Below are positions 1-35,040 of a stretch of DNA of 35,040 bases, piece by piece (the stretch's first letter is position 1; every line of letters starts with the position of its first letter). The notes below the pieces were generated by a model. It was not told the origin of the DNA and ran no database searches. It was given only the letters and a program-made list of their open reading frames with translations. This DNA is from a filamentous cyanobacterium CCT1 (GTDB lineage: Bacteria > Cyanobacteriota > Cyanobacteriia > Phormidesmidales > Phormidesmidaceae), in assembly GCA_003017855.1 (NCBI GenBank), contig PYER01000033.1:1-35040 (forward strand), written 5' to 3'. Made by a program: the position numbers and the translations under genes.

Positions 1-2
1 TA

Positions 3-149
3 GTCCTAACCCCAGAAGAATTTTTCGAAGGCGAATGGGACTTTTTGCGCCAGCCCCTACACCCGCCCCGCCGAACAGCGGCGATCGCCAAACACGGCAA
101 CGAGCAAATCGCCACCGCGATCGTCAATTACCTAGCCAACGTGCTTTAA
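3..149 (+). CDS. C-terminal fragment of an unidentified protein
   Basis: An open frame enters from the left edge and ends at TAA 147-149, giving the last 48 residues of a protein (starting VLTPEEFFEG, ending IVNYLANVL). The fragment is acidic then basic, with a final amphipathic helix. I do not recognise the family from so little sequence. I prefer this frame to the overlapping + frame starting at 35. It runs in from the edge without a start, and its composition is that of an ordinary soluble protein, whereas the other frame reads as Pro/Thr/His/Arg low-complexity sequence. Confidence 0.55.
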   Translation, partial: VLTPEEFFEGEWDFLRQPLHPPRRTAAIAKHGNEQIATAIVNYLANVL

Positions 150-159
150 ACATCCTTTC

Positions 160-196
160 ACCCACCCACCTACCCACCTACTCACCCACCCATCTA
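160..196. repeat. Degenerate CCCA/CCTA short tandem repeat
   Basis: About 37 bp made of 4-base units of the type CCCA, CCTA and CTCA. It lies between the stop of the left-edge gene and the stop of the convergent SDH-type protease gene. It is a short tandemly repeated motif of the kind common between cyanobacterial genes, with no obvious hairpin. Confidence 0.6.
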
Positions 197-1060
197 CTAA
201 TCCGCTCGCCCCTGACCCACCGGCAGCGCTGGCGGATTCTGGTAAGGCATGGGAATGTACTGCACCGTCGGTCGCCCCATCATCGGCTGCGGATAGAGAT
301 CCATCAGGCTGTAGATCTCCAGCGGCAGGCCCACCGTCACCGGTAGGCCCATGTCGGTCGCCTCTTCCACGGCGATCGGGTAGTCGTGGGTGACCTGCCC
401 GGTGGTGAGGCGATCGATAATTTTATCAATGTTGGCGGGGTCAACCTTTTGCTGAGGAATTGCATCTTCTAGCAGGGCGCGCACAAACCGCTGCACCTGG
501 GCGATCGCTTTACGGGCTAAATCGGCCGTAACCAGGGTTTGGTCGTCAATCTTTTCGGGCGGTTTAGCCTCCAGCACCGCCAAAATGCTGGCCGCCGCCA
601 CATTCCCCAGCTGTGGGTCCACTGGCCCCAAAACGGCGTTTTCGTCCATCACAATTTCGTCGGCCGCCATCGCCAGCATGGTGCCGCCGCTCATGGCGTA
701 GTGGGGTACAAACACCGTCACCTTGGCGCTGTGACGCAGCAGTGCGCGGGCAATTTGCTCGGTCGCTAGCACCAGGCCGCCAGGGGTGTGCAAAATTAAA
801 TCGATCGGCACGTTCGACGGCGTGAGGCGAATGGCCCGCAGGATCTGCTCCGAATCTTCGATGTTGATAAATCGCGAAATGGGAATGCCCAGCAGACTAA
901 TCGACTCCTGACGATGAATCAGCAAAATCACCCGACTGCCCCGCTGCTGCTCCAGATTGCGAATGGCGCTGAGGCGTCGCGACTCTACCAGACGGCGCTG
1001 AATAGCCGGCTGAACGAAGGAAAAAATCAGGAAGATAAAAAACAAGCTGATCATGGTCAT
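197..1060 (-). CDS. SDH-family Clp-fold serine protease, membrane anchored
   Basis: This 287-residue protein begins with a hydrophobic segment (about residues 2-20, MISLFFIFLIFSF) that should anchor it in the membrane. A ClpP/crotonase-like fold follows. The stretch HTPGG near residue 91 and YAMSGGTM at 121-128 fit the SDH (serine dehydrogenase proteinase) family, with Ser124 as probable nucleophile; GPVDPQLG follows at 145-152. Family members are small membrane-linked serine proteases related to SppA and ClpP; the substrate is unknown. The ATG at 1060 is followed two codons later by a second ATG, and neither has a strong ribosome site. It is divergent from the PD40 gene and convergent with the left-edge fragment. 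Confidence 0.85.
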   Translation of the reverse strand: MTMISLFFIFLIFSFVQPAIQRRLVESRRLSAIRNLEQQRGSRVILLIHRQESISLLGIPISRFINIEDSEQILRAIRLTPSNVPIDLILHTPGGLVLATEQIARALLRHSAKVTVFVPHYAMSGGTMLAMAADEIVMDENAVLGPVDPQLGNVAAASILAVLEAKPPEKIDDQTLVTADLARKAIAQVQRFVRALLEDAIPQQKVDPANIDKIIDRLTTGQVTHDYPIAVEEATDMGLPVTVGLPLEIYSLMDLYPQPMMGRPTVQYIPMPYQNPPALPVGQGRAD

Positions 1061-1293
1061 GATCTGAAGAATAGATACAGCACCGATGCCAACGCCCTGA
1101 CCACCGTGCTTGTCGCGATCGCAGGCCAGCTAAAATCAGCGGCAACTTGTCGGTTAGTAAAGCGTCGTGCTTCTAGCATCTCAGAAACTGAACGACACAG
1201 CTGTTTGGGACACCCAAACTCATGGCGCAAATCGATCAGCGTAGCGGCAGTCGTAGCTATGATCACACATGGAATGCTCAAGGACGTGGAACT

Positions 1294-2502
1294 GTGATTA
1301 AACCCTCTGTGGCGGTGCTTACCACTGGGCTAATGGCCTTTACCGTGGCAGCGGGCCATGCTGCCGATCTATCGTTTGCCACTCCAGAGGGGTTATTTCG
1401 CCTGGAGACGGGGGGCGGCGATCGCCAGTCTCTGATGCCGGGGGGCGATCGCGCCTTTAATGCCCTGACCTGGTCTAATGATGGACAGCGGCTGGCGGTG
1501 GTTCAAAATTACGGTGAGGTCTACCGGCTTGAACCGGGGGGCGACGGGTCAGAGCTAGTATTTACCAGCGACTGCCAGCGTCCTCCTACCCTCGACCTCG
1601 CCTGGCAGAGCGACGGCGACCTGGTCATTTTGCAGCGCTGCCCTGCCTCGATTGCGGGTGGGCCAGGTCAGGTCAGGCTTTTTCTCAGTACCCCCGCCGG
1701 AGCGCTAACTCCCCTAGACATCTCGCCTGAAACCCTGGAGTCTGACCTGTTTCTAGCTCCCAGTGGGAATCAAGTAGCCTACGTAACCGGTCAGCACATC
1801 TTCGTCGCGGCCCTAGACGGCAGCTCCCCACGTCGGGTCACCCAAACCCCCGGCACCTATGGCGCCGCCGGTAGCCCCCTGGCCTGGTCCCCAGACGGCA
1901 CACGCCTGGCCTTTTACGAAGGCAGCTACCCCTTCCAGCGGCTGAATGTAGTGGGGACCGACGGGGGCGATCGCCGCGTGCTCACCCCCGAGGCCAACTT
2001 CCAGATTTACCGCAGTCGCGTGCTGTGGTCGCCCGACAGTCGATATATCGCCTACTATCGCCCCCACAACCCCCCGTTCAGCAATCAGGAAGTCGTGGCT
2101 CTAGTCAACGTCAACACCGGGGAAACCCAGGCGCTCACCCGGCCTGGGTTCTACGACGCCCTGAGCTGGGCCCCCAACAGCCAGCAAATCGCCCTTGCTG
2201 TGGGGGCTCAGGCCGACCAGCAGACTCTATTTCGACTAGATTTAGTCAGTCAGGCATTCACAGCTCTGACCAATCAGCCCCTGCAAAACATCCTGGACAG
2301 TCAGTGGTCACCCACAGGTGACTGGATTGCGTTTACCGCTACTCCGCCCGACGACCCCATGGGTACCCAGGTGCTGCATCAGGTGCGCCCCGATGGCACC
2401 GAGCTAACCTCTCTGACCAATACCGATGAATACGTTTACCCGTTTGTCTGGGTTCCTGCGTCCCTAACCACAGAAACCCAGGGGGCGACTGAGACTCCCT
2501 AG
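1294..2502 (+). CDS. Exported TolB-like PD40/WD40 beta-propeller protein
   Basis: I chose the GTG at 1294 over the upstream ATG at 1222. AAGGA sits 9 bases before it (1280-1284), and the product then starts with a clean signal peptide (basic VIKPS, hydrophobic core, AGHAAD cleavage region). The mature part carries about seven propeller repeats with the PD40 signature: WSNDGQRLAVV, WQSDGDLVIL, WSPDGTRLAFY, WSPDSRYIAYY, WAPNSQQIALA and WSPTGDWIAFT. This is the fold of TolB and DPP-IV-type propellers. No peptidase or pathway-specific domain follows, so a periplasmic scaffold or binding role is the most that can be inferred. Its 3' end overlaps that of dusA by 39 bases, tail to tail. Confidence 0.85.
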   Translation: MIKPSVAVLTTGLMAFTVAAGHAADLSFATPEGLFRLETGGGDRQSLMPGGDRAFNALTWSNDGQRLAVVQNYGEVYRLEPGGDGSELVFTSDCQRPPTLDLAWQSDGDLVILQRCPASIAGGPGQVRLFLSTPAGALTPLDISPETLESDLFLAPSGNQVAYVTGQHIFVAALDGSSPRRVTQTPGTYGAAGSPLAWSPDGTRLAFYEGSYPFQRLNVVGTDGGDRRVLTPEANFQIYRSRVLWSPDSRYIAYYRPHNPPFSNQEVVALVNVNTGETQALTRPGFYDALSWAPNSQQIALAVGAQADQQTLFRLDLVSQAFTALTNQPLQNILDSQWSPTGDWIAFTATPPDDPMGTQVLHQVRPDGTELTSLTNTDEYVYPFVWVPASLTTETQGATETP

Positions 2503-3555
2503 TTGAGCTTGAATGTCGCTCTGACGCTGTACCGCAGTCATGGCCTGCTGCACAACTCCGACACCGGCCCCTGGCTTACACGACTCCTCGGTTAAAATTT
2601 GCTTCCACAGGCGGCTACCGGGCTGTCCGGCAAACAGCATCAGCATATGGCGGGTAATTTTGTTCAGCTTTAGCCCCTGGCTAGCCCAGTGGTCAATATA
2701 GGGCAGCAGCGCCTCAACCACCTGCTGACGACTGAGGGCAGGCTCGTCAGCGGCAAAAAACCGTCGATCAACTGTTGAGAACAGGTAGGGCTGGTCGTAG
2801 GCGGCTCGCCCAACCATCACGCCATCCACCTGATCGAGCTGTTCGCTTATCTGATCGAGCTGGGTAAAGCCGCCGTTGATTTCAATCCACAGTTGCGGGA
2901 AGTCCTGCTTGAGGCGGTGCACATCGCCGTATCGCAGGGGCGGAATAGTGCGGTTGTCTTTGGGGCTCAACCCCTGCAGCCAGGCCTTGCGAGCGTGAAT
3001 GGTAAAGTGGCGGCAGCCGGTTTGAGCCACGGTACCGACAAAATTCACCATGTCCTCGTAGCGATCGCGATCGTCTACCCCAATCCGGTGCTTAACGCTG
3101 ACCGGCAGCGAGCTAGCCGCCATCATCGCCGCCACGCCCTCGGCTACCCGCTCGGGCTGCGCCATCAGGCAGGCGCCAAAGTTGCCGCTGCTGACGCGAT
3201 CGCTAGGGCAGCCCACATTTAAATTAATAGCGTTGTAGCCAAAGTCGGCGGCGATACGGGCGCAGGTTGCCAGCATTTGAGGGTCGTCACCGCCCACCTG
3301 TAGCACTAAGGGCGCTTCGCTGGGGGTAAAGCCCAGCAGGTGGTCGCGATCGCCGTGCACAATCGCCTGGGCCGTCACCATCTCGGTATAGAGCAGGGTA
3401 TGCCGGGTAATTTGCCGCATGAAGTAGCGGTAGTGGCGATCGGTGCGATCCATCATCGGTGCAATGCTGATCGGCACCTCAATGGCTCTCGCTGCCCCGG
3501 ATTGGCGGCGAGCAGATGTTGTCGATACGGCCATAGAACCGTGAAGTTTTGTCAT
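2464..3555 (-). CDS. dusA: tRNA-dihydrouridine(20/20a) synthase DusA
   Basis: This 363-residue FMN-dependent enzyme reduces U20/U20a in the D-loop of tRNA. It matches DusA along its length: ISIAPMMDRTDRHYRYFMR at the start of the TIM barrel, LLYTEMVTAQAI, INLNVGCPSDRV with catalytic Cys116, HARKAWLQGLSPKDNR, INGG, and DGVMVGRAAY at the phosphate-binding end. The HARKAWL signature separates DusA from DusB and DusC. The first ~24 residues are not conserved, so translation could begin at the second ATG (codon 8). The gene converges on the PD40 gene with overlapping ends and starts divergently from the DUF2237 gene. Confidence 0.95.
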   Translation of the reverse strand: MTKLHGSMAVSTTSARRQSGAARAIEVPISIAPMMDRTDRHYRYFMRQITRHTLLYTEMVTAQAIVHGDRDHLLGFTPSEAPLVLQVGGDDPQMLATCARIAADFGYNAINLNVGCPSDRVSSGNFGACLMAQPERVAEGVAAMMAASSLPVSVKHRIGVDDRDRYEDMVNFVGTVAQTGCRHFTIHARKAWLQGLSPKDNRTIPPLRYGDVHRLKQDFPQLWIEINGGFTQLDQISEQLDQVDGVMVGRAAYDQPYLFSTVDRRFFAADEPALSRQQVVEALLPYIDHWASQGLKLNKITRHMLMLFAGQPGSRLWKQILTEESCKPGAGVGVVQQAMTAVQRQSDIQAQLGSLSRPLGFCG

Positions 3556-3661
3556 CTTTGCCTACGCAGTCTAGCATTTTGGCTTTGGGCAGCTGGCGGC
3601 TTTAGACTGGCTGCGGCAGGCCGGGTCTTGCGATAGATTGAAAGCGAATCTCAACCAAACT

Positions 3662-3718
3662 CAAGTCCAGAAGTGGAGTTGTACCTGCGGGAAACCTACA
3701 GATCCCGAGCTGGACTTG
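3662..3718 (+). other. Inverted repeat in the 5' leader of the DUF2237 gene
   Basis: CAAGTCCAG (3662-3670) and CTGGACTTG (3710-3718) are perfect complements separated by 39 bases. They lie 39 bases before the ATG of the DUF2237 gene. The loop contains CGGGA and TCCCG, which could add an inner pairing. It could be a structured mRNA leader or an operator; no known riboswitch consensus was recognised. Confidence 0.45.
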
Positions 3719-3756
3719 GTATATACCGTTCTACCCTGTTTTCAAAGGACTTCCCC

Positions 3757-4125
3757 ATGACCACTGCCACCAACGTCCTGGGCACCGCCCTCGCCCCCTG
3801 CTGCACCTCGCCGATGACCGGCTTTTACCGCGATGGCTGCTGCAATACGGGGGCAGGCGATATGGGAGTTCACGTCGTGTGCGCCCAGATGACGCCTGAG
3901 TTTTTGGACTTTACCAAAGCCCAGGGCAACGATCTGTCTACTCCTGTGCCCGCCTTTCAGTTTCCAGGGCTGAAGCCGGGCGATCGCTGGTGTCTGTGTG
4001 CCGCCCGCTGGCAAGAAGCTCTGGAGGCCGGGGTTGCGCCTCCGGTCATGCTCGAAGCCACCCACGCCGCCGCCGTTGAGCACGTGGCGCTCAGCGATCT
4101 GAAGGATCACGCCATCGCTAGCTAA
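3757..4125 (+). CDS. DUF2237 family protein
   Basis: The product is 122 residues, the usual length for DUF2237. Recognisable blocks are NVLGTALAPC, SPMTGFYRDGCCNTG, GVHVVCAQMT, FTKAQGNDLSTP, FPGLKPGDRWCLCAARW and MLEATH. The many conserved cysteines (APCC, DGCC, WCLC) suggest metal or redox chemistry, but no function is established for the family. The start is the ATG at 3757 because AAAGGAC lies 7 bases before it and family similarity begins there. The open frame reaches back to 3673, but that part looks like leader. Confidence 0.9.
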   Translation: MTTATNVLGTALAPCCTSPMTGFYRDGCCNTGAGDMGVHVVCAQMTPEFLDFTKAQGNDLSTPVPAFQFPGLKPGDRWCLCAARWQEALEAGVAPPVMLEATHAAAVEHVALSDLKDHAIAS

Positions 4126-4133
4126 CTCAGGCA

Positions 4134-4188
4134 CCCGGTTCCTAAACTAAATTCCTGAAATCAACCTAGAGCGTAGCTAGGGACCGGG
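4134..4188. terminator. Hairpin between two convergent genes
   Basis: CCCGGTTCCTA (4134-4144) pairs with TAGGGACCGGG (4178-4188) over 11 base pairs with one G-T wobble. It sits between the ends of the convergent DUF2237 and ybjQ genes, where a bidirectional terminator would be expected. There is no long T-run and the loop is 33 bases, so the terminator call is tentative. Confidence 0.4.
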
Positions 4189-4207
4189 CGCCTAGGCGAA
4201 AGACCGC

Positions 4208-4534
4208 TTACGCCAACCGCACTGCGGTACCACTGGCGGCCACCATCAGCATGTTGCCGCCGTTGTTGATCTCCAGCGATTCGTAGTCGATATCGACGGC
4301 AATAATGGCGTCTGCCCCCAGTTCTTGAGCAGCCTGCATCATCTCTTTGATGGCCGTGTTGCGAGCCTGCCGCAGGGAATGTTCGTAGGCCCCCGATCGC
4401 CCGCCGACCACATCGCGAATGCCCGCAAAAAAGTCCTTAAAAATATTGGCCCCTAAAATGGCTTCGCCATTGACCAGGCCGCAGTATTCGATGACCTGGC
4501 GACCGTCAACATTTGGGCCTGTCGTTAAGATCAT
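4208..4534 (-). CDS. YbjQ/UPF0145 family protein
   Basis: This 108-residue protein matches the YbjQ (UPF0145, putative heavy-metal-binding) family in length and motifs: [64 protein letters not shown] and [11 protein letters not shown]. Family structures are pentameric assemblies of unknown function. Its ATG follows the nadC stop by 13 bases, with a GAGG ribosome site, so it is very probably cotranscribed as the second gene of a nadC operon. No functional link to NAD synthesis is known. Confidence 0.92.
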
Positions 4535-4547
4535 GGGTTGCCTCGGG

Positions 4548-5426
4548 TTAAACCGCTTTAGAACTCACCTGCATACTAATATCTAGCCACGGAGCGCGGG
4601 TAATGGGGGCGCTACTAGAAATAAAATCTACCCCCGTCGCCGCAATTAGCCCCAGGGTCTCCAGGGTGACGTTGCCAGACGCTTCGATCTTGACCGTCGG
4701 CTTTTGCGATCGAATTCGCTCAACTGCTGTCTTCATCATTGCAGGGGGCATGTTGTCGAGCATGATGATGTCTACCGGGCAGGCGATCGCCTCATCGACC
4801 TGTTCGAGGCTGCTGGTTTCGACCTCCACGGTCATAGGGTAAGGAATGGCCGGGCGAATCTGATCTACTGCCGCCCGAATGCCCCCAGCGGCAGCAATGT
4901 GATTGTCTTTAATCATCACCGCATCATCCAGGCCGAGTCGGTGGTTGATAGCCCCACCGACTCGGCTGGCATACTTCTCCAGCTGGCGCAGTCCAGGGGT
5001 TGTCTTGCGCGTATCGACGAGCTGGGTTGGGCTGTCGGCCAGCCGTTCGACGTATTGGCGGGTAGCGGTGGCAATGCCGCTCAGGCGCATGACCAGGTTT
5101 AGCGCTACCCGCTCGCCCGTCAGCAAGGCCGCCAGATTGCCGCTGATTTTGGCAATGGTGGTGTCTGTGGCACAGGCCTCACCTTCGTCAACTAAAGGCT
5201 CAAAGCTGAGGTTGCTATCAAGCTGCTGAAACAGGCGGCGAGCAAAGGGCAGCCCCGCAATCACGCCGGGGGCACGGGTCACCCACAGGGCCAACCCCGG
5301 CTGCTGCGCCAGGTCTCCCAGCCCAACTGTGGTCCAGTCGCCACGGCCAACGTCTTCGCGCAGCCAGGCTTGTAGGTACTCATCCAGGCTGCTCTCGACG
5401 ATCGCTACAGAGGTATTTGGGGGCAT
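4548..5426 (-). CDS. nadC: Quinolinate phosphoribosyltransferase (nicotinate-nucleotide pyrophosphorylase, carboxylating)
   Basis: This 292-residue enzyme converts quinolinate and PRPP to nicotinate mononucleotide in de novo NAD synthesis. Family landmarks are [10 protein letters not shown] (24-33), [36 protein letters not shown] (from 138), the H-R pair in INHRLGLDD, and MIKDNHI (Lys173) of the quinolinate/PRPP site. A barrel with EVET, IMLDNM and ASGNV strands follows. Length is normal. It is the first gene of a two-gene unit with ybjQ. Its upstream region is the gene-poor stretch that also holds the structured RNA at 5592-5824. Confidence 0.95.
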
Positions 5427-5605
5427 CAGTCAGGTAGTTAGGGGACTTGAAATAACGCTGTGGACTGGCGATCGCAGATTTATCCGCTTAATGAGGCCGC
5501 AATTTCTGCCATAGCCAGAAATATTGTGCTAACTTACGAGTAATGCCGCTGTTACGGCAGCTAGCTCTACAGATTTTACCGTTTAGCACTCAGGAGGTGA
5601 TGCCC

Positions 5606-5677
5606 ATGCAAGAGAGTAGTAAACGTATGGGTCTTCAGGTTGAGATCAGCCGGCTGTGCGCCGGGGCTGTGCTCTAG
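5606..5677 (+). CDS. Possible 23-residue leader peptide
   Basis: ATG at 5606 opens a 23-codon frame (MQESSKRMGLQ..., ending CAGAVL, TAG 5675-5677). It is preceded by AGGAGGTGAT at 5592-5601, a near-perfect anti-16S match at ideal distance, which is striking because many cyanobacterial genes lack strong ribosome sites. A first in-frame ATG at 5600 lies within the ribosome site. The frame covers the 5' arm of the long hairpin, so translation would disrupt the structure, as in a leader-peptide attenuator. It may equally be chance inside a noncoding RNA. Confidence 0.3.
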   Translation: MQESSKRMGLQVEISRLCAGAVL

Positions 5678-5773
5678 CTTCAGTGTTGGTTGTCTCGACA
5701 ACTAGCTAAGCTCTCGAAGCTGGCTGAACAGGGTTCCTCCCGGCAGTCAGGTTCAACCTAAGATCCCACTAGA

Positions 5774-5824
5774 CCGCCCCTGCTTCGGAAGCTTGTCTTC
5801 CCCTGGCAGGGGCGGATAGCTTTT
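5774..5824 (+). terminator. Strong hairpin with short T-run
   Basis: CCGCCCCTGC (5774-5783) and GCAGGGGCGG (5806-5815) form a perfect 10-bp stem. An inner GGAAG-CTTGT-CTTCC hairpin lies in the loop, and ATAGCTTTT follows. The T-run lies on the + side only, so it should end a + strand transcript coming from the structured RNA region, 86 bases before the next gene. Confidence 0.55.
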
Positions 5825-5909
5825 AAAGGCAAATAAAATCCAAAAACTCGGGTTGAGGCTTGCTGCCGCCGCTTCTACCATAGAGCAGTAGCCCACCCTT
5901 AGAGAAACT

Positions 5910-6188
5910 ATGGCCGCTCTGCTCAGCGATCGCGATATTCAAGTCCAGCTCAGCCAGCTTCCCGACTGGAGCCTGGACGGCAAGACTATCACCTGCACGC
6001 GCACCTTCAAAGACTTTGTTGCCGCCGTTGAGTTTGTTAACCAGCTAGTCGAGCCCGCCGAAGCCGCCGGGCACCACCCCGACTTGCAGATTTCCTACAA
6101 CCGCGTAACCATTAGCCTCTCCACCCACGATGCGGGGGGGCTAACCGAGAAGGACTTTGCCCTGGCAAAAACCATTTCTACCCTGTGA
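5910..6188 (+). CDS. Pterin-4a-carbinolamine dehydratase
   Basis: This 92-residue protein has the family signature EAAGHHPDLQISYNRVTISL with His55-His56-Pro57 and the third active-site residue His73 in STHDAGGLTEKD. It should dehydrate 4a-hydroxytetrahydrobiopterin to recycle pterin cofactors. Such proteins (PhhB/DCoH type) are common in cyanobacteria, where the partner hydroxylase is not always present. Length is normal. It follows the candidate structured RNA and precedes the porin pair, with no evident operon partner. Confidence 0.93.
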   Translation: MAALLSDRDIQVQLSQLPDWSLDGKTITCTRTFKDFVAAVEFVNQLVEPAEAAGHHPDLQISYNRVTISLSTHDAGGLTEKDFALAKTISTL

Positions 6189-6243
6189 TAGATGTGGCGC
6201 TCAAACTGCCGTAGCAAAAGAATTACGGTTGCTTAATGTTACC

Positions 6244-6256
6244 TTAACTAAGTTAA
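6244..6256. promoter_or_regulatory. 13-bp palindrome upstream of the first porin
   Basis: TTAACT-A-AGTTAA is a perfect palindrome centred about 156 bases before the porin ATG at 6406, in the AT-rich intergenic stretch 6189-6405. It could be a regulator site for the porin promoter. No bound factor can be named; it does not match a Fur or NtcA consensus. Confidence 0.3.
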
Positions 6257-6405
6257 TTGAAGCTTTGTCAGAATACTTCTGGCCCTTAAGTCAGCCCTCA
6301 TTTTGAGTCGATCGGTATCCTCTATTCTCCTGATTAGGCAGGATTTCGTGACTTTTGTCGCTGAAATGCCCTGCCCCTATAACTGGTGTGAGGAGAAAAT
6401 ACCGA

Positions 6406-7890
6406 ATGGCTAAGTTATTTTGGCAATCTTTGCTGGCTGTACCCGCAGCTCTGGGCGCAGCTGTTGCTGTCTCTGGCACTGCGATCGCGGCTGAAACCGC
6501 TGCCACTACTCAGGTCAGCAGCTTCGATCAAGACTCTGTTCAGCTGGCTCAAATCACCAGCGTTTCCGAACTGACCGACGTTCAGCCCTCTGACTGGGCT
6601 TTTCAGGCGCTCCAGAGCCTGGTTGAGAACTACGGTTGTATTCAGGGCTACCCCGACCGCACCTTCCGTGGTCAGCGCAGCCTAACTCGCTTCGAGTTCG
6701 CCGCTGGTCTCAACTCCTGCTTGGATGTCATTGCGACCCTGATTGCTCAGTCGGGCATCAACCCCGACGATCTGGCCACCATCCGTCGTCTGCAAGAAGA
6801 GTTTCAGGCTGAGCTGGCTACCCTGCGCGGTCGCGTTGATGCCCTCGAAGCTGAGACCGCTACCCTGCGCGCTCAGCAGTTCTCTACCACCACCAAGCTG
6901 CGTGGTCAGGTTGACTTCCACCTGATCACCCCCTTTGATACGCTGTCTGGCCGTGGAGCAGCTACCGAGGCCAACACCAGCGTTGCAAACCGCGTTCGTC
7001 TCAACTTCGACTCTAGCTTCACCGGCAGCGATCGCCTCCGGGTTCGTCTACAGGCAGGTGACGGCAACGCCCTGAACGCTTTTAATGGGCTGCAAAATGC
7101 CCGTGGCGCTGCTTATGATGTCACTATTGACGACTTTTTCTATCGGTTTCCCGTCGGTAGCCGCATCAATGTCACGGTTTCTGCCCGCGGTCTGGCTGGA
7201 GACGACTGGGTAACGAGCACCATCGTGCCCTTTGATGGGGTGTCGGTAGCCCAAGCTGGTGAGCCTGCGTTCTACAACCTGGCTGGCAGCAGCAGCAATG
7301 GCGCTGGCGTTGGCGTCAATATCAACCTGACCGATACCATTGTCCTGGATGCTGGCTACACCGCCGGTAACCCTGGGGCCACCCAGCCAAACGTAGGTAT
7401 TTTCGCTGCGGCTAACCAGAGCTACATTGCTCAGCTCAGCTACCTCGGCGAAGGCTTTTTGCAGGCGGGTGCAGTCTACCTGCATAGCGATCGCTCCAAT
7501 ACCTTTGCTCGCAACGGCACGGGTTTGGCTGCTGCCGCTGGTGCCATCGATACCTTTGCTGGGCTACTCAACCTAGATTTTGGGAATTTCTTTATCGCTG
7601 GGCACGGCGCTTACAGCACCTTCAACGGCGGTAACGACTTTAGCTGGAATGCTGGGGTTGGTTTTAATGACTTCTTAATCGAAGGATCTCAGCTAGCTGT
7701 TTATGGTGGTCAGCTGCCTCAGCTCACTGGACGCAGCAATAACCCCTTCCTGGTTGAGGGCTACTACAACATTCCCTTCAACAGATTCTTGACCATCACC
7801 CCTGCCCTGATCTACGGCCAGGCCAACCAGGTCGGCTTTGCAGATAACACGGCATTCTGGGGTGCTCTGCGGGCTACCTTCCGGTTCTAA
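6406..7890 (+). CDS. SLH-domain porin, iron-uptake/Som type (copy 1)
   Basis: This 494-residue outer-membrane protein has a signal peptide (MAKLFWQSLLAVPAALGAAV... AIAAE), an SLH domain at about residues 55-110 (SDWAFQALQSLVENYGCIQG, GQRSLTRFEFAAGLN) and a short coiled coil at about 123-158 (LQEEFQAELATLRGRVDALE). A beta-barrel of the OprB-like Som/iron-uptake porin family follows, ending in aromatic ATFRF. The SLH domain should bind peptidoglycan-linked polymer while the barrel spans the outer membrane. The ATG at 6406 is chosen because AGGAG lies 10 bases upstream and the signal peptide starts there. Residues 1-171 are nearly identical to the next gene, but the barrels diverge. Confidence 0.93.
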   Translation: MAKLFWQSLLAVPAALGAAVAVSGTAIAAETAATTQVSSFDQDSVQLAQITSVSELTDVQPSDWAFQALQSLVENYGCIQGYPDRTFRGQRSLTRFEFAAGLNSCLDVIATLIAQSGINPDDLATIRRLQEEFQAELATLRGRVDALEAETATLRAQQFSTTTKLRGQVDFHLITPFDTLSGRGAATEANTSVANRVRLNFDSSFTGSDRLRVRLQAGDGNALNAFNGLQNARGAAYDVTIDDFFYRFPVGSRINVTVSARGLAGDDWVTSTIVPFDGVSVAQAGEPAFYNLAGSSSNGAGVGVNINLTDTIVLDAGYTAGNPGATQPNVGIFAAANQSYIAQLSYLGEGFLQAGAVYLHSDRSNTFARNGTGLAAAAGAIDTFAGLLNLDFGNFFIAGHGAYSTFNGGNDFSWNAGVGFNDFLIEGSQLAVYGGQLPQLTGRSNNPFLVEGYYNIPFNRFLTITPALIYGQANQVGFADNTAFWGALRATFRF

Positions 7891-7910
7891 TGATCTAGAA
7901 AGTGATGACA

Positions 7911-7939
7911 GGTGCTGGCAACATCGGTTGCCAGCAACC
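7911..7939 (+). terminator. Hairpin after the first porin gene
   Basis: GCTGGCAAC (7914-7922) and GTTGCCAGC (7927-7935) form a perfect 9-bp stem with an ATCG loop. It is extended by GGT/ACC around one bulged base. It begins 21 bases after the porin stop. There is no T-run, so it may act as a transcript-end stabiliser or a terminator. Confidence 0.5.
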
Positions 7940-8297
7940 TCTAAGTTCTTCGTGGAGTTTGATGGTCAGTCTGAATGCTTAGCACAAGCGGTTTTAGCGC
8001 CACACAGGCCTATTTACCAAAAACTGTCCAAAATCCCTGTTCACATTGAGCTGTAGTCGGGGAACCTTACACCAGTAGAGTACGTCCGGATTGGGTAGAT
8101 ATCGGTCTGTCCCCGTTGGTCAAACCGATCTAGCCGATACAGAGTATATCTGCTACTATCGGTTTTGGATGTACGTGAGGCCAGTACCTCTATCCCCTTG
8201 GGATCGAGCCTGCGCCTGTTAAATGAGGAATGGTTTAGGCCAAACCTGCTTTGAAGTACACGATAAGCCTTGTATAAGGTGTGAGGAGAAAATACGA
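7940..8297 (+). other. Intergenic leader region between the two porins
   Basis: This stretch has no convincing gene. It contains CAAACCGAT (8121-8129) facing ATCGGTTTTG (8158-8167), with CAGA/TCTG pairing between them, so a transcript of it could form a hairpin. The last ~20 bases before the second porin (GGTGTGAGGAGAAAATAC) repeat the ribosome-site region of the first porin. The rest is unlike the region upstream of copy 1, so the copies probably have separate promoters. Confidence 0.5.
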
Positions 8298-9755
8298 ATG
8301 GCTAAGTTATTCTGGCAATCTTTGCTGGCTGTACCCGCAGCTCTGGGCGCAGCTGTTGCTGTCTCTGGCACTGCGATCGCGGCTGAAACCGCTGTCACCA
8401 CTCAGGTCAGCAGCTTCGATCAAGACTCTGTTCAGCTGGCTCAAATCACCAGCGTTTCCGAACTGACCGACGTTCAGCCCTCTGACTGGGCTTTTCAGGC
8501 ACTCCAGAGCCTGGTTGAGAATTACGGTTGTATTCAGGGCTACCCCGACCGCACCTTCCGTGGTCAGCGCAGCCTGACTCGCTTCGAGTTCGCCGCTGGT
8601 CTCAACTCCTGCTTGGATGTCATTGCGACCCTGATCGCTCAGTCGGGCATCAACCCCGACGACCTGGCCACCATCCGTCGTCTGCAAGAAGAGTTCCAGG
8701 CTGAACTGGCCACCCTGCGTGGCCGCGTCGATGCCCTGGAAGCTGAGACCGCTACCCTGCGCGCTCAGCAGTTCTCCACCACCACCAAGCTACGTGGTCA
8801 GGTTGATTTCAACCTGGTTACCCCTATCGATATCGTTACTGGTGAAGCCAGCACAAGCTTTGCTGGCCGGGCTCGTCTAAACTTTGACAGCAGCTTCACT
8901 GGCAACGACCGTTTGCGTGTTCGCCTTCAGGGTGGCGATGGTAACGCCATTAACGGTTTGGGTGGTCTGGCCAATGCTGGTGGTTCTAACTATGACGTCA
9001 CCATTGATGACTTCTACTACAGCTTCCCCGTTGGTAGCCGCCTGACTGCAACGGTTGCTGCTCGTGGTCTGCAAGGCGATGACTGGGTTACCAGCACCAT
9101 CGTGCCTTTCGACGGTCCTTCTGTGGCTGATGCTGGTGGTCCTCAGTTCTACGATTTTGGTGGTAGCACCTCCAACGGTGCTGGTGTTGGTTTGAGCTTT
9201 GCTCTGACCGACAACATTGTGCTTGATGCTGGCTACACTGCCTCCAACCCCGGTGGTGCTACTAATCCTGGCGTTGGTATCTTCGCAGCCAACAGTCAGA
9301 GCTATATTGCTCAGCTCAGCTTCCTGAGCGATGGCTTCCTGGATGCCGGTATTGCCTACCTGCACAACGACCAATCTACTAACTTCCAGGGTGGTCTGCC
9401 TGGCGCTACCGATACCTTTGCCGGTCTTCTGAACCTTGACTTCGGCGGCTTCTTTGTCGCTGGTCACGGTGCTTACAGTACCTTCAACGGTGGCAACGAC
9501 TTCAGCTGGACTGCTGGTGTTGGCTTCAACAACTTCCTGGCTGAGGGTGCTCAGCTCGGCGTTTACGGTGGTCAACTACCTCAGTATGCTGGTACTACTA
9601 ACAACCCCTTCATCGTTGAGGGTTACTACGAGATTCCCTTCAACCAGTTCCTGACCATTACCCCTGCTGTTATCTACGGTGACATCAACACTGGTCTCGC
9701 TGGCAACGATGATACTGGCCTGTGGGCTGCTCTGCGTGCCACCTTCCGCTTCTAG
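8298..9755 (+). CDS. SLH-domain porin, iron-uptake/Som type (copy 2)
   Basis: The 485-residue paralogue has the same architecture as copy 1: signal peptide, SLH domain, coiled coil, and OprB-like barrel ending in LRATFRF. Residues 1-171 differ from copy 1 only at position 33 (Val for Ala), and DNA differences there are nearly all synonymous. Beyond residue 172 the barrel loops diverge. Codon use in the second half is strongly biased to GGT, GCT and AAC, suggesting high expression. The ATG at 8298 has AGGAG upstream. The sharp boundary between near-identical and divergent parts suggests gene conversion or selection on the wall-binding half. A good terminator follows. Confidence 0.93.
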   Translation: MAKLFWQSLLAVPAALGAAVAVSGTAIAAETAVTTQVSSFDQDSVQLAQITSVSELTDVQPSDWAFQALQSLVENYGCIQGYPDRTFRGQRSLTRFEFAAGLNSCLDVIATLIAQSGINPDDLATIRRLQEEFQAELATLRGRVDALEAETATLRAQQFSTTTKLRGQVDFNLVTPIDIVTGEASTSFAGRARLNFDSSFTGNDRLRVRLQGGDGNAINGLGGLANAGGSNYDVTIDDFYYSFPVGSRLTATVAARGLQGDDWVTSTIVPFDGPSVADAGGPQFYDFGGSTSNGAGVGLSFALTDNIVLDAGYTASNPGGATNPGVGIFAANSQSYIAQLSFLSDGFLDAGIAYLHNDQSTNFQGGLPGATDTFAGLLNLDFGGFFVAGHGAYSTFNGGNDFSWTAGVGFNNFLAEGAQLGVYGGQLPQYAGTTNNPFIVEGYYEIPFNQFLTITPAVIYGDINTGLAGNDDTGLWAALRATFRF

Positions 9756-9801
9756 GTTGGTTTAGTCAACGGTTTAGTTGGCTAGGTTGTTCTAGCACTT
9801 T

Positions 9802-9834
9802 AAGGCTCTGTCAGTTTTGGCAGAGCCTTTTTTT
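9802..9834 (+). terminator. Intrinsic terminator of the second porin
   Basis: AAGGCTCTG (9802-9810) and CAGAGCCTT (9821-9829) form a perfect stem, followed by an uninterrupted run of seven T (9828-9834). It lies 46 bases after the porin stop and just before the end of the convergent cyclotransferase-like gene. Confidence 0.9.
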
Positions 9835-9841
9835 GTTGAGT

Positions 9842-10252
9842 TCAGGGAACTGTGGTTTCGCTCCAGTGGCCCTGGGGCAGCCATCGCCCGCCTAATGCAG
9901 TGACGCGATCGCGGGTCATGGTATAAATCCAGGCTGTACTTAGGGGCTGGCGCTGGAGATTGAAGACCGGGTGGCGATCGCGTTGATATTCGCTGCTCTC
10001 GGAGCGATCGGGGTAGTACTCTTCAAAGGCGTCAATGGCGTGCAAGCAGTCAGGGCTAGAGAATATGAGCAAGATTCCCTGCACCCAGCCTGGTTCCAGC
10101 GTCATGGCAGGGTAGCCCAGCGGTAAATGGTAGAGCCGACCCATCGCCAAGGCAGGTAGACTGGTCACTAGGTAAGGGGCACAAAACTCGACAAAGGCTC
10201 GTTCTCCCGGCTTTAAGGTGCCGTAGACGAAGAGTGGGCATGGGTAATCCAT
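9842..10252 (-). CDS. Gamma-glutamylcyclotransferase (AIG2-like) family protein
   Basis: This 136-residue protein opens with the family motif LFVYGTLKPGE (residues 7-17), which forms the substrate-binding loop. A conserved acidic pair in DAFEEYYPD near residues 77-78 includes the expected catalytic Glu. AMGRLYHLPLGYPAM and VQGILLIF fill the barrel strands. Such proteins release 5-oxoproline from gamma-glutamyl compounds, though many AIG2-like members have no known substrate. I chose the ATG at 10252 over an upstream TTG at 10285, since similarity begins just after it. It is convergent with the second porin and divergent from the UDP-sugar genes. Confidence 0.85.
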   Translation of the reverse strand: MDYPCPLFVYGTLKPGERAFVEFCAPYLVTSLPALAMGRLYHLPLGYPAMTLEPGWVQGILLIFSSPDCLHAIDAFEEYYPDRSESSEYQRDRHPVFNLQRQPLSTAWIYTMTRDRVTALGGRWLPQGHWSETTVP

Positions 10253-10446
10253 CAGGTTGTGGGAGCCAAACGAACATCCGAACAACGGCTTCTAGGCTAT
10301 GAAAAAAACTTCACAAAGAATTGATAAACTCATCAAAACTAAAGCGACAGGAGTTTGATCTCCGGACACTTTACCCTGGGAAAAGTAAGTTTAAGAGAAA
10401 GCTGTGCTTCGTCGTCCGTAAATAATCCCCCCTGGTTGAATTGCCC

Positions 10447-11424
10447 ATGAGAATTTTAGTTACTGGTGGAGCCGGGTTTATTGGCTCCCACTTAATTGAT
10501 CGGCTGATGACCGCCGGTAATGAAGTTATCTGTCTGGATAATTTTTACACAGGCCATCGCCATAATCTGCTGCACTGGCTCGATCACCCTTATTTTGAAG
10601 TCATTCGCCATGACGTAACAGAGCCCATTCGGCTTGAGGTTGACCAAATCTATCATCTGGCTTGCCCTGCTTCGCCTGTGCATTACCAGTACAACCCAGT
10701 AAAAACCATCAAAACCAACGTGATGGGCACCCTCAACATGCTGGGCTTAGCGAAACGAGTAAAGGCCCGGTTTTTGTTGGCCTCTACCTCCGAGGTCTAT
10801 GGCGATCCCGAGGTCCATCCCCAGACCGAAGAGTATCGCGGCAACGTCAACCCCATTGGTATTCGCAGCTGCTACGACGAGGGCAAACGCGTTGCCGAAA
10901 CCCTGGCTTTCGATTATCACCGCCAAAACAACGTCGATATTCGAGTGGCCCGCATCTTTAACACCTACGGTCCCCGTATGCTCGAAAACGATGGCCGAGT
11001 GGTAAGCAATTTTGTGGTGCAGGCGCTGCAGGGCAATCCCCTAACCATTTATGGCACTGGGGCGCAGACCCGCAGTTTTTGCTACGTATCTGACCTGGTA
11101 GAAGGGTTGATGCGGCTGATGAACGGTGACTATATTGGCCCGGTTAACCTGGGCAACCCCGATGAGTACACCATTTTAGAGCTGGCCCAGGCGGTACAGT
11201 CGATGGTCAACCCCGATGCTGAACTGATCTATAAGCCGCTCCCTCAGGATGACCCCCAGCGGCGTAAGCCCGATATTACCCGCGCCAAAACCTTCCTTGA
11301 CTGGAGCCCAACGGTACCTCTGCAGGAGGGCCTGAAGCTTACTATTGACGATTTTCGCGATCGCTTCAATCGGCAAGGAACAACCACGGAGCTGCCGTCG
11401 ACCCTACACTCTGTAGTAGGTTAA
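10447..11424 (+). CDS. UDP-glucuronate decarboxylase (UDP-xylose synthase), SDR family
   Basis: This 325-residue extended short-chain dehydrogenase begins with the Rossmann motif GGAGFIGSH. It carries the UXS signatures [26 protein letters not shown], the active-site Tyr143/Lys147 in [18 protein letters not shown] and [13 protein letters not shown]. It should oxidise and decarboxylate UDP-glucuronate to UDP-xylose using bound NAD. An in-frame TTG lies two codons earlier; the ATG at 10447 is the likely start. The next gene makes its substrate, so the two form a UDP-glucose to UDP-glucuronate to UDP-xylose module. Length is close to bacterial UXS proteins without the N-terminal membrane segment. 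Confidence 0.93.
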
Positions 11425-11538
11425 CCAAAAGCTGCCCGCAGCTGTGCTGCTCGGTTGTGGGCACATCGCTAGCCCGATAACGGCTATCTAGCCTGCTAGG
11501 GAACTATCAAGAGTACATAAAGTTAAGGAGTATTTTCT

Positions 11539-12927
11539 ATGCGTGTATGTGTAATTGGTACCGGTTATGTGGGCTTAGTAACTGGTGTGTGCCTGGCCCA
11601 CGTGGGTCACGATGTGGTCTGCATTGATGTGAATGAGGAAAAAGTTAAGCTCATGCAGTCCGGGCAGTCGCCTATTTTTGAGCCTGGTCTATCTGAACTG
11701 ATGAAGTCGTCAATGGCGGCGGGTCACCTCCAGTTTTCCACTGACCTGAAGGCGGGAGGTGAGCACGGTGAAGTTCTCTTTATTGCGGTGGGTACGCCGG
11801 CACTGCCCACTGGCGAGAGCGATACGCGCTACGTTGAGGCCGTAGCCAAGGGCATTGGCACTCACCTCAACGGTGGCTATAAGGTGATTGTGAATAAGTC
11901 TACGGTGCCGATTGGCTCGGGCGACTGGGTGCGCATGATTGTGCTGGATGGGGTAGCAGAGCGTCAACTTGCTCCTGTGCCCGCTGGCGGTATTCCTGAA
12001 ACCACTCATCCCGAGGTGGTCGCTGACTTTGATGTGGTCAGCAACCCTGAGTTTTTGCGGGAGGGCTCGGCGGTGTACGACACCTTTAACCCCGATCGCA
12101 TTGTGCTGGGCAGCAACAGCCCCCGCGCCATTGCCATGATGAAGGAACTCTACACCCCCATCGTCGAGCGGCGCTTTGCCGAAGACACCAGCGCTGAACC
12201 CGTGCCGGTGCTGGTGACTGACCTAAGCTCAGCAGAGATGGTGAAGTACGCGTCCAACGCCTTTTTGGCGACCAAGATCAGCTTTATCAATGAGGTCGCT
12301 AACATCTGCGATCGCGTCGGAGCCGATGTCACCCAGGTGGCCCAGGGCATCGGTTTGGATTCTCGCATTGGCAAGAAGTTTTTGCAGGCGGGCATTGGCT
12401 GGGGTGGTTCATGCTTTCCCAAGGACGTGTCGGCCCTGATTCACACCGCCGACGACTACGGCTACGAAGCTCAGCTGCTCAAGGCTGCGGTAGATGTGAA
12501 CAATCGTCAGCGCCAGATTACGCTAGAGAAGCTGCAGCAGGTGCTCAAGATTCTCAAAGGCAAAACTGTGGGCCTGTTGGGTCTTACCTTTAAGCCCGAC
12601 ACCGATGACATGCGCGATGCACCCTCGCTGATCTTAATTGAGCAGCTCAATCGTCTGGGCGCCAAGGTGAAGGCCTACGATCCGATTGTTTCTCAGAGCG
12701 GGCTGCGCCACGGGCTGACGGGCGTCATTGTGGAGACCGATGCTACCCACTTGGCCGACCACTGCGATGCGCTGGTGCTGGTTACCGACTGGCAGCAGTT
12801 TCAGGACCTCGACTACGCCGATATGGCTCAGCGCATGAACAGCCCCATCCTAATTGATGGCCGCAACGTTCTCGACCGGGAGATGCTGGTGAGAGCTGGG
12901 TTCCAGTACCACGGTATTGGTCGCTAG
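11539..12927 (+). CDS. UDP-glucose 6-dehydrogenase
   Basis: This 462-residue enzyme oxidises UDP-glucose to UDP-glucuronate in two NAD-dependent steps. It starts with the Rossmann motif VIGTGYVGLV, then NKSTVPIGSGD, SNPEFLREGSAVYD, SSAEMVKYASNAFLATKISFINE, GGSCFPKD with catalytic Cys292, and FKPDTDDMRDAPS. A ~25-residue Pro-rich insertion (about residues 140-165) precedes DFDVVSNPEF. TAAGGAG (11524-11530) is an ideal ribosome site for the ATG at 11539. It lies 114 bases after the UDP-xylose synthase gene, same strand, so the two are probably coexpressed and feed extracellular polysaccharide synthesis. Confidence 0.95.
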   Translation: MRVCVIGTGYVGLVTGVCLAHVGHDVVCIDVNEEKVKLMQSGQSPIFEPGLSELMKSSMAAGHLQFSTDLKAGGEHGEVLFIAVGTPALPTGESDTRYVEAVAKGIGTHLNGGYKVIVNKSTVPIGSGDWVRMIVLDGVAERQLAPVPAGGIPETTHPEVVADFDVVSNPEFLREGSAVYDTFNPDRIVLGSNSPRAIAMMKELYTPIVERRFAEDTSAEPVPVLVTDLSSAEMVKYASNAFLATKISFINEVANICDRVGADVTQVAQGIGLDSRIGKKFLQAGIGWGGSCFPKDVSALIHTADDYGYEAQLLKAAVDVNNRQRQITLEKLQQVLKILKGKTVGLLGLTFKPDTDDMRDAPSLILIEQLNRLGAKVKAYDPIVSQSGLRHGLTGVIVETDATHLADHCDALVLVTDWQQFQDLDYADMAQRMNSPILIDGRNVLDREMLVRAGFQYHGIGR

Positions 12928-12957
12928 GTCTCTTTGGCTAGTATCGACTGATTAATT

Positions 12958-12993
12958 CAGCCCTGGGGAGCCCTAGCGCTTTTCCCAGGGCTG
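12958..12993 (+). terminator. Hairpin after the UDP-glucose dehydrogenase gene
   Basis: CAGCCCTGGG (12958-12967) pairs perfectly with CCCAGGGCTG (12984-12993). It begins 30 bases after the stop codon. A T-run is lacking, but the position and 10-bp GC-rich stem suggest a transcript end. Confidence 0.55.
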
Positions 12994-13049
12994 TACACTA
13001 TGAATAGCTGGTTGAACTACAGTCCACCACCCTCTGGCATCCGTTTGCT

Positions 13050-13877
13050 ATGACCTCTTATCAGGCTTCCCCTAGCCCTGCCTACGCCCTTGAAGACGAA
13101 GCCTGGTGGGTGCAGCGCTGGGTTGAGCTGCTCAATACCTATCGGTTCAAGAAGCGTCTGGAGCGCGGTCGCATTTACGCCCGCGAAGGCCATATTCTAA
13201 GCCTGGAATACAAGGGGTCTAGGGTGACAGCCCTGGTGCAGGGTACGGCCGAAGAACCCTACAAGCTCTCCATCTGGCTCGACGCCTTTAGCGACGAAGA
13301 CTGGAACTATGTCATTGACTCTCTTTCAGAGCAGGCCATTTATTCAGCGCAGCTGCTGGCTGGCGAAATGCCCGCTGAAATCGAGGCGGTTTTTACCGCT
13401 AACGGGCTGAGCCTGTATCCGTTTAACCTGTCGGAGGTGCATTCCAAGTGCAGCTGCCCTGACCCCAAAAACCCCTGTAAGCACATTGCGGCGGTGTATT
13501 ACCAGCTGGGCGATTTCTTTCGAGAAGACCCCTTTGTGCTGTTTCAGCTGCGGGGGCGCAGCCGTGACAGCATTCTAGATGCTCTGCGGCAGCGGCGACA
13601 GAGCAGCGCTGGGCCGTCAGAAACACCCCTGATGGGCGAGGAGGCTGGCACCCCAGCTGCACCAGCGATCTCTATCCGCCTTGATGTGCAGCAGTTCTGG
13701 GCCTATGGCGAATCCTTAGATCCAGTTCTCGTGGTGATTACTCCGGCTGAGACCACGGTGCTCGATGTGCTGGGCCGCATACCGCTGCCCCCAGAGGACG
13801 CACCCGTGGTGATGGGGTACCTGAAGGAGATTTATCAGGCAGCGGCTCAGCGGGCGATGATGCAGGCCCTAGGCTGA
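13050..13877 (+). CDS. SWIM zinc-finger domain protein
   Basis: This 275-residue protein carries a SWIM zinc-binding motif, Cys134-x-Cys136-x6-Cys143-x-His145 (CSCPDPKNPCKH), after a ~130-residue N-terminal region containing WWVQRWVELLNTYRFKKRLERGR. The motif is followed by IAAVYYQLGDFFREDPFVLFQLRGRSR, as in proteins usually encoded near Snf2-type helicases. No helicase is next to it here. A DNA- or protein-binding role is inferred. Residues ~175-210 are a Pro/Ala/Glu-rich linker. Its stop overlaps that of the convergent HpsJ-like gene by 9 bases. Confidence 0.88.
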   Translation: MTSYQASPSPAYALEDEAWWVQRWVELLNTYRFKKRLERGRIYAREGHILSLEYKGSRVTALVQGTAEEPYKLSIWLDAFSDEDWNYVIDSLSEQAIYSAQLLAGEMPAEIEAVFTANGLSLYPFNLSEVHSKCSCPDPKNPCKHIAAVYYQLGDFFREDPFVLFQLRGRSRDSILDALRQRRQSSAGPSETPLMGEEAGTPAAPAISIRLDVQQFWAYGESLDPVLVVITPAETTVLDVLGRIPLPPEDAPVVMGYLKEIYQAAAQRAMMQALG

Positions 13878-14651
13878 CCGGGTGAGCGAGAGCAGTCGTC
13901 GCAGGCCAAGCCAGCCGATAATGGAGAAGCCCGCTGCTAGTAGCAGGCTAATGACCGAGATGCGAATGGCCGATCGCCAGGCTTCTGTTCTGACTCGGCG
14001 CTCGGCTTCTGCCCGACGGGTGCCAATTTCAGATTCAATCTGCTGCTGGGCCTGGTCGGCCCGCTGCTGCAAAAACTGAGTCAGGCCGTCGGGGTCGTCG
14101 CGATACTGCTCAATGTCGGGTGGTAGCTGACCACTCTGAATCGCCTGGTTCAGAAGCTCTTCGTTTTCTAAAATGGCCCCCAGCTGGCTTTGCTGCTGGC
14201 TGAGCTCCGTGGAGAGTCGCTGCTGAAGTTCGGTGGCGGCCTGACTGGCCTCGGTGCCCACCTGAGCCAGGGCGGTTTGGCTGGAGAGTCGTACAGCGTT
14301 GAGGTGCAGCAGGGTGAGCAGCAAATAGACCAGCCCTAGTAGACTTGCTAACGCACAGGCCCAAAACCGCAGGTCGGCGGTTAAGCTCTTGCGCTGGGTT
14401 ATGCGACCAACGGAGCTGTCTACCCATAGACCAACCAGCAGCAGAGCGATGCCGATGAGGGGCACAATGCCGCGATCGACCAGCTGGGTGGTCGTGGCTA
14501 GCTGCCACTGCACATTGGTGAGGTTGGGGGGAATGAGCAGAATCAGAAAATCTAGCAGGGCTGACAGAATGGCGATCGCGCCAGCTACCTTGAGGGCGAT
14601 CGCGGCTAGGGGAGACGCCACCGGACTGGTAACAGCGGGTTCTGAAGTCAT
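13869..14651 (-). CDS. HpsJ-like membrane protein with coiled coil
   Basis: The 260-residue product has three hydrophobic segments in its first half (near AIALKVAGAIAILSALLDFLI, IVPLIGIALLLVGLWV and FWACALASLLGLVYLLL). A long Gln/Glu-rich helical region follows (AATELQQRLSTELSQQQ to RRAEAERRVRTEAW), then a final membrane segment (ISVISLLLAAGFSIIGWLGL). This layout and the phrase QLVDRGIVPLIGIALLLVGLW resemble HpsJ, a cyanobacterial protein linked to hormogonium polysaccharide and motility. The family call rests on layout and remembered similarity, so it is moderate. I chose the ATG at 14651 over a GTG four codons upstream. Confidence 0.65.
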   Translation of the reverse strand: MTSEPAVTSPVASPLAAIALKVAGAIAILSALLDFLILLIPPNLTNVQWQLATTTQLVDRGIVPLIGIALLLVGLWVDSSVGRITQRKSLTADLRFWACALASLLGLVYLLLTLLHLNAVRLSSQTALAQVGTEASQAATELQQRLSTELSQQQSQLGAILENEELLNQAIQSGQLPPDIEQYRDDPDGLTQFLQQRADQAQQQIESEIGTRRAEAERRVRTEAWRSAIRISVISLLLAAGFSIIGWLGLRRLLSLTRSA

Positions 14652-14778
14652 AGAGTTGGTCACTTGCTACAAGTAACCATTCTGCCCTGGCTGGTCCAGA
14701 AAACCACAAAATCGCTACAAAAGATTGAGGGCTGGTCCAGCGTGTGCTCTGTGGCCTGAGGCAGGGCCAGCGACTAAT

Positions 14779-16539
14779 TTAAGAATCGCTAGGGGCGGGT
14801 TGCCAGTCTTTGATCGCCCAGGTGCTGGCATCCCAGGGGGTGAACTCGACCTCGCTGAGGCGATCGCTAACCGCATTGGTCATGGCCCGGTGCACTACCG
14901 GAATGACCGCTACATCCTCAGCCAGCAGTTCGTTCATCTGCTGAAACAGCTCGGCCCGGCGATCGGGGGCGAGCTCTTGTTTGGCAGCCTGCCAGAGGCG
15001 ATCGTACTCGGGGTTGCAGTAGCGGGCGTTGTTGGGCTGCTGCCACTGGTTGGCCTGGGAGGCAATTTTGGCGCAGGTCCACCAGCCCATGTAGGTGGTG
15101 GGGTCAGGGTTTTCGTTGCCAATCGAGTACACCTGCATGTCGGCAAAGAAGTGGTTGATGCTCTGGGTGTCTTTGGGGTCGGCGGAGAAAAACTCGTCCA
15201 GACGCACCCGCGAAATTTGCACATCCACGCCCAGCTCGGTGAGGCTGTCGCTGACGATGGTTTGGGTTTTTTGGCGCACCGGGTTCACCGCTGCCTGGAA
15301 CAGCACCTCGAGGGCAACCCCATCTTTTTCGCGCAGACCGTCGCCGTTGGTGTCGACCCAACCCGCTTCATTCAGCAGGGCTTTGGCCCGCTCCAGGTCG
15401 TAGGTATAGGCTATCGACTCAGACTGATAGTCGAGGGGGGCCACGAGCAGCTGGGCGGTGGGCTTGCCGGCGCTACCGTAGAGTTCTTTGGCAATGGTAT
15501 CGCGATCGACCGCCAGATTAATTGCCTGGCGCACCCGCAAATCACTGAAGTAGGGGTGCGGAAGATCGGGGCTGGAGCGTTCGCCATCCTCGGTGCGGGC
15601 AAAGGGGTTGGCAAAATTGAGCATAATGCGCTCGACCTGAGCCCCAAACAGGTGAGTCACATGGCCGCTGGCATCGGTTTCTAGCTCGCGGAGCGCTTCG
15701 GCTTCGACTTGGAGGTTGTGGGCAAAGTCGGCCTCGTTGGTTTGCAGCACCTCGCGGGCGGCGGCATAGGGGGCCAGGCCGCCGACGAGTTCTACGCGCT
15801 CAAAGGCGGGCCGCCCGCCCCAGTAGCTGGGGTTGGGCTCATAAACGACGGTGCCGCTTTCAAACCCCACCGCCTGGTACGGACCAGTCCCCACGGGCTG
15901 GAGGTTAGCCAGGGCGTCGCGGGCGCTGGGGCCGTTGTGCTCTTCAAAGATGTGTCGAGGCAAAATCAGCCCGGTTTGCCCCGTAAAGGGCACTGACCAG
16001 GCTGGGGTAGGGTCGGTGAAGGTAATTTTGACGGTGTAGTCGTCGATCGCCTCGACGCTCTTAACCCCCTCGTAGTACTGGGCTGTAGCCGCCGCCACCA
16101 CCGGGTTGCGAATGAACTCAAAGGTAAATACCACGTCGTCGGCGGTAAACGGTTCGCCATCGGACCAGGTGACATCGGGCCGCAGGGTCCAGGTGACGGT
16201 GGTGCCGTCGGCGGCTATCCCGCCATTTTCTGCGGTCGGGATTTCATCGGCCAAAAAGGGCACGAGTTCTCCCGCCTGGTTATAGCTGGCCAGGGGTTCG
16301 TAGACAATGCGGGCGGCTTCAAAATCTTGGTAGCCGGTAGCCAGGTGAGGGTTGAGAGTAAGGGCAGAGCGGCTGTAGAGCAACCGCAGGGTTTGCGGAT
16401 CTCGCTCGGGAGCGACAACCTCGGCTGCAGGGGTGGGCGCGGTGGCCAGGTCGGTAGATTGGCTACAGCTGACGGTGGTGGCTAGGGCCATGCCAGCGGC
16501 AGCCACCAGGAGTGCGGTGCGAAACCCTGATCTGATCAT
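14779..16539 (-). CDS. ABC transporter solute-binding lipoprotein, family 5 (oligopeptide/dipeptide type)
   Basis: This 586-residue protein begins with a lipoprotein-type signal peptide (MIRSGFRTALLVAAAGMALA, then TTVSC with Cys25 as the probable lipidated residue). The body is a family 5 periplasmic binding protein: WTLRPDVTWSDGEPFTADDVVFTFEF, the internal VGTGPYQ, DLRVRQAINLAVDRDTI, ERAKALLNEAGWVDTNGDGLREKDG and FQQMNELLAEDVAVIPV. Family 5 proteins bind peptides, nickel or opines, and the ligand cannot be told here. No permease or ATPase gene is adjacent, so it is an orphan binding protein. It lies upstream of the HpsJ-like gene on the same strand with a 127-base gap. Confidence 0.9.
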   Translation of the reverse strand: MIRSGFRTALLVAAAGMALATTVSCSQSTDLATAPTPAAEVVAPERDPQTLRLLYSRSALTLNPHLATGYQDFEAARIVYEPLASYNQAGELVPFLADEIPTAENGGIAADGTTVTWTLRPDVTWSDGEPFTADDVVFTFEFIRNPVVAAATAQYYEGVKSVEAIDDYTVKITFTDPTPAWSVPFTGQTGLILPRHIFEEHNGPSARDALANLQPVGTGPYQAVGFESGTVVYEPNPSYWGGRPAFERVELVGGLAPYAAAREVLQTNEADFAHNLQVEAEALRELETDASGHVTHLFGAQVERIMLNFANPFARTEDGERSSPDLPHPYFSDLRVRQAINLAVDRDTIAKELYGSAGKPTAQLLVAPLDYQSESIAYTYDLERAKALLNEAGWVDTNGDGLREKDGVALEVLFQAAVNPVRQKTQTIVSDSLTELGVDVQISRVRLDEFFSADPKDTQSINHFFADMQVYSIGNENPDPTTYMGWWTCAKIASQANQWQQPNNARYCNPEYDRLWQAAKQELAPDRRAELFQQMNELLAEDVAVIPVVHRAMTNAVSDRLSEVEFTPWDASTWAIKDWQPAPSDS

Positions 16540-16780
16540 TACTTAACGCTATTTAACTCAAAACGACAGTGCTGCCAGCTTCACCCCCGCAATTAATAGT
16601 AGACAATTTAGGCGTCTCTGCGGTCGGGGGCGATCGCGAAAGCGGCGGGCAGTCTTTTCATCTATCCCTATGTCTATCAAGGGCGGTGGCCGGGTTCCCG
16701 GAAACTTTGAAACTGAACTGGAACTGACTTTCTGGATCGCGCTCTATGCCCCGCCAGGAGACGCCCTAACCCCCGTGGCG

Positions 16781-17668
16781 CTAACCCTGGGCAGAGACTT
16801 GAGCCTGATAGCGCTGCAGGTAGGGGTGATAGCGGCTGGCGTCAATGCCCGCCTTGGCCGATAGCATGACGGCAATATGGCTGGGTTGAACGGCGGCAAA
16901 AAACTCGTCCATCTGCTGGTCACTCAGGGGCTGGGTTTTCCAGTACTCGTGGCACAGCGGCGAGCAGTCGTAGAAATGACTGGCCGCTGTGCCCAGCACC
17001 TGGTCTACAAACACCCCGTAGAGAATATATTCCGAAAGGGTTTTAGAGCGGGCCAGGGTTTCTAGCCAGGGGCGGTCCCAGATCTGCTCCAGGCGATCGC
17101 GCAGGGCCCGGACATGGCTCTGCCGCCAGCTAATCAGGTTGCCGATGTAGTTAGGGCGCGCTACTCCATTGCAAAAGCTATCCAGCCCCAGCAGTCTGTA
17201 GGCTGTCGCGTAGAGAGGGTCAAAGGTGGGGGTGTAGAACTCGGGCACGCGAAATAGCCGCGTTTGTCCCTGGTGGCTAAAGGTGGTCAGGTCGAAGGGG
17301 CGAATAAAGGCGACGTCCGAATCGACAAAAATAGTGGTCGGCTCAGGGGCACTGGCGGCAAAGGAGAGTTTGACCAGCTGCTGTAAGACCCAGTTGCGAA
17401 TGGGTCGAGTTTTTAAGCTCAACCAAGTTTTACGCACCAGGGGGATACGGTGAATCCAGGCGGGCAGCAGCGACTCGACGGAGATAATTTCAGTACTACT
17501 ATTGGCCAGTGACTTAAATTGTGAACAATCGCGCTGGTCAACAATGATGTAATGCCGCACGGGAGTCTGGCTAAAATGGCCCACGCTTTCTACCAGGAGC
17601 CTGCAGCGCTCGTAGTCGGGCCTGTAGCTGGGAGTAACCAGGGCAAATGACGGCACAGAAGAGGGCAT
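16781..17668 (-). CDS. DUF6492 family protein, GT-A glycosyltransferase-like
   Basis: This 295-residue protein starts FALVTPSYRPDYERCRLLVESV, the pattern of GT-A nucleotide-sugar folds. It has the DxD-like metal site VDSDVAFIRPF at Asp116-Ser117-Asp118. Later conserved parts include FCNGVARPNYIGNLISWR and SEYILYGVFVDQVLG. This fits DUF6492, a family of probable glycosyltransferases without a known acceptor. Surface polysaccharide work is plausible given UDP-sugar genes elsewhere in the window, but they are 4 kb away. It is divergent from the coiled-coil protein gene. The 277 bases upstream of it are AT-rich and hold no gene. Confidence 0.8.
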   Translation of the reverse strand: MPSSVPSFALVTPSYRPDYERCRLLVESVGHFSQTPVRHYIIVDQRDCSQFKSLANSSTEIISVESLLPAWIHRIPLVRKTWLSLKTRPIRNWVLQQLVKLSFAASAPEPTTIFVDSDVAFIRPFDLTTFSHQGQTRLFRVPEFYTPTFDPLYATAYRLLGLDSFCNGVARPNYIGNLISWRQSHVRALRDRLEQIWDRPWLETLARSKTLSEYILYGVFVDQVLGTAASHFYDCSPLCHEYWKTQPLSDQQMDEFFAAVQPSHIAVMLSAKAGIDASRYHPYLQRYQAQVSAQG

Positions 17669-17945
17669 GGTGGCGGCTCAAAGAAGCGTCAAGGGGCGCG
17701 ATCGCGGTGCCGATACGGCTGGCCAAACAGGGCAAATCAGCATTTTCATGGCCTGCCTATGACCTTAGAGAGAAAATAAAAAGAAGCGGTGAAAGATAGA
17801 CTAAAAGCATAAAGCAGACATGTTGTAATCAAACAATCAATAAAAAAGTGAATAAGTTGGCAAAATTAGCTACTCTTGGGGGCAGCAGCTCCCTTAGTGG
17901 TTGAGTGTTGAGTGTGAGACTACGCGACCAGGACCAGGCACCATT

Positions 17946-19442
17946 ATGACTGACACGACGGCTTCAAGTGCTTCCCCAGAGCCCCAAGGCAACCGTTCGA
18001 CCAGCAGCGGAGAGGAGGTCATAATCTATCCCCCTACCCAGTCAGGGGATGGTTGGGAAACGGTGACGATGCCTGGCCAGTTGCCCCTGGCCGACAACTC
18101 GGGGTTTGCCGCCGAAGCCGACGATATTTCGGCAGTGCTGCGGCATGAGCTGGTACCAGCGGTTGCCCAAGACGATACCGAGGCTGCGGTCGAGCCCCTT
18201 GCCCCCGAACCCGTTGAACCTGCTCCAGAAAACCTGGTACAGCTGATTCAAGACCTCAACCAGTGCAATGATGCGCTGCTGCTGCGCGTGACCGAGCTAG
18301 AAGACGATCTGGAGCGATCGCAGGTGGCCCTTCAGGCTGAAATTGAGCGCAACCAGGCCCAGACCCATTCCGGTGCGCTGCCTGTCGCTGCCACCCCCGG
18401 TCCCGTACAGCAGCAGATTGCCCAGCTGCTCAGCGAACTTGACGTTGCCAACGACGGCCTCAGGCGCACCACCATCCACAACGAAACTCTACAGGCCGAG
18501 CTAGAGGTGAGTCAGCAGCGAGTGGCCCAGCTCGAGCGCGAGTGCACCCTGCTTCAGCAGCGCTTTAGCGAGAAAAACACGGCGCTGCACCAGGCTGAAG
18601 AAACCTGCCGCGACCTCAAGGCGCGACTGCACCGTCAGCAGCGCTATACCCTGCAGTTTAAGGCCGCCTTAGAAAAGTGTTTGAATATGACGCCTGGGGC
18701 AGCGACAACCAGCCCTACCGCCGTGCAGGGGCAGCTCTTGAGCCCTGTGGAAGAGCCAGGCCAGCCGGTCGCCATGCCGCGGTCGCAGCAAATTCAGCCC
18801 TGGTCGGCTGGGCCAGAAGCCTCTACCAGTAACCCCAGCCTGACCCACCTGCTGCGCGGTCTGCGCGGGGCAGTGCTGAGCCCAGCGCCCCAGCGCGATT
18901 TACCTGAGGCGCCAGCCCAGAAAGATATCCTTGAACCGTTAGAGCCTGCCGTCGTTCAGTCGTCGTCCCATCCGGAGCCTGAAGTTGAGCCAGCTCCTGC
19001 GGCTCCTGCTGCCTCGATCGCGCCCGACCCATGGCTAGAGCCACCGTCGAGGTCGCCTGAACCGTCGAGCTCGACGGCCGAGTCACCGTCTCTTTTTACC
19101 GAACCATCGCCCTGGGGTGAGCCTATTGCCCCGGTGGCACCGTCTGCCCCAGTAGCGGCCAAAACCACATCGGTAGATCCCCTACCCCCGATCGAGTGGT
19201 CTCCTGCTGCAGCCCCTGCAACCGAGGCCCCAGCGGCAATGACTCCGGCAGTAGCATCTCCGGCGGCAGCGGCTCCGGTGGCAGCGACCGCTGCGGGGCC
19301 TGCTCTACCGGCCTACCTCAGCAGCAGTAGCGGTAAGGCGTCGCCCTCGCCCCTGGTCTACCCGCTGCGATCGCAGAAAAAGATCAAGACAATTGCGGCA
19401 GTAGAGCTACCCAGCTTTGGCCGTACCGTGCGCCGTCGGTAA
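17946..19442 (+). CDS. Coiled-coil, Pro/Ala-rich protein of unknown function
   Basis: The 498-residue product has no signal peptide or membrane segment. Residues ~1-100 are acidic and disordered. Residues ~105-250 form a coiled coil (NLVQLIQDLNQCNDALLLRVTELE, then NETLQAELEVSQQRVAQLERE to LKARLHRQQRYTLQFKAALEKCL). Residues ~260-460 are low-complexity Pro/Ala/Ser. The end is a basic tail (SQKKIKTIAAVELPSFGRTVRRR region). Similar cyanobacterial proteins are annotated only as hypothetical. The coiled coil with a tail motif suggests a scaffold or adaptor. The ATG at 17946 is chosen over a TTG at 17901. It lies beside hetR, convergent, separated by a repeat cluster. Confidence 0.8.
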   Translation: MTDTTASSASPEPQGNRSTSSGEEVIIYPPTQSGDGWETVTMPGQLPLADNSGFAAEADDISAVLRHELVPAVAQDDTEAAVEPLAPEPVEPAPENLVQLIQDLNQCNDALLLRVTELEDDLERSQVALQAEIERNQAQTHSGALPVAATPGPVQQQIAQLLSELDVANDGLRRTTIHNETLQAELEVSQQRVAQLERECTLLQQRFSEKNTALHQAEETCRDLKARLHRQQRYTLQFKAALEKCLNMTPGAATTSPTAVQGQLLSPVEEPGQPVAMPRSQQIQPWSAGPEASTSNPSLTHLLRGLRGAVLSPAPQRDLPEAPAQKDILEPLEPAVVQSSSHPEPEVEPAPAAPAASIAPDPWLEPPSRSPEPSSSTAESPSLFTEPSPWGEPIAPVAPSAPVAAKTTSVDPLPPIEWSPAAAPATEAPAAMTPAVASPAAAAPVAATAAGPALPAYLSSSSGKASPSPLVYPLRSQKKIKTIAAVELPSFGRTVRRR

Positions 19443-19478
19443 ATTTCAAGACCACCAATTAAGGCGGGTTCGGTGTGG

Positions 19479-19673
19479 GGGCATTGCATGCAATGCCCCG
19501 CGAACGGGTCACCGCTCTAGAGTAGCGGCACAGTATCTAGACAACAGCGCCGCGCTGGTGCCCTAGCTCCGCTTGGGCACCCTGGTTTTGCGGCTCCGCC
19601 GCTCTTTTTAAGAGGCAGAGCCTCCGATGAGCATTCCACTGCTACAGAGCATTGGAACGAGGGAGCAACAAAC
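19479..19673. repeat. Cluster of hairpin-forming intergenic repeats
   Basis: Between the convergent coiled-coil gene and hetR are several consecutive inverted repeats. The first is a perfect 22-bp palindrome (19479-19500; half-site GGGGCATTGCA). Then come CCGCT/AGCGG (about 19512-19527), GGTGCCC/GGGCACC (19557-19563, 19575-19581), GCGG/CCGC (19590-19602) and GAGGC-AGA-GCCTC (19612-19624), and the tail GGAACGAGG (about 19652-19660). The GAGGCAGAGCCTC and GGAACGAG pieces recall short dispersed repeats seen between many cyanobacterial genes. It probably also ends transcription from both sides. Confidence 0.7.
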
Positions 19674-19690
19674 GGGCCACCGCTATAGTG

Positions 19691-20997
<1,307 letters not shown>

Positions 20998-21318
20998 CTA
21001 GGCGCTGGTGGTGCCTGGCTCAACAATTCTGCCGCTGCCTCGGTAGGCCAGCTGGACAGGGTGAGTGGTCGCAGATGTGGGGGGAGTTGGGTCAACCCGG
21101 CCACTGCCGCGAAAGCTGAGTTGATTGGCGATCGCGGGTACCCGGCTGAGCCGACCGCTGCCGCGATCATCCTCGACGCGAGTGGTGGCGCTGAGGCTAG
21201 CTTCAGCGTAGGATTGGATTGCGGCAGATAACCCGAGGGGGGCGACCGGCATCAGCAGGCCCAGGCTAACGGCGCAGGCCAAATGAGTCATCAGGGAACA
21301 GTTGGAGGAAGGGTGCAT
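20998..21318 (-). CDS. patX: PatX-like secreted precursor with three RGSGR pentapeptides
   Basis: This 106-residue protein has an N-terminal signal peptide (hydrophobic residues ~11-33, HLACAVSLGLLMPVAPLGLS, probable cleavage near SAA-IQ). A short mature part carries RGSGR three times: residues 52-56 (21151-21165), 70-74 (21097-21111) and 93-97 (21028-21042). RGSGR is the pentapeptide of PatS and HetN that inhibits HetR. PatX is the signal-peptide-bearing RGSGR protein often found upstream of hetR in filamentous cyanobacteria, and this gene is in that position and orientation. The copies use different codons (CGCGGCAGCGGTCGG, CGCGGCAGTGGCCGG, CGAGGCAGCGGCAGA), which suggests selection on the peptide. 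The second and third sit in a repeated QL-[SA]-[FY]-RGSGR-[VI] context. Confidence 0.9.
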   Translation of the reverse strand: MHPSSNCSLMTHLACAVSLGLLMPVAPLGLSAAIQSYAEASLSATTRVEDDRGSGRLSRVPAIANQLSFRGSGRVDPTPPTSATTHPVQLAYRGSGRIVEPGTTSA

Positions 21319-21931
21319 AGGACGTGGCCTTGTTAGCGCTTCTAGTCCTAGTTACAAACCTGTGCACCGTCAGTCAGGAAAGTCTTTATCCGTAAATCCG
21401 CGGATTTTGAAAATTTAGTAGTCCCCGGCACGGATTTTCCCCACTGTGAGGACTGCACTCAAACGACCAGGTTCCGCGGTTTGAGCGGGTTGAGGATGGC
21501 TCTGGGTTGGGCTGAGGCTACGGAAGAAGGCTAAAAAAACGCCGAGGCGAGGGCAAAATATTTACTCAAACTTCATCAATTGGGTCTGCGATCGCAGCGG
21601 AAACCTTGGCGGCGGTCATCAATTAATAGCTGATAGCCCAACAGTTAATGTTGCCGGCCTTTCGTCCTTTGAGGGGTCGGGCATGGTAGCGCTGATCGAT
21701 TGAGGATTGGGGTCAGCCTTGATGGCGCGGCCTGGGCGCAACTGAAGCAAATGGCTGCAATCGCAGAAAAACCCCAGTCTGCAATAGTCAGAACCGACTA
21801 AACGATCTAATCTATGGGGAATATGTTTGTGTAATTGAGTTCAGACCTGCTTGCAGGCCTGAGTTTAGACTAAAGGCGAGGTCTCCTGACGAGCCGTTTG
21901 GGGTCAGCCTGTAGCCAATGTTCGTTGAGGT
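21319..21931. other. Long intergenic region between patX-like gene and aspartate aminotransferase gene
   Basis: These 613 bases separate divergent genes and hold no convincing ORF. Visible structures are a 14-bp palindrome (21394-21407), CTCAAAC/GTTTGAG (21458-21464, 21479-21485) and TCAGACCTGC/GCAGGCCTGA (21841-21850, 21853-21862; one mismatch). The length and structure allow promoters in both directions and possibly a small RNA. No named RNA family was recognised. Confidence 0.5.
21394..21407. promoter_or_regulatory. 14-bp perfect palindrome upstream of the patX-like gene
   Basis: AAATCCGCGGATTT is a perfect palindrome 76 bases upstream of the patX-like ATG (read on the minus strand). It could be an operator for a dimeric regulator. 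It does not resemble the known GAGGGGT/ACCCCTC HetR site from Anabaena. Confidence 0.35.
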
Positions 21932-23116
21932 GTGGTCGTGCCCCCATTAGCCCTGGCAAACCGGATAACCTGCGTAAGCCCTTCCATGACTCTGGCAATT
22001 TCGGCCCGGGCCAAGGCGATGAAGGCAGAGGGTTTGCCGGTGTGCAGCTTTAGCGCTGGAGAACCTGACTTCGATACCCCCGACCATATTAAGGCGGCGG
22101 CCAAAGCGGCCCTCGACGCCGGCAAAACGCGCTACGGCCCGGCGGCAGGTGAACCGGCGCTAAAGCAGGCGATCGCCCACAAGCTACAGCAGGACAACGG
22201 CCTCTGCTACGGCCCCGAGAATGTCATTGTCACCAACGGCGGCAAGCACTCGCTCTACGGCCTGATGATGGCCCTGATTGAACCCGGCGATGAGGTGATT
22301 ATTCCGGCCCCCTACTGGCTGAGCTACCCCGAAATGGTCAAGCTGGCTGGGGGAACGCCGGTTCTAGTGCCCACGACGGCCGAGCAAAACTACCGCATTA
22401 CCCCAGCGCAGCTGCGCCAGGCGATTACCCCCAAAACCAAGCTGTTTATTCTCAACAGCCCCTCAAACCCGACGGGGATGGTCTACGCTCCAGACGAAAT
22501 CGCGGCCCTGGCGGCGGTAGTCGTCGAAGCCGACATTTGGGTGGTGTCGGACGAAATCTACGAGAAAATTCTTTACGACGGGGCTACCCATCTGAGCATT
22601 GGGGCGGTGTCGCCCGAGGCCTTTGAACACACCATTATTAGCAACGGCTTCGCCAAGGCCTACTCAATGACCGGCTGGCGGGTGGGCTATCTGGCCGGGC
22701 CAGTGGAGTTGATCAAAGCGGTGAGTACCCTGCAGAGCCACAGCACCTCCAATGTGTGCACCTTTGCGCAGTACGGCGCGATCGCGGCCCTCGAAGGCCC
22801 CCAGGACTGCGTCGCCACCATGGGCCTGGCCTTTGCTGAGCGACGACAGGCGATCATCGATCGCTGCCGCGCCATTAGCGGTCTTAGCTGCGGTGAACCC
22901 GAAGGTGCGTTCTATCTCTACATCGATATCAGCGCTCTGGGTATACCCTCCCTCGACTTTTGTACCCAGCTGCTTGACGAAAAATACGTAGCCGCTATTC
23001 CCGGCATTGCCTTTGGGTCTGAGGGCACTATTCGCCTTTCCTACGCTACGGGTATGGAGACCATTTTAGAGGGCATGGATCGGCTGGACGCATTTGTATC
23101 AGCGCGTCTGGGCTAA
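21932..23116 (+). CDS. Aspartate aminotransferase (PLP-dependent, class I)
   Basis: This 394-residue enzyme has the fold type I landmarks: [87 protein letters not shown] and [16 protein letters not shown] with the PLP Lys242. The C-terminal RLSYA Arg binds the substrate carboxylate. It resembles subgroup 1b aspartate aminotransferases, some of which also accept prephenate. Translation likely starts at the GTG at 21932 or the GTG at 21938, behind GAGG; no ATG lies near the conserved N-terminus. The product would transfer amino groups between aspartate and 2-oxoglutarate. Confidence 0.92.
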
Positions 23117-23230
23117 CGTTAGGGGGACGGGCTATTGCCTAGGGCTTCCTATTTCATTACATGTGATGTCGGTGGCTTAGTTTGAGCCCCAGGTAGGAAT
23201 ACTAATAGAGTTGTTGGTATTACCGGCTAC

Positions 23231-26200
23231 ATGGGGCATCGTTTTCCTGCCGTGCCAAACCGAGGTACGTTGAGTCATATTCCGCTGCGGCTGCTGATTG
23301 TGGTGCCCTTTGTGCTGCAGGTGTCGGTGGCGGTAGGGCTAACAGGGTGGCTATCGATGCGCCAGGGGCAGCGGGCGGTGAATCAGGTGGCAGGCCAGTT
23401 GCGCGACGCGGTCTCACACCACATTGATTACGAGCTGGAAGCATTTTTGGCCACCTCTCACCTAATCAACCAGCTCAATTACGATGCCATTGCCCTAGGC
23501 CAGGTTGACCCAACCAATCAAGATGAGCTGTTGCGCCACTTTCTCCAGCAGTCGCAGCAGTTTGGCCACATCGACTCAGTTTTTTGGGGACAGACTAATG
23601 GCGAGTTTGTGGGCTACGCTGTTTTGGGCCAGCAGTCTCATCAGAGCATGCGCGGTGGCCCATCCTTAAACGACCACATTCAGTTTTGGGAGGTGAATAC
23701 CACAACGGGAAAACCAGCGGAATTGGTACGGTCAACACCCGACTGGGATACGTTAACGCGGCCTTGGTACCGGGCAGCGGTGCAGGCTAAAGGCCCAGTG
23801 TGGGGCGAAATTTTCCCTTACCACGCTTTGCCCGTACTGGCGATTTCGGCATCCAGGCCGGTGTATGACGACAGCGGTAAACTGCTTGGCGTGCTGGGCA
23901 ATAACTTCTTTCTTTCTCACATCAGCCACTTTTTGCAGGAAATGCACATTAGTGAGCACGGGCAAGCATTCATTATGGAGCGATCGGGCCTGCTGGTGGC
24001 CACCTCAACGGTCGCCCCCTACGAGGTCGTTGACGGTCGCCCGCAGCGCTCCTACGCGGTGACCAGCCCAGACCCGCTGATTCGAGCCAGTGCCCAACTG
24101 TTGCTCAACCAGTCGGGGGGCGATGGTCGCCGTATTCAGCCTCAGCAGACTGAGTTTACGCTCGATCGCAAGCGCCAATTTATGCAAGTAGCTACCGTTA
24201 GCGACGACTACGGACTTGACTGGCTGATTGTGGTGCTCATGCCTGAGGACGACTTTATGGCTGAAATTCAGGCCAGTCGACGCAATACGATCGCCCTGTG
24301 TGCCCTGGCGCTGGTGGGTGCGATCGCCTCTGGCCTCTACACCAGCCGCTGGATTACCCGACCCCTGAGCGCCTTTAGCTCAGCCTCGCAGGCCATTGCC
24401 GACGGCGACCTCAACCAGGAAATTGGCCCGACGGGCATGCAGGAGTTGGAAGGGCTGGCCCAGGCCTTTAACAGCATGGCTGCGCGGCTAGAGTCGTCGT
24501 TTAGCGACCTGCAGCGCTCTAAGGCCGATGTTGAGCGCGCCAACGCCGAAATTCAGCAGCAGGCTGCCCTTTTTCGCCTGATGGCTGAAAACATGAGTGA
24601 CTTGGTTTGCCTGCACAGCCTCGATGGTACCTATCTCTACGTTAGCCCCTCAGTGCAGTGGCTGCTGGGCTACACCCCTGAATCGCTGATCGGTCTACAT
24701 CCCTGTACCCTGGTGCACCCCGATGACCTTTCGGAATGTCAGCAATACCTGCATTCGTCTGCCGCAGACCAGCCCCCGACCTTACGGCCCGTGGTTTGCC
24801 GCATGCGCCACCAGCAGGGCTACTACATCTGGCTGGAGACGTTTACGCGGCCCATTATCGATGCCACGGGTGCGGTGGTGCAGCTTCAAACCGCCTCTCG
24901 TGATGTCACCGACCAGGTGAGAATGCGTCGCCAGCTTGAGCACGACGCCTTTCACGACAGCCTAACCGGGCTACCCAACCGCAAGCAGCTCCAAGAGCGA
25001 TTAGAAACCGCCCTGCGGCAGACCCAACTCGATCGCAGCTACCGCTTTGCCCTGCTGTTCCTAGATATTGACCACTTCAAGGTGGTCAACGATAGCTTGG
25101 GCCACCTGATTGGCGATGAGCTGCTGATGGAAGTGGCCAGTCGGTTGATGGCCGTGCTGCGATCGACGGACCTGGCGGTGCGACTGGGGGGCGATGAATT
25201 TATGGTGCTCCTGGAGACTGTCGAAAGTTTCGCTCAGGCCCAGGCGATGGCCGAGGAAATTTTGGCCATGCTGCGCCAGCCCTTTCAGCTCAGCAGCCAC
25301 CAGATGTTTGCTACGGTCAGCCTGGGGCTGGTGATGGGCAGTGCCCACTACCAGTCGGCCTCTGACCTGATTCGCGATGCCGATACGGCTATGTACCAGG
25401 CGAAAGCCGGTGGGCGCGACGGCTACCAGGTCTTTGACAGCGGCATGCACGATCGCGCGATCGCCCGGCTCACCCTCGAAACCGAACTGCGCTTCGCCCT
25501 GCTGAACCACCCCGAAGAGTTTGTGCTCTACTACCAGCCCATTATTGACCTGCAAACGGCTGAGGTGAGGGGGTTTGAGGCGCTGGTGCGGTGGCAGCAC
25601 CCCCAGCGGGGCCTGGTTATGCCCGGTGACTTTATCTCGGTGGCCGAAGAGACTGGGTTGATTGTGCCCCTCAGCTACTGGCTGCTGGAGCTAGCCTGCA
25701 GCCAGATGGCCACCTGGCAGCGCACTTACCCCCAGGCGCAAAGGCTGACGGTCAGTGTCAACCTGTCGGCGCTGCAGCTGCACAGCAACGGTCTGTTGGA
25801 GCGGGTCGATGCGGTGCTGGGCCAGGCCGGGCTATCGCCGCACAGTCTGGTGCTAGAGCTGACCGAAAGTATGCTGATCGACAACATCGACGACACGATC
25901 GCAGTACTCAATAGCCTGCGCCAGCGGGGAATTGCCCTTAGCATTGACGACTTTGGCACCGGCTACTCATCGCTGAGCTACCTGTACCGCTTCCCCATCA
26001 CCAGCCTCAAGATCGATCGCTCCTTTGTCAGCCAGATGGAGACCAGCCTCAGCCACGAAAAAATTGTGCACACCATTATTAACCTAGGGCGGCAGCTGGG
26101 CTTTAGAGCGATCGCCGAAGGAATTGAAACCTCTGAGCAGGTCAGCGCCCTCAAGCGGCTCGGCTGTGACTACGGCCAGGGCTACTGGTTTGGCCGACCC

Positions 26201-26272
26201 CAGCCTGCTGCCGAAGTCGATAGCTGGCTGGCCCAAGCTACCGCCTACTACCGGCCTCACCCGGTGGCTTAA
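23231..26272 (+). CDS. Bifunctional c-di-GMP sensor enzyme: dCache-HAMP-PAS-GGDEF-EAL
   Basis: The 1013-residue protein has two membrane segments (near 19-40, IPLRLLIVVPFVLQVSVAVGL, and ~352-372, ALCALALVGAIASGLY) flanking a ~310-residue extracytoplasmic dCache-type domain (WYRAAVQAKGPVWGE). HAMP follows (SRWITRPLSAFSSASQAIADGD), then PAS (AENMSDLVCLHSLDGTYLYVS), GGDEF and EAL. The cyclase site RLGGDEF is intact at 653-657, and an RxxD inhibitory site (RSTD) lies five residues before it. The phosphodiesterase site is also intact: EALVRWQHP from Glu783, NLSALQ, ELTES, DDFGTGYSSLSYL, LKIDRSFV and EGIET. It could make and break c-di-GMP under control of an external ligand. It may regulate motility or adhesion; targets are unknown. 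Confidence 0.94.
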   Translation: MGHRFPAVPNRGTLSHIPLRLLIVVPFVLQVSVAVGLTGWLSMRQGQRAVNQVAGQLRDAVSHHIDYELEAFLATSHLINQLNYDAIALGQVDPTNQDELLRHFLQQSQQFGHIDSVFWGQTNGEFVGYAVLGQQSHQSMRGGPSLNDHIQFWEVNTTTGKPAELVRSTPDWDTLTRPWYRAAVQAKGPVWGEIFPYHALPVLAISASRPVYDDSGKLLGVLGNNFFLSHISHFLQEMHISEHGQAFIMERSGLLVATSTVAPYEVVDGRPQRSYAVTSPDPLIRASAQLLLNQSGGDGRRIQPQQTEFTLDRKRQFMQVATVSDDYGLDWLIVVLMPEDDFMAEIQASRRNTIALCALALVGAIASGLYTSRWITRPLSAFSSASQAIADGDLNQEIGPTGMQELEGLAQAFNSMAARLESSFSDLQRSKADVERANAEIQQQAALFRLMAENMSDLVCLHSLDGTYLYVSPSVQWLLGYTPESLIGLHPCTLVHPDDLSECQQYLHSSAADQPPTLRPVVCRMRHQQGYYIWLETFTRPIIDATGAVVQLQTASRDVTDQVRMRRQLEHDAFHDSLTGLPNRKQLQERLETALRQTQLDRSYRFALLFLDIDHFKVVNDSLGHLIGDELLMEVASRLMAVLRSTDLAVRLGGDEFMVLLETVESFAQAQAMAEEILAMLRQPFQLSSHQMFATVSLGLVMGSAHYQSASDLIRDADTAMYQAKAGGRDGYQVFDSGMHDRAIARLTLETELRFALLNHPEEFVLYYQPIIDLQTAEVRGFEALVRWQHPQRGLVMPGDFISVAEETGLIVPLSYWLLELACSQMATWQRTYPQAQRLTVSVNLSALQLHSNGLLERVDAVLGQAGLSPHSLVLELTESMLIDNIDDTIAVLNSLRQRGIALSIDDFGTGYSSLSYLYRFPITSLKIDRSFVSQMETSLSHEKIVHTIINLGRQLGFRAIAEGIETSEQVSALKRLGCDYGQGYWFGRPQPAAEVDSWLAQATAYYRPHPVA

Positions 26273-26480
26273 GTCGGCGGTCGACCCAGCGCTTGGCCTT
26301 GTAGATAGCCTCGGTGCGGCTGACGACACCGGGTACTGCCACGGCACAGCCGCGATCGTGGGTAGCCCAAACGGCGTACAGCGGCAGCCCGTCTTCGGTG
26401 CTCTGGTCCAGTTCCAGGAAAAACCCTCGGTAGGTAAACGACAGCACGACGTGGGGATAGTCTGGGTCGGCAAACAGCAT
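26238..26480 (-). CDS. Small conserved cyanobacterial protein of unknown function
   Basis: This 80-residue protein (MLFADPDYPHVVLSFTYRG, LPLYAVWATHDRGCAVAVPG, SRTEAIYKAKRWVDRRL) looks like a real gene. Its composition is that of a folded protein with strands followed by an amphipathic helix, and similar short proteins occur in cyanobacterial genomes in my recollection. Its 3' end overlaps the 3' end of the GGDEF-EAL gene by 35 bases. The last ~10 residues (PPGEAGSRR) lie in that overlap and are probably not conserved. No domain with a known function was recognised. Confidence 0.7.
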   Translation of the reverse strand: MLFADPDYPHVVLSFTYRGFFLELDQSTEDGLPLYAVWATHDRGCAVAVPGVVSRTEAIYKAKRWVDRRLKPPGEAGSRR

Positions 26481-26531
26481 AGGGAGAGGGAGTAAGGTTC
26501 AAGGCTTGAGGTTCAGGGGGCCTCATCTAAA

Positions 26532-26560
26532 CCAAGAAAGAGGCGAGCCGGAGCTCGCCC
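26532..26560 (-). terminator. Terminator of sodB
   Basis: On the minus strand GGCGAGC (26559-26553), loop TCCG and GCTCGCC (26548-26542) form a perfect hairpin followed by TCTTTCTT. It lies about 40 bases after the sodB stop. Confidence 0.75.
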
Positions 26561-26598
26561 CTAGAAGTCGCGGAGCACGACTGCTGACTGTCGCCAGA

Positions 26599-27198
26599 CT
26601 AAGCAGCGGCGAGGTTGCTGGCGGCAAAATCCCAGTTCACAACATTTTTCAGGAAGGTATCGATGTAGTCAGGGCGCTTGTTCTGGTAGTCGAGGTAGTA
26701 GGCGTGCTCCCAGACATCCATCGTGAGCAGAGGTACCTGATTGGCGGGGAGGGGGTTGTCGGCATTGGCAGTCTTGGTCACCTTGAGGGTGCCGTTGTCG
26801 AGCACCAGCCAGGCCCAGCCGCTGCCAAACTGAGTGGCCCCGGCCGTCTTAAACTCCTCGGCAAATTTGTCAAAGCTGCCAAAGTCGGCGTCGATTTTGG
26901 TGGCTAGGTCGCCAGAGGGAGTGCCGCCACCGCCGGGCTTCATCGAATTCCAGTAAAAGGTATGGTTCCAGGCCTGGGCACCGTTGTTGAACAGAGCCTG
27001 CTTGGAGCTGTCACCGGCGATCGCTTTGATCACCTCTTCAATGGGCTTGCTGTCGTAGTCGGTACCTTTGACGCCATCGTTGTACTTGCTGACGTAGGCG
27101 GCGTGGTGCTTATCGTGGTGAAATTCCAGCGTGCTCTTAGAGATATAGGGGTCCAGAGCATCGTAGGCGTAGGGTAGGGGGGGCAATTCGTAGGCCAT
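26599..27198 (-). CDS. sodB: Iron superoxide dismutase
   Basis: The 199-residue enzyme has the Fe/Mn superoxide dismutase fold with metal ligands His27 (FHHDKHHAAYV), His79 (NHTFYW), Asp161 and His165 (DVWEHAYYLDY). Gln75 in NNGAQAWNHTF is at the position where iron enzymes keep the outer-sphere glutamine in the N-terminal domain; manganese enzymes carry it in the C-terminal half. That and the lack of a signal peptide point to a cytosolic FeSOD. AGGAG lies just upstream of the ATG. It is flanked by two intrinsic terminators, so it is a single-gene unit protecting against photosynthetic superoxide. Confidence 0.95.
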   Translation of the reverse strand: MAYELPPLPYAYDALDPYISKSTLEFHHDKHHAAYVSKYNDGVKGTDYDSKPIEEVIKAIAGDSSKQALFNNGAQAWNHTFYWNSMKPGGGGTPSGDLATKIDADFGSFDKFAEEFKTAGATQFGSGWAWLVLDNGTLKVTKTANADNPLPANQVPLLTMDVWEHAYYLDYQNKRPDYIDTFLKNVVNWDFAASNLAAA

Positions 27199-27249
27199 AG
27201 GGCTCCTTGGGGGTAAAGGCCGAGGGCATCATAAATCGCTTGGCGTACG

Positions 27250-27281
27250 AAAAACTATCCCCCTGGGGTGGAGGGGGATAG
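27250..27281 (-). terminator. Intrinsic terminator of the FKBP-type isomerase gene
   Basis: CTATCCCCCT (27281-27272 on the minus strand) pairs perfectly with AGGGGGATAG (27264-27255), followed by TTTTT (27254-27250). The strong 10-bp stem separates the isomerase gene from sodB downstream. Confidence 0.9.
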
Positions 27282-27330
27282 GGTAAATAGCCAATTTTAG
27301 TAGGCCTTTGGGTGTGATTTTGGCCGGTGT

Positions 27331-27762
27331 TCAGCCCTGAATCGACACCAGTTCGATATCGAAAATTAGGGTTTCTCCCGCTAGGGGGTGATTGGCGTCA
27401 AGGGTGACGTCGGCCTCCGAGAGATCGGTCACCATCACGGGCACAATCTGACCCTGAGGCCCCTGAATTTGCAGCTGCTGACCGACATCGAGCGGAATAT
27501 CGTCGGGAATGTGGTGGCGTTCGACGACCATAACCATTTCCTCCCGGTGGGGACCGTAGGCCTTTTCAGCCGGAATTACCTCGGTTTTGGCGTCACCGGG
27601 GGTCATGCCCACCACCGCCGCCTCGAAGCCTGGAATCACCTCGCCATTGCCGATCGAAAATTCTAGGGGATCGCGATCGCGTGAGGAGTCAAATACGGTG
27701 CCGTCTTCGAGCTTGCCAGTGTAGTGAATGGCAACGCTGTCGCCTGATTTAGCCTGGGTCAT
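27331..27762 (-). CDS. FKBP-type peptidyl-prolyl isomerase, SlyD-like
   Basis: The 143-residue protein has the SlyD pattern: VAIHYTGKLEDGTVFDSS (FKBP strands), LEFSIGNGEVIPGFEAAVVGMTPGDAK, then an inserted flap domain (AEKAYGPHREEMVMVVERHHIPDDIPLDVGQQLQI). The return to the FKBP fold is DANHPLAGETLIFDIELV. SlyD proteins catalyse proline isomerisation and act as chaperones. The His/Cys-rich metal-binding tail of E. coli SlyD is missing, so a nickel role is unlikely. I chose the ATG at 27762 (GAGGA 7 bases upstream) over the ATG at 27783. Confidence 0.9.
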   Translation of the reverse strand: MTQAKSGDSVAIHYTGKLEDGTVFDSSRDRDPLEFSIGNGEVIPGFEAAVVGMTPGDAKTEVIPAEKAYGPHREEMVMVVERHHIPDDIPLDVGQQLQIQGPQGQIVPVMVTDLSEADVTLDANHPLAGETLIFDIELVSIQG

Positions 27763-27986
27763 AAAGTTGTCCTCGTAATGCACTAGGGTTATCGCGTAGT
27801 CATAAAAGCTGTCCTGTTCACGCTAACGGGCATTTTGGCGCACCCCGGCAATACTAGAGATTTTCCTAAGGTTTCGGTCCTGGGATGCGGGGCAAAAGGG
27901 GCTGGGGGTGAAGCTGCGCGATGCTAAACCCCTAGGTATGCTGTAAATAGAGCATTGTCCCCAGCCCTAGAGCCAAGATCTCCGCG

Positions 27987-28931
27987 ATGGCTACCTCCAT
28001 CGACAAACCCATTCCCCACCCCGAGGCCAATGTCTGGCTGAGCGAGTTTCAGGCCATTTTACAAGGAGCGGTGGGCGGCTTTTTGTTTGGCATTCCCCTG
28101 CTGTACACCGTGGAGGTGTGGTCGATTGGGGCTGCCACCGACCCGCGCTGGCTGCTGGCGGTGCTGGCGGCCACCCTGATTGGTGTAGGGCTGCTCACCC
28201 AAGTCGAAGGCTTTCGCCAGACCCTCAGCCTGCACCCTCTGGAGACTTTGCTTGAAAGCATTGAAGCGGTTGCCATTGGGGTGGTGTGCGCGACGCTGGC
28301 CCTGGTACTGCTGCGCCGCATTACCCTCGCTACGCCCCTGGCGGAGGTGCTGGGCAAAGTGGTGTTTGAGGCCGTGCCCTTTGCCCTGGGGGTGGCCCTG
28401 GCGCGATCGACGCTGCAGGGCAAGCGGGGGCGTGTCAGGGCAGAAAACAGCCCTGAATCGGAGGCTGAACCCACCGCGAATCGCCGCACGACGGCTCCTC
28501 TGTCGCGGTGGTTGTCCTCCCCCACCGGAGGTAATCTGGGCGATACTCTGGTCGACCTTGACGCCGCCCTGATCGGCGCAGTCTTGATTGCCTTCAGCAT
28601 TGCCCCCACCGAGGAAGTGCCTATACTGGCGGCTTCTCTACCGCCGCTTTGGCTGCTGCTGATTATGGCGGCTTCCCTGGGCCTTTCCTATGCAGTTGTG
28701 TTTGCCTCCGGCTTCGCCGATCGCGCTGAACGGCGGCAGCGGGGTCTGCTGTTTAGCCCTATCACTGAAACCTTAGTGGCCTACCTGGTGGCGCTGCTAG
28801 CCTCGCTGGCCATGCTGGTGCTGTTTCAGCAGCTGAACCCCAGCGACCCCTGGTCAGAGTGGCTGAGCAATATTTTAGTCTTAGGTTTACCGGCCTCCAT
28901 TGGCGGGGCCGCAGGGCGTATCCTGATCTAA
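27987..28931 (+). CDS. TIGR02587 family integral membrane protein
   Basis: The 314-residue protein has about seven hydrophobic segments, beginning QAILQGAVGGFLFGIPLLYTVEVW and continuing LLAVLAATLIGVGLLT, VAIGVVCATLALVLLRR and VFEAVPFALGVALA. A charged cytoplasmic linker (~150-180) and three more segments follow (APTEEVPILAASLPPLWLLLIMAA). This matches the TIGR02587 family, found in cyanobacteria and some other bacteria and almost always next to TIGR02588. No function is known. Its stop overlaps the next start by one base (TAATG), indicating translational coupling. Confidence 0.85.
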   Translation: MATSIDKPIPHPEANVWLSEFQAILQGAVGGFLFGIPLLYTVEVWSIGAATDPRWLLAVLAATLIGVGLLTQVEGFRQTLSLHPLETLLESIEAVAIGVVCATLALVLLRRITLATPLAEVLGKVVFEAVPFALGVALARSTLQGKRGRVRAENSPESEAEPTANRRTTAPLSRWLSSPTGGNLGDTLVDLDAALIGAVLIAFSIAPTEEVPILAASLPPLWLLLIMAASLGLSYAVVFASGFADRAERRQRGLLFSPITETLVAYLVALLASLAMLVLFQQLNPSDPWSEWLSNILVLGLPASIGGAAGRILI

Positions 28932-29362
28932 TGGACTTGCCCAACCCCCCCGGCCCAACTTCAACTGATGCCTCTAAACGCTTCACCCAGCGCTCTGCTG
29001 CTGAGTGGGTGACATTTATCGTAGCCTCGCTCATTTTGCTAGGGCTGGTGGGGCTGATTCTTTTCGACTGGCAAACCAACCAGACCCAGCCCCCCGCCTT
29101 TGCGGTAACGGTGTCTGAAGCGGTGCGCGTCACGGATGGCCGCTACTATGTGCCCTTTGCCATTACCAATACCGGCGGCCGCATTGCCCGCATGGTGCAG
29201 GTGACGGGTGAACTCAACATTGAAGGGGCCGACAACGAGACGGGCGAGCAGCAGATTGACTTTCTCTCGGGCCACGAGACCAAGGCGGGCAGCTTTGTCT
29301 TTACCCACGATCCCCAGGAAGGGGATTTAGTCGTGCGGGTGGCCAGCTACCGTCTGCCGTAG
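28931..29362 (+). CDS. TIGR02588 family protein
   Basis: The 143-residue product has a short cytoplasmic N-terminus ending SAAEWVTFIVASLILLGLVGLILFDW, a single membrane anchor. An extracytoplasmic beta-sandwich-like domain follows (FAVTVSEAVRVTDGRYYVPFAITNTGGRIARMVQVTGEL). The partner family TIGR02588 has this layout. The ATG at 28931 overlaps the stop of the TIGR02587 gene by one base. The longer frame from 28859 would begin inside the upstream gene and is not preferred. The two probably form a membrane complex of unknown role. Confidence 0.85.
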   Translation: MDLPNPPGPTSTDASKRFTQRSAAEWVTFIVASLILLGLVGLILFDWQTNQTQPPAFAVTVSEAVRVTDGRYYVPFAITNTGGRIARMVQVTGELNIEGADNETGEQQIDFLSGHETKAGSFVFTHDPQEGDLVVRVASYRLP

Positions 29363-29422
29363 AATGCTTTGCAGTGGGGCGCGAGACAACAGGCATCCCT
29401 GGACAGACAGAAGGGGGAATGC

Positions 29423-30355
29423 ATGCTGGGCTACGTCTTAATTTTGCTGGCGACGGTTTTCTTCGGGGCACAAAACCTGATTACGCGGGTGCTGTTTACG
29501 CCCTCTAATCTGCTGGGTCTGGTGGAAACCGGCGGCTTCGTAGCGCCAACCCTACCCAACTCGTTTTTGCTGCTGTTTATGCGCATGCTGGTGGGGGTGC
29601 CGCTGATGGCGTTGCTGCTGCCGCCGGTATACCCGGCTATGTGGGCTGACCTGCGCCGGTTAGGCTCGGCCAGCTACCGCCGCGAACTCTACCTGGCGCT
29701 GGCGGGCGGCGGGCTGATGTTTTCGTACCTGGCGCTGCTGTATGTGTCGGTGGGTCGCATTGCCGCCGGTATCGCGCTCACGCTATTTTTCACCTTTCCG
29801 GTCTATCCGGCGCTGCTGGACTGGTACTGGTTTGGCCACCGCCCCAGCAACGGTCGCTGGGCCATTTTGGTGCTGATTTTGGTTGGTAGCGCGCTGACGA
29901 TTCCCATGACGGGGGCGGCGATTGAGAGCTGGCTGGGGGTGGTCTTTGGGCTGGCCTCGGGCGTGGTCTATGCCTTCTACACCGTCGCGGCCCAAAAAGC
30001 CTTTGAAACCTTTCACCCGGTGCCGTTTACAGGCATTAGTTTTGCGGTGACGCTGGTGCTGTCGGCCGCCTGCCTGCTGCTGTGGCCGGGGGAACTGGCG
30101 GGGCTGCTGTGGCCGGCGCTGTGGATGGGGGGGCTGCTGTCTGCGATCGCCACTCTGACCGGCCATGTGCTCAACAACCTGGGCATTCGCGTGGTGGGGG
30201 CCACCGCTGCCTCCATGCTGGGGGCTGCTAACCCTGCCCTGACGGCGGTGCTGGCCTGGGGCGTGCTCCAAGAGCAGCTTTCCCTGGTGCAGGGGCTGGG
30301 GGTGCTGCTGGTGACCGTCAGCGTCGGCCTGCTCAGTTTTACCAAGTCAGCTTAA
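29423..30355 (+). CDS. EamA/DMT-superfamily transporter
   Basis: The 310-residue protein has about ten membrane helices in two halves, as in EamA drug/metabolite transporters. Half one starts MLGYVLILLATVFFGAQNLITRVLF and half two starts ESWLGVVFGLASGVVYAFYTVAAQK. The closing AANPALTAVLAWGVLQEQLSLVQGLGVLLVTVSVGL is typical. Substrates of this superfamily vary, so none can be given. The start is the ATG at 29423, behind AAGGGGGA, rather than 29369. It follows the TIGR02588 gene by 60 bases on the same strand and may be cotranscribed with it. Confidence 0.9.
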   Translation: MLGYVLILLATVFFGAQNLITRVLFTPSNLLGLVETGGFVAPTLPNSFLLLFMRMLVGVPLMALLLPPVYPAMWADLRRLGSASYRRELYLALAGGGLMFSYLALLYVSVGRIAAGIALTLFFTFPVYPALLDWYWFGHRPSNGRWAILVLILVGSALTIPMTGAAIESWLGVVFGLASGVVYAFYTVAAQKAFETFHPVPFTGISFAVTLVLSAACLLLWPGELAGLLWPALWMGGLLSAIATLTGHVLNNLGIRVVGATAASMLGAANPALTAVLAWGVLQEQLSLVQGLGVLLVTVSVGLLSFTKSA

Positions 30356-30383
30356 ACAGCTGACAGGGGCTGAGCCGGATAGG

Positions 30384-31424
30384 CTAGCTGGATAAATAGG
30401 GCGCACTGAAGTCAAATTCGACCAGCGTCTCATTCCCATCTAAGGCCAGAAAATCGTCTAGAGCGATGTAGTACCAGCGGATCGATGAAGCTGGATCCGC
30501 TTTCAACGGTTTAAAGCCCAGCGCCATAGCAAAGGCCTCTAAATTGGGGTGAATTGTGATGGTGTAGATATCAGACAGATTGGGAAACTCCTGCTGCATT
30601 GCCCTCAGGGTGGCCTGGGAATCGGCTAGAAATTCGCACACATTGGCGTAGCACCAAAACTCGGGCCTAAACTGCCAGGCTCGCACGAACACGACATAGC
30701 ATTCTGGATCGCCGGATGGTGCCAGCTGAATCGGATCGGTCTCATCCAGGGTAACCAGATGGAGACTGGCACTGGGCGGACTGTGGAACATGGCCTCAGA
30801 ATCGGGATGGGCGGGGTAAAACGCGGCAACCGCCACCGGCGACTGGTCCGTAACCTGCCTCAGCACTCTCAAGCCCTGGGGATATTGGGTTGCCCACCGC
30901 CTCAGGACTCGGGTAATTTTGAATGACGCATTCTCGGTGCGCTGACTTACCCAGCTGTAGCTTTCATCCATAAATGACGCTACCAGGGGAGCATCCCGAC
31001 GGGGATCAAAGGCATTGGCCTCCACCTGAACCAGGCCTTCAGAGGCTGTCTGGGGCAAAAAACTAGGGGGAATCTGCAGGCTCAGCTGAGAGGGATACCC
31101 TTCACAGGTCGTCCGCTTCACCAGGTGCTTTTTCACCAGCTGATTGATCATTAGACCGGCCGCCCGTTCGCTACCGCGCGGCTGGTCTGAATAGAATAAA
31201 TCGGCGGCGGTGCTGTGGGGGCAGATGAGTTGATGATGCTCAGGACTCAGCTCTCGCAGGGGGGTGGGGGCCTGTTGATAGCAGGCATAGGCCCACAGCC
31301 TGACAAAGCAAATCGCCTGCCGCCGGGTCAAACCAGACTGACCCGCCACCTGATCTACGTAGCGACGCTCGACCTCCGGCGGGAACCACTGATTGATCTT
31401 GCTGGCGGCAGGGACGGTAGGCAT
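30384..31424 (-). CDS. Unrecognised protein: N-terminal helical/winged-helix-like part plus GNAT-like C-terminal part
   Basis: The 346-residue product was not assigned to a family. Residues ~1-120 are helical (LTRRQAICFVRLWAYACYQ) and end in a possible winged helix (AAGLMINQLVKKHLVKR). From ~150 on (FMDESYSWVSQRTENASFKI, VAVAAFYPAHP, LHLVTLDETDPIQLA, CYVVFVRAWQFRPEFWCYANVC, IYTITIHPNLEAFAMALGFKPL) the pattern of strands and the closing LGFKPL recall GNAT acyltransferases. A clear acetyl-CoA loop is not evident. GGGAG is better spaced for the ATG at 31424 than for the one at 31430. It is divergent from a LuxR-type regulator, which may control it. Confidence 0.7.
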   Translation of the reverse strand: MPTVPAASKINQWFPPEVERRYVDQVAGQSGLTRRQAICFVRLWAYACYQQAPTPLRELSPEHHQLICPHSTAADLFYSDQPRGSERAAGLMINQLVKKHLVKRTTCEGYPSQLSLQIPPSFLPQTASEGLVQVEANAFDPRRDAPLVASFMDESYSWVSQRTENASFKITRVLRRWATQYPQGLRVLRQVTDQSPVAVAAFYPAHPDSEAMFHSPPSASLHLVTLDETDPIQLAPSGDPECYVVFVRAWQFRPEFWCYANVCEFLADSQATLRAMQQEFPNLSDIYTITIHPNLEAFAMALGFKPLKADPASSIRWYYIALDDFLALDGNETLVEFDFSAPYLSS

Positions 31425-31702
31425 CAACATCTCCCAATTAAGGCTGCAAAGGGCTCTGCTAAAGGAGTGCTGTTATGAAGTAAATTGTGACGCTACTGGG
31501 GCGATCGCGTGAAAAAACTTCACCCCACTTCACTCTGCTTCGACCCTATTCAGAACCCTGTAACCCCTATACCGTCTGCTTTAGACCCCTGCTTACCAGT
31601 CCTGGGCAGGGTCAAGGTTTGACGGCATTGTGGTATTTAGATTGAGTTGCAGCCCCCAAATTCATCGTCCCTGTAGATTCCCTTTCCTGCAATTCACTGC
31701 TG

Positions 31703-32401
31703 ATGCTTCTTCACTGTGAGGTCAGAAGGGTGTTTAGTACTACCAACCAAAGTCAAATTCAGGCTACATTACCTCAGCTTTCCCCCAGCCCAGCGTCCTC
31801 CTTTGGGCCGGTCCGTCCGGTGGGTCAGGTGGCTTCCATTGATTTTTTGTCGATGCTATTTGAGACAATCCTGGATCAGCTGTTCCCGTCGCAAGGGTTA
31901 CTGCTGGTCAGTCGGCTGGGCCACGTGATTCAGAGTAGCCCTAAAGCCAGGGAGCTCTGTCAGGTTCTACAAGCTGGTGCTGGCTTTGCGTCACCGGCAG
32001 ACCGAGTGGAATGGCGTGATCTCTGGTCACTGCCGACCCAAATTCGGACGCTTTGCAAGTCCATGATTGAAAGCCGGGAGGACTTTCCCAATCAGCGCGT
32101 ACAGCTCCATGACGAAATCGATATCGAGGGTCAATGCTGTGTTCACTTAACCGGTGACTGGGTTGATTGGGGCGAGGTTGAGCCCACTTATCTACTGATT
32201 TCCATAGAAAATCGGCAGGAAGTATCGGCCCAGCGCGCCGCCTTCGACACCTACCGCTATCAGCTAACGGCACGAGAAAGTGACGTTTGGCGGCTAGCCA
32301 TGCAGGGCTGCTCCTACAGCGAGATCGCGGCACAACTCTTCATCAGTGTGAACACCGTCAAGCGTCACATGAAGAGTATTCACGAAAAAAGACGGCAGTA
32401 G
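31703..32401 (+). CDS. LuxR-type (GerE) transcriptional regulator
   Basis: The 232-residue protein ends in a clear LuxR/GerE helix-turn-helix (~186-232: LTARESDVWRLAMQGCSYSE, IAAQLFISVNTVKRHMKSIHEK). Its first part (~50-170) resembles the PAS-like sensor region of cyanobacterial LuxR-type regulators (MLFETILDQLFPSQGLLLVSR, LGHVIQSSPKARELC). No phosphoacceptor receiver domain is present. The true start may be the ATG at codon ~51, since the first ~45 residues are Ser/Pro/Gln-rich. It is divergent from the unrecognised protein at 30384, a typical regulator-target arrangement, and ends at an intrinsic terminator. Confidence 0.85.
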   Translation: MLLHCEVRRVFSTTNQSQIQATLPQLSPSPASSFGPVRPVGQVASIDFLSMLFETILDQLFPSQGLLLVSRLGHVIQSSPKARELCQVLQAGAGFASPADRVEWRDLWSLPTQIRTLCKSMIESREDFPNQRVQLHDEIDIEGQCCVHLTGDWVDWGEVEPTYLLISIENRQEVSAQRAAFDTYRYQLTARESDVWRLAMQGCSYSEIAAQLFISVNTVKRHMKSIHEKRRQ

Positions 32402-32421
32402 ACGTTGAGTTAATGCGATCG

Positions 32422-32458
32422 CCGGCAGCCAGACATTATGCCTGGCTGTCGGTTTCTT
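32422..32458 (+). terminator. Terminator of the LuxR-type gene
   Basis: CCGGCAGCCAG (32422-32432) and CTGGCTGTCGG (32442-32452) pair over 11 bases with one G-T wobble, followed by TTTCTT. It begins 20 bases after the stop. Confidence 0.85.
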
Positions 32459-32548
32459 GTGACGGTGCCACGATAGCAGCCATTGGTGGTGCTGTTGAAT
32501 CCCAGCTTCAGTTAGCTATTGATAACGATGGGACGGGGCGATCGCCCC

Positions 32549-33259
32549 TCAAACTACCTCAGCTGTCTCGCTAGAGGTGGGAACTTTAGTCAATGCCTGC
32601 ATAACTGGAACCACCTTGGCCGAGGGACAGAGATCTGCCAAATCGCAGCGATCGCACTTAGGGCTGCGGGCATTGCACACGGCCCGCCCATGGTACACCA
32701 GGCGAATGGACCAGTTTTCCCAGTCGGGCTGGGGCAGCAGCAGCATCAGGTCGCGCTCGATTTTGACCGGGTCGGCGTGTTTGGTCAACCCCAGCAGGTT
32801 GGTAATGCGCTTAACGTGGGTGTCGACGGTAACCCCGCCGTTGATACCAAAACCGTGGGCCAGCACCACATTGGCGGTTTTGCGGGCGACTCCTGGCAGG
32901 CTGACCAGATCTTCCATACGGGAGGGGACTTGGCCGTTGAAGTCAGTGATAATTTTTTGGCAGGCGGCGCGAATATTCTTCGCTTTGTTGCGGTAAAACC
33001 CGGTGGATTTGACCAGACGCTCCAGGTCTTCCACGTCGGCCTCGGCGAAGGCGTAGACATCGGGGTAGGCGGCAAACAGGGCTGGGGTGACCATATTCAC
33101 CCGCTCATCGGTGCACTGGGCCGCCAGCATAGTGGCAATCATCAGCTGGAGCGGATTCTTAAAATCTAAGGAGCAGGGGGCTTCAGGGTAGAGCCGCTTG
33201 AGGCGAATCAGAATCTCAAGCGCCCGCTGCTTTTTAGAGGCTCGCCGCTGGTTGGGCAT
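32549..33259 (-). CDS. nth: Endonuclease III (DNA glycosylase/AP lyase)
   Basis: The 236-residue enzyme removes oxidised pyrimidines and cuts abasic DNA. It has the helix-hairpin-helix LPGVARKTANVVL with catalytic Lys127, the catalytic Asp146 in VDTHVKR, and a [4Fe-4S] cluster motif Cys195-x6-Cys202-x2-Cys205-x5-Cys211. The N-terminal PLQLMIATMLAAQCTDERVN block is also typical. It extends ~20 residues past the cluster compared with E. coli Nth, a low-complexity tail. It is downstream of the site-2 protease gene on the same strand, separated by a short repeat. Confidence 0.95.
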   Translation of the reverse strand: MPNQRRASKKQRALEILIRLKRLYPEAPCSLDFKNPLQLMIATMLAAQCTDERVNMVTPALFAAYPDVYAFAEADVEDLERLVKSTGFYRNKAKNIRAACQKIITDFNGQVPSRMEDLVSLPGVARKTANVVLAHGFGINGGVTVDTHVKRITNLLGLTKHADPVKIERDLMLLLPQPDWENWSIRLVYHGRAVCNARSPKCDRCDLADLCPSAKVVPVMQALTKVPTSSETAEVV

Positions 33260-33312
33260 GGAGTGGCTGAGTGGCTAAGGAAATTTGAAAGACTGGGAAA
33301 ATGAATGGATTA

Positions 33313-33358
33313 GCGTACCCTGAGCGGAGTCGAAGGGGAGCGGAGTCAAAGGGTACGC
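33313..33358. repeat. Inverted repeat enclosing a 16-bp tandem duplication
   Basis: GCGTACCCT (33313-33321) and AGGGTACGC (33350-33358) flank two direct copies of GAGCGGAGTC-R-AAGGG (33322-33337 and 33338-33353, one difference). The unit resembles the widespread CCTGAGCGNAGTCGAAGGG intergenic repeat. It lies between the site-2 protease gene and nth. Confidence 0.7.
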
Positions 33359-33372
33359 CTGGGTTAAATAAA

Positions 33373-34464
33373 CTACCGCAGGTTCTGGAAGAATTCGAGC
33401 TGGGTGGTATCGCGCACAATTAAGAATACGCCGAGGCCGAGCAGCAGCACCAGCCCGGTCTGCATTACGTTCTCTTGAATGCGATCGGGCAGGGGCTTGC
33501 CGCCGCGCAGGGCTTCGATCGCAAGAAACGCCAGCTGACCGCCATCCAGCGCGGGCAAGGGGAGAATGTTGATAATCGCCAGGTTAATGCTGATGATGGC
33601 GGTAAACGGGAACAGCATCGCGGCGCTTGATTTGGCCAGCCCTGCCCCCTGCTCCACGATTTTGACTGGTCCGGCCACCTGGCTGGCCATTTCGCCAAAG
33701 TTGGTAATTAGCATGACAAAGCCCCGCACGGTGCGCACCAGGGTGTCTTGAAACTGCTGAGCGGCCAGGGTAAAGACTTCAATGGGGTTTTTGGGGCGGC
33801 GGTAGCCAAAGTCGCCGTTAGGCTGTAGCTGCACGCCAATTACCGCTGAACCGTCGCTGCCAATTTCGGGCGTGACCGACACCTCTAGCTCGCGATCGCC
33901 GCGCTGCACAGTTAGGTCTACGGGCTGGTTAGCGCTCTCTTTGATCAGCTTAATAAAGGCGGGAATGCTCTCTTCCCCAGCTCCCAACGGTTCGCCGTTG
34001 GCGGCTACCAGAATGTCGCCGGAGCGAATGCCCGCCTGGCCCGCCGGAGAACTTTCAGAGATCACCTGGGGCACCAGAATGCCGGGCTGGGGGTTGAAGG
34101 TTTCGGGAATGCCGACGGCGGTGAACTGGGCCACAAACACCAGGTAGGCAAACACCAGGTTGGCAATTACCCCGGCGCTGATCACGATCGCGCGATCGAG
34201 AATCGGGCGATTCTTGAGCAGGTCAGGATCGTTGGTGGGAATGTCGCTGTCGGGGTCGTCGTCGGGGAAGCCCACAAAGCCGCCCAGGGGAATGGCTCGC
34301 AGGGAGTATTCGGTTTCGGCTCCCTGAAACTTCCAGAGGATGGGACCAAACCCAATGGCAAAGCGATTGACGTGAATGCCCTGTAGCCGAGCGGCCATGA
34401 AGTGCCCCGCCTCGTGGACGGCTACCAGCAGGGCAATGACCGCGATCGCAGCTAAAACCGACAT
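33373..34464 (-). CDS. RseP-like site-2 metalloprotease (M50) with PDZ domain
   Basis: The 363-residue membrane protease has the zinc motif HEAGH (His17, Glu18, His21) in its first membrane helix and the third-ligand motif LPALDGGQ (Asp307) in a later one. A PDZ domain lies between them (VISESSPAGQAGIRSGDILVAANGEPL). The acidic loop FPDDDPDSDIPTNDPDLL (~67-84) precedes it. RseP-type proteases cut signal anchors or anti-sigma factors within the membrane; the target here is unknown. I chose the ATG at 34464 over a TTG two codons upstream. ispE precedes it on the same strand, 114 bases away. Confidence 0.93.
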   Translation of the reverse strand: MSVLAAIAVIALLVAVHEAGHFMAARLQGIHVNRFAIGFGPILWKFQGAETEYSLRAIPLGGFVGFPDDDPDSDIPTNDPDLLKNRPILDRAIVISAGVIANLVFAYLVFVAQFTAVGIPETFNPQPGILVPQVISESSPAGQAGIRSGDILVAANGEPLGAGEESIPAFIKLIKESANQPVDLTVQRGDRELEVSVTPEIGSDGSAVIGVQLQPNGDFGYRRPKNPIEVFTLAAQQFQDTLVRTVRGFVMLITNFGEMASQVAGPVKIVEQGAGLAKSSAAMLFPFTAIISINLAIINILPLPALDGGQLAFLAIEALRGGKPLPDRIQENVMQTGLVLLLGLGVFLIVRDTTQLEFFQNLR

Positions 34465-34578
34465 AGACAAACCCGATAGGTTAAGAACAATTTACTCATT
34501 CTAGCGTTGCTTCTCGCCCTGCACGGGGGGAATACCCTCACCACCGCCTATTCTCAGCCCTTTGACTAGTCACCAAAT

Positions 34579-35021
34579 CTAGCCGCCCAGCTGCACACCG
34601 CCCGATGCAAACCGCGCTGTCCACACGCCTAAGTCAGGATCGGGCAGCGCCGCCCGCAGCCTAGTAGCCAGGTCGGCGGCCTCAGCTTCCGATTCGGCCA
34701 GGGTAAATACTGATGGGCCAGAGCCCGACATCAGCGTGCCTAGCCCGCCCAGGCTGGTCATGGTTTCTTTCAATGCGGCGGTTTTGGGGTGAGCGGGCAG
34801 CACAATTTTCTCGAAGTCGTTGCAGAGGTGCTGGCTGAGGGCTTTGGCATCGCGCCGGGCTACCGATCGCACCATCTCGCCCGATCGCACCTGCGACTGC
34901 CGCTGCTGCCAGCTCTGAGTATCGGTTAGATAGGTGTCGCCATACTCGGCCCGGTAGGTTTTGTAGGCCCAGGGGGTAGAGACAAACTCCGACTCGTATT
35001 TGGCTAATACTAGATGCAGAT
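34579..35021 (-). CDS. ispE: 4-diphosphocytidyl-2-C-methyl-D-erythritol kinase, C-terminal part
   Basis: The frame runs in from the contig end and stops at 34579, giving about the last 147 residues of IspE, roughly half the enzyme. It reads LHLVLAKYESEFVSTPWAYK at the start of this part and has the GHMP kinase motif LGTLMSGSGPSVFTL. IspE phosphorylates CDP-methylerythritol in the MEP isoprenoid pathway. The N-terminal half, with the ATP-binding motif, lies beyond the assembled contig. The preserved frame reaches base 35021; beyond that is adapter. A shorter ORF beginning at 34890 is only an internal start. Confidence 0.92.
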
Positions 35022-35040
35022 CTGTCTCTTATACACATCT
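35022..35040. other. Nextera/Tn5 mosaic-end adapter (assembly artefact)
   Basis: The last 19 bases, CTGTCTCTTATACACATCT, are the Tn5 transposase mosaic-end sequence used in Nextera libraries. They are not genomic. They replace the upstream part of ispE and create a false start reading MCIRDR in another frame. Confidence 0.97.

Follow-up and report, generated by a model that had tools for sequence, protein, structure and literature searches.

The window, by which we mean the whole 35,040-nucleotide stretch of DNA from the filamentous cyanobacterium CCT1 that was analysed, carries upstream of hetR a patX gene whose product holds three RGSGR motifs. This suggests a form of patX in which the inhibitor unit has been multiplied, with one to nine copies among related strains. 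We are nearly certain that the gene is the patX orthologue of the Nodosilinea clade, its membership in PatX being based on position, motif and promoter. Statements on published work below follow the accessible parts of the papers cited.

The window patX gene and its promoter region

The earlier note had placed three RGSGR motifs in a short frame on the strand of hetR and upstream of it, and both observations were confirmed (Table 1), the distance from the patX stop to the hetR start being 368 bases. Location, frame, motif and the conserved promoter box all support the PatX-type identity that it proposed. Chance origin of the copies was rejected: in 200,000 shuffled versions of the protein, two or more RGSGR never occurred and a single one occurred in 89. 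Among the four occurrences of RG[ST]GR in all six frames of the window, three fall inside patX, and no tandem DNA repeat was found in the gene. A hydrophobic stretch is visible by eye at the N-terminus of the protein, which we infer to be a signal peptide.

Table 1. Positions of patX, its motifs, its upstream elements and hetR in the window
Feature	Position	Strand	Details
hetR	19691-20629	minus	312 residues; NF009718 above cut-off, PF03574, PF18460
patX	20998..21318	minus	106-residue precursor, three RGSGR; ATG at 21318, stop ends at 20998
RGSGR copy 3	21028..21042	minus	AY-RGSGR-I, residues 93-97
RGSGR copy 2	21097..21111	minus	SF-RGSGR-V, residues 70-74
RGSGR copy 1	21151..21165	minus	DD-RGSGR-L, residues 52-56
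Hydrophobic N-terminal segment	21220..21318	minus	residues 1-33, signal-peptide-like (judged by eye)
Conserved upstream stretch	21319..21418	minus	conserved among 18 genus genes
TCCTGA box	21374..21379	minus	counterpart of DIF1 box TCCGGA; first base 61 bases before ATG

The upstream region is conserved to about 100 bases from the start. From -1 to about -100, the majority base has a mean share per 20 bases of 0.78-0.96 among the 18 genus genes; the following 20 bases give 0.67 and those beyond 0.39-0.50. The DIF1 motif reportedly lies within 69 bases of all patX genes described by Elhai and Khudyakov in 2018. In Anabaena PCC 7120, DIF1 (TCCGGA) is the box of patS, patX and hetR (PMC7377430). 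Exact TCCGGA is absent from the 220 bases upstream of the window patX; the DIF1-type box found there is TCCTGA at -61, a position shared with other patX candidates. Of the 43 genes in the family set, 42 carry TCCTGA at most 100 bases ahead of the chosen start, where it begins at a distance of 59-65 bases. Among 90 candidates of the hetR survey, chosen by motif, frame length and hydrophobicity and not by promoter, 83 have TCCTGA and 5 have TCCGGA inside the first 160 bases upstream (one or the other in 88/90), mostly near -61. The two sets overlap, 14 of 19 multi-copy candidates being in both, and a few boxes stand closer to the start because the first start codon was taken.

Other upstream elements were also searched for. 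Exact GTAN8TAC, which we take to be the NtcA-type site, and exact GGGN5CCC were absent from the 220 bases upstream of the window patX, and each occurred in one of 19 genes checked over the same distance. GGGN5CCC is a HetR-type site (PMC4649674). A consensus scan of 20500-21700 detected neither sigma-70-type promoters nor intrinsic terminators. A second stretch conserved in the genus lies at 21380-21410, just before the TCCTGA box; its core in the window is the palindrome AAATCCGCGGATTT, in which no known site was recognised. A literature search for TCCTGA together with hetR found no paper.

Elsewhere in the window, the last 19 bases (35022-35040) are presumably a transposon-adapter sequence left over from assembly, and the listed frame 34682-35038, which begins MCIRDR, therefore starts in adapter. 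The adjacent genes at 6355-7890 and 8223-9755 encode proteins that are alike by eye over most of their length and are apparently porin-like products of a tandem duplication.

Copies and selection in the genus and across the class

A pattern-based scan of the genome collection found the gene encoded in eight named records, the closest named relatives being Filamentous cyanobacterium CCP3 (95%) and Nodosilinea sp. LEGE 06152 (83%). Matches were obtained in 28 of 57 whole genomes, including that of the window and all 25 others of its genus. Every one of these 26 genus genomes has a patX with two to five RG(S/T)GR copies: three copies in 21 (in one of which the contig ends right behind copy 3), two in 2, four in 2 and five in 1. 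A few genus copies read RGTGR. Wherever the genus stretch includes hetR, it lies downstream on the strand of patX, and many candidates from outside the genus likewise have hetR as a neighbour.

The earlier note had argued from synonymous codons for selection on the peptide. The codons of the window copies do differ (copy 1, CGC GGC AGC GGT CGG; copy 2, CGC GGC AGT GGC CGG; copy 3, CGA GGC AGC GGC AGA), but this is weak evidence alone, and comparison with relatives is the stronger test. In a codon alignment of 18 genus genes, the window's among them, none of the 15 motif columns varies in amino acid, and each holds 2.7 distinct codons on average, which supports both the conservation of RGSGR in close relatives and selection on the peptide. 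Non-motif columns behind the N-terminal segment are invariant in 9 of 58 cases. The pN/pS ratio is 0.008 for the motifs, 0.51 for other columns past the N-terminal segment and 0.46 for that segment. Every RGSGR copy in genus patX is thus under purifying selection, and an untranslated frame is ruled out by the codon pattern across the 18 genes. The residues before the motifs are also regular. Among 25 genus genes counted (excluding L035, with two copies), D precedes copy 1 in 25/25, F copy 2 in 21/25 and Y copy 3 in 23/24.

A dependence on nitrogenase was rejected, since nifH scored above cut-off in 11 of the 26 genus genomes and multi-copy PatX is present in 26/26. The genome of the window has nifH above the curated cut-off (G000:C448:3525-4340).

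Across the class, HetR was matched in 186 of 388 genomes, 171 of them above cut-off. The survey comprised 140 stretches read around hetR and 20 genomes searched again. The HetR tree holds 177 rows from 177 genomes, namely 173 of the 186 plus four more genus genomes; for the other 13, no locus was taken in nine and four were dropped. A patX candidate was obtained for 124 of the 177 rows, 46 multi-copy and 78 single-copy. In the remaining 53, none was seen on the strand of hetR in the stretch examined; 24 of these belong to family f32, and in many f32 genomes the PatX model finds the gene elsewhere. Only candidates on the hetR strand are counted, so L157 (single-copy, opposite strand) falls among the 53. 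Left out of tree and counts were the named records (L001-L008), duplicates (L033, L037), a chance match (L036), the second HetR of G031 (L094), two HetR below 50% identity (L156, L165) and loci with incomplete HetR, including L032 (four copies) and L194 (five copies). L028 stops short of hetR, and its genome is counted via L175 with the L028 copy number. Values for L086, L135, L140 and L179-L192 were entered by hand.

Multi-copy PatX prevails in the family of the window, f1 (43/47, with two to nine copies), and is not peculiar to the window genome. It was also found in family f15 (3/35, in genera g52 and g105, with three, five and eight copies) and in none of 42 in all other families. On the HetR tree (FastTree), the multi-copy label requires eight changes, of which well supported branches account for at least four, compared with 37 in shuffles. 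Genera g52 and g105 supply four f15 rows, which group together in a single clade; one of these rows is single-copy with a decayed second unit. Family f1 is not gathered in one clade, the smallest clade containing it under midpoint rooting having 174 rows. Hence, at least two origins of multi-copy PatX are likely.

The NCBIfam model for PatX, NF047413, gave no match to the window protein. It matched 50 of 388 class genomes (48 above cut-off) and none in f1, a family with 50 genomes in the HetR survey sample, which was drawn like the NF047413 sample. Four single-copy candidates in f15 and f18 scored 17.1, 16.9, 14.4 and 8.2, under its cut-off of 30 bits. Given these scores, and 50/388 matched against 186/388 with HetR, NF047413 looks like a narrow model, rather than the window protein like a different family. 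A 2025 survey that used Pfam and PGAP models lists hetR without patX (pattern 0110) in Leptolyngbya cf. ectocarpi (PMC12756182). Because NF047413 misses f1, such reports in Leptolyngbya-type strains may partly reflect a detection gap. PMC11298460 describes hetR and patX in nearly every filamentous cyanobacterium and calls what they do in species without heterocysts a mystery. In the accessible literature searched, the 2018 paper defining PatX excluded, no description of several RGSGR copies in one PatX was found, and a search for multi-copy bacterial peptide precursors also found no paper.

The HetR pocket, a possible mechanism and its rivals

In HetR bound to PatS6, E253, D270 and D278 hold the arginines and the serine, E254 and D256 hold the N-terminal amino group of the peptide, and R223 is near its C-terminus (PMC4649674). 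All six residues are kept in the window HetR (PCC 7120 numbering; the window number is +13). They are intact in 37 of 50 f1 HetR rows and changed in 13, the window's not among the latter. The changes are E254S in four g3 rows, E254Q in two genus rows, differences at 254 and 256 in L193, and D256N with D278N in six g34 rows (L185-L188, L190, L191), the only D278 changes in the 177 rows. Where PatX was found in g34 (n=5), it has one copy in four genes and two in one, and one single-copy gene shows a decayed RGGGR.

It is probable, by analogy with PCC 7120, that the window protein is a multi-peptide precursor acting on HetR, with export, cutting and HetR inhibition carried over from that strain. 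For PCC 7120, export by the PatX signal was seen in an E. coli assay, and activity depends on that signal; PatP matures the exported protein, and HetR binds HRGTGR (PMC12756182). On this model, the DIF1-like promoter would drive patX, and perhaps hetR along with it, as was suggested for BL0902, and the precursor would be exported through its N-terminus. Once the protein is out of the cytosol, PatP-type and other peptidases, including one that cuts after the last Arg, might then yield as many as three peptides, for example (D/F/Y)RGSGR. By binding to the Hood domain, the peptides would detach HetR from DNA, and more units per precursor would give more inhibitor per molecule and a stronger negative feedback.

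We count in favour of this reading the genus-wide copies, the invariant motifs, the promoter box and the intact HetR pocket, as well as the uniform residue behind the presumed cut, I, V or L in 160 of 176 copies of 48 multi-copy precursors. Counted against it are the changed pocket residue in the 13 f1 rows, the failure of the PatX model to match the window protein, and the PatP cut mapped in PCC 7120 PatX, which lies 27 residues before the motif (PMC12756182). A changed N-terminal residue of the peptide left HetR affinity unaltered (PMC4649674); since this residue is immaterial to PCC 7120 HetR, the conserved N-flanks are more likely to matter for cutting than for HetR binding.

The strongest result against a simple HetR model comes from Leptolyngbya sp. 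BL0902 (G014), a member of the window's genus in which patX, hetR and double deletions were made (PMC11298460). There, PatX acted against HetR in just two of the five groups of genes, and in these the double deletion resembled the patX deletion, and the authors regard the patX effects as basically independent of HetR (PMC11298460). This speaks against simple HetR dependence and directs attention to other proteins with a Hood domain. Ten genomes searched have one to three of these. Within the genus, five of seven have three (G000, the window genome; G014, G016, G025 and G002) and two have two (G008, G007); outside it, G032 and G026 have two and G027 has one. The two further HetR-like Hood proteins of the window genome lie at G000:C13:12444-12674 and G000:C382:20563-20793. 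At residues 223/253/254/256/270/278, HetR reads REEDDD, paralogue A REVDDD and paralogue B RETEDD or RETGDD; all 14 paralogues keep R223, E253, D270 and D278 and change at 254 or at 254 and 256. The peptides might act mainly on the paralogues and not on HetR itself, which we consider possible but unlikely. Such targets are present in the genus, keep the residues that hold the arginines and serine of RGSGR, differ where the peptide N-terminus is held, and would explain HetR-independent effects in BL0902. Nevertheless, copy number does not track paralogue number, and the 14 paralogue loci (about 1.5 kb on each side) contained no short frame carrying two or more RG(S/T)GR. In the available text on PCC 7120, moreover, no target other than HetR is said to have been identified, and heterocysts that arose without HetR did not respond to RGSGR (PMC6316738). 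The simple form, one peptide per HetR paralogue, was rejected, as G027 combines nine copies with one Hood protein. A related proposal is a multi-peptide hormone precursor with unit-specific N-flanks (D, F, Y), cut differently or received differently by up to three Hood receptors that differ where the peptide N-terminus is held; it would explain BL0902 patX effects that do not run via HetR alone, and we judge it quite unlikely.

Two further explanations concern the copies themselves. Copy number could have little effect, the copies arising by repeat slippage and the presence of some RGSGR being sufficient. Clear tandem DNA repeats in three many-copy genes (main periods 36 bases in L141, 48 in L030 and 63 in L133), variation of copy number within genera, and single decayed copies (RGGGR in L185; RGSDR in L125 and L174) are in its favour. 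However, all three copies are invariant across the 18 diverged genus genes, the window gene now has no tandem DNA repeat and near-miss copies are rare among multi-copy PatX, making this explanation very unlikely. Alternatively, uncut PatX could be a multivalent ligand that bridges both pockets of a HetR dimer or several dimers, as the Hood dimer binds two peptides (PMC4649674) and one PatX chain carries several copies. We hold this to be highly improbable. Motif starts are 10 to 35 residues apart with no constant length, and cytosolic PCC 7120 PatX lacking its signal showed no two-hybrid interaction with HetR, as far as reported in PMC12756182. HetR also holds the free N-terminal amino group of PatS6, with Arg223 near the C-terminus, which favours cut peptides (PMC4649674). 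Release of several peptides that act on HetR is the reading we prefer.

Comparison with known inhibitors and precursors

PatX was reportedly defined by Elhai and Khudyakov in 2018 in Anabaena PCC 7120 and other filamentous cyanobacteria. With known PatX, the window protein shares small size, an apparently hydrophobic N-terminus, RG(S/T)GR, the company of hetR and a DIF1-type box, which reads TCCTGA instead of TCCGGA. Known PatX has one copy of the motif, whereas the window PatX has three, with D, F or Y on the N-terminal side and L, V or I on the C-terminal side. In contrast, the single-copy candidates have H before the motif in 58 of 69 and most often R after it (27/69). In multi-unit hormone precursors such as yeast alpha-factor, several near-identical signal peptides are contained in one exported precursor. 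Yeast alpha-factor is eukaryotic, no sequence relation to it is claimed, and processing of the cyanobacterial precursor is put forward only as a proposal.

PatS and HetN also carry RGSGR and inhibit HetR (PMC7761841). PatS is a peptide of 13-17 residues that ends in RGSGR (PMC7476756), and HetN has been assigned as a putative ketoacyl reductase (PMC4649674); cleavage of both is believed to take place in the cytoplasm (PMC12756182). Also close is the system of BL0902, whose PatX (GFS31_32390; locus L027) shares with the window PatX the three copies, the place before hetR and the TCCTGA box, and has D, I and Y in front of its motifs; the accessible text of the BL0902 paper does not mention copy number (PMC11298460). 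This strain is genetically tractable and its deletion mutants already exist, and lineages with one to nine inhibitor units provide a natural dose series.
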